NCBI GenBank assembly: GCA_011389735.1
Contig: JAABTS010000007.1
Location: 1-63,883 of the forward strand
Length of the DNA stretch: 63,883 nt
Source: Desulfobacteraceae bacterium
Lineage (GTDB): Bacteria; Desulfobacterota; Desulfobacteria; Desulfobacterales; JAABTS01
Direction: 5' to 3'
In this document: in pieces, positions 1-63,883 of the stretch
How the letters are laid out: the number at the start of each line of letters is the position of its first letter
Numbering within the stretch: position 1 is the stretch's first letter
Translations under genes and position numbers: made by a program
The notes under the pieces: model-generated
Told to the model about the DNA's origin: nothing
Databases searched by the model: none
What the model saw: only the letters and a program-made list of their open reading frames with translations

Positions 1-1
1 C

Positions 2-1519
2 CCCAAAGTCGTATTCGACAAAAATACGGCCGAATATATCACCCGGGAAGATCCCGTCGTTGTTTCGGGCTATGTGGAAGACGAAGGCTATATCGCTTCC
101 TTGGAGATCAACGGGGAGCCGTTTTACATGGAGGAATCCGGAAAACGGATTCGCTTCAGACAAAACCTGAATCTGTCTCAGGGGAAAAATCCGGTCCGGG
201 TCGAAGCAAAGAATCTGACGGGGAATTCCGGTTCGAATCAAATCATCGTTCATGTGGATCGGGAAGGTCCGAAAATCGCCGTCAATGATCTGAAGGCGGA
301 TTCCGGAACAGGAAACCGTGTTTACATTTCAGGCGTTCTTGCGGACGAAACCGGGGTTTCAAAATTGTATATCAACAGCGAAAGAATATTGATACGTCCG
401 GGACGGCTCGTTCCTTTTTCCGCCGTTTTCATTGCGGACGGCCCCCGAATCGAATTGTCGGCCCATGATATACCGGGCAACCGAACTTCGGCCTCGATCC
501 CCCTTTCTTCTTTGATTTCCATGCGGTCGCAGGTATTACTGGCGAGTGCGGGCGGCTTTCCGTATCCGGTGGATTCCGCCCTTCCCGTGATTGAATTCCG
601 GGGCGGATTGCGTGACAACCTGGAAGTGTATCAGGAAAAACTATGCGTCGGCGTGGAGGCTGCGGATCAAAGCGGAATCGTCGAGATTTCGGTGAACTCA
701 AAGCCGGTGAACATACCTGTGGGAAAAAGGCTGTTTTTTGACGGCATTATTCATCTTCAGGACGGAAAGAACACGATCATTGTCGAAGCCGTGAACGCTT
801 CGGGGAAAAAATCCTGCAGGCGGATCACCCTGACAAGAAAAACCCCGGTTTATCTTCGCCTTGAAGAACGCCTGAGCGTTCTGGTTCTGCCTTTCGAACA
901 TAAGGGGCTTATTTCAAGAGACAGTCTGGTTTTTCAGAATCATCTGTTTCATGAACTCAAAAATCAAAACCGTTTCCGGATGGCGCCGTATGAGCATGTC
1001 GAGATCAGCCGGCCGCTCAACCCCATGAATCCGAAACACCGGCGAATCGCCCTGTCTCTGGGACGAAAACAAGGCGTGGACTGCGTGATGATCGGAACCA
1101 TTATCGAAACCGTTTCGGGTATCGAGATCCGGGCGGAATTGATGGACACGGATGAGGTTCCCATGGAAACCGAAGCCAAAGATGTGTTTTTTAACGCCAA
1201 AAGCGATTCAATTTTAAAAATGCCGGCTCGGATGACGGCGGTGAAATTTCATTTTGAATTTCCCCTTTTATCCGGCAGGGTGACGGGTTGTAACGGAAAA
1301 AACCTTATGACCGATCTGTTCCACGATAAAATAAAACTCAGGCGCAGGCTGATCGTGATTCAGGATAAAACCGGCATGGGCGATCAATGGATCATCCGGA
1401 CAACCGATCCCGGGATAATCGGCCCGGCTCGGATAACAAAACTTTTACCGGACGCATCAGGGGCCCAATTGCTTTCCGGACGGATCGATAAATGCGACGC
1501 CGGGGTGGTCACAAAATGA
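2..1519 (+). CDS. Ig-like-repeat protein with C-terminal CsgG/FlgO-like domain (5' partial)
   Basis: The frame is open from the first bases of the window, so the N-terminus lies outside it; the GTG at 74 is an internal valine codon. The visible part has at least three beta-rich Ig-like modules (repeated pattern of G-x-N-x-I-x-V-x-A-x-N followed by S/G-x-K), as in surface or periplasmic Ig-like proteins. From about residue 290 the character changes to a fold like CsgG, FlgO or the TolB N-terminus (LSVLVLPFEHKG, then GVDCVMIGTI), domains that act near the outer membrane. No function can be assigned. The stop overlaps the next start (ATGA at 1516-1519), so it is probably translationally coupled to the outer-membrane protein that follows. 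Confidence 0.7.
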   Translation, partial: PKVVFDKNTAEYITREDPVVVSGYVEDEGYIASLEINGEPFYMEESGKRIRFRQNLNLSQGKNPVRVEAKNLTGNSGSNQIIVHVDREGPKIAVNDLKADSGTGNRVYISGVLADETGVSKLYINSERILIRPGRLVPFSAVFIADGPRIELSAHDIPGNRTSASIPLSSLISMRSQVLLASAGGFPYPVDSALPVIEFRGGLRDNLEVYQEKLCVGVEAADQSGIVEISVNSKPVNIPVGKRLFFDGIIHLQDGKNTIIVEAVNASGKKSCRRITLTRKTPVYLRLEERLSVLVLPFEHKGLISRDSLVFQNHLFHELKNQNRFRMAPYEHVEISRPLNPMNPKHRRIALSLGRKQGVDCVMIGTIIETVSGIEIRAELMDTDEVPMETEAKDVFFNAKSDSILKMPARMTAVKFHFEFPLLSGRVTGCNGKNLMTDLFHDKIKLRRRLIVIQDKTGMGDQWIIRTTDPGIIGPARITKLLPDASGAQLLSGRIDKCDAGVVTK

Positions 1520-2901
1520 TAGTGTCTGCCGGATTCTCGAAATTCACCGCCGTTATTTTCTTTTTTGCCGTCTTTATTGCAGGCCCCGGCTGGATCATGC
1601 ATTCTTCAGCACAACAGCTCAGGAGAATAGAAATCACATCTCCGCCGGTCCCTGTCGGTTCCGGGGCCCGGGCGCTGGGAATGGGCGGAGCGTTTGTGTC
1701 CCTGGCAGACGATGCTACATCGGCGTCCTGGAATCCGGGAGGGCTGGTGCAACTGGAATTTCCGGAGATTTCCTTTGTCGGAGCATTGTTTTCGAGAAAC
1801 GAAACCGCCGAATTCGGCGATTATCCGGAAACGTCGGAGTCACATACGATCAGGGACGGAAGCGTCAATTACCTGAGCGCGGTATATCCGTTCAGCGTCC
1901 GGGGGCGGAATATGGCCGTTGCGGTGAACTACAGTGATTTATATGATTTTTCCCGGAAATGGGATTTTAATCTGACTATTCGCGATTCCGATTCCCTGTC
2001 GGGCGCTCAGGAGATTCAATACGATCAGTCAGGCGGGCTTTCGACCGTGGGAATAGCTTATGGTGTCGAATTGTCCCGGTCTTTTTCAATCGGGGCGGCG
2101 TTGAACATCTGGGAAAACGGCCTTACGAAAAACGAATGGGAAAAACGTTCGGTTCAACGGGGCGAAATGCTTCATCGCGGCCATTTATACCGTTATGATT
2201 GCAGGGGGCGGGACGGTTATGAATTGAGGAGCGGCGTCAATGTCAATCTCGGGGTATTATGGAAGGTTTATAGTGACCGGATCGCAGTCGGCGCATTCTT
2301 CAGATCGCCGTTCCGCGCGGATGTGAGACATGAATCCAATACGGATACCGATGTATATAATCAGGAATTCCCGAACGGTAAATTGAAAGAAACGGATTCA
2401 TACGGCGAAGATCTGAAGCTCGACATGCCCATGTCATACGGAATCGGAGTTTCCTGGCGGTTCTCGGATGCATTGACGGTTTCTCTGGATCTTTCAAGGA
2501 CAAAATGGGATGATTTTGTGTTTATTGATTCCAAAGGTTTTAAAACATCGTCCGTCAGCGGAAAGGCAATGGAGGAATCGGACGTCGGGCCGACACATCA
2601 TGCGCGTCTGGGCATGGAATATCTGGTCGATGTTTATGGCCGGGCCATACCTGTCTGCGCCGGTGTATTTTATGACCCGGCGCCGTCCGAGGGTAATCCG
2701 GACGATTATTTCGGATTCAGCGCCGGATCGGGATTCGTGTACGGACGGCTGGAATTCGATTTTGCATATCAATACCGATGGGCGAACAATGCGGGTTCAT
2801 ACATGTTTCCCGGCCCGGGGTTTTCTCAGGATATTTCCGAGCATATCCTGTATTTTTCCGTTATCTGCAAGTTCGGACGGCGTGTCACGAACAGTTTTTA
2901 A
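1516..2901 (+). CDS. Outer-membrane beta-barrel protein, FadL/OmpP1-like (PorV/UPF0164 type)
   Basis: A 461-residue protein. ATG 1516 is preferred over ATG 1492 because it overlaps the upstream stop as ATGA and is followed by a convincing signal peptide (hydrophobic VIFFFAVFIAG, ending near SSAQQ). The mature N-terminus carries the GARALGMGGAFVSLADDATS signature, followed by W-N-P-G-G-L, typical of the FadL/OmpP1-TodX and PorV families. The rest is alternating beta-strand sequence rich in Gly and aromatics and ends in an aromatic residue (N-S-F), as barrel proteins do. It probably forms an outer-membrane channel or scaffold; the substrate cannot be read. It likely forms an operon with the Ig-like protein, which may be its extracellular or periplasmic partner. 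Confidence 0.75.
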   Translation: MIVSAGFSKFTAVIFFFAVFIAGPGWIMHSSAQQLRRIEITSPPVPVGSGARALGMGGAFVSLADDATSASWNPGGLVQLEFPEISFVGALFSRNETAEFGDYPETSESHTIRDGSVNYLSAVYPFSVRGRNMAVAVNYSDLYDFSRKWDFNLTIRDSDSLSGAQEIQYDQSGGLSTVGIAYGVELSRSFSIGAALNIWENGLTKNEWEKRSVQRGEMLHRGHLYRYDCRGRDGYELRSGVNVNLGVLWKVYSDRIAVGAFFRSPFRADVRHESNTDTDVYNQEFPNGKLKETDSYGEDLKLDMPMSYGIGVSWRFSDALTVSLDLSRTKWDDFVFIDSKGFKTSSVSGKAMEESDVGPTHHARLGMEYLVDVYGRAIPVCAGVFYDPAPSEGNPDDYFGFSAGSGFVYGRLEFDFAYQYRWANNAGSYMFPGPGFSQDISEHILYFSVICKFGRRVTNSF

Positions 2902-2907
2902 GATCAC

Positions 2908-3924
2908 CTAATTTCCTTCTGAAATACGCTCCAGAAAGAATCTGTTCGAAAGACCGTCTCTTTTCCATGTGCCGAGTATCCGGTTGCCGGCGTCGTCGAT
3001 TTCTCCTTTGCCGTAAAGGTTTGAAGGCGGCCCCGCGGTCATCGGGATCGGCATCGTAAAAGAAAACTCTTTCGTCCTTTCGGTAAAACGCCCATAAAAC
3101 GAATTCCCGCCGCCTTCCGGCTGAATGAGCAGTCGGTTGCCGTCATGCTCGATCTTCCATATAAGGCCGCCGGTTCCGTCAGGCCCCAGAAACTCCCATC
3201 TGCCCGTCAGATCCGTTTTTACGGAATAATGAAACCACAGGGCGGACGCAAAAAGAAGTACGGCAGCAAAAACGGCGAATATGGGCCATTTTCTCTTGAC
3301 AATCGGCTGCCGGAACAATACGCCGACAAGAAGAGCCAGTTCGTTTCCCCCTGCCTTCAGAACCGTTTTCGTTTTTAAATCGATTCCGGAGCGGGCAGCG
3401 TCTTTCAAGCTCAAAAGCCGGGCATTACTCTCCATGATCATCGCTTCATGTTCGGGATGTATATTCCCCGAGGGCGCAATGAACACTTTATCCTTGTTTT
3501 TACCGGATAAAAATGCATCGAGCTTGATGGTGAATCCCGGTGTTTTGACGGCCTGAAGAAAGGGATGGCGGTCATCTTTCAGGTCTATGCGGCCGGTACA
3601 CCAGATGTCGCTCGAAAATTCATCGAATTCCGGTTTCAATCGTCTCGATCTGGAAACAGCGGCAAGCGTAAACGCCAGATCCATGGATTCTCCGATGAAT
3701 ACGGATTCGGGATTGTCCCGCTTTTCATAAATCTCCGGTTTTTCGCAGTTCATGGAATCGGGCGCAAGTATGGTCACGGCGGTATGAACTTCCTGAATAT
3801 TCGGGATATTCAACCGAACCGGCTCATAAGCGTCATTCGGTTTAACCCTGGAAGCGACGAATCTGCCGCATCCCAGGAATTCCGATGTACGGGGTTGTGC
3901 ATTGGGATAAGCGAAATGAATCAT
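2908..3924 (-). CDS. Membrane protein with degenerate Lon-like (S16) domain, function unknown
   Basis: A 338-residue protein. Residues about 45-155 resemble the proteolytic domain of Lon: GESMDLAFTLAAVSR aligns with the Lon segment around its catalytic Ser, then TGRIDL with the TGE-x-T-L strand, then TIKLDAFLSG...VFIAPSGN with the segment holding the catalytic Lys. Ser80 and Lys134 could therefore be a Ser-Lys dyad, though the flanking Gly-Pro motif is lost. One membrane helix follows at about 214-232, then a C-terminal beta-rich domain (GRWEFLGPDG onward) like a lipocalin-type calycin repeat. The start overlaps the upstream gene's stop (ATGA), so the pair is co-translated. The Lon resemblance is by eye and tentative. 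Confidence 0.55.
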   Translation of the reverse strand: MIHFAYPNAQPRTSEFLGCGRFVASRVKPNDAYEPVRLNIPNIQEVHTAVTILAPDSMNCEKPEIYEKRDNPESVFIGESMDLAFTLAAVSRSRRLKPEFDEFSSDIWCTGRIDLKDDRHPFLQAVKTPGFTIKLDAFLSGKNKDKVFIAPSGNIHPEHEAMIMESNARLLSLKDAARSGIDLKTKTVLKAGGNELALLVGVLFRQPIVKRKWPIFAVFAAVLLFASALWFHYSVKTDLTGRWEFLGPDGTGGLIWKIEHDGNRLLIQPEGGGNSFYGRFTERTKEFSFTMPIPMTAGPPSNLYGKGEIDDAGNRILGTWKRDGLSNRFFLERISEGN

Positions 3925-5345
3925 GGTTCAGGCTCCAGGATCATCAGAGAAACCGCCCATTTTACCGAAGACGGGTCGAATCCCAATTGCCCGGCGGTGA
4001 AAAATTCCTCACCGGAGAGATCCGTTCCCAGACGAAATTCGGAAAGAATGGCCGATGTTTCAGGGTTCATGAATCTGACCCGCAGTTCTCCCGTCGATCC
4101 GATATCGGCTTTCCACTCAAGGCGGATGTGGGCCGGGTCGTTTTTATATGGCGCTTCCCAATGACAGGAAAGTCGGATGTCGCCGTCTTCACCGGAAAAC
4201 ACATGCACCTGCCCGGGAATTTCCGATGCCGTAACTGTCCGTCCGCTCCACATCGGCTCCCATGCCGGCGATATCCATCTGATCAAACGGCTCGACGGAG
4301 ATTTTGCACCGGGATTTTCAACGGCGTATCGGCCGGCGTTTACACGGGTTGCAGACTTTTGACAATCCTTTGTCTTCAAGTGTATATATTCCAACTGGGC
4401 CATGCGGAACAATCGCTGAATTTTTGGAGAAGATTCAGCGGCGCGGCAAAGGATTTCCTGTTCATGAGAGGGTAATTCCGATATCCGCTTTTCCGTCCCG
4501 ATCTTTTTCAACAGACGAACAACCTCGGGAGGAACTTCGTATTTCTCCAATGACGCCTCGTAATAAAGTTTCTTCATTCGCTCCAGACAATTATCCCTCG
4601 GTTTCATTTTTGTATCTCCGTTTTCGGATGATTCATAAAATCTCAACAATTCCTGCCACGATATATAGTTGGCGATGACAGCGTGTTCGGTGTCGGTTTT
4701 TTTTGCGCAAGTCACAGTCTTCATGGCTCCGACCGGTGGAAAATCCAGATCGTACTCGATTTTTACCGACCTGTCATAGTAGTGGCGCGCCAGTTCTTCC
4801 GGGACGAACACATACCATACGGAGGTGTTTGCGGATACAAGCGCCGGATTAATATAACGCGGTCTTTCGCTCCTGTGCCGATGACTCAACGAACGGTATT
4901 TTTTCCAGTAATTTCCGGCCGTATCCGCTGAAAATTCGGCGGACTCCCCATAAAAAAAGCCATTTTGCTTTTCATGGAGCAGACCGGACACCCCCGAATT
5001 CTCCGGCGGTCTTAATTCCTGCTGTTTCGCCGTGCTGAAATCCCAGAGTTGATCCTCGAGCCATCCCCTCAAAAAATGACTTTTGACCTTGCGCCGCTGT
5101 TCCTTGTAGAATCGGACAGGATATTCACCATAATCATGCGCATACTTGACGATCTCTCCCCACCCAATCGTTTCGAGTCCAAGGTCAAACGAAAACAAAA
5201 CCCGTTCTTCGTAACAATGAAGGTCAATCGATATCAAATAAAAATCTTCGTTTCTGACTCGTACTGCATAATCCCGGATCTTTTTCAGATCCTCGGACAA
5301 AAATTCATCGAAATCCATGATTTCTTCCGGGAGCCAGTATTTCAT
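3921..5345 (-). CDS. Hypothetical protein, first gene of a two-gene operon
   Basis: A 474-residue soluble-looking protein that I do not recognise. The N-terminal half is rich in Asp, Glu, Arg and aromatics. Around residues 275-330 is a helical stretch (RISELPSHEQEILCRAAESS) like the sequences near anti-sigma or FecR-type domains. The last 110 residues look beta-rich, ending in VSLMILEPEP. There is no signal peptide or membrane segment. The ATG at 5345 follows an AAAGGAT ribosome-binding site, and a TATAAT-like -10 sits about 35 bases upstream, so transcription may begin here. The stop overlaps the start of the Lon-like membrane protein by four bases, implying a joint function. Confidence 0.6.
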   Translation of the reverse strand: MKYWLPEEIMDFDEFLSEDLKKIRDYAVRVRNEDFYLISIDLHCYEERVLFSFDLGLETIGWGEIVKYAHDYGEYPVRFYKEQRRKVKSHFLRGWLEDQLWDFSTAKQQELRPPENSGVSGLLHEKQNGFFYGESAEFSADTAGNYWKKYRSLSHRHRSERPRYINPALVSANTSVWYVFVPEELARHYYDRSVKIEYDLDFPPVGAMKTVTCAKKTDTEHAVIANYISWQELLRFYESSENGDTKMKPRDNCLERMKKLYYEASLEKYEVPPEVVRLLKKIGTEKRISELPSHEQEILCRAAESSPKIQRLFRMAQLEYIHLKTKDCQKSATRVNAGRYAVENPGAKSPSSRLIRWISPAWEPMWSGRTVTASEIPGQVHVFSGEDGDIRLSCHWEAPYKNDPAHIRLEWKADIGSTGELRVRFMNPETSAILSEFRLGTDLSGEEFFTAGQLGFDPSSVKWAVSLMILEPEP

Positions 5346-5538
5346 ATTATCCTTTTAATCATCCCTTTATATTCGATTATATCATACGAAAATCTTTCTA
5401 AAAGCAGAAATGTCACACACGGATCTTTCTCCTTTCTAAAAATAGGAATTGGCGACCCAAGCGCATTTCACCTGTTTCTAAATAATACCGTCTTACGAGT
5501 TTTCCATCAAGTTTATTAATAGATCTTTTGCAGAAACT
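5346..5538. other. AT-rich intergenic stretch
   Basis: A noncoding gap between two minus-strand genes and the left edge of an AT-rich island that runs to about 8.5 kb. It contains two similar CTTTCTAAAA words but no clear element. A TATAAT on the minus strand near 5374-5379 could serve the gene ending its 5' end at 5345, although no good -35 accompanies it. Confidence 0.3.
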
Positions 5539-5853
5539 TTATTGGTTCTTACAAATGTAATATCCTCCTGCCTTTTTGCTACCCTTAAACTCGATCCTTT
5601 TTTGTTCCCTGGCTATTTTTATCCAACGTTCCAGAGTTTTTGCAGGTACTTCCAATTCTTTTTCAATTTCAGGCAGTCTTTTTCCTGGTTGTTTTGCGAT
5701 ATAATTGATCAATCGATTTGATCCCTCATTTATTCCCTCATTTATTCCCCCATTTAATCCCTCACCGGTATTTAATCCCTCACTTTCAATATCACTTAGC
5801 TTTCCAATTGGACCGCCTTTCAAACTCCGTAAAAAAAAGGTTGTAAATTTCAA
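5539..5853 (-). CDS. Small HTH protein, possibly the detached tail of an AlbA_2/RecG-like regulator
   Basis: A 104-residue frame from a TTG codon. It starts with KFTTFFLR, resembling the end of the ATPase-like domain of AlbA_2 (Schlafen-type, RecG-related) regulators. A low-complexity linker of repeated L/I-N-E-G-I-N-E-G units follows (residues 28-46), then a helix-turn-helix (KRLPEIEKELEVPAKTLERW) and a short wing, the usual C-terminus of those regulators. The N-terminal AlbA_2 domain is absent. The frame is the same as that of the primase-helicase upstream, separated only by its TGA and four codons. It is either a small DNA-binding protein or a relic; I favour a relic. Confidence 0.45.
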   Translation of the reverse strand: MKFTTFFLRSLKGGPIGKLSDIESEGLNTGEGLNGGINEGINEGSNRLINYIAKQPGKRLPEIEKELEVPAKTLERWIKIAREQKRIEFKGSKKAGGYYICKNQ

Positions 5854-5865
5854 TTTGACGCCAAC

Positions 5866-8028
5866 TCATTCTGTTTCTGCGATTTCATAGCCGATAGATT
5901 TATATCCACTGATCCGTTTTGAATACATTTTTTTCAGCATCGGAACATTTAAATCAACGTAATCGTAAATGACCACTTCCTTTTTCGTATCATTTATTCG
6001 ATGAAGTCGTCCGGCGTATTGGGATATCGTTCCTTTCCATGATATGGGCAAAGTCAGAAATAGTGTATCAAGCCTTTTTTCATCAAATCCTTCACCAATA
6101 TACTTTCCTGTTGCAAGAATCACTTTTTCAGAGTTGTCAGGAAGTTCTTCCAGTGCTTTGAAAACTGCTCTTTTCTGTTTTTTACCCATCCCTCCTTTCA
6201 AGATGATTATATTTTCTATTTTCCCTTCAAGCAAAGAATAAATCGTATCAATATGTTCTCTCCGTTCAGTCAGTACGAGCGGGAATCTCTTATTCGCTAC
6301 AACCTTTATAATATCATTCACAATACTTCGATTCCTATCCTCATCATTCGTCAGGAATGAATAAATTTCATTGATTGCCGGATATTCTTCAGGGGTGTAA
6401 TCATCCGGGAGTCGAAAGCCGGTTTTTCTGACATTCACTTTGTGTTCAAAAGGTCTGTTTGCGGCCTGTTTTCTGTCGTGAACCTTATAACGGACAGGCC
6501 CGCAATTCATAAATATGATCGGATGATGGCCGTCTTTTCGAGTCACTGTTGCAGAAAGTCCGGTTACAAATTTGGCTTTACTTTGTCTGACCGCGATTTC
6601 AAAACTCCTTGGAGAAATATGATGGCATTCATCAACAACAATATGGCCGTAATCCGCAACAATATCATCTACAACCCCTTTTCTGCTGATGCTTTGAATC
6701 GTTCCGACATCTATTTTCCCGCTTAGATTGCGTTTGCCGTCGCCGATTTGACCGATCATTTCCTGCGGTATATCAAGAAATTCGCTGAGGCGGACTATCC
6801 ATTGATCAAGCAATTGTTTGCGATGAACAAGAACCAGTGTATTCACGGATCTTTTTGCAATTAAAAACGCTGCAATAACTGTTTTTCCGAAAGCGGTTGA
6901 TGCGGATAAAACTCCCATATCATGTTGAAGCATGACTTCGACAGCATCTTTTTGCTCCGCTCTCAAAGCGCCTGTGAAGCGAAAATCGATTTTTGAACCA
7001 CTAAAACGTTCATCGACTATTTCGAAATGAATGTTCAATGAACTGAATAGCGCCTCCACATCTTCCATGCACCCTCTCGGCAGACCGATATGTTTGGGAA
7101 AATCTTCACAGCAGTGCATAATTCTGGGTATTTTGTATGTTGACCGGCGCATGGCCTGAGCTTCATAAAATTTTGGATTTTGAAACGCCGCTAATCTGAT
7201 CAACCGATTCAACAATACCGGCGGTAAATCATCTTTAGCTATATATATCTGATTTCCGATGATAAGTTTGACATGATCGGGTAAAGGACATTTAATCGGA
7301 ATATCCGGCTTTCGACCGGATGGGCTATAGCGCCAGGGAGCCGCCTCATCTTCATCGGAAATGCTGTATCGAACGCCAAGGGGGCCGCCGCTAATAGCAG
7401 CTTGCTTTACGATAATTTCTACTTCCGCAGGCTTCATTGCCCTGATAGACGAAAGGAACGCCCATTGATCCGAGTGAGGGATAAAATTCTTATCGACAAA
7501 AACGCTGTTACCGTTTTCACGAGGCCTTTTCTGCAATGGAAGCGCTATGAGATTTCCAAATCCGCCGTTGGGCATGATATCCTGGCTTGGAAAAAGCCGG
7601 TCATAAGATCTAAATCCCAAACCAGGCTGTTTTTCCATGGCCTGAGTCAACAAGTAAGATCCGAGTTGACGCGCAAGTTTTGCGGGAATCGCTTCTGCAA
7701 AGAAAATCCATACATGCCCTCCATTTCCTGATCTGGATCTCTCAAGCGACGCAGGGACATTGAATGATTCACAGACCTCTATATAGGCGACTGAATCATC
7801 CTTCCATGTGTCTTTATCGAAATCCACAGCCAAAAACCAGCATGTTTCGTCTAAAAGCAAAGGATAAACTCCGATTGTAAAATCCCCGCCAGTATTCTTT
7901 ACAACATCGATTCCTTTCAAATGCCCGGCGATAATATTATCCGAAACAGGAACAAATTTGCGGGCATCGCACTTTCCGCAAGATATTTTTTCACGTTTAC
8001 GACAGAAACCCTTAACCCACTGATTCAA
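5866..8028 (-). CDS. TOTE-type archaeo-eukaryotic primase fused to SF2 helicase, 5'-truncated
   Basis: A primase-polymerase/helicase fusion of the TOTE conflict-system family, mobile-element-linked DNA-processing proteins. The AEP domain shows the D-x-D motif (AVDFDKD, Asp69/Asp71), SGNGGH (His105) and YDRLFPSQD near 142-150. The helicase has Walker A (STAFGKT), DECH, SATVTRKDG and motif VI (QYAGRLHR). The listed start is TTG 8028, the only canonical start available, but coding sequence typical of the family (FRSLFRGREDVFPRRFESR and PEC) continues in frame upstream to about 8181 with no ATG, GTG or TTG. There an inverted-repeat element begins. The TTG also cuts off the first Cys of a probable Cys4 site (PEC, then Cys9, Cys17, Cys20). 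The gene is probably inactive or N-terminally shortened. The region is AT-rich relative to its neighbours, suggesting transfer. Confidence 0.75.
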   Translation of the reverse strand: MNQWVKGFCRKREKISCGKCDARKFVPVSDNIIAGHLKGIDVVKNTGGDFTIGVYPLLLDETCWFLAVDFDKDTWKDDSVAYIEVCESFNVPASLERSRSGNGGHVWIFFAEAIPAKLARQLGSYLLTQAMEKQPGLGFRSYDRLFPSQDIMPNGGFGNLIALPLQKRPRENGNSVFVDKNFIPHSDQWAFLSSIRAMKPAEVEIIVKQAAISGGPLGVRYSISDEDEAAPWRYSPSGRKPDIPIKCPLPDHVKLIIGNQIYIAKDDLPPVLLNRLIRLAAFQNPKFYEAQAMRRSTYKIPRIMHCCEDFPKHIGLPRGCMEDVEALFSSLNIHFEIVDERFSGSKIDFRFTGALRAEQKDAVEVMLQHDMGVLSASTAFGKTVIAAFLIAKRSVNTLVLVHRKQLLDQWIVRLSEFLDIPQEMIGQIGDGKRNLSGKIDVGTIQSISRKGVVDDIVADYGHIVVDECHHISPRSFEIAVRQSKAKFVTGLSATVTRKDGHHPIIFMNCGPVRYKVHDRKQAANRPFEHKVNVRKTGFRLPDDYTPEEYPAINEIYSFLTNDEDRNRSIVNDIIKVVANKRFPLVLTERREHIDTIYSLLEGKIENIIILKGGMGKKQKRAVFKALEELPDNSEKVILATGKYIGEGFDEKRLDTLFLTLPISWKGTISQYAGRLHRINDTKKEVVIYDYVDLNVPMLKKMYSKRISGYKSIGYEIAETE

Positions 8029-8180
8029 ACATTCGGGTTGATATCCGCTTTTTCCGGTTTTCCTGCTTTCAAAACGTCTGGGGAAAACATCTTCTCTTCC
8101 CCTGAATAGAGACCGAAAAAGGGTTATTTTCTCTTCATTGGAGGATCTTTGATTGATCGCGGAAAATTGATTTGTTGGGT

Positions 8181-8325
8181 AGTCCTAAACATGTAGTGAT
8201 TTATGACGCACTCGATGACGCAAAAATAAATCGAAGAGCGTGCGTTATATAATTTAAATTCAATATATTATGCATTTTAGCAATTTTTATGCCAAGAGTT
8301 AAAATATCACTACATGTTTAGGACT
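8181..8325. mobile_element. MITE-like element with 20-bp perfect terminal inverted repeats
   Basis: The ends are exact inverted copies: AGTCCTAAACATGTAGTGAT at 8181-8200 and its complement at 8306-8325. The 145-bp interior is AT-rich and has no open frame. No obvious target duplication flanks it (GGGT on the left, GCCG on the right). The left end abuts the broken 5' end of the primase-helicase frame, so insertion or a deletion anchored here removed that gene's start. Confidence 0.7.
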
Positions 8326-8531
8326 GCCGACTTGTGTGTTTCGGATCGCACCCGAAGAATTAAAAAACAACCGGCGGGAAGATTTCGGAACCATGTTGTA
8401 TTGACTTATGTATTCATTATGAAATATTATGGGTCATTCAATAGCAGGATAGTGCAAATAATCGATTATTTTAAAACGCTGCCGTTTCAAAACAATTCGC
8501 AGCGTTAATGGTTGTTTTAGGGTGAATTCAA
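8326..8531. other. Upstream region of the Ser/Thr kinase
   Basis: Noncoding between the inverted-repeat element and the kinase gene. Apart from the sigma-70-like promoter at 8401-8430 I see no further structure, and no leftover N-terminal sequence of the primase-helicase on the minus strand. Confidence 0.4.
8401..8430 (+). promoter_or_regulatory. Sigma-70-like promoter for the kinase gene
   Basis: TTGACT at 8401-8406, an 18-base spacer, and TATTAT at 8425-8430. It points at the kinase gene whose ATG is at 8532, giving a leader of about 95 bases. Confidence 0.5.
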
Positions 8532-10442
8532 ATGAGCGGATCTTCGGAGAAAACACAAAAGCCCCCCGGGAACAGCGGGGAGACGATCTTGTTAACAAGA
8601 AAGGACGTCGAAACAAATTCCAGCACCATCGCATTAAATGATCGTCAACCAATTTCCGGTCATGCGCCTGAGGCGACCATTATGATGGAAAGCGCTGAAT
8701 ACAGAGCAACAGGTGCTTCCGGCCGAAATATGGAAGAAACCGTATCTATTCCATTGCATCCTCCAGAACAGACGGAAACCCCTCTAAAACGAAAACCCTC
8801 GAAAAACGTTCAAAAAGCTACGCGGCTCGAAAAGGATTATTTCGACACCATTGTTCGAAATGATAGCAAGGGACAGCGTTATAAATTCATTGAAGAAATC
8901 GTGACCGGCGGCATGGGGGCCATATTCAAGGTGATAGACAGCGATCTTCAGCGGGCGACCGCCATGAAGGTCATTTTGCCGAATTTCAGAAACGAAAAAG
9001 ATACGTTGGATGATTTTGTCACGGAGGCCAAAATAACCGGTTTTTTGGAGCATCCGAATATCATTCCGGTTCATGAACTGGGGCTTATGAATTCGACCGG
9101 CCTTTATTTTACCATGAAACTGGCTCAAGGCGAGCCGTTGAATTCCGTGCTGGATAAGCTCAAACGGGGTGATCCGGCGTATCTCGAAAAATACAATACC
9201 TTCCATTTATTGCGGATATTCAGCAAAGTATGCGATGCGCTGGCGTTCGCTCATTCCAAATCGTTCATTCATCAGGATATCAAGCCGCATAACATCATGA
9301 TCGGGCTTTACGGCGAGGTGTTACTAATGGATTGGGGGCTGGGCAGGCATATCGGCGATCCTGAAAATGAATCCGATCCTGTGCTTAAAGAAATTTTGAT
9401 GAATATCAAAACATCGTCAGTGGCCAAGGAAGACATAATCAAAGGGTCTCCGCCTTACATGTCCCCGGAACAAACCAAAGGCGATCCGAACCTTCTGGAT
9501 GAGCGCAGTGATATATTTTTGCTGGGAGCGACCTTGTACCATATGTTCACTTTGCATCCTCCGTACATGGCCAGGGATATTTACGAAATATTGTATAAAG
9601 CTGAAAATTGTGATTTTGTTCCGCCGGAAGACCGTAGTCCGGCGAGTCAGATTCCCCGGGAAATTTGCCGTATCATCAAAAAAGCAATGGCGGCGGATAA
9701 GGCGGATCGTTATCAGTGTGTTACGGAATTTGCGAGCGATGTGGACGATGTTATTTCAGGAAAATGGACACAGGAAGAAAAGAAATTTTTTCCACCCGGG
9801 AAATTATTGATGCAGGAAGGCGAGACCGGCGATGAAGCATATCTGATCATAAAAGGAAAGGTGGAGGTTTTCAAAGAGCACCAGGATAAAAAAATGGTGC
9901 TTGGCTCCTTGGGTGAAGGGGATATCGTGGGAGAGATGGCGTTGATCACGCAAGATCCTAGATCCGCCAGCGTTGCCGCTGTCGAGCCTACGGAGACGGC
10001 TGTCTTGACAAAGCGGATTTTATCTCAAAATATCGAAAAACTTCCTCCTTTCATGGGAAAAATTGTTTCCACGTTGACCGAGCGTTTACAAGCCGCCAAC
10101 CGGCTGATTAATCCACATTCCATGTCGGACAGCACCTATTTTATTCTGGAACAGCTCCGGCTCATCTTTAAAGACAAATCCATCAATAAAATCAAGGACA
10201 TCAACATCCCTTTGCATGTTCTGACGCGTGAAATATCTGATAATCTGGGCATTCCAGAATCAAAAGTGAGCCGGGCTCTCAAAAAGGCGCATACGCAAAA
10301 CTATATTATTATCGAACAGTCCAAAGTCCGGATTCCAAATATAGCGGAACTGACTCAATACACCCGGTTCGGCAAGCTGATCACCCGTCTTCCGCCTGAA
10401 AGGCAGGAAGTGGTTTTTGACAGCATCCGGAAACAGCGATAA
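8532..10442 (+). CDS. Ser/Thr protein kinase with cyclic-nucleotide-binding and winged-helix domains
   Basis: A 636-residue three-part regulator. Residues 1-115 are disordered and rich in Thr and Pro. The Hanks-type kinase spans about 118-410: glycine loop GGMGAIFKV, Lys146, Glu165, HQDIKPHN (Asp249, Asn254), DWG in place of DFG (Asp267), and GSPPYMSPEQ. A cNMP-binding domain covers about 418-520, with a phosphate-binding-cassette-like VGEMALITQDPRSAS. The C-terminus has a winged helix (about 535-600, LTREISDNLGIPESKVSRA), as in CRP-type regulators. It is cytosolic with no membrane segment. A cyclic nucleotide may gate the kinase and the kinase or ligand may gate DNA binding. ATG 8532 follows a GGGTGA site. 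Confidence 0.85.
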   Translation: MSGSSEKTQKPPGNSGETILLTRKDVETNSSTIALNDRQPISGHAPEATIMMESAEYRATGASGRNMEETVSIPLHPPEQTETPLKRKPSKNVQKATRLEKDYFDTIVRNDSKGQRYKFIEEIVTGGMGAIFKVIDSDLQRATAMKVILPNFRNEKDTLDDFVTEAKITGFLEHPNIIPVHELGLMNSTGLYFTMKLAQGEPLNSVLDKLKRGDPAYLEKYNTFHLLRIFSKVCDALAFAHSKSFIHQDIKPHNIMIGLYGEVLLMDWGLGRHIGDPENESDPVLKEILMNIKTSSVAKEDIIKGSPPYMSPEQTKGDPNLLDERSDIFLLGATLYHMFTLHPPYMARDIYEILYKAENCDFVPPEDRSPASQIPREICRIIKKAMAADKADRYQCVTEFASDVDDVISGKWTQEEKKFFPPGKLLMQEGETGDEAYLIIKGKVEVFKEHQDKKMVLGSLGEGDIVGEMALITQDPRSASVAAVEPTETAVLTKRILSQNIEKLPPFMGKIVSTLTERLQAANRLINPHSMSDSTYFILEQLRLIFKDKSINKIKDINIPLHVLTREISDNLGIPESKVSRALKKAHTQNYIIIEQSKVRIPNIAELTQYTRFGKLITRLPPERQEVVFDSIRKQR

Positions 10443-10503
10443 CCCGATGTTCGGCAAGATTTTGAGTTTCGGCGCCGGTTTCGTCGAATGATTGTTTTTG
10501 AAA

Positions 10504-13239
10504 ATGCTTTCCCCTTACCAAAATGAAATAAACCATTTCGTTTTTTTGTCCGCTCATGCCGGAACAATTTCCGACTGCGGGAACAGGTTGTATTCGGCGG
10601 CGGCCGCCTTGATCACCTCGGAAGGAAAACGGACCGCTATCGACATCCGGATTGAATATCCGCACCTGACAGCCAGAGACCGATATCTTTCGAACGCTAC
10701 GGATTGGACGGAAAACGCGCAACCTTATGACAAAGCCCGTGATCAATTACGTTCCTTTGTTAAGCCGGCCTTACAATCGGACGGCTCCGGATTCGCTTTC
10801 ATCTTGGATCCTTACGGAATTCGGGACGATCTTGCGCGAATGGCGGGCGTCCGGCGCATAATCGATCTTGGGTTCGCCGTTCAGTTTTTTTGGCCTAAAG
10901 CGGAGGTTTCCTCGCTGAAATTGCTCTGGGAAATGATATTTGAAACGCAGCGGGAAAAAATCGGCTTTTCATCGGCCGAAGCCGTCGAGTTATCGATTCA
11001 TCTCACTTCCTGGATATTGCGCACCCGCCTCAATGACGCTCGAAACCGTTCAGCTCCGGTTTTAAGGCGTTACCTTGAAAAAAGCGACACTCTGTTCGGA
11101 AAAGCATTTGTCGAAGGGGCTCGTCGATTCAGCGGCTATTTTGGCGAATCGATCGATCTTTGCGGACAATACGATTCTTCGGAGTGGATTCATCTGCTCG
11201 ACAAAGGCGGTTTCCGCCGGATGCGCAGACCAAAGGCGGAAAAAACGGAAAATGCTGATAAAGTGTCCCTGGAAAACGTTGAAGACCGATTCCGGGCGAT
11301 GGAGTCAGGTTCATCGGTTTATCGTTCGGAACAGATTGCATACGCCGGGCATGTGGCGAATGCGCTGAACGACGATGCCGTATTGATTGTCGAAGCCGGA
11401 ACCGGAACAGGCAAAACAAGAGGCTATCTGGTTCCGGTATTAGAATTTATCCGTAAACGGCGGCATGCGCAGGTCGCAGTGTCAACTTATACAAAGAATC
11501 TTCAGGAGCAGATTTTTCAGAGGGAAATTCCGTTCATCAAGGAGCGCGTACCCGATTATCAGGATATCTCCGTGGCCGTACTCAAGGGAAAATCGAGCCA
11601 GATATGCGTGGAAAAACTAAAACACCTGTACGAAGACCAGATGACCGGCCGTGTCCTCATTACCTGGCTGTATTTTCTCAATCTGGTCTTTTTGTTCAGA
11701 ACGACCGACGCCGATTCTTTTGGTGAGAAAATCCGGGAGTACCTGGATTCGTCTTATTTAAGAACGGTATTTTCTGAGATTTCGTCCAAAACCGGATGCA
11801 GGCCGGACCATATGTATTGTCCGGCGCAAATTATGTGCGCTGAGGCGGCGTCAGCATCTTTGGTGATCACCAATCATCACAAAATCGCTCTTTTGGATCA
11901 AGATCCGGTTTTAGCCGATTTATTCAAATATTATATCATCGACGAAGCCAATCATTTTGAACACGCCGTCCGGAATACTTTCGGGATTGAAGCCGGTTCC
12001 GGAGACCTTGCAGGCCTGCTGAATTACATGGCCCCCGCCGTGAGCCGCATTATGAGCCGTGCGGCCGGAGATACGGAAATAGTATTGAAAGATATTTTGA
12101 CGGCGTCGGAGACGATCAGGTTCGAGACCCAGAAAATTTTGGGAATATTAAAAAGCGTTGCACAGGCGACGCCGGACGGAGTCGTATCCGAACTCAGACC
12201 CGACCACCCGGTATGGCGTAAAAATGATTTGGAAACTCATATTTTAACGTTGAGCGGCGCATTGAAGGAGGCCGCTAAAAAATCTGAGAGTATCGTTCAG
12301 GCGTCGATGATAAGGATGCTCAAGATTAGACCGAATACGGCTCAACGGCTCCGTTCCTGTATGGAAGCTCTCGATGATGCGGCTCATGCTTTACAAGCCG
12401 TAGCTGAATGTGTTTGTTTGGATGAATATGTGGTTTCGTATCAGGTCTTTGGACGCCATTGGATTCTGTCGGCGCATTATGTGGATGTATCTTCGCTGAT
12501 CGACACCCATATTGTTCAAAAAAAGAACGGGATTGTGTATACCGGGGCCACGCTGCGGCATAGAGGTCTTTTCGATGATTTCTGCGAAATTACAGGTGTT
12601 CCTCCGGATCGTTTGAACCTGAAAGGAGGGTCGTCTGAAGAGGGCCGTTCTTTTCGCGCCGCCGCTATTGCCTCTCCCTTTCCAAAAGATGCGGTCGAAA
12701 TCATGGCGCATCCGGACGCGGTCAACGGAAAGTTCGCCAATAAAAGGGCTTGGCTGAAATCAGTGGTTAAGCTCCTTCCGGAACTTATTGCCGCCAATAA
12801 AGGCCGGACTCTGGTTTTGTTCGGGAGTTATGAAGACATGAGAATCGTCCTGGATCGAATCGCCGACACCGTGGCGCACAGTCCTTATCCGATACTGGTT
12901 CAGCAAAAAGGGCTTTCAACCGTGGCTTTGTGCAATGAATTCAGGGCGGTCGACGAAAGTATACTGTTCGGCGTGGACACCTTCTGGTACGGCGTCGATT
13001 TTGTAGGAGATACTTTGACACAGGTGATCATCACAAGAATTCCCTATCCGCATTTCGGTGATCCGATCCAGAAAGCCCGGCGGCGGACAATGTCACAGGA
13101 AAAATACTGGCGCCGGTACTTGTATGAAACGGATATCAAATTAAAACAGGGGATCGGCCGTTTGATCCGAAGCGATACGGACAAAGGGAAAGTGCTGGTT
13201 CTGGACTCCCGGTTCCGAGCGTTCATGAATCGGTTTTAG
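10504..13239 (+). CDS. DinG/XPD-like ATP-dependent helicase with iron-sulfur cysteines
   Basis: A 911-residue protein from ATG 10504 (a TTG lies four codons upstream). The first 260 residues are an N-terminal region I do not recognise. The superfamily 2 helicase follows: Walker A (EAGTGTGKT, about 297-305), four cysteines in the iron-sulfur position (SSQIC, then GCRPDHMYCPAQIMC), a Walker B/DEAH box reading DEAN (YIIDEANHF), and a final motif QGIGRLIRSDTDKG. This architecture fits DinG or YoaA helicases that unwind 5' overhangs, R-loops or damaged DNA. The DEAH-to-DEAN change is unusual but keeps the metal-binding Asp and Glu. It lies about 60 bases after the kinase gene on the same strand, so the two may be co-transcribed. 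Confidence 0.8.
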   Translation: MLSPYQNEINHFVFLSAHAGTISDCGNRLYSAAAALITSEGKRTAIDIRIEYPHLTARDRYLSNATDWTENAQPYDKARDQLRSFVKPALQSDGSGFAFILDPYGIRDDLARMAGVRRIIDLGFAVQFFWPKAEVSSLKLLWEMIFETQREKIGFSSAEAVELSIHLTSWILRTRLNDARNRSAPVLRRYLEKSDTLFGKAFVEGARRFSGYFGESIDLCGQYDSSEWIHLLDKGGFRRMRRPKAEKTENADKVSLENVEDRFRAMESGSSVYRSEQIAYAGHVANALNDDAVLIVEAGTGTGKTRGYLVPVLEFIRKRRHAQVAVSTYTKNLQEQIFQREIPFIKERVPDYQDISVAVLKGKSSQICVEKLKHLYEDQMTGRVLITWLYFLNLVFLFRTTDADSFGEKIREYLDSSYLRTVFSEISSKTGCRPDHMYCPAQIMCAEAASASLVITNHHKIALLDQDPVLADLFKYYIIDEANHFEHAVRNTFGIEAGSGDLAGLLNYMAPAVSRIMSRAAGDTEIVLKDILTASETIRFETQKILGILKSVAQATPDGVVSELRPDHPVWRKNDLETHILTLSGALKEAAKKSESIVQASMIRMLKIRPNTAQRLRSCMEALDDAAHALQAVAECVCLDEYVVSYQVFGRHWILSAHYVDVSSLIDTHIVQKKNGIVYTGATLRHRGLFDDFCEITGVPPDRLNLKGGSSEEGRSFRAAAIASPFPKDAVEIMAHPDAVNGKFANKRAWLKSVVKLLPELIAANKGRTLVLFGSYEDMRIVLDRIADTVAHSPYPILVQQKGLSTVALCNEFRAVDESILFGVDTFWYGVDFVGDTLTQVIITRIPYPHFGDPIQKARRRTMSQEKYWRRYLYETDIKLKQGIGRLIRSDTDKGKVLVLDSRFRAFMNRF

Positions 13240-13391
13240 GGAAGTTATTGGAAATAAACTACCCAATATTGCGCTGAATTTTGGTTCGTATTCTGTGTTG
13301 TGTCAAGAGCGTGCATATTGAAATATTCACCTCTTTACGCAATACGGGCCAAAAGGCAAACAAGATGGGTAGTTTGTTTTTTGTGGCTTCC
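13240..13391. repeat. Long imperfect palindrome between convergent genes
   Basis: The arms 13240-13265 and 13366-13391 are inverted copies matching at 19 of 26 positions (TGGGTAGTTT is exact), and the pairing continues inward (TTGGTTCGTATT against AATACGGGCCAA). The 152-bp unit has no coding potential. A short piece of it (GTGGCTTCC next to GAAGTTATT) recurs near 49867-49890. It may be a small mobile element, and it may also end transcription of the convergent helicase and CULT genes. Confidence 0.5.
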
Positions 13392-13400
13392 TTTAAGGCC

Positions 13401-14009
13401 TCATTCCTTGCCTTCAATAAGGTTGTCCATGATAAGGCCGAAAAAGGAGGCCGCGTCATTCGATAAATAATGCCAGCCAAGATGGGAATGGCATTTCGAA
13501 CAAAGTGAAAAGCGCCAGTTGAATCCGGAGAACCATGTAAATTCCGATGTCGGAGGGCCGTGATTGACACATCCCGGCGCCATCCTGAAACACCCTATTT
13601 CGAACACGAAACCGCCTGGATTGGCGAATACGTGTTTGTGGGACCCGTTCACGTCAATGGCCGCGCCCCGGTGTGTTATCTTGTGCTTGCAAAATTTGCA
13701 CAAAAGCGGTTTTCCGCTTTCGTGATCGTCTTTTTCCGTTTTTTTTTCAATTTCTTTTACCGGTTTCTCAGCCGGCGCTTTGAACAACAAAAACGGAGGA
13801 AGGCATACAGAACCAACGCTCATGATTCGAAGGCATTCGCATGTTGGAGCGTCGCCCGGATACAAACCCCGTTTTTTCGAACCGTTTTTTTGGTAACCTT
13901 CAAAAAGCGGCCGTTCAATTATACGGCGTCCAGCGTCCCTTTCCGAATCGAATGCCGCTGTTTCCGGCCGAAGCCCGATCCGGCGGCGTATAGGGGATAA
14001 GCTGTTCAT
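13401..14009 (-). CDS. CULT-domain (cereblon thalidomide-binding-type) protein
   Basis: A 202-residue protein from ATG 14009. Residues 1-100 are basic, polar and unrecognised. Residues 101-200 are a CULT domain, the zinc-bound beta-tent fold of cereblon's ligand-binding region and of bacterial homologues. Zinc cysteines are Cys104/Cys107 (CKFC) and Cys170/Cys173 (CSKC). The three cage tryptophans are Trp159, Trp165 and Trp179, with spacings of 6 and 14 that equal human cereblon W380/W386/W400 as I recall the numbering. The block FEIGCF..APGC and FFGLIMDNL also fits. The domain binds cyclic-imide or uracil-like ligands in known members; the bacterial role is unknown. It starts 16 bases after the DUF39 gene, so it is probably in its operon. 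An alternative TTG start at 14060 is less likely. Confidence 0.85.
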   Translation of the reverse strand: MNSLSPIRRRIGLRPETAAFDSERDAGRRIIERPLFEGYQKNGSKKRGLYPGDAPTCECLRIMSVGSVCLPPFLLFKAPAEKPVKEIEKKTEKDDHESGKPLLCKFCKHKITHRGAAIDVNGSHKHVFANPGGFVFEIGCFRMAPGCVNHGPPTSEFTWFSGFNWRFSLCSKCHSHLGWHYLSNDAASFFGLIMDNLIEGKE

Positions 14010-14025
14010 CACGTAAACAAAACAA

Positions 14026-15198
14026 TTATTCGGCCGGCAATGTAAATTGCGGTTCGCCAAGGAAAAATTTTCCAGTGGAGATTTGTTCTTTCAATATGTC
14101 GGCGATTTTTCGCGCCTTCACCATGCTGGATAACGGTACTGACGGTATGGTTTCGCCGTCAAGAAGGATCGATCCGCTTTTTAGGTCGGCGTAGCTGACC
14201 TGCCCGAGACTTCTGGATACGCCGTTGGGATAATCATTCCCGTAATCGACGACTTGAGTAAACAGATCTTCATCACTGACGGATGTAAATCGAGCCATTT
14301 CTTCGTTTAATATCGGAATGGGTATACCCAGGCCCACTGACAGTGAACATCCATACCCCTGTATGCTGGCCCCTCTGATCCATTCTGAATTCATTCCCCG
14401 GAGATCCCCCATTACAAAAAGGGTTCCGGCGGGATTCGTGGGAGCGCCGAGGTCTGTTCGCGGTTTATTGGGATTGTGCTGAGTTCCGTACCAGGTCACA
14501 TACCCGACGCCGCCGCCTAGAAATATCCGGGTTCCCAGGCCGATGGTCCGGTAAAAAGGATCATTGAACAACGGGCTCAATTCCCCGGACGTACTGTAAT
14601 TGGCGTTGCCTGCTTTGGGTTTCAAAGCGCCCATATAGGTATAAATGGTTTTATTGGTCAGATTGACGGCGCAATTGTAATTCTGGTAACCGTTTCTCGG
14701 GTTACACAGCACCGCATACGGCAGCGTGTCCAGGGAGATCCTCTTTTCGATCCGCCGGCTTGGATAACAGGCTGTACCGTAAGCAGTGGCTTTCAGATGC
14801 ACTTTCTTGCCGTCGATTAAATCCTGAATGACATGCCCGCCGCCATAGGTGAATTCTCCGGGATACACTTTATTGAGCGGATCTTCTTCACACGGCTCCG
14901 TAGCGCCGATATAACAGTCCACCGCCGCAATTCCCGTGTATGCTGGAACATTGTTCAACCATACTTTTGACGTCTTGATTCCCGGGACCGAATGGCCGAA
15001 ATTGATAAACGCCCCCGAAGAACACATCGGAGCAAATGTTCCCGTGGTGACCACATCGATTCGCCGGGCGGCCTCTTCCGGCCCGTTTTCCTTGACAATG
15101 CCGACCATTTCCTCGGCTGTAACCACCACCACTTTTCCGGATTTTATTTTTTCATTGATTTCCTGGTATGTTTTGCTGATTTTAAATTTTTCTTTCAT
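14026..15198 (-). CDS. Homocysteine biosynthesis protein (DUF39/HcyBio family)
   Basis: A 390-residue protein matching the DUF39/COG1900 family. Some anaerobic archaea and Desulfobacterota use it to build homocysteine from aspartate semialdehyde and sulfide. Visible family features are TTGTFAPMCSSGAFINFGH (Cys59), GGGHVIQDLIDGKKV, ATAYGTACYPSRR (Cys144), and FLGGGVGYVTWYGTQHNP. It has no C-terminal CBS or ferredoxin domain; length and ending agree with the short form. ATG 15198 is preceded by a weak GGAA site. It would feed sulfide directly into methionine supply, which suits a sulfate reducer. The next gene on the strand encodes the CULT protein. Confidence 0.85.
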   Translation of the reverse strand: MKEKFKISKTYQEINEKIKSGKVVVVTAEEMVGIVKENGPEEAARRIDVVTTGTFAPMCSSGAFINFGHSVPGIKTSKVWLNNVPAYTGIAAVDCYIGATEPCEEDPLNKVYPGEFTYGGGHVIQDLIDGKKVHLKATAYGTACYPSRRIEKRISLDTLPYAVLCNPRNGYQNYNCAVNLTNKTIYTYMGALKPKAGNANYSTSGELSPLFNDPFYRTIGLGTRIFLGGGVGYVTWYGTQHNPNKPRTDLGAPTNPAGTLFVMGDLRGMNSEWIRGASIQGYGCSLSVGLGIPIPILNEEMARFTSVSDEDLFTQVVDYGNDYPNGVSRSLGQVSYADLKSGSILLDGETIPSVPLSSMVKARKIADILKEQISTGKFFLGEPQFTLPAE

Positions 15199-15233
15199 AA
15201 TCCATTCGTTTCCGTTCCCGAAATATGTTGTTT

Positions 15234-15342
15234 GCTATAGCTTTTCAGGAATTAAATTTCTCTATGCGGCAGGCCTGGGACAATACTATTCGTATATCCC
15301 AGGCCGACAACGCAGTGGAATTAATTATCTAAAAAGCTATAA
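15234..15342. repeat. Palindromic repeat family 1, copy a
   Basis: A roughly 105-bp imperfect palindrome with outer arms GCTATAG...CTATAAG, inner arms GGCCTGGGA and TCCCAGGCC, and a centre ATACTATTCGTATA. Its right arm overlaps the 3' end of the M23 peptidase gene and supplies that gene's last codons and stop. This is a clear full-length copy. Confidence 0.85.
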
Positions 15343-16739
15343 GTCGATCCGCCGGAATAATCCGCCTCGATCATATCGATTTTGTCGTTGATGTTGTTTT
15401 TAATCCATTCGCCGTCCCACCATTCTACAGGGTTGACGAAAATATTTTGAACCAGGACGCCGAAATGGAGATGGTCGCCTCCTGCAAGCCCGGTCACGCC
15501 GGTTTGCCCGATAATATCGTTTTTGGAAACAATCTGGCCTTCGGTAACCTCGTACCCGTTTAAATGGGAATATGTGGTCAGCAGTCCGAAACCGTGGTCG
15601 ATCACTACGGTTTTACCATAAATTCCGATATCGCCCACAAAAATCACTTTTCCGTTGTTGGACGCATTCACTGGCGCATGGGAGGTCGACGCCAGATCAA
15701 CTCCCATATGAATTTGAGTATCGATGTGATTTCCATTGTAAATATAATCCCGCTTATCGGCAAACCGGGCCATTGTCGCCGATTGATGCAACCGCATAAA
15801 TGCGCCTTCCCAATATTGGTTGGGTTCGCTTTTTTCGGCGATTTTTCGGAAATTATCATAATTTTGGGCGCGGATATCCCGATTGATCTTGAGAAAATAG
15901 TCAAGCGGCGATTTGCTATGGTCGCGTTCAACTTTATTATAGAATTCAGGCATCTTTGTATTCAGGAAATTGTCCGATATTCGAATGCTGTCGTTTCGAA
16001 ACCGTTTGCGGCGGATATAATGCGGCAAAGCCAGGGTCGACTTATTACCGGCCTTGTCCTCGGCCTTTACAAGCAACTTCACGTCGGTTCCGTGGTCGTG
16101 CTTTAAAGCGAAAAACGCCGTCATGATCGTTTGATCCGTAAATCGGCCCGGATATCCTTTAAAAAACAGGTCGCCGACTTCAATTCCGCTGACACAGGAC
16201 TCCGAAATCCGGTAAAAAGCGACTCCGGAACCTCCCTGGGCGACATTGTGCCTCCGGGACAGCAATTGAATATCCGGCGGTCTTGTATCGATCACCACCT
16301 CTTTTTCTATATACGTCCGGTTTCCGCTAAACCACCTCCACCATGAACGGTCGGTTACGGCCAAGCGGAACACCGCGGAACCTTCCGAAAGATTCAATTT
16401 GGAAGGCTCCAAAGAAATACGGAAGGATTTTTGTTTGACTGTCTCAGCTCCGTTTTTGTTGATCTCCATATCTGTCAAGAGCGTATCCAGACCGTTTTGA
16501 AAAAGGCTCATGCGGATATGCTTGAGCCCGCTTTTAAAATCTTCAACCTTTATTTCAACCGTTCTCGACGAACCAATGAATTTTGACCCAAGATTTAAAT
16601 CGACCCCGGGGGGCTCCGTTTCCAGTTTTACCCAAAGAATATAGCCTGCGCCGACTGCCACGCAAATCAGGAGCACAGCCAGAATTTTGGTCTTGATTTT
16701 ATTGTCCTTTGTTTTCAAAAATAATGTATCTCCTTTCAT
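15321..16739 (-). CDS. M23-family metallopeptidase (peptidoglycan endopeptidase-like), membrane anchored
   Basis: About 472 residues from ATG 16739. A TTG at 16718, eleven bases after AAAGGAG, is an alternative start. The open frame beyond 16739 runs into a palindromic repeat and is spurious. There is one N-terminal membrane helix (ILAVLLICVAVGAGYILWV), then Ig-like beta domains. The C-terminal M23/LytM domain has zinc ligands in HMGVD (His and Asp) and in the H-x-H of GDHLHFG. Such enzymes cut or scaffold peptidoglycan cross-links in the periplasm. All catalytic residues look present. The last few residues (about TYSFLDN) are encoded by palindromic repeat copy a, which suggests the original C-terminus was replaced. 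Confidence 0.85.
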   Translation of the reverse strand: MKGDTLFLKTKDNKIKTKILAVLLICVAVGAGYILWVKLETEPPGVDLNLGSKFIGSSRTVEIKVEDFKSGLKHIRMSLFQNGLDTLLTDMEINKNGAETVKQKSFRISLEPSKLNLSEGSAVFRLAVTDRSWWRWFSGNRTYIEKEVVIDTRPPDIQLLSRRHNVAQGGSGVAFYRISESCVSGIEVGDLFFKGYPGRFTDQTIMTAFFALKHDHGTDVKLLVKAEDKAGNKSTLALPHYIRRKRFRNDSIRISDNFLNTKMPEFYNKVERDHSKSPLDYFLKINRDIRAQNYDNFRKIAEKSEPNQYWEGAFMRLHQSATMARFADKRDYIYNGNHIDTQIHMGVDLASTSHAPVNASNNGKVIFVGDIGIYGKTVVIDHGFGLLTTYSHLNGYEVTEGQIVSKNDIIGQTGVTGLAGGDHLHFGVLVQNIFVNPVEWWDGEWIKNNINDKIDMIEADYSGGSTYSFLDN

Positions 16740-16770
16740 ATCGGCTTCTGAAATTAAACATAATAACAGG

Positions 16771-16872
16771 TTTTCAGAAATTAAAATTTCACAAGGCGTC
16801 AGGTCTGGGATAATACTTTTCGTATATCCCATGCCGACAACGCAGTTAAATTTAATTTCTAAAAACTATAGT
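16771..16872. repeat. Palindromic repeat family 1, copy b
   Basis: Arms TTTTCAGAAATTAAAATTTC and AAATTTAATTTCTAAAA flank the family core GGGATAATACTTTTCGTATA. It lies upstream of the M23 gene, between it and the kdsA promoter. Confidence 0.8.
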
Positions 16873-16981
16873 ATAAATTTCGACTATAACAATATGCAAA
16901 TCGATAATCAAGGATAGTTTTTTCAGCGAGGGAATTGTTCCCATGGTTAAGCGGGAATATGAAAACGGCGTTTTTCGATTC

Positions 16982-17010
16982 TTGACTTTTACCCGTTTGC
17001 AAGATAGATA
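16982..17010 (+). promoter_or_regulatory. Sigma-70-like promoter of the kdsA-lpt-rpoN gene chain
   Basis: TTGACT at 16982-16987, a 17-base spacer, and TAGATA at 17005-17010. It lies about 60 bases before kdsA and is the only good promoter I see before the long same-strand gene chain. Confidence 0.55.
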
Positions 17011-17073
17011 CCGTATTTATAAGATGTGTATGAAAATGGAAAAATCATCGTAATTTGAGTTGGGGCATAATTT

Positions 17074-17892
17074 ATGGAAACGACCGTACAGATTGATGAT
17101 ATTGAAATCGGCCCAAAAGCTCCGCTTCTTTTGATATCGGGGCCTTGTGTGATTGAGGAGGAAGGGATTGCTCTGGATATTGCAGGAAGGTTGAAAGAGA
17201 TCGCCGATGAGTTGAAAACGCCGTTTATTTTCAAGGCGTCCTATGACAAGGCCAACCGGTCGTCCATTGATTCCTTTAGAGGGCCGGGCGTTGAAAAAGG
17301 GCTGAAGATATTGGAAAAAATAAAACAATCGGCGGGCGTGAAGATTCTTTCGGATGTTCATCGAATCGGAGAGGTTCCCATGGCTGCGGCGGTTCTGGAT
17401 ATGATTCAGATCCCCGCATTTTTGTGCCGCCAGACGGATTTGATCCTCGCGGCCGCTGAAACCGGAAAGCCGGTCAATATTAAAAAAGGGCAATTCCTTG
17501 CGCCCTGGGACATGGCCAATGTCATCGATAAATGCCGGTTTGCGGGCAATTCGGATATTGTCATTACCGAACGGGGCGTCTCTTTTGGATACAATAATTT
17601 GGTGGTCGATTTCAGGGGAATCAAAATTATGCAGGAGCAGGCGCCGGTTATTTTTGACGCCACTCACAGTGTTCAATTGCCCGGAGGCGCGGGAAAGAGC
17701 AGCGCGGGGCAAAGGGACTTTGCGCCGGTATTGGCCAAAGCGGCGGTCGCCGCAGGCGCTGACGCCGTGTTTCTGGAAGTCCACACGGATCCCGATAAGG
17801 CGTTGTGCGACGGCCCCAATTCCCTGCGGATTGAAACACTGCCCGTCTTATTGAAACAACTAAAGGAGATACGGCGTATCATATGCGGGTAA
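17074..17892 (+). CDS. kdsA: 3-deoxy-8-phosphooctulonate (KDO-8-P) synthase
   Basis: A 272-residue enzyme that condenses phosphoenolpyruvate and arabinose-5-phosphate into KDO-8-phosphate, the first committed step to the KDO of lipopolysaccharide. Family sequence is clear: GPCVIEEEG at the N-terminus, [19 protein letters not shown], and the ending [11 protein letters not shown] and [17 protein letters not shown]. It is slightly shorter than the E. coli enzyme (284). It overlaps kdsC by 10 bases, so the KDO synthase and phosphatase are made together, ahead of the Lpt export genes that use the finished product. Confidence 0.96.
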
Positions 17893-18410
17893 CGGATGTT
17901 TCAAAACAGGAAATTCTGAGATCCCTTAAACTTCTGCTCCTCGACGTTGACGGCGTTTTGACCGACGGGCGAATCACCTATGGAGAGAACGGCGCTGAAT
18001 ACAAAACGTTCAATGTAAAGGACGGGTTGGGAATACGGCTGCTTCAGGAAGGGGGCGTATCCGTAGGAATTATTACAGGAAGGTCGTCGAAAGCGGTAAC
18101 GATGAGATGTGCGGATCTCGGGATAACGATTCTCCATCAGGGAATCAAAGAAAAGACGGCCGTGTTGAACGAGGTGTTGGCGTCCGAGGCGGTTTCCCCG
18201 ATTGAATCTGCTTTTGTAGGAGACGACCTTGTGGATATTCCGGCTATGAAACAAGTTGGAATTTCTTTCGCCGTGGCGGATGCGACCGACCAGTGCAAAC
18301 GAGAGGCGGATATTGTGGTGTCAAAAAGAGGCGGCGACGGCGCAGTTCGTGAAGTATGCGAAATGATTCTGGCGGCGAAGCGGATTCATCCGTTTGTGGA
18401 AAAAGAATAG
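17883..18410 (+). CDS. kdsC: KDO-8-phosphate phosphatase (HAD family)
   Basis: A 175-residue HAD-superfamily phosphatase of the KdsC type. HAD motif I is [12 protein letters not shown] (nucleophile Asp and DxD), GIITGRSS gives motif II, and [10 protein letters not shown] gives motif IV. KdsC is a tetrameric phosphatase without a cap that releases KDO from KDO-8-phosphate. The ATG at 17883 lies within the last codons of kdsA in another frame, so translation is coupled. Length fits the family (about 170-190). Confidence 0.93.
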
Positions 18411-18428
18411 GAAGAGGAATGGGTTTGG

Positions 18429-19022
18429 ATGCCGGTAAAGTCAAAACAAGCCTTTCGAATGATTCTGACAACGATTATTGTTTTCACGATCGGCGCAATC
18501 GTCTTAATATACGTCGACTTTGACCGGGGTCCGGAGACTCCGGACAAAAAAGAGGCGGAGGCCCCGAAGGAGGCGAATCTTGTGATCGGAAACGTCAGGC
18601 AGGTGTCCAAAAAGGACGGCAGGGACGAATGGCTTCTGGAAGCCGGTTCAGTCAAATATTTAACCGCCGAAAACAAGGCTGTGTTTGAAGATTTATCGGT
18701 CGTTTTTTACGGGAAAGACAACAAACGAACCTACCTGGATGCTAAGGAAGGGGTGTTGAAAACGGATTCAAGAAATATCGGCGTTCATGAAAATGTCAGA
18801 ATTCGGCGCCGCGGGTATCATATGAAAACCGAATCGATCGATTATCTGCATAGGGATGAATTGCTGATGACAAACCACCCGGTTTTTTTGACCGGTCCTC
18901 AGATCGAATTGTCCGCTGACGCCATGAAAATGGATCTTCGAACGGACAAAATAATTTTCACCGGGGGTGTGAAGGGAACATTGAACGGGAATATTGAAAT
19001 CAAAAGCCGATTGGGGTTTTAA
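18429..19022 (+). CDS. lptC: LPS export system protein LptC
   Basis: A 197-residue protein with one N-terminal membrane helix (MILTTIIVFTIGAIVLIYVD) and a periplasmic beta-jellyroll domain, the LptC/OstA-like fold (VFEDLSVVFYGKDNKRTYLDAKEG, then HENVRIRRRGYHMKTESIDY). LptC passes lipopolysaccharide from the inner-membrane LptBFG transporter to the LptA bridge. It sits between kdsC and lptA, the usual order. LptF and LptG are not in the window. A palindromic repeat starts right after the stop codon. Confidence 0.88.
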   Translation: MPVKSKQAFRMILTTIIVFTIGAIVLIYVDFDRGPETPDKKEAEAPKEANLVIGNVRQVSKKDGRDEWLLEAGSVKYLTAENKAVFEDLSVVFYGKDNKRTYLDAKEGVLKTDSRNIGVHENVRIRRRGYHMKTESIDYLHRDELLMTNHPVFLTGPQIELSADAMKMDLRTDKIIFTGGVKGTLNGNIEIKSRLGF

Positions 19023-19130
19023 TATAGTCTCTTGGAAATTAACTTTCACAAGGCGGCGAGCCCGGGAACATACTGTTTATATATCCCAGGCCCACAACCC
19101 TGTGAGATTTGATTTCCGGAAGACCATATC
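19023..19130. repeat. Palindromic repeat family 1, copy c
   Basis: It occupies nearly the whole lptC-lptA gap (arms CTTGGAAATTAA and TTTGATTTCCGGAAG; core CCCGGGAACATAC...TATATCCCAGGC). Its place inside an operon argues against a role as a strong terminator. Confidence 0.8.
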
Positions 19131-19157
19131 TTAAAACCCGTAGAAGTTGGGAATATC

Positions 19158-19724
19158 ATGATTAGTCGAAACAACAAATTTGGGAACGCCGTTTTTTTCG
19201 TATTATTGGCTGCATTGTGCACCGTCAGTCCGGCCGGGGCGCAGGAAGCCCCGGAAAAGGACACCATCCATTTTTCATCCGAACGGCTGGAAATCGATAA
19301 TAATTCAAAAACGGCGGTGTTATCCGGCAATGTGAAAGTGAGCCAGGGAACCACGGTCATTCGGTCTCAAAAATTGCGGTTGCGTTTTGGTGAAACCGAT
19401 TCCCCCGCAGAACAGGAGTCCGGTTACGCGGGGGATGCTGAGGAAACCGGCGATCCGCTTCCTGTGGGCGGCGATGTCAGGGAAATCGTAGCGATGGGCG
19501 ATGTGCGGATCGAATTTGACGAGGCGCTGGCTGAAGCCGATGAAGCCGTTTATGATGTCCGCAAACGTATTTTGACCCTGTCCGGGAAAAGTGCAAGGGT
19601 TATCAACAATCAGAACGTGATTTCCGGTTCCAGGATTATTGTGGATCGAAACAGCGGATTGACCAAAGTCGAAGGAAGTGTGGAAGGCGTTTATTTTCCT
19701 GAAAAAGAAAAAGGGATCGAGTGA
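19158..19724 (+). CDS. lptA: LPS transport periplasmic bridge protein LptA
   Basis: A 188-residue secreted protein with a signal peptide (VFFVLLAALCTVSPAGAQ) and an OstA-like beta-jellyroll (HFSSERLEIDNNSKTAVLSG, then VKVSQGTTVIRSQKLRLRF). The second half repeats the pattern (VAMGDVRIEFDEALAEADEAVYDV...LSGKSARVI). LptA molecules stack into a bridge that carries lipopolysaccharide across the periplasm. lptB begins 10 bases further on. Confidence 0.9.
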   Translation: MISRNNKFGNAVFFVLLAALCTVSPAGAQEAPEKDTIHFSSERLEIDNNSKTAVLSGNVKVSQGTTVIRSQKLRLRFGETDSPAEQESGYAGDAEETGDPLPVGGDVREIVAMGDVRIEFDEALAEADEAVYDVRKRILTLSGKSARVINNQNVISGSRIIVDRNSGLTKVEGSVEGVYFPEKEKGIE

Positions 19725-19734
19725 CCGGGGAACG

Positions 19735-20457
19735 ATGGCGACTCTTGCGCTAAAAGGTCTAATCAAGGTATATAACGGGAAAACGGTCGTTAATTCCGTA
19801 GCGTTATCGGTGGAAAGCGGAACCGTGGTTGGTTTGCTGGGCCCGAACGGCGCCGGAAAAACAACCACCTTTTATATGTGCATCGGTATGATCAGACCCG
19901 ACAAGGGGCATGTTTTTCTTGACGATGAAGATATCACGGATTACCCTATGTATTTAAGAGCCCGAAAGGGAATCGGATACCTTCCTCAGGAAAAATCGGT
20001 TTTTAGAAAATTAACGGTGTTTCAAAATGTTATGGCCATTCTCGAATTCATGCCCATGACACGAGCAGAACGTGAAAATCGAGTGAACACTCTGCTGGAT
20101 GAACTGGGCGTCGGACATTTGTCGAATCAACAGGCGGGGCTGCTGTCCGGCGGCGAAACCCGCCGTCTGGAGATTACCCGAGCGTTGGCCACGAATCCGT
20201 CGTTTATTCTTCTGGATGAACCTTTTGCCGGCGTCGATCCGCTGGCCGTAAACGATATTAAAAATATTATCGGTCATTTAAAAAGCAGAGGGATCGGCAT
20301 TCTGATATCGGATCACAGCGTCCGGGAAACTCTGAACGCCTGCGATGAAGCCTATATCATGAGCAACGGCAGTGTGATCGAATCGGGGCCGCCCGCCAAG
20401 ATCGCCGCAAGCGAAACCGCCCGGAAATTCTACCTGGGAGAAGAATTTAAGTTATAA
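19735..20457 (+). CDS. lptB: LPS export ABC transporter ATPase LptB
   Basis: A 240-residue ABC ATPase (ATG 19735; the longer upstream frame overlaps lptA and is not needed). Walker A is GPNGAGKTTT, the signature is LSGGETRRLEITRA, Walker B is FILLDEPFAGVDP, and the switch His is in ISDHSVRET. The LptB hallmarks DYPMYLRARKGIGYLPQE and VFRKLTVFQN are present. It powers extraction of lipopolysaccharide from the inner membrane together with LptFG, encoded elsewhere. rpoN starts three bases after the stop. Confidence 0.95.
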   Translation: MATLALKGLIKVYNGKTVVNSVALSVESGTVVGLLGPNGAGKTTTFYMCIGMIRPDKGHVFLDDEDITDYPMYLRARKGIGYLPQEKSVFRKLTVFQNVMAILEFMPMTRAERENRVNTLLDELGVGHLSNQQAGLLSGGETRRLEITRALATNPSFILLDEPFAGVDPLAVNDIKNIIGHLKSRGIGILISDHSVRETLNACDEAYIMSNGSVIESGPPAKIAASETARKFYLGEEFKL

Positions 20458-20459
20458 GC

Positions 20460-21896
20460 ATGGCCATTGAACTAAGACAACAATTAAAACTTTCACAGCA
20501 GCTCATCATGACGCCCCAGTTGCAGATGGCGATCAAGTTGCTGCAATTGTCCCGCCTGGAGCTTTTGGACACGATCCAGCAGGAACTGGAAGAAAATCCG
20601 GCTCTGGAGGAAACTCAGGACGACGCCGACGACCGGATGGAAATCGAACCGGAACCGGAAGCGTATGAAAGCGATACGCCCGCTGAAAAAGAAGTCACCA
20701 TCGAAGAAAAAATCAATTCGGATATAGACTGGAGCAACTACATAGACGAATACAATACCCCCGGCCGCCATAATCTCGAATATGAAGAAAAGGATTCTCC
20801 GAAATATGAATCCTTTATAGCTCAAAAAGAATCTCTCATCGATCATTTACTTTGGCAGATCGGCCTTTCCCCGTTTTCGGACGATGACAAAAATATCGCC
20901 GCCCTCATTGTGGGCAATCTTGACGTCAACGGATATCTTGCCGTCGATGTTCAGGATATCGCCGTAACCGCCGGGTGTTCTGAAGACAAAGTCCACGAAG
21001 TCCTGTCTGTCGTGCAAACCTTTGATCCGGTCGGAGTTTGCGCTCGGGATTTAAAAGAATGTTTATTGATTCAGGCCGATCATATCCAATGTAAAGATCG
21101 GCTGGTTTACAAAATAATTGAAAACCATCTGGTCCATCTTGAAAACAAAAATTACAACGCCATTTGCAGAGCCCTGAAGGTCAAACTGGAAGAGGTCGTC
21201 GCCGCGGTCAACATAATCAAAGCGTTTGAACCCATGCCTGGCCGGTTGTATAACGACGAAAACCCTCAATATATCAGTCCTGACATTTATGTTTATAAAC
21301 TCGAGGATGATTTCGTTATTTTTTTGAACGACGACGGTCTTCCGCGGCTCCGGATAAGCAATATCTATCAGCACTCGATGAATTCCTCCGGCAAAATGTC
21401 CCGAGACGCACGGGATTATATGCAGGAAAAGCTGAAGTCCGCCGCATGGCTGATAAAAAGCATTCATCAGAGACAAAAAACCATATACCGGGTAATGGAA
21501 AGTATCCTGAAGTTCCAGCGCGATTTTTTTGAAAAAGGAATCGATCATTTAAAGCCTATGGTGCTGAGAGATATCGCTGATGACATCGAAATGCACGAAT
21601 CCACCATCAGCCGGGTGACAACCAATAAATACGCCTACACGCCACAGGGATTGTTTGAACTGAAATTTTTTTTCAACAGCTCCATCAATCGTATGCATGG
21701 AGAGGCCATGGCGTCCGCAAGCGTTCAGGATAAAATCAGGCATATCATTGACACCGAAGACACCAAAAAGCCTTACAGCGACGATAAGATATCTGCAATT
21801 TTGAAACGGTCGAATATCGACATCGCCAGGAGAACAGTAGCGAAATACCGGGAAATGATGAGAATTCTTCCTTCAAACAAGCGAAAACAAATATAG
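20460..21896 (+). CDS. rpoN: RNA polymerase sigma-54 factor
   Basis: A 478-residue sigma-54. Region I is Gln/Leu-rich (LKLSQQLIMTPQLQMAIKLL), region II is acidic (EETQDDADDRMEIEPEPE), followed by the core-binding domain. The C-terminus has the helix-turn-helix (MHESTISRVTTNKYAYTPQG) and the RpoN box ARRTVAKYRE. It directs polymerase to -24/-12 promoters and requires an AAA+ activator. Two such promoters and one activator gene are present in this window (33.7 kb, 45.6 kb and 31.8-33.2 kb). It sits in the common lptB-rpoN-hpf-ptsN-rapZ order. Confidence 0.97.
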   Translation: MAIELRQQLKLSQQLIMTPQLQMAIKLLQLSRLELLDTIQQELEENPALEETQDDADDRMEIEPEPEAYESDTPAEKEVTIEEKINSDIDWSNYIDEYNTPGRHNLEYEEKDSPKYESFIAQKESLIDHLLWQIGLSPFSDDDKNIAALIVGNLDVNGYLAVDVQDIAVTAGCSEDKVHEVLSVVQTFDPVGVCARDLKECLLIQADHIQCKDRLVYKIIENHLVHLENKNYNAICRALKVKLEEVVAAVNIIKAFEPMPGRLYNDENPQYISPDIYVYKLEDDFVIFLNDDGLPRLRISNIYQHSMNSSGKMSRDARDYMQEKLKSAAWLIKSIHQRQKTIYRVMESILKFQRDFFEKGIDHLKPMVLRDIADDIEMHESTISRVTTNKYAYTPQGLFELKFFFNSSINRMHGEAMASASVQDKIRHIIDTEDTKKPYSDDKISAILKRSNIDIARRTVAKYREMMRILPSNKRKQI

Positions 21897-21910
21897 GAGG
21901 CAAAACTAAT

Positions 21911-22453
21911 ATGCAAACGTCATTGACTTTCAAAAATCTCGATCCTTCAGAAACCATAAAAGCCTATGTAAATGAAAAACTGAACCGGTTCGACAAATTT
22001 TTGGACAATCCGGCCGAGGCCGATGTTGTTCTGTCGGTGGAAAAATTTCGTCATATCGCGGAAATTCATATTACCGGGGACCGTCTGAAAATCAACGGCA
22101 AGGAAGAAACAAACGATATGTATTCATCGATCGACCTGGTTCTGGATAAGCTCGAAAAGCAGATCAAAAAAAACAAGCAGAAGATCAGGGACAGGCGTGC
22201 AAGCGGTAAAACCGGGGTCGGCGAGATCATGGCCGCGGATATTTCCGGTTCAGACGGATATCAAGACATAGACGCTGAAAAGCGGGTGGTCGTCCAGAAC
22301 ATTGACTATAAACCGATGGACGTTGAGGAGGCGGTCATGCAGATGGATTTGACGACCGATAACTTCCTTGTTTTCGCCAACGCCAGAACTGAGCGGGTCA
22401 ACGTCCTGTACAGGCGCAAGGACGGTAATTTTGGCTTGATCCAGCCCAAGTAA
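21911..22453 (+). CDS. hpf: Ribosome hibernation promoting factor, long form
   Basis: A 180-residue protein. The N-terminal HPF/RaiA fold occupies residues 1-100 (TSLTFKNLDPSETIKAYVNE...VLDKLEKQIKKNKQKIRD). The C-terminal dimerisation tail is DYKPMDVEEAVMQMDL...NVLYRRKDGNFGLIQP. The long form pairs 70S ribosomes into inactive 100S dimers in stationary or starved cells. A strong AGGAGG ribosome-binding site precedes ATG 21911. Confidence 0.93.
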   Translation: MQTSLTFKNLDPSETIKAYVNEKLNRFDKFLDNPAEADVVLSVEKFRHIAEIHITGDRLKINGKEETNDMYSSIDLVLDKLEKQIKKNKQKIRDRRASGKTGVGEIMAADISGSDGYQDIDAEKRVVVQNIDYKPMDVEEAVMQMDLTTDNFLVFANARTERVNVLYRRKDGNFGLIQPK

Positions 22454-22655
22454 GCGGCGCCCGGAAAGATGGATATCGTTTGCGTATTACCGCGCCGGCC
22501 GTGCATCTCATGTTAAGGTTAAAAAGCCGCGGAGATGCAAGATTGATACAAGCAGTATCTCTTCCGACGGCGGCGTACTGGAATCGAATATCCGAAAGAC
22601 GATAGGCCGATCCGGATCAATTAACTATCAACATAAGGGTTTATCGATTAAGACA
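22454..22655. other. hpf-ptsN intergenic region with an inverted repeat
   Basis: About 200 noncoding bases inside the gene chain. TGCATCTC at 22502-22509 and GAGATGCA at 22532-22539 are perfect inverted copies with a 22-base loop and no following T run. This could be a leader structure for ptsN or a remnant; no palindromic family 1 copy is present here. Confidence 0.35.
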
Positions 22656-23114
22656 ATGAAAATATTAGATGTGCTTCAGCCCCGGACGATCCTGCCTGAT
22701 TTGCAATCCAGAGATAAAAAAGGGGTCATTGAAGAATTGGTCAGACCGATGGCGGACATGGCGAACCTTAAATTTGAAGACCTGGTCCGCGTGTTGATGG
22801 AGAGGGAACGTTTGGGAAGCACTGGGATCGGCGGGGGAATTGGAATACCGCATGGAAAATTGAAAAATCTCGAAAACCTGTTACTTGGAGTCGGCGTCAG
22901 CCGGAAGGGCGTCAATTTTGAATCCATGGACGGACGGCCGACTCACATCTTTTTCCTCCTCATTACGCCTGAAAGTGAAACGGGTCTTCATCTGAAACTT
23001 TTGGCCAGGATTTCAAGAATCCTGAAAAATGAACAATTCAAGGAAAACTTGATGCATGTGACCGATAAAGACGAAATCTATCGGATTATCAAAGAAGAAG
23101 ACGAATCGTTCTAA
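22656..23114 (+). CDS. ptsN: Nitrogen-PTS EIIA protein
   Basis: A 152-residue EIIA of the fructose/nitrogen PTS type. The phosphoryl-accepting His66 lies in GGIGIPHGKLKNL, and the family start LDVLQPRTILPDL is present. PtsN acts as a regulatory phosphoprotein in the nitrogen-related PTS, affecting potassium handling and sigma-54-linked processes in other bacteria. It lies in the standard rpoN-hpf-ptsN-rapZ order. HPr and EI-Ntr genes are not in the window. Confidence 0.93.
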   Translation: MKILDVLQPRTILPDLQSRDKKGVIEELVRPMADMANLKFEDLVRVLMERERLGSTGIGGGIGIPHGKLKNLENLLLGVGVSRKGVNFESMDGRPTHIFFLLITPESETGLHLKLLARISRILKNEQFKENLMHVTDKDEIYRIIKEEDESF

Positions 23115-23147
23115 AATGCACGATATTTTGTTTCGGACCCATTTTCA

Positions 23148-24005
23148 ATGCATATATTCATTATAACAGGCGTATCCGGTTCCGGTAAAAGCACTGCGCT
23201 GGCGGCTTTCGAAGATTGCGGATATTATTGCGTTGATAATATGCCGGTGGCTTTGCTTCCTGAATTCCTGGGGCTTCCAGTGGAAAACGCATATGAGATC
23301 GACGGTTTTTGTTTCGTGATGGATTTGCGCGAAAAGGGCTTTTTGCTGAGATATCGGGGCATACTGCATTCGCTGAGTAAAAAAGGATATTCCTTCACTA
23401 TTGTTTTTATGAAGGCGGACGAGTCGATTCTGGTTCAGCGATATAGCCAAACCCGGCGTCAACATCCGCTGTTCAGAGACCGTGGGCTCCTGGACGGCAT
23501 CCGCACGGAAAAGGAAAAGCTCGAGGATCTAAAAAAAGAGGCGGATATCGTTATCGACACCTCTCAGGCGAACGTGCATGAATTGAAGTCACAAATTTTT
23601 GACATTGTTCACAAAACCGGAAGGCCGACGCCGTTAAAAATTACGATCATGTCGTTCGGCTTTTCCAACGGTATTCCAAGAGATGCGGATATAATCATGG
23701 ATGTCCGGTTTTTGAAAAATCCGTATTTTGTTCCGGAGCTGAAAGACTGTACCGGATTGAATCAAAAAGTATATGATTATGTTTTGACAGGCGAGACGGC
23801 GCAAACGTTCCTTCAAAAAATACGGGATCTTATCGTTTTTCTGACCCCGCTTTACAAACAGGAGGGAAAGGCCTATTTGACCATCGCATTTGGCTGCACC
23901 GGGGGGCGTCACAGATCAGTCGCCATCGCGCGGAAGATATTTGAGGATGTGTCGAAATTGGAAACCCGCGTTGGAATTATCCATCGGGATATCAATGTTT
24001 GCTGA
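23148..24005 (+). CDS. rapZ: RNase adapter protein / nucleotide-binding protein RapZ
   Basis: A 285-residue P-loop protein. Walker A is GVSGSGKST (residues 8-16), then CVDNMPVALLPEF. The C-terminal domain has MSFGFSNGIPRDADIIMDVRFLKNPYF and IAFGCTGGRHRSVAIA. In enterobacteria RapZ senses glucosamine-6-phosphate and directs RNase E to a small RNA. In this lineage the role is inferred only, though an RNase E/G gene occurs at 58.9 kb. Length agrees with the family (284). Confidence 0.95.
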   Translation: MHIFIITGVSGSGKSTALAAFEDCGYYCVDNMPVALLPEFLGLPVENAYEIDGFCFVMDLREKGFLLRYRGILHSLSKKGYSFTIVFMKADESILVQRYSQTRRQHPLFRDRGLLDGIRTEKEKLEDLKKEADIVIDTSQANVHELKSQIFDIVHKTGRPTPLKITIMSFGFSNGIPRDADIIMDVRFLKNPYFVPELKDCTGLNQKVYDYVLTGETAQTFLQKIRDLIVFLTPLYKQEGKAYLTIAFGCTGGRHRSVAIARKIFEDVSKLETRVGIIHRDINVC

Positions 24006-24113
24006 TGCAGGTTGCCGGGCGTTAAATTTGGGGAAACCTGCAACGTTCGAAGCGATTATCGAAACGCCGCTCTTTGGGCGGACCCCGATGATGTAGACGG
24101 CGGCGCTGAAAAG

Positions 24114-24222
24114 ATATATAGTTTTTCAGATAATTTTTCCACTGTGCTGTCGGATTGGGATAATACTGTTCACATATCCCAGGCCGACAACGCAGGGACA
24201 TTCCATTTCCGGAAGGCTATAT
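24114..24222. repeat. Palindromic repeat family 1, copy d
   Basis: Arms ATATATAGTTTTTCAG and TTCCGGAAGGCTATAT around a core GGGATAATACTG...CATATCCCAGGCC. It occupies the rapZ-EIIA gap and ends only a few bases before the ribosome-binding site of the next gene. The preceding 100 bases hold no gene. Confidence 0.8.
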
Positions 24223-24235
24223 AAAAGGAGTATTC

Positions 24236-24649
24236 ATGGTTGGAATTGTAGTGGTTACCCATTCTAGTATTGCTCAAGGGTTTGTCGAAGCGGCGGACAG
24301 TATCTTCGGATTACATATCGACGCTCTCGAACCAGTATCCATCGATATTAATGAGAGTGTCGAAAAGTCCCGGGAAAAAATCGAAAACAGTATCAAAAAA
24401 GTTAAACGTGATAACGGCGTTCTGGTCATGACGGACATGTTCGGCGGCACTCCCTCGAATTTGAGCTATTCCTTTTTGGAAGAGGGCCGGGTCGAAGTGC
24501 TTGCGGGTCTTAATCTGGCTGTGCTGATAAAAGCGATCAGTTGGCGGGAGAAAAAGTCTTTATCGCAAATGGCTGAAGACCTGGTCGAATATGGTAAAAC
24601 GAGTATCAGCCTTGCAAGCGCGGTTCTGAAAGGGAATAAACGGAGTTAG
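24236..24649 (+). CDS. Mannose-type PTS EIIA domain protein
   Basis: A 137-residue EIIA-Man protein. The phospho-acceptor His9 lies in VVVTHSSIAQG, and VLVMTDMFGGTPSNL is the family signature. In Desulfobacterota such solitary EIIA-Man genes near rapZ and ptsN belong to a regulatory PTS or a small mannose-type permease. No EIIB, EIIC or EIID gene follows here, so a regulatory role is more likely. ATG 24236 follows AAAGGAG. Confidence 0.9.
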   Translation: MVGIVVVTHSSIAQGFVEAADSIFGLHIDALEPVSIDINESVEKSREKIENSIKKVKRDNGVLVMTDMFGGTPSNLSYSFLEEGRVEVLAGLNLAVLIKAISWREKKSLSQMAEDLVEYGKTSISLASAVLKGNKRS

Positions 24650-24654
24650 GGAAT

Positions 24655-25110
24655 GTGCCGATATGTTATTTTAACCGAATGACCGAAAAGGATCTCGGAA
24701 ATGTTCTGGAAATCGACGAGCGCTCTTTCAAAATTCCATGGACCTATTCGCTTTTCCTGAATGAACTGAACAGCGAACATGCGGTCAATTTGACGGTTCA
24801 TCATTATGACGCAATAGCCGATCCGGTCGTTTCCTTTATGTGTTTTCAATTGATTATCGATGAAATGCATATTTTACGATTTGCGGTGGATCCTGATTGG
24901 CGCAATCGCGGCGTCGGGATGTGGGTTCTTGAACGCAGTTTGGAAAAGGCGAAAAATAAAGGCGCTGTGGTCGCGTTTCTGGAAGTTAGATCGTCAAATG
25001 ATTCCGCTTTGTCCCTGTATCGTAAATTCGGTTTTAAAAAGATCGGAACTCGAAAAGGATATTATGGGAAAACCGGTGATGACGCGTTGGTATTAAAGAA
25101 ACTTTTATAA
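24655..25110 (+). CDS. rimI: Ribosomal-protein-alanine N-acetyltransferase (RimI family)
   Basis: A 151-residue GNAT acetyltransferase. The start is GTG 24655, just after TTAGGGA and five bases from the previous stop; ATG 24679 is an alternative. The acetyl-CoA-binding motif A is FAVDPDWRNRGVGMWVLE (R-N-R-G-V-G), followed by FLEVRSSNDSALSLYRKFGF and YYGKTGDDALVLKK, which are RimI-like. RimI acetylates the N-terminal alanine of ribosomal protein S18 in E. coli; other small substrates remain possible. Confidence 0.82.
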   Translation: MPICYFNRMTEKDLGNVLEIDERSFKIPWTYSLFLNELNSEHAVNLTVHHYDAIADPVVSFMCFQLIIDEMHILRFAVDPDWRNRGVGMWVLERSLEKAKNKGAVVAFLEVRSSNDSALSLYRKFGFKKIGTRKGYYGKTGDDALVLKKLL

Positions 25111-25122
25111 TAAGGAGGCGAA

Positions 25123-26127
25123 ATGGCAACAAAAATTGGTATTAATGGTTTCGGAAGAATCGGACGGCTTGTTTTCAGAGAATCTTTGAAGCATTCCGAT
25201 GTCGAGGTAGTCGCTGTCAATGATTTGATGGACCCGGCGACGATGGCGCATTTATTGATCTACGACAGTGTTCATGGAAAACTGGACGCCGACGTAAAAG
25301 CAAAAGACAATTCCATCGAGGTCAACGGGCGGGAAATTATCGTAACCTCCCGAAAAGATCCATCCCAGATCGGATGGGGGGATGTGGACGCCGATATCGT
25401 CGCTGAATGCACAGGTCTGTTCAGAGATTCCGAAGGCGCGTCCAGGCATCTTTCGGCCGGCGCGAGGAAAGTCCTTATCTCGGCTCCGGCCAAAGATCCG
25501 GATATCACCATTGTGATGGGAGTCAATTCAAACAGGTATGATCCGGGACAGCATCACATTATTTCCAATGCGTCCTGCACCACTAATTGTCTTGCGCCTG
25601 TCGCCAAGGTTCTGCTGGAAAAATTCGGGATCAAATGCGGACTGATGACGACCATACATTCGTATACAGGCGATCAGCGGCTATTGGATTTTCCCCATAA
25701 GGATCTTCGAAGGGCGCGGGCGGCCGCTTTGTCTATCATTCCTACCACCACCGGAGCGGCCAAAGCGGTTGCGCTGGTTCTTCCGGAACTGGCGGGAAAA
25801 TTGAACGGCCTTGCCGTCCGTGTGCCGACACCGAATGTATCTTTGGTGGATATTGTCGTGGAGGTCGAGAAGTCCGGCGTTACAGTGTCCGATGTGAACG
25901 ACGCTCTTCGGGAAGCGGCGGAAGGACCTTTGTCCGGAATCCTGGATTATTGCGACTTGCCTCTGGTGTCCAGCGACTTTAACGGGTCGGCGTATTCATC
26001 CATCGTCGATGCTCAAACAACATATGTTGTTGATAAAATGGTCAAAGTTTTGTCGTGGTACGATAATGAAACCGGATATTCCCGCCGGATGGTCGATCTG
26101 GCTGCAATGATCGGAGACCGTTTATAA
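25123..26127 (+). CDS. gap: Glyceraldehyde-3-phosphate dehydrogenase, type I
   Basis: A 334-residue GAPDH. The NAD-binding Rossmann start is KIGINGFGRIGRLV, the catalytic Cys lies in SNASCTTNCLAP (about residue 152), and TIHSYTGDQRLLD and WYDNETGYSRRMVDL follow. It catalyses the reversible oxidation of glyceraldehyde-3-phosphate in glycolysis and gluconeogenesis. It is the first of a gap-tpiA-secG run. A strong AAGGAGG precedes ATG 25123. Confidence 0.97.
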   Translation: MATKIGINGFGRIGRLVFRESLKHSDVEVVAVNDLMDPATMAHLLIYDSVHGKLDADVKAKDNSIEVNGREIIVTSRKDPSQIGWGDVDADIVAECTGLFRDSEGASRHLSAGARKVLISAPAKDPDITIVMGVNSNRYDPGQHHIISNASCTTNCLAPVAKVLLEKFGIKCGLMTTIHSYTGDQRLLDFPHKDLRRARAAALSIIPTTTGAAKAVALVLPELAGKLNGLAVRVPTPNVSLVDIVVEVEKSGVTVSDVNDALREAAEGPLSGILDYCDLPLVSSDFNGSAYSSIVDAQTTYVVDKMVKVLSWYDNETGYSRRMVDLAAMIGDRL

Positions 26128-26148
26128 AAAAGGCGCAAAGGGAACGTT

Positions 26149-26254
26149 TATAGAGTTCCGGAAATTCAAATTCGCAAGCACATAAGCGGGAGTTATGCAA
26201 GTCTTATATCCCCGTCCTGCAACACAGTGAAATTGAATTTATGGAAGGCTCTTT
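26149..26254. repeat. Palindromic repeat family 1, copy e (diverged)
   Basis: Between gap and tpiA. The outer arms AGTTCCGGAAATTCAAATTC and GAATTTATGGAAGGCTC are recognisable. The centre is diverged (CGGGAGTTATGCAAGTCTTA). Confidence 0.7.
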
Positions 26255-26321
26255 AAACATCAGATACGGCCCCGGTCCGATATTGAACTACGGTTTCGGG
26301 GACGAATAAAGGAGAGTTTCA

Positions 26322-27083
26322 ATGGCGAATCGAAAACCTTTTATCGCAGGCAATTGGAAAATGCATAAAACCTGTACGGAATCCGTCGAGACGGCGAAAC
26401 GCTTAAAAGAAATCGGCGCCGGATTGACGGATATCGATATAATGATTGCCCCTGCGTTCACGTCTCTTTACGCTGTTTTCGACGTACTGAAAGGCAGCAA
26501 TATTCTTCTAGGCGCTCAGAACGTGTTCTGGAAAAACGAAGGCGCTTATACAGGGGAGGTTTCCCCCGTAATGCTCACATCCGTAGGGTGTATATACGCC
26601 ATTATCGGCCACTCGGAAAGACGCAGCTATTTTCAGGAAAGTGATGAATTGATCAATCAGAAAATCGCGGCGGCCGCCCGGAACGGTTTAATTCCTGTTT
26701 TCTGCATCGGAGAGACCGAACAGGAAAGAGATGCGGATAAAACAAAAAATGTGCTTGACAAACAGCTTACAAAAGGGTTACAAGACATCGCTTTAGACGA
26801 CTTGAAAACGTTGGTCGTCGCTTACGAACCCGTATGGGCGATCGGTACGGGAAAATCGGCGACCACTGAACAGGCTCAAGATGCGCACGCCTTCATACGC
26901 GGGAAGCTGAATTCGATTCTGGGTTCTTCAATGGCGGAGCAAATTCGTATTCTATACGGAGGCAGCGTTAAACCGGGGAACATTGGCGAATTAATGAAAA
27001 CGCCCGATATTGACGGGGCGCTTGTCGGAGGCGCCAGCCTTGAAGCCGATACCTTCGGAGAAATTTTGAAATACCGGGGGTAA
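26322..27083 (+). CDS. tpiA: Triosephosphate isomerase
   Basis: A 253-residue TIM-barrel enzyme interconverting dihydroxyacetone phosphate and glyceraldehyde-3-phosphate. The catalytic set is visible: Lys in GNWKMHKT, His in IIGHSERR, Glu in VVAYEPVWAIGTG, and the phosphate loop in YGGSVKPGN. It follows gap after a repeat-filled gap and precedes secG, an arrangement common in many bacteria. AAAGGAGAG precedes ATG 26322. Confidence 0.97.
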   Translation: MANRKPFIAGNWKMHKTCTESVETAKRLKEIGAGLTDIDIMIAPAFTSLYAVFDVLKGSNILLGAQNVFWKNEGAYTGEVSPVMLTSVGCIYAIIGHSERRSYFQESDELINQKIAAAARNGLIPVFCIGETEQERDADKTKNVLDKQLTKGLQDIALDDLKTLVVAYEPVWAIGTGKSATTEQAQDAHAFIRGKLNSILGSSMAEQIRILYGGSVKPGNIGELMKTPDIDGALVGGASLEADTFGEILKYRG

Positions 27084-27118
27084 GATCGAAATATAAGGAG
27101 AAAGTGTAGAAACCTGTA

Positions 27119-27631
27119 ATGTCGACATTATTGATTGTTATACATGTTGTTGTTTGTATCTCGCTGATTCTGATAGTTCTGCTTCAGACAGGAAAGGGAG
27201 CGGACATGGGAGCCGCATTTGGAGGAGGTTCGAGCCAGACGCTTTTTGGAAGCAGCGGCGCCGGGACTTTTCTTAGCAAGGCGACCACCGCCGCAGCGAT
27301 CATTTTTATGGTTACTTCGTTTACCCTGGCCTTTGTATCGAGCAAACAGACTATTGGATCAAGCGTTCTGGAAGGGGAGAGCGAAACCCGTCCTGCAGCG
27401 GAGGAACAACCGGATAATGAACAGACCGGTGCTGAATCCGGAAGCGCGGAACCGCAGGTTGTGGAGACTCGTACTGTAAAGATTCCCGCAAGTCAAGTGA
27501 CGCAGCAAAAAGGCTCTGATGAACCGGCGGCGGATGAGACGGCGGAAGAAGCAACAGATCCGCAAACCGATCCTGATTCGAACACCGGCGGCTCGGAAGC
27601 ACCGGCTGAAAATGAGGGCGGCCCTGAGTAA
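27119..27631 (+). CDS. secG: Preprotein translocase subunit SecG
   Basis: A 170-residue protein with two membrane helices (about 2-21 and 53-75) joined by the SecG loop [20 protein letters not shown]. SecG assists SecYE-mediated protein export. The C-terminus has an unusually long acidic, Pro/Glu/Thr-rich tail (about residues 80-170), probably disordered and cytosolic or periplasmic, making the protein longer than the E. coli form (110). The SecD and YajC genes lie elsewhere in the window (62-63.9 kb). Confidence 0.92.
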
Positions 27632-27646
27632 ACATTTGTTTTATAA

Positions 27647-27732
27647 GCCGAAGTGGTGGAATTGGTAGACACGCTATCTTGAGGGGGTAGTGGGCCACGC
27701 CCGTGCCGGTTCAAGTCCGGCCTTCGGCACCA
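27647..27732 (+). tRNA. tRNA-Leu (GAG anticodon)
   Basis: An 86-base type II tRNA. The acceptor stem GCCGAAG pairs with CTTCGGC, followed by A and an encoded CCA. The anticodon stem CTATC pairs with GGTAG around the loop TTGAGGG, giving anticodon GAG, which reads CUC and CUU leucine codons. The long variable arm and T arm (CCGGTTCAAGTCCGG) are intact. Confidence 0.96.
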
Positions 27733-27762
27733 CGAATAAAAACCGGAATTCGATTTCCGGAT

Positions 27763-27792
27763 GGTCTCGGACGTTTTGTTCGAGACCTTTTT
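27763..27792 (+). terminator. Rho-independent terminator after tRNA-Leu
   Basis: Perfect 7-bp stem GGTCTCG/CGAGACC (27763-27769 and 27781-27787) followed by five T. A second small hairpin (CCGGAATTCGATTTCCGG, 27743-27760) precedes it. Confidence 0.8.
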
Positions 27793-27886
27793 CATTTGTT
27801 ATATACACAGATTGAAACACAATAAAGACGGCTTTACGTTTAAAGCGTAGACCGTATTGATTTGTTTTAAGAAAGGAGAAAAAATA

Positions 27887-28153
27887 GTGGCAAATCACAA
27901 ATCGGCAATTAAACGCGCCAAACAAAATGAAATTCGCCGAAACCGGAACCGGTCACGGAAAACGAGAATTAAGAAAATTGTCAAACAAGTCCGTCTGGCT
28001 GCTGATTCGAATCCGGATGAATCCTTGAAAATACTGAACGCGGCGAAATCTGAGATCCATCGGGGCGCCAAGACGGGAGTTATTCACAAAAATACGGCCT
28101 CGCGCAAAATATCCCGCCTGACGAAACTGATAAACAGACGTCAATCCGCATAG
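27887..28153 (+). CDS. rpsT: 30S ribosomal protein S20
   Basis: An 88-residue basic protein from GTG 27887, placed by an AAGGAG ribosome-binding site at 27873-27878; the longer upstream frame is spurious. Family sequence is clear: ANHKSAIKRAKQNEIRRNRN, then HKNTASRKISRLTKLINR. S20 is a primary 16S-binding protein of the small subunit. It is transcribed alone and is followed by a short palindromic repeat before the convergent lptE. Confidence 0.96.
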   Translation: MANHKSAIKRAKQNEIRRNRNRSRKTRIKKIVKQVRLAADSNPDESLKILNAAKSEIHRGAKTGVIHKNTASRKISRLTKLINRRQSA

Positions 28154-28156
28154 AAT

Positions 28157-28230
28157 TACAGAAATTAAATTTCACCCTGTTGTCGGCCTGTTATATACGA
28201 ATGTGAAATTTAATTTCTGAAACCCCATAA
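28157..28230. repeat. Palindromic repeat family 1, copy f (internally deleted)
   Basis: A 74-base copy with intact arms (CAGAAATTAAATTTCACC and GTGAAATTTAATTTCTG) but most of the right inner arm missing. It lies between the convergent rpsT and lptE genes. Confidence 0.75.
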
Positions 28231-28277
28231 GCTGAGAGCGAGCGCCTGTTTATTTCATTGAAAAGCGTTCTCTGATT

Positions 28278-28832
28278 TTATAACTGGGGGACTCGGGCGG
28301 ACAGCGTTAGTTGTTCGAGCGCTCGTTGAGCAAGATGTTCCGACAATGTGTCAAGAGCTTGCCTCCGCCTGTGTTCGGTTTCAACCATGTTCGCCCCGAT
28401 CCGGTAAGTTTCGCCGCCTGAAAGATTTTCGGCCGCCCATATAATTTTACCGCTTTTGTTTTTCAAGGAGAGCGAAACGGATACGGTTATTCGTTTTTCG
28501 ATCGCTTCCCCGATGTTTTCGCTCGACACCGTCCGCGTTTTCAAGGCAATGATTTCCCCGTCCAACACCGCGTCCGCATTTTTTGGAGTCGGTGAAATCC
28601 GCGCCTCCGTATAACGATTCAACTCATCGATCAGGTAATTGGAGAACATTGTTTCAAATCCGGGTTCATGCGCCCTGTTTTTCATAACAGCCACATAAAT
28701 GCGGTCGACGCCTTCCGGCATCGACCATCCGGTTCCGAAATGGTATCCGCAGGCGCCTGAAAGCAAGGCGGCTGCTGCGGCTAACGGTATTAGAATTACG
28801 ATTGGTGATTTCAAAAAGGGCCTATACCACAA
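28278..28832 (-). CDS. lptE: LPS-assembly lipoprotein LptE
   Basis: A 184-residue lipoprotein. The signal peptide ends in lipobox LSGAC, then [19 protein letters not shown], which is LptE-like (small alpha/beta protein that plugs LptD in the outer membrane). The start is uncertain: TTG 28832 lies inside the end of leuS (11-base overlap), and a second TTG is at 28814; there is no ATG before the lipobox. It is expressed after leuS on the minus strand, an order seen in many bacteria. LptD is not in the window. Confidence 0.8.
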
Positions 28833-31410
28833 TATTGACCAGCTTGTTTTTTACTATGATCATTTTTTTAACCGGTTTTCCATCGATGAATTTTTGAACG
28901 CGGTCATCTTCCAATGCTTTCTCCTTTAGTACATCATCTTCGGAATCGGCCGGAACATTGAATTTGCCGCGCAGTTTTCCGTTTACCTGAACAACGATCA
29001 ATACCTCGTCTTTAGCGAGCGCGTCATCTCTGTACGAGGGCCAGTCTTCCAAAAGCACGCTTTGTGTATAACCCAATGTTTCCCACAATTCCTCGGTGAA
29101 ATGGGGGACAATGGGGGCCAGCAGGAGTACGGCCGTTTCGAATCCAAACCGCATGACCTGGGCGGTGGTGTCCGAATCGTCTTTCTCGACGCCGTACATT
29201 TCGTTGATCAGCTCCATGACCGCGCTTATCGCCGTATTAAAATGAAAACGCTCTTCAATATCCGTTGTCACTTTATATATCGTCGAATGTGCTTTTCTGT
29301 ACAGCTTCAATGTGTTTTCGTCCAAATCGTTGGAAGAACCGGCAAACGTTTCTACATTCGTCACCGCATCTTTCCAATTGTAAAACAATCGCCATACTCG
29401 GTTCAAAAAACGGTGGCCGCCTTCCACGCCCTGCTCGTTCCATTCGAGATCCCGTTCGGGAGGCGCGGCGAACAGGCAGAACAATCGAGTCGTATCGGAA
29501 CCGTACCTTTCCATGAGAACATTCGGATCGACGACATTATGCTTGGATTTGGACATTTTTTCTACCCGGCCGACGACAACTTCGGCGCCGCATTCCATAC
29601 ACCGGCGTATATCGCCGCTTACTTCTATTTCTTCGGACTTCAAAAAACCGTGTTTGGGACATGAAAGCGTTTCCTTGCAGACCATGCCTTGGGTCAGCAG
29701 CCGGGTAAACGGTTCTTTGTATTTGACCAGGCCCAGGTCGTACAACACCCGCGTGTAATACCGGGAATAGAGAAGGTGGAGGATTGCATGTTCAACCCCT
29801 CCGATATATTGGTCCACCGGCATCCAGTAATCGACCTGCTTTTTGTTGAATATGCCGGTGTCGAAATTCGGACTGCAATATCGTTCAAAATACCAGGATG
29901 ATTCGACAAATGTGTCCATTGTATCCGTCTCCCTGCGGGCTTTCGGATTGTTGCATTTGGGACACCTCGTTTTCTTGAAGTCTTCAAGCTCCTTGAGCGG
30001 GGATTTACCGCCTTCCAAAAGATCCACGCCTTCGGGAAGAAGCACGGGAAGATCTTCATCGGGAACAGGAACGATTCCGCAAGATTCGCAATGAATAACC
30101 GGAATCGGAGCCCCCCAATACCGCTGCCTGGAAATTCCCCAGTCTCTGAGCCGGTAATTGATGGTGCGTTTTCCCAGTCCGTTTTCTTCCAGGTAATCCG
30201 CGATTTCTTCCCGGGCCTTTCGGTTTTGAAGGCCGTTGAATTGTCCTGAATTCACCATGACGCCGTCTTCCGAGAATGCTTCCGTCATGGTTTCGGCGTC
30301 CAACGAGGCGTCGGGAGGTTTTACCACGACAATGATATCCAGTCCGTATTTTTTGGCGAAATCAAAATCTCGTTGATCATGGGCGGGCACGGACATAACG
30401 GCGCCTGTCCCGTATTCCATCAATGCGAAATTGGCCGTATAAATGGGCATTCTCCTGCCGTTCATGGGATTCAGACACCATGCGCCGATAAAAACGCCTT
30501 CTTTTTCATAAGATTCAATCGCCTTCAGGGAGCGATCCTGAGTCGCCATTCTTTCGAGGAATTCGGATACCTGTCGGGCCTGGTCCGTCCCTGATGAAAG
30601 TTCGGTCACCAGTGGATGCTCAGGCGCAAGGCACATGAACGTAGCGCCGAAGACGGTGTCCTGCCGGGTCGTAAACACCTTGACGGCGTCTTTTCCGCCT
30701 TCGATCGGGAACTGAATCTGAGCGCCTATACTTTTGCCGATCCAGTTTTTTTGCATGGTGATGACTTTGGCGGGCCAACCGCTCAATTCATCACAATAGG
30801 ACAAGAGATCCTCAGCGTAGTCCGTGATCCGGAAAAACCACTGGCGAAGTTTTTTCTGCCGCACGACATCGCCGCAACGCCAGCACAAACCTGCCTCAAC
30901 CTGCTCGTTAGCCAGTACCGTAGCGCATTTTTCGCACCAATTGACGTAAGATTCTTTCCTGTAGGCCATGTCCTTTTCGATCATTCTGAGAAAAAGCCAT
31001 TGCTCCCACTTGTAATATTCAGGCCGGCAGGTGGCGATCTCTCGATCCCAGTCATAGGAAAATCCCAGCCGTTTCAATTGCGACCGCATTGTGTCGATGT
31101 TGTCATATGTCCATTTCGCGGGATGGGTTTTGTTGGCGATGGCCGCGTTTTCGGCCGGCATGCCGAACGCATCCCATCCCATCGGATGCAACACATTGAA
31201 ACCGCGCATGCGCTTATATCTAGCAACAACGTCCCCGATCGTATAATTGCGCACATGCCCGATGTGAATTTTGCCCGACGGATAAGGAAACATCTCCAGC
31301 AGATAATATTTTTCTTTGTCCGGATCTTCTTCGACGGAAAACAGATTGGTTTTTTCCCAATACGCCTGCCATTTCGGTTCAATTCGTTTAGGATCGTATC
31401 TTTCGTCCAT
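28822..31410 (-). CDS. leuS: Leucyl-tRNA synthetase
   Basis: An 862-residue class I aminoacyl-tRNA synthetase. The HIGH motif appears in [15 protein letters not shown] and the KMSKS motif in [10 protein letters not shown] zinc-knuckle-like [21 protein letters not shown] lies near residues 160-180, and the CP1 editing domain follows ([20 protein letters not shown]). The C-terminal tRNA-binding domain ends in [13 protein letters not shown]. Length is as in E. coli (860). It charges leucine onto tRNA-Leu, including the one at 27.6 kb. It is followed immediately by lptE. Confidence 0.97.
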
Positions 31411-31841
31411 AAGCCACCATTACCCTTCGATCGATTTTTTTAATGTATTTTTTTAAAAGGCGATTATACTGACACATAATGATTGAAATATCAAGAGCGG
31501 CGTTTGACAATTTTGTATATCGGAAAGCGTTGGCGGACGTAATCCGCTGATTATTTTGCACCTGTTCCCTGAATCACCACAGGGATTGTTTTCAGCATGA
31601 TTTTGAAGTCCATCAGCAGATTCGAATTGTCTAATCCCGGAAAATAGTTAAAAAGGAGCAATGGTTAAAGCAAATATACGACCGCTGATCCGTATTCGAG
31701 GCGACTATTGGATTCCTAAAACTTGACGCAACGCCACGGGATGTCCCAGAATTCGTTTCCAGGTGACTCGCGGGGCCCTCGGCGTCACACCATATTGAGA
31801 AAAAATCCCCGGTGAGTCGGCTCCGGAACTCGTTTTTGAAT
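31411..31841. other. Intergenic region with gene relics
   Basis: A 430-base gap upstream of leuS. A TATAAT on the minus strand at 31463-31468 may be the leuS -10 box, with a TTGATA 20 bases away (too far for a good match). 31553-31668 holds a sugar-transferase relic. A second minus-strand coding-like stretch at about 31717-31840 (ending RILGHPVALRQVLGIQ) has no start and is unidentified. The region looks like decayed DNA. Confidence 0.4.
31553..31668 (-). pseudogene. Relic of the C-terminus of a bacterial sugar transferase
   Basis: The minus strand encodes a short frame with no start codon whose end reads LLMDFKIMLKTIPVVIQGTG. This matches the conserved end of polyprenyl-phosphate sugar transferases (typically W-x-D-x-K-I-x-x-K-T-x-x-V-V-x-x-G-x-G-A). 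A stop lies just upstream (near 31669), and nothing of the catalytic domain remains. I take it as a remnant of an exopolysaccharide initiation gene. Confidence 0.45.
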
Positions 31842-33242
31842 CTATTGGTTTAATTTTATACCATATTTTCTCATGCGTTTCCATACGGTGACTCTCGATA
31901 CTCCTAAAATCCGGGCGGCTTCACTCTGATTGCCGTTCGATCGGTTCAACGCGTCGATCAGGATCCGGGATTCAGAATCCGTATACACCACGGGTCTGTT
32001 TTTCTTTGCATCGGCCCCCTCGTTCACTGATTTTGAAGCCGCCGGCTTTTTCAACGAATTCAATATCATCGGCGGCAAATGCTCCGGTTCCAGAACTGAT
32101 TCCCGGCAGCTTACGAACGCATATTCAAAAGCGCTTTTCAGTTCCCGCACATTGCCGGGCCAGTTATATTCCATCAGCGATTTCAGCATCTCCCGGCTGA
32201 ATGATTGAACATTCTTGCCGCTTTTAAGCTGGATATTTTTGAAAAAGGCCTCGGCCAGAAAAGGGATATCTTCTTTGCGATTTCTGAGGGGCGGTAAATG
32301 GATTGGGATGACATTTATCCTGTAAAAAAAATCTTCACGAAACGCTCCTTCTTCAATAAGCTTCATCAGGTTTCGGTTGGTGGCCGATATGATGCGGACA
32401 TCCACTTCGATCGGCGTGTTGCCGCCGACCCTTTCAAAGGTTTTTTCTTCGAGAACCCTTAACAGCTTAACCTGTGTTGAAAGCGGCAGATCCCCGATCT
32501 CATCCAGAAAAATATCTCCGGTGTGCGCGGCTTCAAAACGGCCGATTCGGGTTTTGTGAGCCCCGGTGAAGGCGCCTTTCATATGCCCGAACAATTCGCT
32601 TTCCAGCAGAGATTCCGTCAACGCCGCGCAGTTAATCTTGACAAACGGCCTGGTTCCTCGTTCGCTCAACTTATGGATCGCACGGCTGACCAGTTCCTTG
32701 CCGGAACCGCTTTCTCCGAAAATGATCACCGGCGCTTCGGATTGAGCCGCGTTTCTTACGATTTCATACACTTTTTGCATTTCAAGCGACATGCCGATCA
32801 ATCCGTAAAAACCGTCTTCGGAACGAAGCTGTTTCCGATACGCCTCAATTTGATTGTCCTTTTCGATAACATCAGTGATATCGGCGACTGTTTCCACCGC
32901 GCCGATGACACGATCCGTATAATCCCTAATAAGGGCGGCGTTTTTTAGAACGTGGATGAAACTTCCGTCTTTTCGTACAAAAATACATTTACGAGTGTTA
33001 ATGTAGCCGTTCTTGAATAGGCGGCACCAATGTTCGTTTTTGGTGTCACGCTCGGCAGGGCAGATGTCGCACTTGAGAATATCGCAGGTGGAGCCGACCA
33101 TTTCATCTCTTGAATATCCCGTAATCTTTTCCATCGCAGCGTTTACGGAAACAATGGTTCCGCCGGGATCCAGAATCATTATTCCATCTCGAATCGTGCT
33201 GACGATTGTTTTCCAATATATATTCAGTCCAAGTTCAACCAT
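31842..33242 (-). CDS. Sigma-54-dependent activator with Cys-rich PAS sensor
   Basis: 466 residues from ATG 33242 (an upstream TTG at 33254 is weaker). Numbered from that TTG, a PAS domain (13-130) carries Cys57, Cys62, Cys65, Cys77 and Cys90, a spacing that could hold a metal or cluster or act as a redox switch. The AAA+ domain follows: Walker A GESGSGKE (180-187), the sigma-54 contact loop GAFTGA (227-232), Walker B DIFLDEIGD, and R-finger region ATNRNL. The C-terminal Fis-type helix-turn-helix is QSEAARILGVSRVTVWKRM. There is no receiver domain, so the PAS is the likely input. It lies divergent to an operon with a strong sigma-54 promoter at 33.7 kb, its likely target. Confidence 0.92.
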   Translation of the reverse strand: MVELGLNIYWKTIVSTIRDGIMILDPGGTIVSVNAAMEKITGYSRDEMVGSTCDILKCDICPAERDTKNEHWCRLFKNGYINTRKCIFVRKDGSFIHVLKNAALIRDYTDRVIGAVETVADITDVIEKDNQIEAYRKQLRSEDGFYGLIGMSLEMQKVYEIVRNAAQSEAPVIIFGESGSGKELVSRAIHKLSERGTRPFVKINCAALTESLLESELFGHMKGAFTGAHKTRIGRFEAAHTGDIFLDEIGDLPLSTQVKLLRVLEEKTFERVGGNTPIEVDVRIISATNRNLMKLIEEGAFREDFFYRINVIPIHLPPLRNRKEDIPFLAEAFFKNIQLKSGKNVQSFSREMLKSLMEYNWPGNVRELKSAFEYAFVSCRESVLEPEHLPPMILNSLKKPAASKSVNEGADAKKNRPVVYTDSESRILIDALNRSNGNQSEAARILGVSRVTVWKRMRKYGIKLNQ

Positions 33243-33277
33243 CTCTGTATCCAATCAAGAAATATTTTGTATGTTCC

Positions 33278-33383
33278 ATAGCCTTCCGGAAATTAAATTT
33301 CACTGCGTTGTGGGCCCGGGTTTACGAATCGTATAATCCCGAGTCTGCCGCATTGTTAAATGTAATCCCTGAAAAAACTGTAT
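33278..33383. repeat. Palindromic repeat family 1, copy g
   Basis: Begins with the near-consensus CATAGCCTTCCGGAAATTAA, core GGGTTTACGAATCGTATAATCCC, and ends in CCTGAAAAAACTGTAT. It lies just upstream of the activator gene. Confidence 0.8.
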
Positions 33384-33408
33384 CGCATTTTAGATTGCGA
33401 ACACCATC

Positions 33409-33454
33409 TGTTAACATCCGTTAAGTCGTTCTGTTAACATGTTAACACTTAACA
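33409..33454. promoter_or_regulatory. Cluster of TGTTAAC half-sites (candidate enhancer)
   Basis: Half-sites TGTTAAC at 33409-33415, 33432-33438 and 33440-33446, with CGTTAAG at 33419-33425 and CTTAACA at 33448-33454. The 15 bases TGTTAACACTTAACA (33440-33454) recur exactly, inverted, at 45685-45699 upstream of the other sigma-54 promoter. I infer upstream activator sites. Confidence 0.55.
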
Positions 33455-33480
33455 CGCAAGATATAATATGGTTTAATCGG

Positions 33481-33590
33481 CTATATCGCCTTCCGGAAAT
33501 CAAATTCCACTGCGTTGTCAGACTGGGGTATACGAACAGTAATATCCCAGGCCCGCATTCTCGTGGAATTTAATTTCTGAAAACTTGCGG
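33481..33590. repeat. Palindromic repeat family 1, copy h
   Basis: A full-length copy (CCTTCCGGAAATCAAATTCC...GTGGAATTTAATTTCTG) placed between the half-site cluster and the sigma-54 promoter. Confidence 0.8.
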
Positions 33591-33711
33591 ATGCTTGAAA
33601 AACCGAAGAAACCGTTTGACGTATTTGGCGACAGGTTATGAAACCGGTTTTGTTTTCAAGAGATAATACGTTGATGCGGATCAGGCGTGTTTTGGGTGCA
33701 AAAGGTTGTCC

Positions 33712-33727
33712 TGGCATTGTTTTTGCA
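33712..33727 (+). promoter_or_regulatory. Sigma-54 promoter
   Basis: TGGCATTGTTTTTGCA: the invariant GG (33713-33714) and GC (33725-33726) are exactly 10 bases apart, and both halves match TGGCA...TTGCA. It drives the TusA-like gene and probably the kinase genes beyond. Confidence 0.8.
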
Positions 33728-33728
33728 G

Positions 33729-33837
33729 GCTATGTCCCTTTTCAGGAATCAGGTTTTACAAACGGCGGGCTCGGAATAATACACTGAGTATATCCCGGGC
33801 AAACAATCCGGCGGCATTAAATATCTGAAAGGTTATG
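33729..33837. repeat. Palindromic repeat family 1, copy i (diverged)
   Basis: Starts two bases after the sigma-54 -12 element, so it would form most of the 5' leader of the operon transcript. Arms GGCTATGTCCCTTTTCAGG and CTGAAAGGTTATGGC; core GGAATAATACACTGAGTATATCC. Confidence 0.7.
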
Positions 33838-33881
33838 GCTGTGCCGGCTCCATGATTTTTGGATAGGGATGAATTCAGGCA

Positions 33882-34121
33882 TTGAAACGCACTGCGGATT
33901 ACACTTTTGATTTCAGGGAAACCATAAAACCTTTCGGTCTGCTTCAGGTCATCAAGCATCTGAAAGAAATGGAGCCTAACGAAATTATCGAGATACTATG
34001 CGTGGAAGCGGACGACAAAAGCGATATTTTTAAGATCCTCCCGTCGGCGTTTTACAAATTGATATGTATGGAGCAATTGGAAAACAGATTATATCGGATT
34101 CAATTGGAAAAAATGCGATAA
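33882..34121 (+). CDS. TusA/SirA-like protein lacking the catalytic cysteine
   Basis: A 79-residue protein from TTG 33882 (a TGA lies just upstream in frame, leaving no better start). The fold pattern is TusA-like: DFRETIKPFGLLQVIKHLKE corresponds to the canonical D-x-R-x-x-x-C-P-x-P-L segment, and EIIEILCVEADDKSDIFKIL to the second half. The catalytic Cys of C-P-x-P is replaced by Lys (I-K-P-F-G), so it cannot carry persulfide at that site. It is the first gene after the sigma-54 promoter. It may be a binding or regulatory derivative of a sulfur-carrier protein. Confidence 0.6.
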   Translation: MKRTADYTFDFRETIKPFGLLQVIKHLKEMEPNEIIEILCVEADDKSDIFKILPSAFYKLICMEQLENRLYRIQLEKMR

Positions 34122-34150
34122 AGCGGCATCTTTCAAAAAGGTACCAAAGT

Positions 34151-34269
34151 AGTTTACACTTTTTCGTTACGAAAATCAGGATTAATCTCACACAACGACA
34201 CGAAGGCGCAAAGAGATGAAGACTTTGTGTTCTTTGTGCCTTTGTGTGAAAACCATAAAAGTGTAAACT
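34151..34269. repeat. Palindromic repeat family 3
   Basis: Outer inverted repeats AGTTTACACTTTT (34151-34163) and AAAAGTGTAAACT (34257-34269). Inside is a second inverted pair: CACACAACGACACGAAGGCG at about 34190 and GTGCCTTTGTGTG ending near 34248. It has no reading frame and looks like a miniature element or long hairpin. Confidence 0.6.
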
Positions 34270-34318
34270 GATCAATGAAGGATGCCGATAAAGCGGTAAA
34301 TTCTTGTTTCAGCCAAAG

Positions 34319-34424
34319 AATAGCCTTTCAGACATTTAATTTCACTGTGTTTTCGGGCAGGAATATACGAATGGGATGATCCAGGGCCGGCCGCTTTGTG
34401 AAATTCGAATTCAAAAATTCCGTA
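34319..34424. repeat. Palindromic repeat family 1, copy j
   Basis: Arms AATAGCCTTTCAGACATTTA and AAATTCGAATTCAAAAATTC; core GGAATATACGAATGGGATGATCC. It ends just before the start of the ACT-like gene, so GTG 34398 lies inside the repeat and is not a credible start. Confidence 0.75.
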
Positions 34425-34448
34425 TCCGTTAAAGGCCACGGCAAAACA

Positions 34449-35486
34449 ATGAGGGATATGAACACAAAAGAAAGCCTCGGCGGTATCAAGCAAAGCCAGA
34501 AATTGATACTGTTGAATCAACGTTTAGAATTGAACGGTTCGGATGATGTTATGCCCCTGTATCGGCTTCTGGGGATGCGTAAGATCAATATCGAATTTTT
34601 AACGATCACGCCGTCGGGCCGGGAATCCGTTCTTACGTGCTGTGTCAATTCAAACGCCGTCGATCAAATTATGCGGATGATCAATGCGGACGAGCAATTG
34701 AAAAGCCGTGTGGTTTTTGCGCCTTCAGTGGGGTCGGTGTCCTTGTTTCCTCATCGGTTTCGGTTGAAGGCGCTGGAACTTGTATACAGCGCTTTTGACG
34801 CCATGAAAGTTCCCCTTTATGGAATGACGACCACCATTTCCAGCATGACGTTTATAATTGATTACACCTGGTGCAATAAGGCGCAGAGCCGTATTGAATC
34901 GCTGTTTGACATTCCAGGGCGACAAAAGGGTTTTCAAAATCGGGATATGCAAGCCGAGCCCGACGGATTGATGGCCATGCTGACTAAATCGCTGGAAACT
35001 GCGGCGACCTATCATGAACACAGAATAAAAACATACGGTGTAAAAATTCATCCGGATTTAAACCTGATGACTTTTAACATTCCATTGGACCGGCGATCGA
35101 AATTGATCGGCGTTATTCAAGCGATGGCGGAAATGGGCGCCAACTTCCACTTTATTCTGTCCACATGGGCGGATTCGAACCGGCTGTGGTTTTATTTTGT
35201 GCTGGACAGGATTTGGGAAAACCGGATAAAACAGTATGTTTCGGGGAATTTTGATGAAGCGGCGGGTGAAATCATGAATGTTTTACCGGTCGAGCTGATT
35301 CATTTTCAGGGCCCGCATTTTGGGGACCGTTATGGCGTGGCCGACCGGACGTTGACTTCATTGCGGGAAGGCGGCGTTTGGCCTGTGTTATCCGGATGCT
35401 CGGGCGCTTCCATGTATCTCGTCTTCCCGGAATCAAAAGCGGCTAAAGCGAAAGAATCGTTATTGAATGTATTGGAAGAGGCTTGA
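34449..35486 (+). CDS. ACT-like domain protein of unknown function
   Basis: About 345 residues from ATG 34449; ATG 34458, close behind GAGGG, is equally possible. Two stretches (INIEFLTITPSGRESVLTCCV with NAVDQIMRMINAD, and LNLMTFNIPLD with KLIGVIQAMAEMGANFHFI) look like ACT-type regulatory folds as in aspartokinase. There is no kinase domain, signal peptide or membrane segment. It lies between the TusA-like gene and a sensor kinase in the sigma-54-driven cluster. It may bind a small molecule such as an amino acid; this is inference from fold pattern only. Confidence 0.5.
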   Translation: MRDMNTKESLGGIKQSQKLILLNQRLELNGSDDVMPLYRLLGMRKINIEFLTITPSGRESVLTCCVNSNAVDQIMRMINADEQLKSRVVFAPSVGSVSLFPHRFRLKALELVYSAFDAMKVPLYGMTTTISSMTFIIDYTWCNKAQSRIESLFDIPGRQKGFQNRDMQAEPDGLMAMLTKSLETAATYHEHRIKTYGVKIHPDLNLMTFNIPLDRRSKLIGVIQAMAEMGANFHFILSTWADSNRLWFYFVLDRIWENRIKQYVSGNFDEAAGEIMNVLPVELIHFQGPHFGDRYGVADRTLTSLREGGVWPVLSGCSGASMYLVFPESKAAKAKESLLNVLEEA

Positions 35487-35494
35487 CTCTTCAT

Positions 35495-35601
35495 CTATAG
35501 CCTTCCAGAAATCAAATTTCACTGTGTGGTCGGTCCGGGATATGCGAATAGTATGATCAAGGGCCCGCCGTTTTGTGAATTTTAATTCCTGAAAAATTAT
35601 A
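35495..35601. repeat. Palindromic repeat family 1, copy k
   Basis: A full-length copy (CTATAGCCTTCCAGAAATCA...GAATTTTAATTCCTGAAA) filling the gap between the ACT-like gene and the histidine kinase. Confidence 0.8.
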
Positions 35602-35619
35602 AAATATCCAAAACACAAG

Positions 35620-37128
35620 ATGATAAGTAAAAAAGAAAAATTAAAAGAAGAACTCGATTGGCGCCTTCGGGTGTTTGATTCCCTATCCTATCCTACCTTG
35701 ATATTGAGAACCGATATGGTGATAATAAGCGCCAATCACGTGTTTTTAAAAGAATTTGGCGTCGAGCTGGAAGAATTGGAAGGTCGTTCGTGCTATAATT
35801 TTTTTTATCAACTTGGAAAATCGTGTCCGACCTCGGTTTGTCCTTTTCCAAAAGTGATGGCTCAGAAAAAAGGTAGTTCCATCCTGAAAAAGGTTACGCG
35901 GAACGGCCGTTTTAAGTGGGAAGACCGTGTTTTTTCGCCGATTTTGGACGATGACGGCGAAGTCGCCTACATCATAGAGAGTATTCGGGATGTCACCAAA
36001 TTCAAGTCTCTTGAAAAAGAGCTGACAGGGATCAAGGAGTTCGTTGAAAGGGTGGTTCAGAGTTCCGTCAGTGCTATTGTAGCGGCTGACCGGAACGGAA
36101 AGATCATCCTGATGAATCAGGCGGCCGAGGAATTATTCGGGTATACCACATGGGATATTTTGAACAAAAAAACCGCTGAAGATCTTTATCCCAAGGGGAA
36201 GGCCAAGGAAATCATGAGCAAACTCCGGGATGAAAAAAACGGCGGCAAGGGAAAATTGCCCAGCACCAACATATCGATTCTCAATTCCGACGGGGAAGAA
36301 ATTCCCGTGGAAATCACCGCCGCGATTATCTACAACGAACATAACCGTGAAATCGCCACGATGGGGATTTATAACGATCTGAGGGAACGTCTGGCGGTTG
36401 AGGAAAAGCTGAGAAAAGCTCAGGATCGGTTGATACAATCCGAAAAACTGGCCTCGATAGGACAACTGGCCGCAGGCGTGGCGCATGAAATTAACAATCC
36501 TCTGACCGGAATTCTCTTTTACGCCAACTTGATGTTGGAAAAAATGAATGAAAACGACCCTGACCGGGAAGGCATGACATATATCATTGAAGACGTCAAC
36601 CGGTGTAAAAATATCGTTAAAAACCTTCTTGCCTACAGTCGCCAGGCTTCGTCGGATAAAAGAGTGGTTCAGATTAACGAACTTGTGGAACAAAGCCTGA
36701 TGCTTATCCGTGACCAGAAACTTTTCAGAAATATTAAAATTGTCAAAGAAATGGGCGATGAGGTGATGATGACGGAAATCGACATCAATCATTTGAATCA
36801 GGCCATTATCAATCTGGTCATGAACGCGGTGGCTGCGATGGGTAATAAAGGTGTTTTGACCTTCCGCACATACCGGAACAAAGCGGAAAAGAAAATTTTC
36901 CTTGAAATCGCCGATACCGGCCATGGAATACCCGATGAAATCATATCCAAAATATTCGATCCTTTTTTTACCACCAAGGAGCCGGGAAAAGGCACCGGAT
37001 TGGGATTGAGCACCGCATACGGGATTGTGAAAGAAAACGGAGGGGGCGTCCGGATAAAAGAAACCAGCCCGGAAGGAACCACTTTTCTGGTCGAATTACC
37101 CCTGTTTATCGCCGAAGAAAATGTTTGA
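35620..37128 (+). CDS. PAS-PAS sensor histidine kinase
   Basis: A 502-residue soluble kinase. PAS1 (about 15-130) carries Cys58, Cys69 and Cys74 (GRSCYNFFYQLGKSCP, then TSVCPFP), comparable to the Cys-rich PAS of the nearby sigma-54 activator. PAS2 spans about 148-260. The HisKA box is AAGVAHEINNPLTGI with phospho-acceptor His289, followed by a HATPase domain (NLVMNAVAAM, ADTGHGIPDE, FFTTKEPGKGTGLGLS). There are no membrane helices, so it senses a cytosolic signal, plausibly redox. No receiver domain is fused; partners may be the RR-kinase that follows and the CheY-like protein. Confidence 0.92.
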   Translation: MISKKEKLKEELDWRLRVFDSLSYPTLILRTDMVIISANHVFLKEFGVELEELEGRSCYNFFYQLGKSCPTSVCPFPKVMAQKKGSSILKKVTRNGRFKWEDRVFSPILDDDGEVAYIIESIRDVTKFKSLEKELTGIKEFVERVVQSSVSAIVAADRNGKIILMNQAAEELFGYTTWDILNKKTAEDLYPKGKAKEIMSKLRDEKNGGKGKLPSTNISILNSDGEEIPVEITAAIIYNEHNREIATMGIYNDLRERLAVEEKLRKAQDRLIQSEKLASIGQLAAGVAHEINNPLTGILFYANLMLEKMNENDPDREGMTYIIEDVNRCKNIVKNLLAYSRQASSDKRVVQINELVEQSLMLIRDQKLFRNIKIVKEMGDEVMMTEIDINHLNQAIINLVMNAVAAMGNKGVLTFRTYRNKAEKKIFLEIADTGHGIPDEIISKIFDPFFTTKEPGKGTGLGLSTAYGIVKENGGGVRIKETSPEGTTFLVELPLFIAEENV

Positions 37129-37141
37129 TCAATCGATGACG

Positions 37142-37240
37142 CCGCTTTTCAGAAAATCAATTTCAACCCGGTCGTCGGTCTGGTTTAAACCAATATCCCA
37201 TGCCGGACGGCTCGTGAAATCGAACTTTTGGAACGTTTAA
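37142..37240. repeat. Palindromic repeat family 1, copy l (diverged)
   Basis: Arms CTTTTCAGAAAATCAATTTC and GAAATCGAACTTTTGGAACG; core GGTTTAAACCAATATCCCATGCC. It fills the gap between the two kinase genes. Confidence 0.65.
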
Positions 37241-37262
37241 CCGTGAAAAGGAATGGTGTATT

Positions 37263-38750
37263 ATGACAATGGATGAGATAATCAACGGCCTGGATTTCAC
37301 ACCTCAAATTATGGTGATTGACGATGAAAAGCGGATTCGCGATGTTTGCTACAGTATGCTGACTCAAGAAGGCTTTCATGTGGACCGGGCGGAAAACGGA
37401 GAAGCCGGGCTCGAAATGCTGAAAGTGGGGCATTATGATATTGTTTTGCTTGATTTGATGATGCCCGGGTTGTCCGGTTTGGAAGTGCTTCCTCAAGTTC
37501 GTAATATATCCCCGGAAACGGTGATCATCGTGATCACGGGATACGCTACTATCGAACATTCCATCGATGCGATGAAAAACGGGGCTTTCGATTTTATTCC
37601 CAAACCTTTTTCCCCTCAGGATCTCAGAATGGTGGTCGCCAAGGCGCTCCGGTTCATGCAGACACTTCAAGATATCGCCACTGAAAAATCCCGTATGAGG
37701 ACCATTTTCGACCATCTGGCGGACGGAGTCCTCACTACGGACAACACCAAAAAAGCGGCTCTTGTGAATCCGGCCTTTCTGACCATGAACCATTATAGCG
37801 GGTGGGAGGCGGTCGGCCGCCCGGTGGCTGATATTATCGAGCATGAGAAAGTTCTCGAAATGATCGACCGCTGTCTCGAGATGAGCGAAAAAGAAAACGC
37901 TGAAATCACCGACGAGGTGGTGTGTATACCGAAAAAAGGATCTGCGGATTGCGGGGACGAAGAAGAAAAAATTATCGGGGTGCGATGTGTGCCGTTTCGA
38001 GGTCGCATGGGACGGAATATGGGCGCCGTTACAGTGATGCAAGATATTACGGCAATTAAAAAAATGGATCAACTCAAATCGGATTTCGTGTCCATGGTCG
38101 CCCACGAAATCAAAAGCCCCATGAATTCCATTCTCATGCAGCTTAAAATCATTATGGACGGCCTGGCCGGAGACGTTTCGGAGAAACAAACCGAAATTTT
38201 AAGCCGCGCTTCTTCCAAGATCAATTCTCTGATCGATCTTTCAACCGAATTGTTGGATCTCGCCAAGATTGAATCCGGATTGATCAATCAGGAAAAAGAA
38301 AGGTTGGATATCGCCGATCTGCTGGCCGAACAGGTGAAGCTCCATAAGGACAAAGCTTCGTCTCAGGGAATCGTCTTAATACAGGATGTTGACGCTGATC
38401 TTCCGCCGGTTACCGGCAATAGAATCAATATTGACGAGGTTATTTCCAATTTGATTGAAAACGCTATCCGCTATTCACCTCAAGGCGGCGACATAATCGT
38501 TTCAGCGGATTGCAAAAACGATTATCTGCGGATTCATGTCAAAGATAGCGGAATCGGTATTTCCAAGGAAGATCAGGATCGGATTTTTGACCGGTTTTAT
38601 CGTGTGAAGAACGAAAAAACCCGGTATATTACAGGCACCGGGTTGGGACTCGCAATTGTCAAAAGTATTGTCGAGGCCCATAATGGCATGATTCATGTGG
38701 AAAGTGAATCCGGGAAAGGAAGCCGGTTTACAATATCTCTTCCGAAATGA
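37263..38750 (+). CDS. Receiver-PAS-histidine kinase hybrid
   Basis: A 495-residue protein with an N-terminal receiver domain (IMVIDDEKR, phospho-acceptor Asp64 in VLLDLMMPG, and Lys in FIPKPFS), then a PAS domain (about 145-265). HisKA follows (FVSMVAHEIKSPMNS, His281), then a HATPase domain (ENAIRYSPQGGD, DSGIGISKED, GTGLGLAIVKS). The N-terminal receiver suggests it is itself controlled by phosphorylation, likely from the PAS-PAS kinase upstream. It is soluble. A long inverted repeat directly after the stop marks the end of the operon. Confidence 0.92.
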   Translation: MTMDEIINGLDFTPQIMVIDDEKRIRDVCYSMLTQEGFHVDRAENGEAGLEMLKVGHYDIVLLDLMMPGLSGLEVLPQVRNISPETVIIVITGYATIEHSIDAMKNGAFDFIPKPFSPQDLRMVVAKALRFMQTLQDIATEKSRMRTIFDHLADGVLTTDNTKKAALVNPAFLTMNHYSGWEAVGRPVADIIEHEKVLEMIDRCLEMSEKENAEITDEVVCIPKKGSADCGDEEEKIIGVRCVPFRGRMGRNMGAVTVMQDITAIKKMDQLKSDFVSMVAHEIKSPMNSILMQLKIIMDGLAGDVSEKQTEILSRASSKINSLIDLSTELLDLAKIESGLINQEKERLDIADLLAEQVKLHKDKASSQGIVLIQDVDADLPPVTGNRINIDEVISNLIENAIRYSPQGGDIIVSADCKNDYLRIHVKDSGIGISKEDQDRIFDRFYRVKNEKTRYITGTGLGLAIVKSIVEAHNGMIHVESESGKGSRFTISLPK

Positions 38751-38752
38751 TT

Positions 38753-38806
38753 TTTACGAGCAGGCGCGAAACGCGGCCGCAGTCAGCGCCAGCGCCCGCT
38801 CGTAAA
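38753..38806. terminator. Bidirectional hairpin terminator
   Basis: TTTACGAGC (38753-38761) pairs with GCTCGTAAA (38798-38806), with further GC pairing inside. It is T-rich on the left, and lies between the convergent kinase and CheY-like genes. Confidence 0.65.
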
Positions 38807-38853
38807 TAGAAATATCCGGGGCAAGCAAACGGATTGAAAACCGTGCTTCCCCT

Positions 38854-39240
38854 CTACTCATTGTAATCTTTGACAATCTCCATAAGCTTGTCAAGGTCGA
38901 TTGGTTTTGGAATGTAATCGTCGGCCAGAGTGGTTTTGCCGTCATGATGGGTATAGCTGGTCGATTTGACTGCGTCCCCGACAGCGGTGAGCAACACGAC
39001 GGTTATGTCTTTGTAAGTTTCGTCGGATTTGACTTCGTTACAAACTTCCCATCCGTTTTTGTTGGGCATCATGACATCCAGAATCATCAAATGGGGTTTT
39101 TCTTCCTTGATTCTGTCCCATGCTTCAACTCCGTCATAGGCTTTGGCGACGCGAAAATTATTGCTCTCCAGTTTCATGGAAACGGCCTCCACCAAATCCG
39201 GATCATCATCCACCACCAAGATTAATTTTTGATCACTCAT
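38854..39240 (-). CDS. Single-domain response regulator (CheY-like)
   Basis: A 128-residue receiver-only protein. The acidic pocket is VVDDDPD, phospho-acceptor Asp55 lies in LMILDVMMPN, the conserved Thr is in LLTAVGD and the Lys in YIPKPID. With no output domain it must act by binding a partner or relaying phosphate. An insertion between beta4 and alpha4 (TSYTHHDGKTTLADD) is longer than in CheY. The AAAGGAGATA site fits ATG 39240. It faces the kinase operon, its probable partner. Confidence 0.9.
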   Translation of the reverse strand: MSDQKLILVVDDDPDLVEAVSMKLESNNFRVAKAYDGVEAWDRIKEEKPHLMILDVMMPNKNGWEVCNEVKSDETYKDITVVLLTAVGDAVKSTSYTHHDGKTTLADDYIPKPIDLDKLMEIVKDYNE

Positions 39241-39349
39241 TTTGTCCTTATCTCCTTTTGTAATAATGGTCTTTCGTCAAAATATATGATAAAACGGCGG
39301 GAGAGTTCGGGGTAACCGATCGAATTGTCCCTCTGTTACGGATTCCGAA

Positions 39350-39369
39350 ACCCTCCCGCCGGAGAGGGG
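39350..39369. terminator. Possible hairpin terminator after metF
   Basis: CCCTCC and GGAGAGGG form a short stem around GCC, with an AAA run to the left (T run on the minus strand, the direction of metF). Weak but well placed between metF and the CheY-like gene. Confidence 0.4.
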
Positions 39370-39391
39370 GCGTTTTGGTTACAAATGGATA

Positions 39392-40315
39392 TTAAAACTT
39401 GGGCCTTGGATAAAGCCCGGCGCGTTCCACGATTTCAGGCGTTTTTTGTTCCCATTCGATGGCCATGATATGAAATCCCCTGACGCCTTCGACGTTTTTC
39501 AACCGTTCAATGGTTTCGATAGCAATTTTAACGCCTTCTTCAGGTTGTTTTTCCTTGGAAACGCCGCCCATTCGTTTAACGACTTCATCAGGCACGTCCA
39601 TGCCTGGAACCCGATTTTTCATATAGCGGGCCATACCTACCGTTTTCATGGGCGTTATACCGGCCAGAATCGCGACTTTTTCATGCAGTTTCCGTTCTCG
39701 AACGCCGTTCATCCAGGTTTCGAACTTATCAATATTGTAAATACACTGGGTTTGAATGAAATCGACTCCTGCCTTGACCTTTTTTGCAAGCCGGGCGACC
39801 CGGAGTTCAAACGGATCTGCAAAAGGATTCGCCGCCGCTCCGATAAACATTTTAGGAGGTTTGTCAATTTCGGATCCTCCCTGGAATTTACCTTCTTCCC
39901 GCATTTTCCGAACCGCCTGAATGAACTGGATGGAATCCAGATCATAAACATTGGCCGCCATGGGATGGTCGCCGAAGTGGGGATGGTCTCCCGACAGACA
40001 TAACATGGTGTTGATTCCATGTGCATAGCATCCGAGAATATCGCTTTGCATGGCGAGCCGGTTTCTATCTCGCGTGACCATCTGCAAAATGGGATCGATC
40101 CCCATTTGCTTAATAATGATACAGGCCGCCGAACTGGACATTCGAACCATGGCCGTTTGATTGTCCGTTACGTTTACGGCGTCCACATAGCCCCGCAGCA
40201 TTTCCGCTTTTTCCCGAACCTTATCGGCGTCCGAACCTCTCGGAGGACCGCATTCCGAAGTCACTGCAAGCTCGCCGGACGTCAATACTTTTTCTAACAC
40301 GCTTTCCGTTTTCAT
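39392..40315 (-). CDS. metF: 5,10-methylenetetrahydrofolate reductase, catalytic subunit
   Basis: A 307-residue TIM-barrel flavoenzyme of the MTHFR family. Visible motifs include ECGPPRGSD, NVTDNQTAMVRMSS, MQSDILGCYAHGINTMLCLSG (flavin/folate region) and PKMFIGAAANPFADP. It interconverts methylene-THF and methyl-THF, here probably in the oxidative or reductive acetyl-CoA pathway. Its start overlaps the metV stop (ATGA), so MetF and MetV are made together; MetVF heteromers are known from acetogens. A second, diverged MetF-family gene begins the operon. Confidence 0.93.
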   Translation of the reverse strand: MKTESVLEKVLTSGELAVTSECGPPRGSDADKVREKAEMLRGYVDAVNVTDNQTAMVRMSSSAACIIIKQMGIDPILQMVTRDRNRLAMQSDILGCYAHGINTMLCLSGDHPHFGDHPMAANVYDLDSIQFIQAVRKMREEGKFQGGSEIDKPPKMFIGAAANPFADPFELRVARLAKKVKAGVDFIQTQCIYNIDKFETWMNGVRERKLHEKVAILAGITPMKTVGMARYMKNRVPGMDVPDEVVKRMGGVSKEKQPEEGVKIAIETIERLKNVEGVRGFHIMAIEWEQKTPEIVERAGLYPRPKF

Positions 40316-40980
40316 GATGCCAAATCCTCTCTGACTATCCTACGGGGACCGCCGTCCCGGCTTGTCCGCCAATCTTTCGCTTCCATGATCTCTTCATACC
40401 GATCTTCCAGTCCCAACATTTTCAAGCGGTCCCAGATAAGCTGCCATGCGCACTCTATATCCGGATTGATCTCACACTTCCCTTTGGTCGAACCGCCGCA
40501 CGGGCCGTTCATAATGCGCTTGGAGCATCTTGCGATTGGACAAATCCCGCCTGTGACGCCTAAAACACAGTCTCCGCATCCCTGACATCGTTCGGCCCAA
40601 ATTCCTTGATGTTCGGACGCGCCCATAAATTTGGTGTTCAGAGCCGGAAACACCGGTTTGGTTTTGTACCGCCTGGCCACTTCCTGAACCCCGCATCCGC
40701 AGGCCATGGATAAAACGGCGTCATAGCGGTCTACATAATTGACGAGTTGTTCCACATATTCCGGATCACACTGCCGTTCAAGCGTGATTTCCTGGATATC
40801 CAGCGCTTTGCCTCTTTGCATAAAGGACATTTGAAGTGCGGACGCCAGCAATCCCACCTCTTTTCTGCCGCCGGCGGCGCACACCGTGACACATTCATTG
40901 CATCCCACGAGCAATATGCGGTTGAAGGGAGATACATAATCAATTATCTCCTGCATGGGTTTACGTTCTGCAGTGATCAT
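40312..40980 (-). CDS. metV: MetV, methylene-THF reductase partner (zinc/iron-sulfur cysteine protein)
   Basis: A 222-residue protein of the MTHFR C-terminal-type family. The N-terminal part has RILLVGCNECVTVCAAGGRK, then ACGCGVQEVA. The C-terminal block is Cys-rich: ERCQGCGDCVLGVTGGICP, RCSKRIMNGPCGG and KCEINPDIEC. MetV is a small subunit of acetogen and related MTHFR complexes. It is thought to link MetF flavin to iron-sulfur partners such as the HdrA-MvhD module encoded just upstream. It overlaps metF by four bases. ATG 40980 is used; an internal ATG is eight codons later. Confidence 0.88.
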   Translation of the reverse strand: MITAERKPMQEIIDYVSPFNRILLVGCNECVTVCAAGGRKEVGLLASALQMSFMQRGKALDIQEITLERQCDPEYVEQLVNYVDRYDAVLSMACGCGVQEVARRYKTKPVFPALNTKFMGASEHQGIWAERCQGCGDCVLGVTGGICPIARCSKRIMNGPCGGSTKGKCEINPDIECAWQLIWDRLKMLGLEDRYEEIMEAKDWRTSRDGGPRRIVREDLAS

Positions 40981-41006
40981 TCTCTTATCTCACTTTCTTT
41001 ATAGGT

Positions 41007-41450
41007 TTAAGCGATTGCTTTCTCAAGCTTTTCTCCGGCTGCGGTTTTAGCCGGGTTGGGCCCGAGTTTTCGTATCTTTTCCGTAAATTCAGCGGCGGTT
41101 TCGGCGAACCTGCCGCCCATCCCGGCGGACATGGTGATCATGGCGATTCTTTCCCCGCCGACGCCGATTTCATCCAGCAATTTTTGAAGATATTTTACAC
41201 GCCTTGCAGCGTTGTTGTTTCCATTTTTAAAATGGCAGTCGCCTTCCAGGCACCCTGCGACATAAACGCCGTCCGCGCCTTTTTCAAGCGCCTTCATGAT
41301 ATGAATGGCGTCGATTTTGCCCGAACACGGCGCCTTGATGATTTTAACGTTCGGCGGATAGCCGATCCTCATGCTGCCCGCCATGTCGGCCGCAGTATAG
41401 GCGCAATAATGGCAACAGAAGGCGACGATTTCCGGTTCGAATGGTTTCAT
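41007..41450 (-). CDS. mvhD: MvhD/FlpD-family iron-sulfur subunit
   Basis: A 147-residue iron-sulfur protein of the MvhD (FlpD) family. Cysteines in AFCCHYCAYTAAD, APCSGKID and GCLEGDCHF would hold a 2Fe-2S cluster. MvhD passes electrons into HdrA in methanogen hydrogenase- or formate-dehydrogenase-heterodisulfide reductase complexes. Here it overlaps hdrA by four bases (ATGA) and is followed by metVF. No hydrogenase or formate dehydrogenase subunits are nearby, so its electron donor or acceptor is likely the MetVF pair. Confidence 0.92.
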   Translation of the reverse strand: MKPFEPEIVAFCCHYCAYTAADMAGSMRIGYPPNVKIIKAPCSGKIDAIHIMKALEKGADGVYVAGCLEGDCHFKNGNNNAARRVKYLQKLLDEIGVGGERIAMITMSAGMGGRFAETAAEFTEKIRKLGPNPAKTAAGEKLEKAIA

Positions 41451-44400
41451 GACGCTTTCCTTTCAAACAGACCATCCAGTTTCGCCATGATCTGATCGTC
41501 CTCATATTGTAATAGTTGTATCGCTTTGGCCGGACATTCCGACGCGCATACGCCGCACCCGTGGCATTTTGACGGATCGATTTCCGAGTATCCGTCCGCG
41601 TTGATAAAGGGAATCCCGAACGGACATGCGCGGACACATATCAAACACGCGGCGCATTTTTTACCGTCGACCCGGGCCACGGACCCTCCCAGACTGATTG
41701 TTTCCCTGGAGAGTACGGTTTGCGCCCGGCTAGCCGCCGCATTGGCCTGAACCACGCTTTCACGAATGGTTTTGGGGGCGTGAGCGGTCCCGGCCACAAA
41801 AAAACCTCGAGTTTGAAGATCGATGGGCCTCAGTTTGACGTGATCCTCTAAAAAATAGCCGTCTTCGGTTCTCGGCAAATGAAAAAAGGCGGCAAGTTCT
41901 TCGGTGGTTTCGTCGTCCGCCATGAAGCCTGTGCTTAACACCAGGCTGTCCGCCTCCACTTGAAGATCTCGCCCGAGTACGGGGTCATGGAATTTTACGT
42001 TCACTTTGCCGGCTTCCGTGAAAACGTCGGGCTCCGACCCCGGCTCATAACGGACAAACGTAACCCCGCGTTCACGCGCCATCCGGTAATAATCTTCCTG
42101 AAATCCGTAAGTGCGCATATCCCGGTACAGCACAAATATTCCGGCGCCGGGGTTCATAGCGTTTATTCGCAATGCGTTTTTAACGGCGGCCTGACAGCAG
42201 ACTCGGGAACAATTCGGATTTTCGGGGGTTCGGGAACCGACGCATTGGATCATGACAACGGATTCCCATTGCTTGACGACATCCGGTTTTTCTTCGATCA
42301 GTTCATCGAGTTCAAGCTGAGTCCTGACGGCTTCGTGTTCCCCGTACAGATAGACCTTTGGCCTGTTCGGCAACGCTCCCGTGGCCAAAATCGCGGCGCC
42401 GTGCCGGATTCTCATATACTGCATCCTCGGACCCACATGAACACCGGTGTGAAACATCCCCGGCGCTCCGGTGTGATCGACGATAATGGCGCTCAGCAGA
42501 ATTTGAATTTTCTTGTTGTCTTTTACTTTGGCGATGAGATCATCCACGTAGGCTCGGACATCGTCGCCTTCAAGGGTTTTTCGAATGGATCCGGCCATTC
42601 CGCCCAATTGCGCGGACCTTTCCAGCAGAAACACCTTAAACCCCTGTTCCGCCAGTTGCAGCGCCGAATTCATGCCTGTAACCCCTCCTCCGACCACCAG
42701 AACCGATTTATTGATCGGCAGCGTGATCTCTTTCAGCGGCCGGTTCTTCAAAACTCCGGAAACAGCCATTCTTAGCAAGGTTTTGGCTTTAGGATAGGTA
42801 TTGTCAGGCCAGTCGCCATGAACCCAGGTGTTTTGATCCCGGATATTGGCGATTTCGAGCATGTATTTGTTCAAACCGGCTTTTTGCAGAACATCCTGAA
42901 ATTTGGTTTCGTGGGTTCGAGGCGAACATCCGCCGATCACCACCCGGTTCAAATTTTCTTCTTGAATAATCCGGGCGATATTGTCAAGGGATTCTTTGCT
43001 GCACCCGTAGCCCACCGATTTGGCGATATGAACATCAGGCAATTTTTTCATATCTTCGACAAGATTATCGACGGATATGGCCTCGCCGATATTGGCGCCG
43101 CATTCACAGATAAATACGCCGATTTTGGGCGGTTCCGAGCTGATATCTCTTTCGGCCGCCGGTTCTTCGTCCGTTTCGACGGCTTCGATCCGTTTCGGAG
43201 ACACATGGCGGGCAGCCATGCAAGCCGCGGCGCTTCCCTGCACCATGGTTTCGGGAATGTCCTTGGGGCTTTCCAGCACGCCGCAAACATAAATCCCGGC
43301 CCTAGATGTGGCCACTGCGTTAAAAGGGTCGGTTTTTACAAAACTGTGCGGATTCAGATCAACTTTCAGCTTTGCCGCAAGTTCCACTGTTTCCGGAGGA
43401 ATACGAAAGCCGGTGGCGAGAACCACCATGTCGAATTGTTCTGTCTGGTTGCCGCCCGCGTCGTCCGTGATATATGAAATTTTCAAGTCGCTGGTTTTTT
43501 CATCGACATCGATACTGTGGGGGCGGCTGCGAACCAGCCTGACATTATATTCGTCTTCGGCGCGCTTCAAATACGTTTCGTAATCCTTGCCGAAGGTGCG
43601 CATGTCCATATAGAAAATGGTGGTTTCTATATCGTTTTTAAACCGTTCTTTAGTGATGACGGCTTCCTTGAGGGCGTACATGCAGCATACGCTTGAACAA
43701 TACGGTTCGTCCTGCTTATTGATACCCCTTGAACCGACACATTGAATCCATGCGATCCGTTTGGGCTGGCCTTTATCAGACGGACGTATGAGCCGGCCTC
43801 CGGTCGGACCCGACGCCGATAAAATCCGCTCATATTCAAGCCCGGTAACCACATTCGGCAATTTCCCTCCGCCGTAAATGTCCAGCTCGAACGGATTGAA
43901 CAGCTCCGCGCCTGTGCTTAAAACTACCGAGCCGGCGTTGATTTCCCGAGTCAATGGCGTATCATCCGGAATGATCGCTCCAGCCGGGCATATATTGACC
44001 AGCGCGTCAATATCGGTGCATTTTTCCATGTCGATGGAAAATGCATACGGCGTGGCTTGGGGATACCGCATGCATGTCGGGGCTCGGGGATCAAGCCCGG
44101 GCGTGAACCGGACACACTCGGGAAACCGGCTCAGACAATCGCCGCAAGCCGTACACTTTTCCGGATCGATGTACCGGGGAGCGGTTTTCAGGACGGCTTT
44201 GAAATTGCCGGCGTCGCCCGTTAGTTCGATGAGCGTGGTCAACGGAAGAAGATCGATATGAAGACTGCGCCCGCCTTCGGATAAGTGAGGCGAAACCGTG
44301 CATAAATCACAGTTGTTGGTGGGAAAGGTTCTATCCAGTTGCGTCATGACTCCGCCGATGGAATAGCCTTTATCGATTAACACGACATCCCGTCCGGTTT

Positions 44401-44491
44401 CGGCCAGATCCAGAGCGGTGCGGATACCGCCGAGCCCTCCGCCGATCACCAGGACTTGGGATTCATCTTGAAATGGAATTTGATCTTGCAT
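41447..44491 (-). CDS. hdrA: HdrA-like flavin/iron-sulfur protein, double-module form
   Basis: A 1014-residue protein made of two HdrA-like halves. Module 1 starts with FAD motif VLVIGGGLGGIRTALDLA, then TFPTNNCDLCT and an iron-sulfur region (EKCTACGDCL...ICPAGAI). Module 2 begins near residue 590 (SVLVVGGGVTGMNSALQLAE) and lacks the N-C-x-x-C site of module 1. Each half has a QCVGSR segment followed by a double-Cys motif (SSVCCMYALKEAV; SRVCCQAAVKNAL). The C-terminus has two 4Fe-4S motifs (CAACLICVRACP; CHGCGVCASECP). HdrA is the flavin-bifurcating core of heterodisulfide reductase-type complexes. No hdrB or hdrC is present here, so this is an HdrA-MvhD-MetVF type assembly, possibly bifurcating or confurcating during methylene-THF turnover. 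Confidence 0.9.
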   Translation of the reverse strand: MQDQIPFQDESQVLVIGGGLGGIRTALDLAETGRDVVLIDKGYSIGGVMTQLDRTFPTNNCDLCTVSPHLSEGGRSLHIDLLPLTTLIELTGDAGNFKAVLKTAPRYIDPEKCTACGDCLSRFPECVRFTPGLDPRAPTCMRYPQATPYAFSIDMEKCTDIDALVNICPAGAIIPDDTPLTREINAGSVVLSTGAELFNPFELDIYGGGKLPNVVTGLEYERILSASGPTGGRLIRPSDKGQPKRIAWIQCVGSRGINKQDEPYCSSVCCMYALKEAVITKERFKNDIETTIFYMDMRTFGKDYETYLKRAEDEYNVRLVRSRPHSIDVDEKTSDLKISYITDDAGGNQTEQFDMVVLATGFRIPPETVELAAKLKVDLNPHSFVKTDPFNAVATSRAGIYVCGVLESPKDIPETMVQGSAAACMAARHVSPKRIEAVETDEEPAAERDISSEPPKIGVFICECGANIGEAISVDNLVEDMKKLPDVHIAKSVGYGCSKESLDNIARIIQEENLNRVVIGGCSPRTHETKFQDVLQKAGLNKYMLEIANIRDQNTWVHGDWPDNTYPKAKTLLRMAVSGVLKNRPLKEITLPINKSVLVVGGGVTGMNSALQLAEQGFKVFLLERSAQLGGMAGSIRKTLEGDDVRAYVDDLIAKVKDNKKIQILLSAIIVDHTGAPGMFHTGVHVGPRMQYMRIRHGAAILATGALPNRPKVYLYGEHEAVRTQLELDELIEEKPDVVKQWESVVMIQCVGSRTPENPNCSRVCCQAAVKNALRINAMNPGAGIFVLYRDMRTYGFQEDYYRMARERGVTFVRYEPGSEPDVFTEAGKVNVKFHDPVLGRDLQVEADSLVLSTGFMADDETTEELAAFFHLPRTEDGYFLEDHVKLRPIDLQTRGFFVAGTAHAPKTIRESVVQANAAASRAQTVLSRETISLGGSVARVDGKKCAACLICVRACPFGIPFINADGYSEIDPSKCHGCGVCASECPAKAIQLLQYEDDQIMAKLDGLFERKAS

Positions 44492-44634
44492 GCGAAAACA
44501 ACCCTGCCTGTAATAGTGTTTTAGGTTTTCAGTCGCTTTATCTCATATCCGGGCCGCACAAATCCGAACACAACCGTACGCGGCGTCCGGCCATGGTATG
44601 AAATGACGGCCTTCGTAAACGGCTGCGCCGGCGG

Positions 44635-45507
44635 CTATATTCCCGCCGCATCCAGAATGGCCGGCAGTTGATGCTCCCATCCCAGGGTAATAATCTCAAC
44701 CCCTTGAGAAATATCTTTCAGGGCTTTGATCATTTCACCGGCGATTCGGATTCCCTCCATATCCCGATCAGGCGATTTCCGGATACGCTTGATCAGATCT
44801 TCGGAAATACGGGTCCCGGGTTCGTTGATTGACATGTACCGGGCGATGCCCACCGACTTGATTAAAAATACGCTGGGGATAATCGGAAGGTTGGTCGATT
44901 TGAGCCGGTCGATCAGTGTTCTTAGGTGGTCGATATCGAAGATAGGCGGCGTGATGATGAATTCCGCGCCTGCTTCCGCTTTTTTCGCGGCGGCTTCGAT
45001 CTCCCGCTCCATTCCGGCGTCGTCCGTATACGGGGAAACCGTGCACCCGGTCGTAAAACCAGGGCTGCCCGTCAAATCAAATCCGGACAGGTCGACACCC
45101 TCTTCAAGCGCCTGAATCGTTCGCAAAATACCAATTTCATCCAGATCGTCCACGACCACGGCGTCACGATGATCACTGTCATCGACTCCCACCCCCTCAA
45201 CCACGATTAAATTCTGAACGCCCAGAACATAAGCGGACAAAAGATCGCTTTGAATCGCGAGCCGATTTCGATCCCTTCCATATACATGAATGATCGTTTC
45301 GATTCCCTGCCGATGCATTAATACAGCTCCGGCCAGAGCGTTCATTTTCATGACCCCGTTATCCATATCCGGAATGACGACCGCGTCTATACGACCCTTT
45401 ACACGCCGCCCGTTGGTCATCAGTTCTGAAATGTCAACGCCTTTAGGCGTGTTGATTTCAGCCAGAACCACAAAATCACCTGATTTTAAGCGTTTTTGAA
45501 AACTCAT
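44635..45507 (-). CDS. Second MetF-family protein (methylene-THF reductase paralog)
   Basis: A 290-residue MTHFR-family TIM barrel, first gene of the operon. The N-terminus is FVVLAEINTPKGVD in place of the ECGPPRG form, and GRDRNRLAIQSDLLSAYVLG is conserved with the metF at 39.4 kb (TRDRNRLAMQSDILGCYAHG). VSPYTDDAGMEREIEAAAKK and EFIITPPIFDIDHL follow. Coexistence of two MetF types in one operon suggests a heteromer or different pterin/electron partners. It follows a strong sigma-54 promoter with a leader of about 60 bases. Confidence 0.85.
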   Translation of the reverse strand: MSFQKRLKSGDFVVLAEINTPKGVDISELMTNGRRVKGRIDAVVIPDMDNGVMKMNALAGAVLMHRQGIETIIHVYGRDRNRLAIQSDLLSAYVLGVQNLIVVEGVGVDDSDHRDAVVVDDLDEIGILRTIQALEEGVDLSGFDLTGSPGFTTGCTVSPYTDDAGMEREIEAAAKKAEAGAEFIITPPIFDIDHLRTLIDRLKSTNLPIIPSVFLIKSVGIARYMSINEPGTRISEDLIKRIRKSPDRDMEGIRIAGEMIKALKDISQGVEIITLGWEHQLPAILDAAGI

Positions 45508-45579
45508 TGTTTTCCGTCCCTTTTAGATCCGTAGTACAGTTAAAATATTCCCAAATCGATAAAACAGAGTAAGAAGCTA

Positions 45580-45595
45580 TGCAATTTGAATGCCA
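45580..45595 (-). promoter_or_regulatory. Sigma-54 promoter of the metF-hdrA-mvhD-metVF operon
   Basis: The minus strand reads TGGCATTCAAATTGCA: GG (45594-45593) and GC (45582-45581) are exactly 10 bases apart and both half-motifs match consensus. Transcription would begin near 45569, about 60 bases before the first ATG. Confidence 0.82.
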
Positions 45596-45684
45596 ATCGA
45601 TAAAAACAGTTCATGGAGAACATAAGCCTTAGATAAAACAGGGTGTTATGACTCCTTGAAAAGACGGCGAGGCGCTCAATGATC

Positions 45685-45699
45685 TGTTAAGTGTTAACA
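45685..45699. promoter_or_regulatory. Candidate enhancer site TGTTAAGTGTTAACA
   Basis: Fifteen bases identical, in inverted orientation, to 33440-33454. The site is about 100 bases upstream of the -24 element of the metF operon, a normal distance for a sigma-54 activator. A further TGTTAAT lies at 45703-45709. Confidence 0.55.
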
Positions 45700-45710
45700 C
45701 CTTGTTAATG

Positions 45711-45930
45711 TATGGCCTTCCGGAAATAAAATTTTCATTATCTTGTCGACCGGTGTATATAGTGGCTGAACGAAAACCTCCTCACGCTCCCATGGATCTG
45801 CAATCCCCGTTGGCAGGGAGAGGGACACGCGGGTTGCAAACCCGCTCAGAGCCGTATTTTGAGACTTTTCGTTCAAGCACTATATACCGAATACTATTGT
45901 ATCAGGTCTTTTCCCTTGTGAACTTTAATT
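45711..45930. repeat. Palindromic repeat family 1, copy m, split by a second element
   Basis: The left half (TATGGCCTTCCGGAAATAAA to TATATA at 45761) and right half (TATATACCGAATACTATTGTATC to GAACTTTAATTTTTGAAAA) make one family 1 copy when the 119-bp insert 45762-45880 and one TATATA are removed. Confidence 0.75.
45762..45880. mobile_element. Family 2 miniature inverted-repeat element with TATATA target duplication
   Basis: A 119-bp insert with imperfect terminal inverted repeats (GTGGCTGAACGAAAACCTC and, on the other strand, GTGCTTGAACGAAAAGTCTC), flanked on both sides by TATATA (45756-45761 and 45881-45886). It is inserted inside palindromic repeat copy m. A related copy lies at 58416-58547. 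Confidence 0.75.
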
Positions 45931-45957
45931 TTTGAAAACCGGCGGGCCGGAAAGAGG

Positions 45958-45979
45958 TGTTAAGTCTGTTAACGTTAAC
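45958..45979. promoter_or_regulatory. Second TGTTAAC half-site cluster
   Basis: TGTTAAG at 45958-45964 and TGTTAACGTTAAC at 45967-45979. It is separated from the first site by the interrupted repeat. Without that 220-base insertion it would lie about 145 bases from the metF operon -24 element. It could also serve the rightward gene at 46189. Confidence 0.45.
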
Positions 45980-45986
45980 GATTCAA

Positions 45987-46040
45987 TCGCTTTTCAGAAA
46001 TTATACGGCGCCGAAAAATTCAATTTCCGGAAGACTGTAT
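45987..46040. repeat. Palindromic repeat family 1, copy n (arms only)
   Basis: CGCTTTTCAGAAATTATA joined directly to AATTCAATTTCCGGAAGACTG: the outer arms remain and the core is deleted. Confidence 0.6.
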
Positions 46041-46074
46041 TTTGATTGCAATATAACGTTGAGTATGTTCAGGA

Positions 46075-46103
46075 TTGACACTTCATTGCAGATTCTTTAT
46101 ATT
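46075..46103 (+). promoter_or_regulatory. Sigma-70-like promoter
   Basis: TTGACA at 46075-46080, a 17-base spacer, TATATT at 46098-46103: a near-consensus promoter reading into the gene at 46189. Confidence 0.65.
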
Positions 46104-46188
46104 AAGAGTTAAAAAGGAAGCGTATTGCCGGCAATTCCTGAAAAACGATTAAAAAACCGCTAAATACAAGAAACCAGGCGAATAATCG

Positions 46189-47598
46189 ATGAAAAACAAC
46201 CGCAAGGAAGCAAAGGCGAATTTAGAAAAATTGGTCGGCGAGATGTATAAAACCTCGCCGGGCAACGCTAAAAAGACCATCCACAGCGTTTATGCGAAGG
46301 ACTACAAGAAGGTGTCCCTTCCGGAACTCGAAGACCGCCTCCGACTTGCTGGAAAGATTCTGGATGTGATAGATCGGAATCCAAAATTCAAACATCTGGA
46401 ATTGGAAGTCATGGATAATATGGAGGCTCGGTTTGAAAATGTCCGGGATGAAATTCTTGAGCGGGTTATTGTGGAGGATGGCGCTGTTCGTATTATCGGC
46501 GATTTTCCGCATGAGATGGAAGAGCTTAATTACCGTTTGGTGAAAATGATCGAAGTGTTTCGCCGGCGCGTGGTGATCCGCGGCAAAATGAACGACTTGA
46601 TTCGTAAGGACATCGACTTTACAGAGGAGGATTATAGATATATCGGCAGGGAATATGATGTTCCGGCCGACGATGCTCGGGAACTGGTCGCCATGTTTAA
46701 AAGCTGTTTCGATAGGGAAGGGCGGTTTTTGAGAAACGTGTTTGAAAAACACATACCGGTTTTTGCGTGGTATGAAAAGCGGATTTTCGAATTGATGTGG
46801 CATTTTTTAAAGGAGATATTCAGGAGGAACGATCGCATCGCTTTTTTAAATTCGATCCAGCTTTTAATCGATCAGATGCGAGAACCCAAAAAAAACGCCA
46901 TCAAGATTTTATTGACGGATTTTTTGAGCGACCCTTATTCAGTAAGTTTTTCAGACCGCAATGCGGTTATGTTGGCGAATTTGCTGGTCAGAAAATACAA
47001 CAAAGAGCTGAATATGGATATCGAGGTTACTCCGGAGGAGGTTCTGCTCGTCCGTGAAGGTATTGACCGGCGGATAACCGAAGCTATATCGGAGGCCATC
47101 GATACGGTTTACAAAGAACGGTTCGTGAAAAAACTGTCAACGATCAGCAGGCGTATCCTGGAATCTCTGAATCCCGGTTCCGGGGACACATCGCCGATGC
47201 CGATCAAGTATCTTTTGTCCCTTGAACGGGAAATCCTCATTTTTTTATGCCTGATCCAGGGTGAAACAGCTCTTTCGGTAATTCGTTCCGCCCTGAACAC
47301 CTATGGAAATCCGAGAACGAAGATATATCATTCTAAATTGAGCCCTGATCATATTTTACTATTATTTCAGCATTTAAAGGTGGTCATTCGAGGTGTCGGA
47401 CGGCTGGGCGACGGCGAGGATCTGGCGAGGCTCACGAATATCAGTAACGAAGAAGCCGTTTTCAAGCGTCTTGCGCGAGGCAAAGTATCCGACGATAAAA
47501 TCCGGCAGATTATGAAATGGATCGACAATACACGAGAAGACCTTATCCAGAAAGATATGAAGGATACTCGGGAAATGGTTGCTTTCACCGTTGTGTAG
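46189..47598 (+). CDS. Hypothetical helical protein
   Basis: A 469-residue, highly charged, mostly helical cytosolic protein with no signal, membrane segment or motif I know. Sections such as RRRVVIRGKMNDLIRKDIDF and MPIKYLLSLEREILIFLCLI suggest a multi-helix scaffold. It has its own sigma-70-like promoter and stands alone between repeat-rich gaps, divergent from the metF operon. It may share the TGTTAAC cluster at 45958. Codon use matches its neighbours, so it looks native. Confidence 0.6.
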   Translation: MKNNRKEAKANLEKLVGEMYKTSPGNAKKTIHSVYAKDYKKVSLPELEDRLRLAGKILDVIDRNPKFKHLELEVMDNMEARFENVRDEILERVIVEDGAVRIIGDFPHEMEELNYRLVKMIEVFRRRVVIRGKMNDLIRKDIDFTEEDYRYIGREYDVPADDARELVAMFKSCFDREGRFLRNVFEKHIPVFAWYEKRIFELMWHFLKEIFRRNDRIAFLNSIQLLIDQMREPKKNAIKILLTDFLSDPYSVSFSDRNAVMLANLLVRKYNKELNMDIEVTPEEVLLVREGIDRRITEAISEAIDTVYKERFVKKLSTISRRILESLNPGSGDTSPMPIKYLLSLEREILIFLCLIQGETALSVIRSALNTYGNPRTKIYHSKLSPDHILLLFQHLKVVIRGVGRLGDGEDLARLTNISNEEAVFKRLARGKVSDDKIRQIMKWIDNTREDLIQKDMKDTREMVAFTVV

Positions 47599-48040
47599 TG
47601 TTTGAGTTTGAATACCAAAGGGCTGGAAAAAATATTAACTGTTGTACTCCGGCCGGTCATACAGCATTTTTTCATCTTAGCGCCGCTTGATACTTTTTCG
47701 CTTCCCGCATCGAAAAGCCCTATCGTTTATCTTTTTTCCAATTTAAAACGATAATCGGTGTTCCGCTTTTTGCGGGCTTGATTCCATTTCCGGCCAATAT
47801 GTTTTCACCGCAGAGGAAGCAAAGCATTTAATTTATTTCATCTTTGCGATCTCTGCGTCTCTGCGGTGAGCCTATTCAACCGGCGGTCGTGGCCGAAGTT
47901 AGAACCAGGCCGCTTTTTGCGCCGTCTGGAAACAAGCGGTCACCGACCGACATGGCCGTACAAAGATTGAGAACAGAGATTGTCCCGCGCCGAACAATTA
48001 TACAGATACTGATAACCATTTATAAATATTGAATAAAAAA
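47599..48040. other. Intergenic region with hairpins
   Basis: A 440-base gap. It holds a perfect 8-bp hairpin (TATCGTTT 47721-47728 with AAACGATA 47746-47753), family 4 repeat at 47805-47869, and nothing else recognisable. No strong promoter or Shine-Dalgarno sequence is seen before the ATPase gene. Confidence 0.45.
47805..47869. repeat. Palindromic repeat family 4
   Basis: TCACCGCAGAG at 47805-47815 and CTCTGCGGTGA at 47859-47869 are exact inverted ends; the interior includes GCGATCTCTGCGTCTCTGCG. It resembles short dispersed palindromes seen in many environmental genomes. There is only one copy in the window. Confidence 0.55.
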
Positions 48041-49834
48041 ATGTCTCCGCCCATTTCGAGAAAAGCCGTTTGCAAGGAATTGTTGTCCGAAGGATTGATT
48101 ACTGAAATTCAGGCCGCGAGAATCCTGAAAAACGGGTATCGTCTCAAAGACACCGCAACTTCGGCTTCAGCCGGGACGGTTAAAAGCCCTGATCCGGTGG
48201 ACGCGATCGATTTGATTGCATCCATGAATCTCAACAGGGCGGATGATCCCGACCGTAAACTGGATGAGGACGCCCTTTTTGAGTTTATGGCCCAAAAATG
48301 GGGAGTTCCTTATGTCAAAATCGATCCCCTGAAACTTGATTTTAATCTCGCGACCAGCATCATTCCAAAATCGTTCGCAGCCTCCCAGCTCATCCTGCCC
48401 ATTGCGATCGGCGACGGGGAATTGACCGTGGCGATGGCGAATCCTTTCAATCAGGAGGCTCTGGACGACGTAGCCAGAGCCAGCCGGTTGCGAATCAAGC
48501 CAGTGGTCAGTTCTAAAACCGATATTAAAAAGCTTATCGCCGAATTTTACGGATTCAAACGATCTATCGCCGAAGCGGAAGTACAGTTTTCGGGGCCTCG
48601 CGTCGATCTGGGCAATCTGGAACATTATTTCCGGTTGAAATCGCCGGAGGAACTCCCGTCGAACGATCAACACATTGTAAACGCGGTGGATCATCTGTTC
48701 AGCTATGCGCTTGACCAGCGGGCAAGCGATGTGCATGTGGAGCCGAAACGGGATGTAAGTCATGTCCGTATGCGAATCGACGGGGTTTTACACACGGTTT
48801 ACCGACTTCCGAAAAATGTTCATCCCGCCATTGTGAGCCGTATTAAAAACATGTCCCGTTTGGATATGGCTGAAAAGCGGAGGCCTCAGGACGGCCGAAT
48901 AAAAACCAATAAAGGCGATATCGAGGTTGAAATTCGTGTTTCACTTGTCCCGGTGGCGTTCGGTGAAAAAGTGGTCATGAGAATCATGGATCCGAATATT
49001 TTGTTTCAGGATCTGGAAAAAATCGGATTTACATCCCGGGAACTGATCAGGTATAACCGCCTCATCAAAATGCCGCACGGAATCATTCTGGTGACCGGGC
49101 CCACAGGCAGCGGTAAATCGACTACGCTTTACTCTTCGCTTCGCGATTTATCGACACCGGAAATCAATATCACCACCATCGAAGATCCCATTGAAATGAT
49201 ATGTGAAGATTTTAATCAGATAGCCGTCAAGCCGGTGCTGGGCATTTCATTCGCAAATATTTTAAGGAATATTCTGCGCCAGGACCCGGATATTATTATG
49301 GTAGGTGAGATGCGGGATCTCGAAACGGCGGAAAACGCAATCCAGGCGGCTCTTACCGGTCATCTGGTTCTTTCGACGCTCCATACCAACGACGCGCCTT
49401 CGTCGATCACCCGGCTTTTGGATCTGGGCATCCCGGCGTTCTTGATACAAAGCACGCTGATCGGAATCGTGGCTCAGAGGCTGGTCAGAACTATTTGCAA
49501 GAAATGCATGGAATCTTTTCCAATGGACACGACGGAACTGTCTAATTTGGGAATTTTCCTGACCGGCAAAAAAAAGCAGGTCTCCTTGCATCGGGGCGCC
49601 GGATGCCATCATTGTAGATATACAGGGTATCGCGGAAGAACCGCCGTTTTTGAAGTGCTCCAATACACCGAAGCCATCCAGCGGATGACCCGGACGGATG
49701 TTTCCCTTGAAGACATTCGAGCCCAGGCCATAAAAGAAGGCATGTCAACGCTTCGGGAAAGCGCTGTCGATAAAATGTTAAAAGGGATCACCACTTATCA
49801 GGAAGTGCTGAGGGTCACCTGGGAAAATTTTTAA
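48041..49834 (+). CDS. GspE/PilB-family secretion or pilus-assembly ATPase
   Basis: About 597 residues (ATG 48041; a TTG sits four codons upstream and neither has a clear ribosome-binding site). It has an N-terminal GspE/MshEN-like domain, then the hexameric ATPase: Walker A GPTGSGKST, Asp box TTIEDPIE, Walker B DIIMVGEMRD, and His box HLVLSTLHTNDAPSS. A zinc-binding C-K-K-C and C-H-H-C pair follows. It powers assembly of a type IV pilus or type II secretion pseudopilus. No other pilus or secretion genes are near, so the rest of the machine is encoded elsewhere. Confidence 0.9.
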   Translation: MSPPISRKAVCKELLSEGLITEIQAARILKNGYRLKDTATSASAGTVKSPDPVDAIDLIASMNLNRADDPDRKLDEDALFEFMAQKWGVPYVKIDPLKLDFNLATSIIPKSFAASQLILPIAIGDGELTVAMANPFNQEALDDVARASRLRIKPVVSSKTDIKKLIAEFYGFKRSIAEAEVQFSGPRVDLGNLEHYFRLKSPEELPSNDQHIVNAVDHLFSYALDQRASDVHVEPKRDVSHVRMRIDGVLHTVYRLPKNVHPAIVSRIKNMSRLDMAEKRRPQDGRIKTNKGDIEVEIRVSLVPVAFGEKVVMRIMDPNILFQDLEKIGFTSRELIRYNRLIKMPHGIILVTGPTGSGKSTTLYSSLRDLSTPEINITTIEDPIEMICEDFNQIAVKPVLGISFANILRNILRQDPDIIMVGEMRDLETAENAIQAALTGHLVLSTLHTNDAPSSITRLLDLGIPAFLIQSTLIGIVAQRLVRTICKKCMESFPMDTTELSNLGIFLTGKKKQVSLHRGAGCHHCRYTGYRGRTAVFEVLQYTEAIQRMTRTDVSLEDIRAQAIKEGMSTLRESAVDKMLKGITTYQEVLRVTWENF

Positions 49835-49894
49835 ATAGAACCCAGGCGGCCTGAAATTGTTTTTGGAAGTTATTTTTTGTGGCTTCCCTTAAAC

Positions 49895-49989
49895 TTTTTG
49901 GGATTCATAAAACGAGGGGCCCGGGATAATACTGTTCATATATCCCGGGCCGAAAAAGCGGTGAAATTTTATTTCTGGAAGACCATAAG
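49895..49989. repeat. Palindromic repeat family 1, copy o (left arm replaced)
   Basis: Core GGCCCGGGATAATACTGTTC and right arm GTGAAATTTTATTTCTGGAAG are intact. The left arm is replaced by sequence sharing GTGGCTTCC with the palindrome at 13240-13391. Confidence 0.65.
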
Positions 49990-50037
49990 AACCGACTTGC
50001 GCCTTTTAATGTCTGAAAGGGCGATTTTTCCCATTGT

Positions 50038-51153
50038 TCAGGGGCTTTTGAAATAAGACCCCGGATAGATAACCTGTGTCGAATGGGTGATCAACGCCGT
50101 CGATGTTTTGGACTCGGATCTGAGAACCATCAACTTGCCGAATATTTCCGGCGTCAAGGTAATTTCCCGGTTGGCGACCGGATTGATTACGGCCTTTTTT
50201 TGAATGAAGATTTCGTATATCTGGCCCGGCCCCACCCCGTGTTCCGATCCTTTATCGATAAAGGCGACACTGTGCTGGCCCAGTAAATTGGAATTTTCTT
50301 CTTCGGTTCCGATAATCTTTCCGATCAAGCCTTCCCGGCTCTTTGTCTTTTCGATTCTGGGAGATTGCGGTTCATACGGCATAATGAAGTCGTCTTGATA
50401 AATCGAGCGGAATGACTTGGTCACTCTACCGATGACAAATTCAGGTTCCCGGCGAATAATTTCGAGGACGCCCGTGAAATAATGCTGAGATCCGTAATCC
50501 TCTCCTGTTTCGTTATCTTTGATGAGTTCGAACGTTCTATATATCTTATACTGTTTTCCCAGTATCAGTTCCACGCGGCCGATATGTTTGATATAAACTT
50601 CGTCGCCGGGGCTGATGATGGATTTCTCTCCGACTGTTTCAAATATTTGGCCGTGAGGTTTAACCGGAGGATAACGGATAAATCCGACGCGGTTAATTTG
50701 ATTGTATTCGATGACGGAATCGTCAGGGGCGCCCGATCCTTCGATAGGCGACAGCCTTGGCGGTACGGCCGCGCCTGTCGGCGGAATGAATATGGATTTC
50801 GACGCCGTGTCCTCCTCTTCCGGTCTCTGGAAACTCATATCTTCTTCAACTACGACTCGTTCGGGGTATTTTTTGAACAGTCGGATTTTTTGTCCCGGAT
50901 AAATCAAATGAGGGTTTTTTATCGGAACGTCGCTGTTGGCTTCCCAAAGATCCGGCCATAAATACGGGGAATTTAGAAACCGTTGAGATAAATCCCAAAG
51001 GGTGTCGCCTTTTTGAACCGTATAATAATACCCGGATTCGTCTTTTTCCACCAACGGCGGCGCCTCCTGTGCGCCGGCGGGAAAAACGCCGAAAAGCAAG
51101 AAAACACCGGCGGTCAATAAAATTACGCCGTATAATCCATTGACGTTCTGCAT
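50038..51153 (-). CDS. LysM-domain secreted protein
   Basis: A 371-residue protein with a signal peptide (VILLTAGVFLLFGVFPAGAQ) and one LysM domain at about residues 43-93 (YYYTVQKGDTLWDLSQRF, then NPHLIYPGQKIRLF), a peptidoglycan-binding module. The remaining 280 residues are beta-rich and unrecognised, with the segment EHGVGPGQIYEIFIQKK. It is probably periplasmic, bound to cell wall. Residues 40-95 contain an aromatic insertion (YLWPDLWEANSDVPI) typical of LysM proteins in Desulfobacterota. It is convergent with the GspE-like gene. Confidence 0.8.
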   Translation of the reverse strand: MQNVNGLYGVILLTAGVFLLFGVFPAGAQEAPPLVEKDESGYYYTVQKGDTLWDLSQRFLNSPYLWPDLWEANSDVPIKNPHLIYPGQKIRLFKKYPERVVVEEDMSFQRPEEEDTASKSIFIPPTGAAVPPRLSPIEGSGAPDDSVIEYNQINRVGFIRYPPVKPHGQIFETVGEKSIISPGDEVYIKHIGRVELILGKQYKIYRTFELIKDNETGEDYGSQHYFTGVLEIIRREPEFVIGRVTKSFRSIYQDDFIMPYEPQSPRIEKTKSREGLIGKIIGTEEENSNLLGQHSVAFIDKGSEHGVGPGQIYEIFIQKKAVINPVANREITLTPEIFGKLMVLRSESKTSTALITHSTQVIYPGSYFKSP

Positions 51154-51475
51154 GGCTCCCCCTGTATTTAAAATATTGATAAAGCCCGTAGCTTTCTTTG
51201 ATCGCCAATTTTGCCGGCTACGGATTTGTATGAAAAATAGCGCTTCGTATGGCCAGCGGTAAAGCGGATTGAATCATCCAATGATTAAAGGATTTTGGCA
51301 AAAATATGGAAAATAGTCAATAGTCAAAGCCCTTTTAATACCGATGAAGATGCAAGTTCATAAAAAAAATGGCCCTGACGGTCTGTAAAAACCGTCAGGG
51401 CCTATATATTATCCCGTTTGGGCGGGTTGTTGAACCCTTTGAAACATTTATTTTACAGGTGAGGCAAGCGCTGAA
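51154..51475. other. Intergenic region between the LysM gene and groEL
   Basis: It holds the groEL terminator (51362-51402). The first 200 bases upstream of the LysM gene show no convincing promoter or repeat. Confidence 0.4.
51362..51402 (-). terminator. Rho-independent terminator of groESL
   Basis: A perfect 12-bp stem GGCCCTGACGGT/ACCGTCAGGGCC (51371-51382 and 51391-51402) followed, on the minus strand, by a run of eight T. Confidence 0.9.
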
Positions 51476-53155
<1,680 letters not shown>

Positions 53156-53177
53156 TTAAAATTATTTCGATGTCGTT

Positions 53178-53465
53178 TTATTCGATAACTCCCAGCACGT
53201 CGTCTTCACGCATGATAAGAAATTCATCGCCTTCAATTTTTACTTCCGAACCCGCATATTTTCCAAACAAGATTCGATCACCTTCTTTGACTTCTATTGG
53301 AATTCTTTTTCCCTGATCATCGATTTTACCGCTTCCTACTGCAATCACCTTGCCCTCAGCCGGTTTTTCCTTGGCTGTATCCGGGATGATAATTCCACCT
53401 TTTGTCTTTGTTTCTTCTTCCACACGTTTGACTACGATTCGATCCTGCAATGGTCTGAGCTTCAT
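53178..53465 (-). CDS. groES: Co-chaperonin GroES (10 kDa)
   Basis: A 95-residue Gro[22 protein letters not shown], the mobile loop around [13 protein letters not shown], then [20 protein letters not shown]. It is the lid of the GroEL cage. AAAGGAG lies properly before ATG 53465. It is first in the groES-groEL operon. Confidence 0.97.
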
Positions 53466-53803
53466 CGTTCACGTTCTCCTTTTCTATGGTTTATTGAATT
53501 CTATTATATTCGATTCCTGCGAATCATAAACAGCCGGCTTTGTTAGTGAAGTATAATAATCACGTATTTCCGCTTGTAAAGACAGATTGAATATTTTTTT
53601 TTAAATCCAGGGGATTCTTTCGTTGAAATTGCAATCACGAATTATTACCCAGAGATATCAACTGGTTACAAAATAAAGCGGGTTACGGCTTCCAGAGTGC
53701 GTAACTCCTTTATCTTCTTTTTTCAAGAAGCCGGTATACGCCCCCGCCTTTGGGTTCGTCACCCTGGGAGGCGTGTCAGTGTTTGATGTGTTTCAACTGG
53801 AAT
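53466..53803. other. groES leader and FmdB-groES gap
   Basis: Contains a possible groES promoter (53553-53580) and an AT-rich stretch. A GC-rich pairing (ACGCCCCC with GGGAGGCGT near 53740-53776) may end the fmdB-family transcript. There is no palindromic repeat and no CIRCE. Confidence 0.35.
53553..53580 (-). promoter_or_regulatory. Possible groES promoter
   Basis: On the minus strand TTTACA (53580-53575), then a 16-base spacer and TATTAT (53558-53553). A modest sigma-70 match. A TATAAT nearer the gene (about 53506) lacks a good -35. Confidence 0.35.
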
Positions 53804-54088
53804 TTATTCTGGTGATTTGCTTTCGGTTTTGCTTTCGGTGGATTTCGGCGGTGATGTGTCCGCCGGTTTTTCCGATTTATTGTTTTCAGCGGAAGAATTC
53901 GTTTTGGATTTATTCGCGTAATCCGTCACATACCATCCCGACCCTTTTAGATGGAAAGTGCTTTGGGACATAATTCGGTGAAGGGATCCCGAGCATCTTT
54001 CGCAAGTCGTCAGCGGGGAGTCGGAAAATTTTTGAAGCGCTTCCGTAATGTTTCCGCATTCTGAACATTCATATTCGTAGATCGGCAT
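53804..54088 (-). CDS. FmdB-family zinc-ribbon protein
   Basis: A 94-residue protein starting MPIYEYECSECGNITEALQK. Cys8 and Cys11 with the later pair in TTCERCSG form a zinc ribbon of the FmdB regulatory family, and GSGWYVTDYANK is the usual next element. The C-terminal 35 residues are a Ser/Lys/Glu-rich disordered tail. The FmdB role is unclear; putative DNA- or RNA-binding. It is transcribed toward groES on the same strand. Confidence 0.9.
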   Translation of the reverse strand: MPIYEYECSECGNITEALQKFSDSPLTTCERCSGSLHRIMSQSTFHLKGSGWYVTDYANKSKTNSSAENNKSEKPADTSPPKSTESKTESKSPE

Positions 54089-54244
54089 TTTTCTGTAACC
54101 TCCTGTTCTTAAAAATTGTAAACCGCCTTACAACTTGTTGTAATGAAATATAGGCAATGTTTTTTCATTGTCAAGCATGGATCATTGAATTTTCCAAGGT
54201 GAATATCTTTTGGCCAACGGCGCAATCAGAGATGCGAATCGCAA

Positions 54245-54784
54245 TCAGGAGAGGTAATCGATGGCCGATCTCCAGTGATCCGCAAAATTCAAGACATTCG
54301 GCAATCCCTGCACCCCCACCTGGCTTAAGATGATCCGGGTGAGTTCATGCACCCGCTTCTCTTCGATCAATTTTTCATCCGGGGATGCGTCGAACGATTG
54401 AAGAAACCGGCAGAACCGGACAACATGAACCAGCTCGTGAGTCACGATGAACAAGGCGAACGGAAACAATTCGATTTCATGAAAGCGGTTTAAAATTGAA
54501 ATGATGTTGTGATCCTGCAAACAGATTTTGTAAAAATCATAGGTGGATGTCGGCAGGAGCCTCCCCTTATGCTGAGCGGCGTAACGGATCACCTGAGCAA
54601 AAGGACCATGAACGATTTCGGCTTCGTAGAGATGGGCAAGGGTCTTGATGTCGTATTTCAACCCGCTCCATTCGTTCGACGACATCTTGTAATGATTGAT
54701 GACGATATCTTCGGCCATAGCCGTGGCGTCGGTCAGAATTGCTATTTGTTCGTCGCTGAAATGATCGAGGGCGCCTTTATCCAT
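54245..54784 (-). CDS. Putative zinc metalloprotease (HExxH protein)
   Basis: A 179-residue cytosolic-looking protein. The motif FIVTHELVHVVRF contains HExxH (His116, Glu117, His120). A further acidic cluster, EEKRVHELTR (Glu141, Glu142, Glu147), is about 22-27 residues later and could provide the third ligand, as in zincins. The rest is helical and unrecognised. The motif alone is short and could be chance, but its place in a hydrophobic helix is right for a metalloprotease. Confidence 0.55.
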   Translation of the reverse strand: MDKGALDHFSDEQIAILTDATAMAEDIVINHYKMSSNEWSGLKYDIKTLAHLYEAEIVHGPFAQVIRYAAQHKGRLLPTSTYDFYKICLQDHNIISILNRFHEIELFPFALFIVTHELVHVVRFCRFLQSFDASPDEKLIEEKRVHELTRIILSQVGVQGLPNVLNFADHWRSAIDYLS

Positions 54785-54805
54785 GCCTCTTCTATATTAT
54801 AACAT

Positions 54806-54843
54806 GCTATAGCCTTCCGAAAATTTAATTTCCGGAAGGCTAT
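54806..54843. repeat. Palindromic repeat family 1, copy p (outer arms only)
   Basis: GCTATAGCCTTCCGAAAATT followed by TAATTTCCGGAAGGCTAT: a minimal perfect palindrome of the family's ends, followed by an extra CCGGAAGGTTATA. Confidence 0.7.
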
Positions 54844-54967
54844 CCGGAAGGTTATATCGTTAAAATGTCGAAAACATCATTCGACGCCGATATAGTAGAT
54901 CCAATTGTTTGAAAAGCCATAACATGGCGAATTTTATTGGCGCCTTCAAAAAAAAGCAACCATTTTA

Positions 54968-55067
54968 ACAGGTTTTTAAAAAATTAAATTTCACAAGGCG
55001 GCGGGCCCTGGGTCGTACTATCACATATCCCAGGCCGAAAACACTTTGATACCTGGAAGTTTATAGT
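54968..55067. repeat. Palindromic repeat family 1, copy q
   Basis: Arms GGTTTTTAAAAAATTAAATT and ACCTGGAAGTTTATAG; core GCCCTGGGTCGTACTATC and CATATCCCAGGCC. Confidence 0.7.
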
Positions 55068-55121
55068 TCCGCTTCGAATCGAAAAAGGCGTGAAAATGTA
55101 TCTTGATAAAAGAATTAATGC

Positions 55122-55150
55122 TTGCAAAACAAAATTTAATTGGTTATCAT
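55122..55150 (+). promoter_or_regulatory. Sigma-70-like promoter of the small basic gene
   Basis: TTGCAA at 55122-55127, a 17-base spacer, TATCAT at 55145-55150, about 50 bases before the gene. Confidence 0.55.
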
Positions 55151-55205
55151 TGTAGGGTTATTGTCAGGAAATACTCAGGAAATACACTGGAGGGAGGTGA
55201 TTGAT

Positions 55206-55304
55206 CTGGGAAGTGTTATCAAGAAAAGACGAAAAAAAATGAGAAGACATAAACACCGGAAGCTTCTCGCCCGAACCCGGCATCAGAGAAGAAAGGGTAG
55301 ATAA
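55206..55304 (+). CDS. Small basic AURKAIP1/COX24 (mS38-like) protein with CTG start
   Basis: A 32-residue, extremely basic protein: (M)GSVIKKRRKKMRRHKHRK, then LLARTRHQRRKGR. This matches the small bacterial proteins of the AURKAIP1/COX24 family related to mitochondrial ribosomal protein mS38. The family normally begins M-G-S-V-I-K-K-R, and here the first codon is CTG (55206), eight bases after a strong GGAGG. GTG 55197 would overlap the Shine-Dalgarno and give three extra residues. It likely binds the small ribosomal subunit. It has its own promoter and a strong terminator. Confidence 0.75.
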   Translation: MGSVIKKRRKKMRRHKHRKLLARTRHQRRKGR

Positions 55305-55328
55305 TGACGCCTCTATTCTTCAACCAAT

Positions 55329-55373
55329 AAAAAAGCGCCTCAACTGTTTAAGAAACACCGAGGCGCTTTTTTT
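55329..55373. terminator. Bidirectional Rho-independent terminator
   Basis: AAAAAAGCGCCTC (55329-55341) and GAGGCGCTTTTTTT (55360-55373) form a long stem with A and T tails, working for the small basic gene and for hflC on the other strand. Confidence 0.9.
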
Positions 55374-55394
55374 ATTCCATTTCAGATGGATGGG

Positions 55395-56363
55395 TTATTC
55401 CAGCATGTCGTAGCCTTTCAGATATCTGAAAAATTCGGAATCCGTCGACATGACCATTTCACTTTCTTTATCAAGGGATTCCGTATAAACCTGCAAGGTT
55501 TTTATGAAGCTGTAGAATTCCGGGTCTTTTTGAAATTCTTTGGCGTAAACTTCAGTTGCTTTAGCGTCGGCTTCACCCATAATTTTTTGAGCCTTTTTGT
55601 AGGCGGTTGAAGTGATTTCCTTGAGCTTACGTTCTTTGTCGCCCAGGATTTTTCGAGCCTCACCTCTTCCTTCCGATCGAATTAATTCAGCGATTTGTTT
55701 ACGTTCCGCCTTCATCCGGTCATACACTTTTTGCCTGACATCTTCAATATAGTTTATTTGTTTGATCTTTACATCGACCAGCTCAATGCCGAATTCAACA
55801 AGTTTCGGCTTTGCCTGGTTCAATATATCTTTTGTAATTCTCACTCTACCGTGCGTTTCGCCGGAAGTGTCGATTCTGTAGGTGGATGTTTTACGTTCTT
55901 CTTCGCTCACGTAATCAAATGTGTCCAGCTCCCGGTTACTTTTGCGGACCGCTTCGATAAGCCGGTTGTCCGTAATCAAATTCCGAACCGCCGGATCGAT
56001 AATGTCGTCGAGCCTTGACAGGGCGCTTGGAACATCCCGAAGAGTCTGGAAAAATTTGATGGGATCGTTTATTTTCCACCGGGCGAAGGTGTCCACCCAT
56101 ATATACGTTTTTCCGTATGTGGGGATTTGCCCCGGATCCCCGTCCCAGCTCAACAGGTTTTTTGGAAAGTAATTGGCCTTCTGGATAAATGGAACCAGAA
56201 ATTTGAGTCCCGGTTCCGTTATCGGATCTCCGATAATGGCGCCTTCGAATTGGGTTACAATCACTTGCTCGGTTTCATCGACAATATATGCGGAGGAATA
56301 AAGGAGAAACACCGCTGCGGCGATTACTATGAGTACGGCGGGAAAAATTTTGTTTGTATTCAT
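55395..56363 (-). CDS. hflC: FtsH modulator HflC (SPFH membrane protein)
   Basis: A 322-residue protein with one N-terminal membrane helix (FPAVLIVIAAAVFLLYSSAYIV) and an SPFH/band-7 domain (VDETEQVIVTQFEGAI, FARWKINDP). A long charged helix follows (RQKVYDRMKAERKQIAELIR, then GEADAKATEVYA). With HflK it forms a large cage around the FtsH protease in the inner membrane and controls membrane-protein turnover. Its start overlaps the hflK stop by four bases (ATGA). Confidence 0.95.
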   Translation of the reverse strand: MNTNKIFPAVLIVIAAAVFLLYSSAYIVDETEQVIVTQFEGAIIGDPITEPGLKFLVPFIQKANYFPKNLLSWDGDPGQIPTYGKTYIWVDTFARWKINDPIKFFQTLRDVPSALSRLDDIIDPAVRNLITDNRLIEAVRKSNRELDTFDYVSEEERKTSTYRIDTSGETHGRVRITKDILNQAKPKLVEFGIELVDVKIKQINYIEDVRQKVYDRMKAERKQIAELIRSEGRGEARKILGDKERKLKEITSTAYKKAQKIMGEADAKATEVYAKEFQKDPEFYSFIKTLQVYTESLDKESEMVMSTDSEFFRYLKGYDMLE

Positions 56364-57406
56364 TTTATGGAACCTGTCTCCTTTCCTATGTTCAACATCG
56401 GCAGAAAATTTTTCTGATCCGCATCGATGATATATTTTCGGCCCATTTTGGGTATTAAGGTTCTCATGGTTTCGAGGTACAACCGTTTTTTGGTGATTTC
56501 TTTGGCTTTTATAAATTCTTTATAAATTTTTGCAAAACGCGCCGCCTCGCCTTGAGCCCGGTTGACCCGATCGATCTGATAGCCTTCCGCGGTTTTGACG
56601 GTGCGTTCCGCCTCGCCTTCCGCGGCGGGGATCGCTTTGTTATAATCTTCTTTCGCCTGGTAAATCAGAGTCTCTTTTTCTTGCATCGCCTGGTTGATTT
56701 CGTTGAACGACGCCTGCACAGGTTCAGGTACGTTGGTCTTTTTCATTTCAATGGTTCTTATCTGTATTCCGGATTGCGCCTGGTCAAGTTCTATCTGGAG
56801 AAGACCCGCGCATTCATCGGCGATTTCCCTTCGCTTTGAAATGACCTCATTGATACTTCGATCCCCAACAACAAGAGACATTGCGGCCTCCGCCATATCT
56901 TCAAGAAGCTTTTCCGGCTCCCGAACCTTGAACAGGTAGTTGACCGGATTGTCGATGCGGTATTGAACTATCCAGGGAACCAGCCCGACATTGAGATCTC
57001 CGGTCAGCATCAGGGATACGTTTCTGTTGGCCGCCGCCGAATAATAATCGTTCTTACGATAATCGGACTGCTCGGCTGACCGGGTTGAACGGAATCCGAA
57101 TTCCTTTTTATACACTCTCTTGACTTTGACCTTGGTGACCTTTTCAATCAGCGGCCATTTGAAATTCGGCCCCGGATAGCTGATACGGACGAATTGCCCG
57201 AACCGTTGCACCACTCCCTGCTCGTCGATACCGATCGTGTAGAATATCGAATATCCGATCAGCGCCAGAATGATCAACGCAATGATGATAATGGGGCCTC
57301 CCGTCTTTTTCAAGTCACCGAATTTTTCCATGACTTCGTCCAGCGGAGGCGGCGAATGACCTCTTTTTTTCTGCTGTTCTTTAAGTTTTTCCCAATCCCA
57401 ACTCAT
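56360..57406 (-). CDS. hflK: FtsH modulator HflK (SPFH membrane protein)
   Basis: A 348-residue protein. A charged N-terminus (SWDWEKLKEQQKKRG) is followed by a membrane helix (IIIIALIILALIGYSIFYTIG) and the SPFH domain (GVVQRFGQFVRISYPGPNFK). The helical segment (YNKAIPAAEGEAERTVKTAE) is characteristic of HflK. It partners HflC around FtsH. It is upstream of hflC in a two-gene minus-strand operon ended by the terminator at 55.3 kb. Confidence 0.95.
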   Translation of the reverse strand: MSWDWEKLKEQQKKRGHSPPPLDEVMEKFGDLKKTGGPIIIIALIILALIGYSIFYTIGIDEQGVVQRFGQFVRISYPGPNFKWPLIEKVTKVKVKRVYKKEFGFRSTRSAEQSDYRKNDYYSAAANRNVSLMLTGDLNVGLVPWIVQYRIDNPVNYLFKVREPEKLLEDMAEAAMSLVVGDRSINEVISKRREIADECAGLLQIELDQAQSGIQIRTIEMKKTNVPEPVQASFNEINQAMQEKETLIYQAKEDYNKAIPAAEGEAERTVKTAEGYQIDRVNRAQGEAARFAKIYKEFIKAKEITKKRLYLETMRTLIPKMGRKYIIDADQKNFLPMLNIGKETGSIK

Positions 57407-57617
57407 AGCACCCTTAATCGAAATCGTTTAAAATAGTTATAATGATATAAACATGAAAAAGTGCGGATTTTAATCGACGGCCAGCCCGATGTCAAGTCAA
57501 AACGGGGCAAAGATGTGCTTTTTCTGTTACGATCCCGACTTCGGCCTGATTTTCCAGCTCCGGCTTCAGCCTTTGCTCCTGATATTGGAATCGAACGCTC
57601 TTGTTTATTTGCATCCC

Positions 57618-57640
57618 ATCGTTTCGAGCAAGGAAACGAT
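57618..57640. other. Small perfect hairpin in the hflK/MBL gap
   Basis: ATCGTTTC and GAAACGAT form an 8-bp stem around GAGCAAG. It lies just 3' of the minus-strand metallo-beta-lactamase-fold gene. The surrounding 57407-57672 has no recognisable gene; a plus-strand frame at 57461-57724 looks like a chance frame. Confidence 0.35.
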
Positions 57641-57672
57641 CAAGAAGAGAGGTCTGTAATGCTACAAGCCCT

Positions 57673-58398
57673 TTATTCCCGGCGTTTCAGAATAACGTTG
57701 ATTTCGTCTTTCAACAATTTATGAAACTTGACGGCGTCTTCTTTGGTTCCCTCATACAAGCCGTAATGAATGGGAATGACATATTTCGCTTGAACATCCC
57801 GAGCGGCGTCAGCGGCTTCCTCGACGCTGTTCATGGTGTAGGTCTGTCCCAGCGGCAGCAGTGCGATATCGCATTTGAAAGTTTTCATTTCAGGAATTCT
57901 TTCGGTGTCTCCGGAGTGGTAAACGTCCACGCCTCCCACGGTTATAATATATCCGACCCAATTGTTTTTGCGGGGATGAAATTTGGTCTTGACGGCGTTG
58001 TAGGCCGGGACCGCCTTTATAGGGATGGATTTGACGGTGATCGACGAACCGGGGGCCACTTCCACGACTTTGTTCTGATGGTTCTTTTTCAAGTCCGCGG
58101 CTACATCTTCAGGAGCCGCAAATACGGTGTCGTCGCTCTTCACTTTCGCAATGTCCTCCGGTGAATAGTGATCCTCGTGCTTATGCGTGATCAAAATCAC
58201 ATCAGCCTTGAAAGGGGTGCTGATATTGTAAGGATCGATACAAACTATCGCATTCGGCGCATCGATCCGAACGGCCGCCTGTCCGAACCAGTGAATTTGA
58301 TCAATCAACTCGTCGGCCTGAACGGGTGCGGCGCCGGAAGGTACTGTTGTAAAACAAGAATAAAGAACTACAATCGTCAAAAGAAATGTTCTAATCAT
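57673..58398 (-). CDS. Secreted metallo-beta-lactamase-fold hydrolase
   Basis: 241 residues from ATG 58398; the longer frame runs into a mobile element. A signal peptide (TFLLTIVVLYSCFTTVPSGA) is followed by an MBL-fold domain: VILITHKHEDHYSPEDI carries the metal motif H-x-H-x-D-H, GVDVYHSGDTERIP gives a later metal ligand, and YVIPIHYGLYEG the last His. This pattern fits UlaG/L-ascorbate-lactonase-like MBL enzymes. The substrate is not evident. It stands alone between hflK and a family 2 element whose right edge is its upstream region. Confidence 0.85.
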   Translation of the reverse strand: MIRTFLLTIVVLYSCFTTVPSGAAPVQADELIDQIHWFGQAAVRIDAPNAIVCIDPYNISTPFKADVILITHKHEDHYSPEDIAKVKSDDTVFAAPEDVAADLKKNHQNKVVEVAPGSSITVKSIPIKAVPAYNAVKTKFHPRKNNWVGYIITVGGVDVYHSGDTERIPEMKTFKCDIALLPLGQTYTMNSVEEAADAARDVQAKYVIPIHYGLYEGTKEDAVKFHKLLKDEINVILKRRE

Positions 58399-58415
58399 GA
58401 GTCGCCTCCTATATT

Positions 58416-58547
58416 GTGCCTGAACGAAAAGTCTCAAAATACGGCTCTGAGCGGGTTTGTAACCCGCGTGTCCCCTCTCGCTGACAACGGGGCGGGGATT
58501 GCAAAACCCCTTGGAGCGTGAAGATGTTGAGGTTTTCGTTCAGCCGC
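58416..58547. mobile_element. Family 2 miniature element, second copy
   Basis: Ends GTGCCTGAACGAAAAGTCTC and, on the other strand, GCGGCTGAACGAAAACCTC; the interior shares GAGCGGGTTTGTAACCCGCG-like sequence with 45762-45880. It lies 17 bases upstream of the MBL gene start. No clear target duplication. Confidence 0.65.
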
Positions 58548-58604
58548 TAAATTGATATAATGTATTGACAATAATCATCCGATATGTGTTTTCAACCGTT
58601 GGCC

Positions 58605-58710
58605 TGGTCTTTTAGAAATTAAAAACAACTGCGTTTCCGGACCGGGATATACGAATAAAAAGTATTATCCAAAGCGCGCCGCCTTGTGAATTGAATGTTT
58701 GAAAACCTGT
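58605..58710. repeat. Palindromic repeat family 1, copy r
   Basis: TGGTCTTTTAGAAATTAAAA with core GGGATATACGAATAAAAAGTATTATCC and right end GAATTGAATGTTTGAAAACC. A moderately diverged copy. Confidence 0.7.
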
Positions 58711-58756
58711 GACACTATTGAAAAATGTGAATTTATCATGAAAAAGCAGTCCCGCC

Positions 58757-58785
58757 TTGCCAAAAATTTGTAAATGGGATATAGT
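58757..58785 (+). promoter_or_regulatory. Sigma-70-like promoter of rng
   Basis: TTGCCA at 58757-58762, a 17-base spacer, TATAGT at 58780-58785, about 125 bases before the rng ATG. The long leader would allow autoregulation by RNase cleavage, but no specific structure is visible. Confidence 0.5.
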
Positions 58786-58910
58786 ATGCCTATGATACAA
58801 AACAAACCTGTACACGCGTTTGAAAAGAAGGCCGGTTAAAAACCGGTGAGGACTTTTTTAAACGTCAAACATAAATCAATTTTTAACTTACGAGGCGACA
58901 ACAAACATCC

Positions 58911-60374
58911 ATGAGTATTAAAATTTTAATTAACGCCGTTGATCCGGAAGTCTGCCGGATCGCGAAAATCAAAGATAACAAGCTGGAGGAATTCAATACT
59001 GAAAACGCTTCCAAGGAAATCACCCGCGGGAACATCTATAAAGGAATCATCACCCGTGTCGAACCCGGGCTGCAATCGGTTTTTGTGGATTACGGGGCCG
59101 AACGCCACGGGTTTCTTCAAATGAGTGAAATTCACAGCGATTATTTTCAGGACAACCTTTCAGGCAATTTGAGCCTGAAAAATATGATCAAGCGGGGCCA
59201 GGAGCTTTTTGTTCAGGTCACCAAGGATCCCATGATGGCCAAGGGGGCCATGCTGACCACGTTTATCAGTTTGGCCGGCCGGTACATCGTTTTGATGCCG
59301 GGGAGTAAAAATGTGGGAGTGTCCCGGAAAATCGAGGATGAAACAGAGCGGGCCCGCTTGAAGGAAATAGTGGATAAATTGAATGTTCCTCCTGGATTCG
59401 GGCTTATTGTGAGGACCGCCGGCGGCGATTGCACCAAAGCCATGATCGCAAAAGATCTTCGGTATTTGCTCCGTTTGTGGAAAAATATAAACAAGAAAGG
59501 AATCGGCGAACAGGCTCCGGCTCTGCTGCTCAAGGAAAGAAATCTCGCTCTTCGGTCGATCCGGGACAGTTTTACTCCCGACATAAAAGAAATCCTGGTC
59601 GACAATCCAACCATATACAATGAAATTCGGGACTTTATCCAAATCATATCCCCGCGGCATAAGCGAATTGTGAAGCTTCATCGCGCTGAAGAACCGATCT
59701 TTTCGAAATACAATGTGGAAGAGCAAATTTCTTCCGTCTATGAAAAACGGGTCGGCTTGAAATCGGGGGGCGGCGTAGTCATAGAACAGACCGAGGCCTT
59801 GGTGGCGATAGACGTAAATTCCGGAAAAGCGACTCGAAGTTCCATCGAGCAGACCGCTTTCAAGGCCAATATGGAGGCGGCTGAAGAAATCGCTCTTCAA
59901 TTGAGGCTTCGCGATCTGGGCGGATTGATAGTTATCGATTTTATCGATATGAAGGAAATGAAGCATAAAACCGAATTGGAAAAGGCCGTCAAGAATCACC
60001 TGAAGGAAGATAAGGCTCGAACCAAGGTGGGGCGTATTTCAAAATTCGGGTTGATGGAAATATCAAGGCAAAGGATACGACCGTCCATCGAGTTCGGAAG
60101 CTATGAAACATGTAAATATTGTAATGGCAGAGGGTCGATTCCCACCGTAGAAACCCTGGGACTCAATTTTCTTCGAAGGCTTCAAGGAGAAGCCGTAAAA
60201 GAAGGCGTAACCGGCATTCGAACCGTTCTGCATCCGGAAGTAGCCGATTATATTCTGAATCATAAACGAAAAGATCTGCTGGAGCTTGAAAACAAGAACC
60301 ATATTCAGATTCGTGTCGTCAGCAATTCGGGGATGCTTCTTTGGGAAAACGAGATCGAACTCGAAAAAAATTGA
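58911..60374 (+). CDS. rng: Ribonuclease G/E family endoribonuclease
   Basis: A 487-residue endoribonuclease, the size of E. coli RNase G (489). It has the N-terminal S1 domain (GNIYKGIITRVEPGLQSVFVD), the catalytic Asp in LVAIDVNSGKATR and the second in GGLIVIDFIDM, and the zinc-link CKYCNGRGS. It cleaves single-stranded AU-rich RNA and matures rRNA. No long C-terminal degradosome scaffold is present. RapZ in this window is, in enterobacteria, an adapter of the related RNase E. Confidence 0.93.
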   Translation: MSIKILINAVDPEVCRIAKIKDNKLEEFNTENASKEITRGNIYKGIITRVEPGLQSVFVDYGAERHGFLQMSEIHSDYFQDNLSGNLSLKNMIKRGQELFVQVTKDPMMAKGAMLTTFISLAGRYIVLMPGSKNVGVSRKIEDETERARLKEIVDKLNVPPGFGLIVRTAGGDCTKAMIAKDLRYLLRLWKNINKKGIGEQAPALLLKERNLALRSIRDSFTPDIKEILVDNPTIYNEIRDFIQIISPRHKRIVKLHRAEEPIFSKYNVEEQISSVYEKRVGLKSGGGVVIEQTEALVAIDVNSGKATRSSIEQTAFKANMEAAEEIALQLRLRDLGGLIVIDFIDMKEMKHKTELEKAVKNHLKEDKARTKVGRISKFGLMEISRQRIRPSIEFGSYETCKYCNGRGSIPTVETLGLNFLRRLQGEAVKEGVTGIRTVLHPEVADYILNHKRKDLLELENKNHIQIRVVSNSGMLLWENEIELEKN

Positions 60375-60431
60375 ACGCCGCATCTGAAATTGAGCTTATG
60401 AAAATCCATAATATAACTGAAAGATCGTCAA

Positions 60432-61901
60432 ATGCGGGAAAAAGTACATAACACCAAGCGCATGGCGGTTTTTTGTATTGTCCTGACCGTCGCCGCCGCC
60501 GCCGTAGTAGGTTATATCCTTTTTTACGGGCCGGAGGCAGACCGGTCCGGAGACGAAATGCTTTCGGAAACGACGCCTTCGGAAGCTGCAAAGCCTTACC
60601 GTCCGGAAACCGCGCAGGAATCTCCGGCCGTCGATTACAATCGAATGGAAACCGATTCGGAATACAGAGAATTGATGCAAAAGCGTAAAGAAAATTTCGG
60701 CGTGGACAAAAGCATGGATTTGATCGTGAAATCCGATGAGGAAATCCGGATTGGCGATTCGGTTATCCCGATGCGGGAGATACTCGAAAAAATACGGCTC
60801 AAAAAAGAAGGCGGAGTGGTTGAAAAGGACATCTCCAGGGAACCGGCGTTTTTGTCCGAAGCGGATCGAAAAAAGGTGTTGGCGGCGAAGCTGGATCAAA
60901 TCCGGGCCAGGGCCGAAGCCGTCGACCGTATACTTCAAAAGCCGGATGTCCGGGCGGATCATGCCCGGTATCAACGGCTTATTTCCGAATATGGGGCTCT
61001 GGAGTCCCTTGCCGAAGATTATGACCGGTATCTGAGTATCGGCAAGGAAATCCGGAGACAGGAAAATCTTATGGCCGTGGACCCTGAAACGGCTCTCAGC
61101 GAATTAAAGCAAGAATCGGCTCAACTGGAACTGGAAATGGAAGGCTACATAAAAGCGCTGGCCGATATGTTTCCGGATCGTTTTGAACCGCCGATGGATC
61201 CGGCGATGGAACCGGCGGAACGAAAACGGTTTCTCCGGTCGATGGAGCATTTGGAGGAAGATCTTGCGCGGGTGGAGAAAAAATTGCGTGATCCGGAGTC
61301 TCCGGCGTCTCCGGAAACTTTCGATGTGTGGATCGATGAGAGGCGGCGGCTCAAAGAGGCCGTTGACACGCTTAAACGATACCGGGACGCCGAACGTAAA
61401 CTGGACGACCGCGTCGATGTGCTGGCGGAAGGGACTCGAGGATTGACAAAGCGGCTGGCCGGCAAATTGACGGATCTTCGGATTCAAAAGGATATCCTGG
61501 AAAATGAATTGAGCTTGAGAGCCATGCCCGTGGATATGCAGAGCGTCTATGGAATATATGTGGTTCAGCCCGGCGATAATGTGTGGAATATTCATTTTGA
61601 TTTTTTAAAAGAATATTTTGAGAAAAAAGATATTACCTTATATTCCAGGGCCGATGAACCGCTTGTGAACGGAATCAGTTCCGGGGTCGGAAAAATTTTG
61701 AAATTTTCGGAAACCATGGTTTTTATCTACAATGTCAGAGAAAAAAAATTGGGAGTAAATTTGGATCTGATCCATCCTCTCAGTAAAATAGTTGTGTTCA
61801 ATCTGGGCAAAGCGTTTTCCCTTCTGGATCGAATAGACTATTCGAATATTTCGAAAATCCGGTTTGACGGCGAAACCCTTTGGCTTCCCGCGGAAGAGTA
61901 G
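60432..61901 (+). CDS. Membrane-anchored coiled-coil protein with C-terminal LysM-like module
   Basis: A 489-residue protein. One membrane helix at about 12-31 (AVFCIVLTVAAAAVVGYILF) is followed by a Pro/Glu-rich linker, then a long, heptad-rich coiled coil (about 140-390: LAAKLDQIRARAEAVDRILQ, HLEEDLARVEKKL). The C-terminal part starts YVVQPGDNVWNIHFDFLKEY, which resembles a LysM motif, and ends TLWLPAEE. It probably spans the periplasm and binds cell wall. Its partner is unknown; it lies 57 bases after rng and may be co-transcribed with it. Confidence 0.7.
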   Translation: MREKVHNTKRMAVFCIVLTVAAAAVVGYILFYGPEADRSGDEMLSETTPSEAAKPYRPETAQESPAVDYNRMETDSEYRELMQKRKENFGVDKSMDLIVKSDEEIRIGDSVIPMREILEKIRLKKEGGVVEKDISREPAFLSEADRKKVLAAKLDQIRARAEAVDRILQKPDVRADHARYQRLISEYGALESLAEDYDRYLSIGKEIRRQENLMAVDPETALSELKQESAQLELEMEGYIKALADMFPDRFEPPMDPAMEPAERKRFLRSMEHLEEDLARVEKKLRDPESPASPETFDVWIDERRRLKEAVDTLKRYRDAERKLDDRVDVLAEGTRGLTKRLAGKLTDLRIQKDILENELSLRAMPVDMQSVYGIYVVQPGDNVWNIHFDFLKEYFEKKDITLYSRADEPLVNGISSGVGKILKFSETMVFIYNVREKKLGVNLDLIHPLSKIVVFNLGKAFSLLDRIDYSNISKIRFDGETLWLPAEE

Positions 61902-62011
61902 TTTTTTGTATCCGCGCCCGGATCTGGAAACAAAGCCGTATACGGAAATTCCGCTCAAACCTGTAAAGAAATAATTGACACATATGAGGGGCTGTAGTAT
62001 CAATCGGGTTT

Positions 62012-62117
62012 TTTAGTCTTCCGGAAATTGGATTTTACTGGGTTGTCGGTCTGGGATATAAGAATCGTATTTCCCGGGATCGCCGCCTCGCGGAAGTTAA
62101 TTTTCGAAAAACTGTAG
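62012..62117. repeat. Palindromic repeat family 1, copy s
   Basis: TTAGTCTTCCGGAAATTGGA with core GGGATATAAGAATCGTATTTCCCGG and right arm GTTAATTTTCGAAAAACTG. It lies in the gap before yajC. Confidence 0.75.
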
Positions 62118-62194
62118 ATCATGGATTCGATTCGAATATACAGCTCGTAATCGGTCTTGAACGAAATATTATTACGATAAGGAGGGAAACTGAA

Positions 62195-62569
62195 TTGGTT
62201 GATTTGGTATACGCTATGGGACAAGGGGGCGCAGGCGCGCCGCAAGGCGGAGGCGCAGGCCTTTTATTTCCGACGGTTATTGTCTTTGTCATTTTTTACT
62301 TTCTCCTGATCTGGCCGCAACAGAAAAAGCAGAAAAAGCATCAAGAAATGGTCAACAATTTGAAAAAAGGGGATCGCATTATGACCAACGGCGGCATTCA
62401 CGGGCGAATCACCGCGGTTGATGAAAACATGCTGACTCTTGAAATTGCGGACAAGGTTCGGATCAAGCTGAATAAAGGCTTTGTTGGGGCAAAAATTATG
62501 GCCGGTCAGGAAACAAAACAGGAAGAGGAATCTGATAAAAATTCCAAAAATTCCAAAAAATCCAAATAA
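62195..62569 (+). CDS. yajC: Sec translocon accessory protein YajC
   Basis: A 124-residue YajC. TTG 62195 is supported by AAGGAGGG eight bases upstream; ATG 62216 is a later alternative. One membrane helix (FPTVIVFVIFYFLLIWPQQ) carries the YajC signature, then KKQKKHQEMVNNLKKGDRI, and a cytosolic beta domain (TNGGIHGRITAVDE). The Gly/Gln-rich N-terminus (QGGAGAPQGGGAG) precedes the helix. YajC associates with SecDF; secD follows. Confidence 0.92.
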   Translation: MVDLVYAMGQGGAGAPQGGGAGLLFPTVIVFVIFYFLLIWPQQKKQKKHQEMVNNLKKGDRIMTNGGIHGRITAVDENMLTLEIADKVRIKLNKGFVGAKIMAGQETKQEEESDKNSKNSKKSK

Positions 62570-62582
62570 ACATACGGATACA

Positions 62583-62685
62583 GGTTTTCAGAAATTGGAT
62601 TCCACCAGGCTTAGGGTGCGGGATAACGCGGTTCGTATATCCCAGGCCGGCGATACAGTTAAATTCATTTCCTGAAAGGCATAGA
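62583..62685. repeat. Palindromic repeat family 1, copy t
   Basis: Between yajC and secD: GGTTTTCAGAAATTGGATTC, core GCGGGATAACGCGGTTCGTA, right arm TTAAATTCATTTCCTGAAAG. Confidence 0.75.
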
Positions 62686-62829
62686 TATCTGAACTTTGAT
62701 TTCACGGCGCAGCGCGAAATAAAGCCGGAAACCGTTTGTTTCCGGACTCCGGCGTGTGAAATATGCGGAATCCCGACGGGCTGTTAAATTGGCCGGCGTG
62801 ATGTTTATTGAATCGAAAGGATAGAATCA

Positions 62830-63883
62830 TTGAAATATTTTCGGGTAAGATTAATTATTGTCCTGGCGGTCATGGCCGCCGCCGTAATTTTTGTTCTTCC
62901 GACAATCCATATGTATTTGAGCGGAAACAGCGAACCCAAACTTTGGCCGTACAAGAAGATCAATCTTGGACTCGATTTGCAGGGAGGGATGCATTTAATC
63001 CTGGAAGTGGATACGCATAAGGCGGTTTCGAGCTCTGTGGAGCGGCTTGAAGATGATTTGCGGTCCGTGATGCGCGAGGAAAACGTCCGGTATGTCGATA
63101 TACAAAGGAAAAAGGACCTGGAACTCCATGTCCGGCTAAAGGGGGAAGAGAATATTGAAGGATTCGACCGGATAATCGACGAAGAGTTCCGCAATCTGGA
63201 AACGAGCGGTAGCACTCCCGGAGAAAACATGCTGGATGTGAATTTGACGTTCACGCAGCAGGAGATTGACCATCTGAAAAAACTGGCTGTGGATCAGGCG
63301 TTGGAGACGATTCGAAACCGGGTGGACCAGTTCGGCGTCAGCGAACCGGATATCCGCCGGCAGGGAGAAAAACGGATTTTGATTCAATTGCCGGGAATAG
63401 AAGATCCTGACAGCGCAAAAGAATTGATCGGGAAAACGGCGCTCCTCGAATTCAAGCTTCTCGATGAACGCAATGATGTAAACAAGGCGCTCAAAGGCGA
63501 GGTCCCGCCTGGCAGTGAAATCCTGTATCAGGAAAGAACCAATCCTGAAACCGGCCGGAAAACCAAAACGCCTTACCTGGTCAAAAAACGGACGGTCCTT
63601 ACGGGCGCAAGCTTGACGGACGCCCGGGTTCTGGTTGATTCTCAGTACAACGAACCCTATGTGGCCCTGAAATTCGACAAAAGCGGAGGCCGCATATTCG
63701 AACGGATAACTGAAGAAAACGTGAACAAACGGCTCGCCATCGTACTCGATAACGTGGTGCACTCGGCCCCGGTGATTCAACAGAAAATATCCGGAGGCGA
63801 GGCCCGGATTACCGGAAGCTTTACCAACCAGGAGGCGCATTTGCTGGCCATCGCCCTTAGAGCCGGTTCGCTTCCGGCTCCGG
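62830..63883 (+). CDS. secD: Protein translocase subunit SecD (3' partial)
   Basis: The first 351 codons of SecD, cut by the window edge. TTG 62830 follows AAAGGAT. A membrane helix (LIIVLAVMAAAVIFVLPTIH) is followed by the periplasmic P1 domain with the family motifs INLGLDLQGGMHLILEVD, ALETIRNRVDQFGVSEPDI and LPGIEDPDSAKELIGKTA, then VALKFDKSGGRIF and LAIVLDNVVHSAPVI. SecD with SecF uses proton-motive force to help export through SecYEG. It follows yajC, the common order. Confidence 0.95.
   Translation, partial: MKYFRVRLIIVLAVMAAAVIFVLPTIHMYLSGNSEPKLWPYKKINLGLDLQGGMHLILEVDTHKAVSSSVERLEDDLRSVMREENVRYVDIQRKKDLELHVRLKGEENIEGFDRIIDEEFRNLETSGSTPGENMLDVNLTFTQQEIDHLKKLAVDQALETIRNRVDQFGVSEPDIRRQGEKRILIQLPGIEDPDSAKELIGKTALLEFKLLDERNDVNKALKGEVPPGSEILYQERTNPETGRKTKTPYLVKKRTVLTGASLTDARVLVDSQYNEPYVALKFDKSGGRIFERITEENVNKRLAIVLDNVVHSAPVIQQKISGGEARITGSFTNQEAHLLAIALRAGSLPAP

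Follow-up and report, generated by a model that had tools for sequence, protein, structure and literature searches.

A start-less primase-helicase frame at the edge of an IS1-type MITE, probably truncated by an element-associated deletion

On a 63,883-nucleotide contig of a Desulfobacteraceae bacterium (the stretch analysed as a whole, here called the window), a long minus-strand frame encoding a primase-helicase can be read up to the end of a short repeated element without a start codon being met. This raises the question of whether the gene was broken at the element, and by what event, or whether a protein is still made from it by an unusual route. The frame and its upstream part comprise the following features:

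5869..8184, minus strand: start-less open frame with an AEP-TOTE primase domain and a superfamily-2 helicase; stop codon at 5866-5868
8026..8028, minus strand: TTG 8028 (residue 53), ahead of which the frame has no ATG, GTG or TTG
8029..8184, minus strand: coding remnant upstream of TTG 8028, with about 17 linker residues, the LFRGRED motif and C52
8124..8192, minus strand: 22-codon frame with its ATG inside an inverted repeat, stopping out of frame within the TOTE linker

From position 8184 to its stop the frame runs through 772 codons, interrupted by neither a stop nor a frameshift. The AEP-TOTE profile PF22548 covers residues 18-256 with 322 bits against a cut-off of 27 (E 2.5e-96; profile positions 1-228 of 230), ResIII, a superfamily-2 helicase domain, lies above the Pfam cut-off at residues 407-548, and Helicase_C at residues 631-731 falls slightly under it (21.7 versus 23.5 bits). 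By these sequence matches, the predicted protein belongs to the AEP-TOTE domain family. Proteins combining PF22548 with a C-terminal superfamily-2 helicase are annotated on plasmids as 'DEAD/DEAH box helicase'; unlike these relatives, the window frame has no usable start codon and lacks an N-terminal segment of about 45 codons. The primase and helicase regions are complete and share 45-66% identity with the 94 relatives that were compared, i.e., 80 of 109 candidate loci from public genomes and 14 loci of same-order genomes.

Sequence searches identify XPB-type helicases and a CRISPR-associated Prim-Pol as relatives with solved structures. An AlphaFold2 model of residues 1-330, built from the window sequence and 30 relatives, has a mean pLDDT of 81, and the top Foldseek match of the predicted primase domain is the CAPP Prim-Pol of Marinitoga sp. 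1137 (PDB codes 7nqd, 7nqe, 7nqf and 7p9j; E 8e-15; TM-score on the target 0.79-0.82). Across its chains the identity over the Prim-Pol domain is only 22-24%. The same protein is matched by sequence (E 3e-11). Residues D121, D123 and H157, which we take to be catalytic residues of the primase domain, are, with others, invariant in the 31 rows and kept in the window frame.

The original prediction held that a conserved N-terminus can still be read upstream of TTG 8028, the only usable start, and that initiation there would cost one cysteine of a probable Cys4 zinc site; all of this stands. The frame is open to 8184 without any ATG, GTG or TTG before TTG 8028, and the translated remnant, DYPTNQFSAINQRSSNEEKITLFRSLFRGREDVFPRRFESRKTGKSGYQPEC, belongs to the TOTE family on the comparison that had been proposed for it, being covered by PF22548 from residue 18 on. 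Its residues F27, G29, R30, G47 and C52 are each conserved without exception (1.00) among the other 80 aligned rows, and all five would be dropped if translation began at TTG 8028. Four conserved cysteines begin with C52, the others being C61, C69 and C72 (0.97, 0.96 and 0.97 in the same rows), and the four form a probable Cys4 zinc site, to which we infer that zinc binds. In the AlphaFold2 model, residues 16-50 are predicted with high confidence as a helix (16-26) and two strands (35-39 and 46-50), in blocks with pLDDT 87-95, which together with the fold match to CAPP indicates that the residues N-terminal to TTG 8028 belong to the folded domain. A gene caller would give a 720-residue protein from TTG 8028, without the invariant cysteine and without part of the primase fold. 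By eye, neither TTG 8028 nor the ATC and ATA codons in the linker are preceded by a recognisable ribosome-binding site, and the 22-codon frame at 8124..8192 is probably due to chance.

The relatives show where such a gene normally starts. Matches to five of the 94 lie solely downstream of LFRGRED, leaving 89 informative loci, and in 88 of these an in-frame ATG, GTG or TTG is found upstream of the motif, so that a start codon of its own ahead of the domain, absent from the window frame, is a property of all but one; the exception, L072, is cut by a contig end. The possibility that family members simply begin at the position of TTG 8028, which would have made the frame unremarkable, does not agree with these data. 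An in-frame start codon lies 55-95 codons before LFRGRED in 83 of the 89 loci, and by our own arithmetic the three annotated plasmid homologues examined all start upstream of the motif, by about 72, 72 and 85 codons. The window frame retains 25 codons before LFRGRED, of which about 17 resemble the family linker by eye, and set against the upstream starts of the relatives this means that the start codon and roughly 45 codons are missing. The proposal that the 5′ end was lost at the element thus holds in that the start is gone at the element end, and has to be extended in that the loss goes beyond the start codon. Four relatives (L026, L030, L061 and L093) lack the long N-terminus and possess only a short leader, with a start 17-21 codons before the motif; since they start in the linker, loss of the N-terminal segment alone need not kill the protein.

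The missing segment was sought with 72 segments from the N-termini of relatives, 69 being in the right frame. As a positive control, 49 of the 72 reached the N-terminus of locus L092. Against window positions 8178-10500 there is no credible match (best E 0.008, inside the kinase gene), and against the available flanks of the other 151-bp copies of the element (L002-L004) the best match is chance-like for 72 queries (E 0.004). A 102-residue N-terminal query from L092, searched against the whole assembly, matches the TOTE locus only from query residue 55 on and did not locate the missing part elsewhere. It gave a weaker match (E 7.6e-4, residues 63-100) to a second TOTE-like frame on contig C53, which is not the missing part; a match on contig C23 (E 0.18, residues 18-95) was rejected, being a different coiled-coil protein of 195 codons, and the 3.2-kb C23 locus contains no element end within 5 mismatches. 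Among 57 other genomes, all of the same order only, no element-free relative with the same locus was found.

The element and the gene beyond it are arranged as follows:

8178..8328, no strand: IS1-type MITE, non-coding, 151 bp, without a target-site duplication in the window copy
8178..8200, plus strand: terminal inverted repeat on the TOTE side
8306..8328, minus strand: terminal inverted repeat on the kinase side, one mismatch relative to the other end
8267..8295, minus strand: promoter-like site (TTGGCA, 17 nt, CATAAT; 10/12), directed toward the TOTE frame, a consensus match only
8532..10442, plus strand: apparently intact, divergent neighbour encoding a Ser/Thr protein kinase with a cNMP-binding domain

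The element had been described as 145 bp long with 20-bp inverted ends; its actual length is 151 bp, and its ends are 23 bp long and agree at 22 of 23 positions. Two matches to the 20-base end sequence are found in the window, compared with none in 100 shuffles (≤3 mismatches). The genome carries about three copies, i.e., in addition to the window copy, a full copy with 3 differences with which contig C422 ends and two half copies at contig ends (C113 and C374), and a related 127-bp subfamily is represented by two copies on contig C9 and one on contig C141. No frame of at least 60 codons lies within the element. Its single-stranded form has a much stronger predicted fold than shuffled sequences (z -6.55), which the inverted ends by themselves would lead one to expect, and no known RNA family reaches its gathering score in 5300-10500. 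A promoter scan of 7900-8700 gives 5 sites compared with 2.3 (sd 1.3) in shuffles, so that a single promoter-like site means little.

Its family can be assigned from its ends. Of 389 genomes of the order, 10, among them the own genome, contain the end consensus GGTAGTSCYMAACAKGTAGTG, and a reversed control pattern is found in none of these. In one of the ten (G200, L124), an InsA-like N-terminus (PF03811, 26.4 bits against a cut-off of 26.1) follows the element end at a distance of about 107 bp. Among 19 loci with the IS1 transposase domain PF03400, taken from four of the ten genomes, six have, next to the transposase, an end that differs from the MITE consensus at 2-5 of 21 bases (L141 and L145 in G056, L142 in G200, and L144, L147 and L155 in G167); L149 has a single, more distant end, and the remaining loci have no end within 6 mismatches, save for a separate 233-bp element in L151. 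Two of the three complete IS pairs in G167 are bordered by exact 8-bp duplications (8/8). Exact 8-bp duplications also flank four of the 13 MITE copies for which both flanks are available (L121, L127, L128 and L130), and a further one flanks the MITE copy in L151, amounting to five of ten testable copies in the same-order genomes (four of nine plus L151) compared with none of four in the own genome (the window copy, two on C9 and one on C141). Copies without a duplication agree at 2 to 5 of 8 flanking positions, the window copy at 3, and in other genomes comprise L119, L120, L122, L123 and L126.

Because the ends are shared with transposase-bearing IS1 loci and related copies have 8-bp duplications, the element is, to judge by its sequence, an IS1-derived MITE, the window copy being one without a duplication; family membership rests on the ends, and a lost duplication does not exclude this copy. 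Like IS1-family elements and their MITEs it has the ends GGTAGT...GTAGTG common to the PF03400 loci, and unlike IS1-family insertion sequences it has neither a transposase nor, in the window, a duplication. PF03400 has no match in the own genome, in which the mobilising enzyme is therefore either lacking or not assembled. The MITE treated in the available part of PMC11448079 is of the ISL3 type. A family of IS1-type MITEs of 91-327 bp with shared ends and 8-bp duplications may help to annotate related genomes.

Two other identities for the element were considered. An integron attC site, an idea arising from genes cut at elements, was dropped because by eye the ends are unlike what we take to be the attC core consensus, and because the exact 8-bp duplications and the IS1 ends agree with a MITE. 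An invertible promoter, suggested by a promoter-like site between inverted repeats, is disfavoured by the common interior of copies located at unrelated loci and by the target duplications of related copies.

What happened at the 5′ end is constrained by both sides of the element. A simple insertion into the gene is rejected, as the N-terminal segment is not found beyond the element and there is no duplication; the former calls for insertion combined with deletion or rearrangement, and the latter is expected for a deletion beside an element, not for simple insertion. We consider it probable that the gene is a 5′-truncated, recently inactivated primase-helicase copy produced by an element-associated deletion. 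An IS1-type MITE would have landed in or near the 5′ end of the gene, and a later deletion would have run outward from the kinase-side end of the MITE, removing the start codon along with some 45 codons of the N-terminus and one of the two copies of the 8-bp target duplication, and leaving the element at the deletion junction. The order of these events, the deletion mechanism and the absence of a functional protein are what we infer from the present arrangement. The signature of an IS-adjacent deletion is found in the window, i.e., a flank missing on one side, no duplication and the element at the junction. In the portion of PMC11708052 available, duplications accompany 69 of 69 ordinary IS movements and none of 14 movements with a large deletion, all 14 of which an insertion with a subsequent adjacent deletion can explain. 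The window resembles those 14 cases in having the element at the junction and no duplication, however, that study, as far as covered here, concerns IS150 in experimental evolution, whereas the window event is deduced from one genome. The missing duplication is suggestive only as evidence for rearrangement, since some of the five duplication-less copies elsewhere and the three more in the own genome may be old. A transposon breaking a gene is a known process and an ordinary outcome of transposon activity, of which the window provides a new example.

The 5′ end might instead have been lost by another event, either recombination between copies of the element or an unrelated earlier deletion, with the element arriving at the junction secondarily. 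Recombination predicts what is seen in the own genome, several copies with duplications in none of the four that can be judged; nevertheless, a swapped duplication partner is not seen by eye among the known flanks, and for lack of a partner junction recombination is ranked below adjacent deletion. An unrelated earlier deletion would not predict that coding sequence reaches the element end, and we regard loss by any such other event as rather unlikely. The junction could also be an artefact, the contig having been misjoined through the repeated element while the true 5′ end resides on sequence that is unassembled or has gone unrecognised. Over positions 1-120, numbered from the TOTE side, the element sequence is the same in every copy that covers them. 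Contig C422 stops precisely where the element does, C113 and C374 break off within it, and the assembly consists of 477 contigs; the identical stretch and the contig breaks at the element leave room for a misjoin. Against this, none of the three available sequences flanking a 151-bp copy on its kinase side (window, C422 and C374) contains the N-terminus, the genome search did not recover it at another place, by eye an 8-bp duplication results from no combination of known flanks, and a duplication-less copy (L123 of G167) is present in a genome of nine contigs, so that such copies are not merely an effect of fragmented assemblies. A misjoin is on balance distinctly unlikely, and the deletion beside the element is retained as the preferred explanation.

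Whether the truncated gene is silent is a separate question. The original prediction saw all downstream motifs as intact and offered either recent inactivation or a nonstandard start; the conserved core is indeed kept, and the two options remain the right pair, with the first favoured. In an 81-row alignment, from which 14 of 95 rows were omitted as partial or interrupted, the window frame departs at one of 148 near-invariant columns (at least 97.5% in the other rows), the median row also at one and the range being 0 to 20. Decay at conserved columns in excess of other rows is thereby rejected; R64, between the second and third cysteine, is an insertion found in no other row. The single departure and the absence of stops imply that selection acted until recently, and on sequence grounds either the break would be recent or some product may still be made. 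A pseudogene is preferred because every plausible start is weak and the frame at 5542-5853 beside it looks like a gene remnant.

Expression could nevertheless continue from the promoter-like site in the element, with initiation at a non-canonical linker codon (ATC or ATA, for example) or, with low efficiency, at TTG 8028. The near-perfect conservation, the fully open frame, the 10/12 promoter-like site facing the gene and the natural relatives that start in the linker are in favour of this; however, the candidate codons are devoid of a recognisable ribosome-binding site, TTG 8028 sacrifices the invariant residues, C52 and the confidently predicted helix and strands, one promoter-like site means little in view of the scan, and conservation lasts for some time after inactivation. 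We judge continued expression to be unlikely. It would be highly improbable that the element itself supplies the 5′ end, with an internal promoter, initiation at ATG 8192 and a -1 slip of some ribosomes on AAAA before the out-of-frame stop (8130-8124) into the TOTE frame; were this so, the product would be a primase-helicase with an element-derived N-terminus. With recent inactivation as the preferred reading, the locus is a clear snapshot of a small non-autonomous transposon removing the front of a probable defence gene, the remaining 2.3 kb being pristine.

The remnant beside the frame is:

5542..5853, minus strand: fragment immediately following the TOTE frame, apparently the C-terminal part of an ATP-binding protein, with residues 48-100 matched

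These residues, 51% of the fragment, share 51% identity with plasmid proteins annotated as ATP-binding, and in the one plasmid record examined the match is at the end of a 154-residue protein. Among the loci compared, the fragment matches only itself. On an Acinetobacter plasmid, a related protein of 154 residues is annotated next to resistance genes. Recurrent neighbours of the 94 relatives are mostly overlapping-frame noise, with one cluster in 12 loci that resembles ATP-binding AlbA_2-type proteins.

A TOTE conflict system, in the definition quoted in the accessible part of PMC12458937, comprises TPR, OB, TBP and Effector. Since a Pfam scan of seven neighbouring frames (between 1492 and 16832) detects no TPR, OB-fold or TBP domain, membership of the window gene in such a system is not shown. 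NCBIfam and PADLOC searches return nothing beyond sub-threshold or generic helicase and PrimPol matches. Homologues are common on plasmids, with 239 of 72,556 records, 91 of them covering at least 80% of the query. None of the 1303 phage records with a match covers 80% of the query, and in the best 10 of these the helicase half alone is matched, at 25-26% identity. The own genome has a second AEP-TOTE-like frame of 591 codons (G000:C53:2266-2913; L009 and L010; PF22548 E 8.7e-34), which is only distantly similar to the window frame.

Several other genes or fragments abut members of the element family. The C422 copy (L002, G000:C422:33459-35109, element at 1501-1651), at which the contig ends, is abutted by the body of a phage-type integrase (PF00589), as read from translations. 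Integrases of this kind presumably have an N-terminal domain as a rule, and the frame seemingly has none. On contig C9 (L006, element at 1501-1627), a short gene with an in-frame stop, which we take to resemble DUF5615-type toxins, ends at a 127-bp copy with no continuation visible by eye. An IS66-like fragment, below cut-off and read from translations, abuts a family element in L126, and in L122 (G372, element at 1397-1521) a gene fragment reads into a related element, its last residues being element-encoded.
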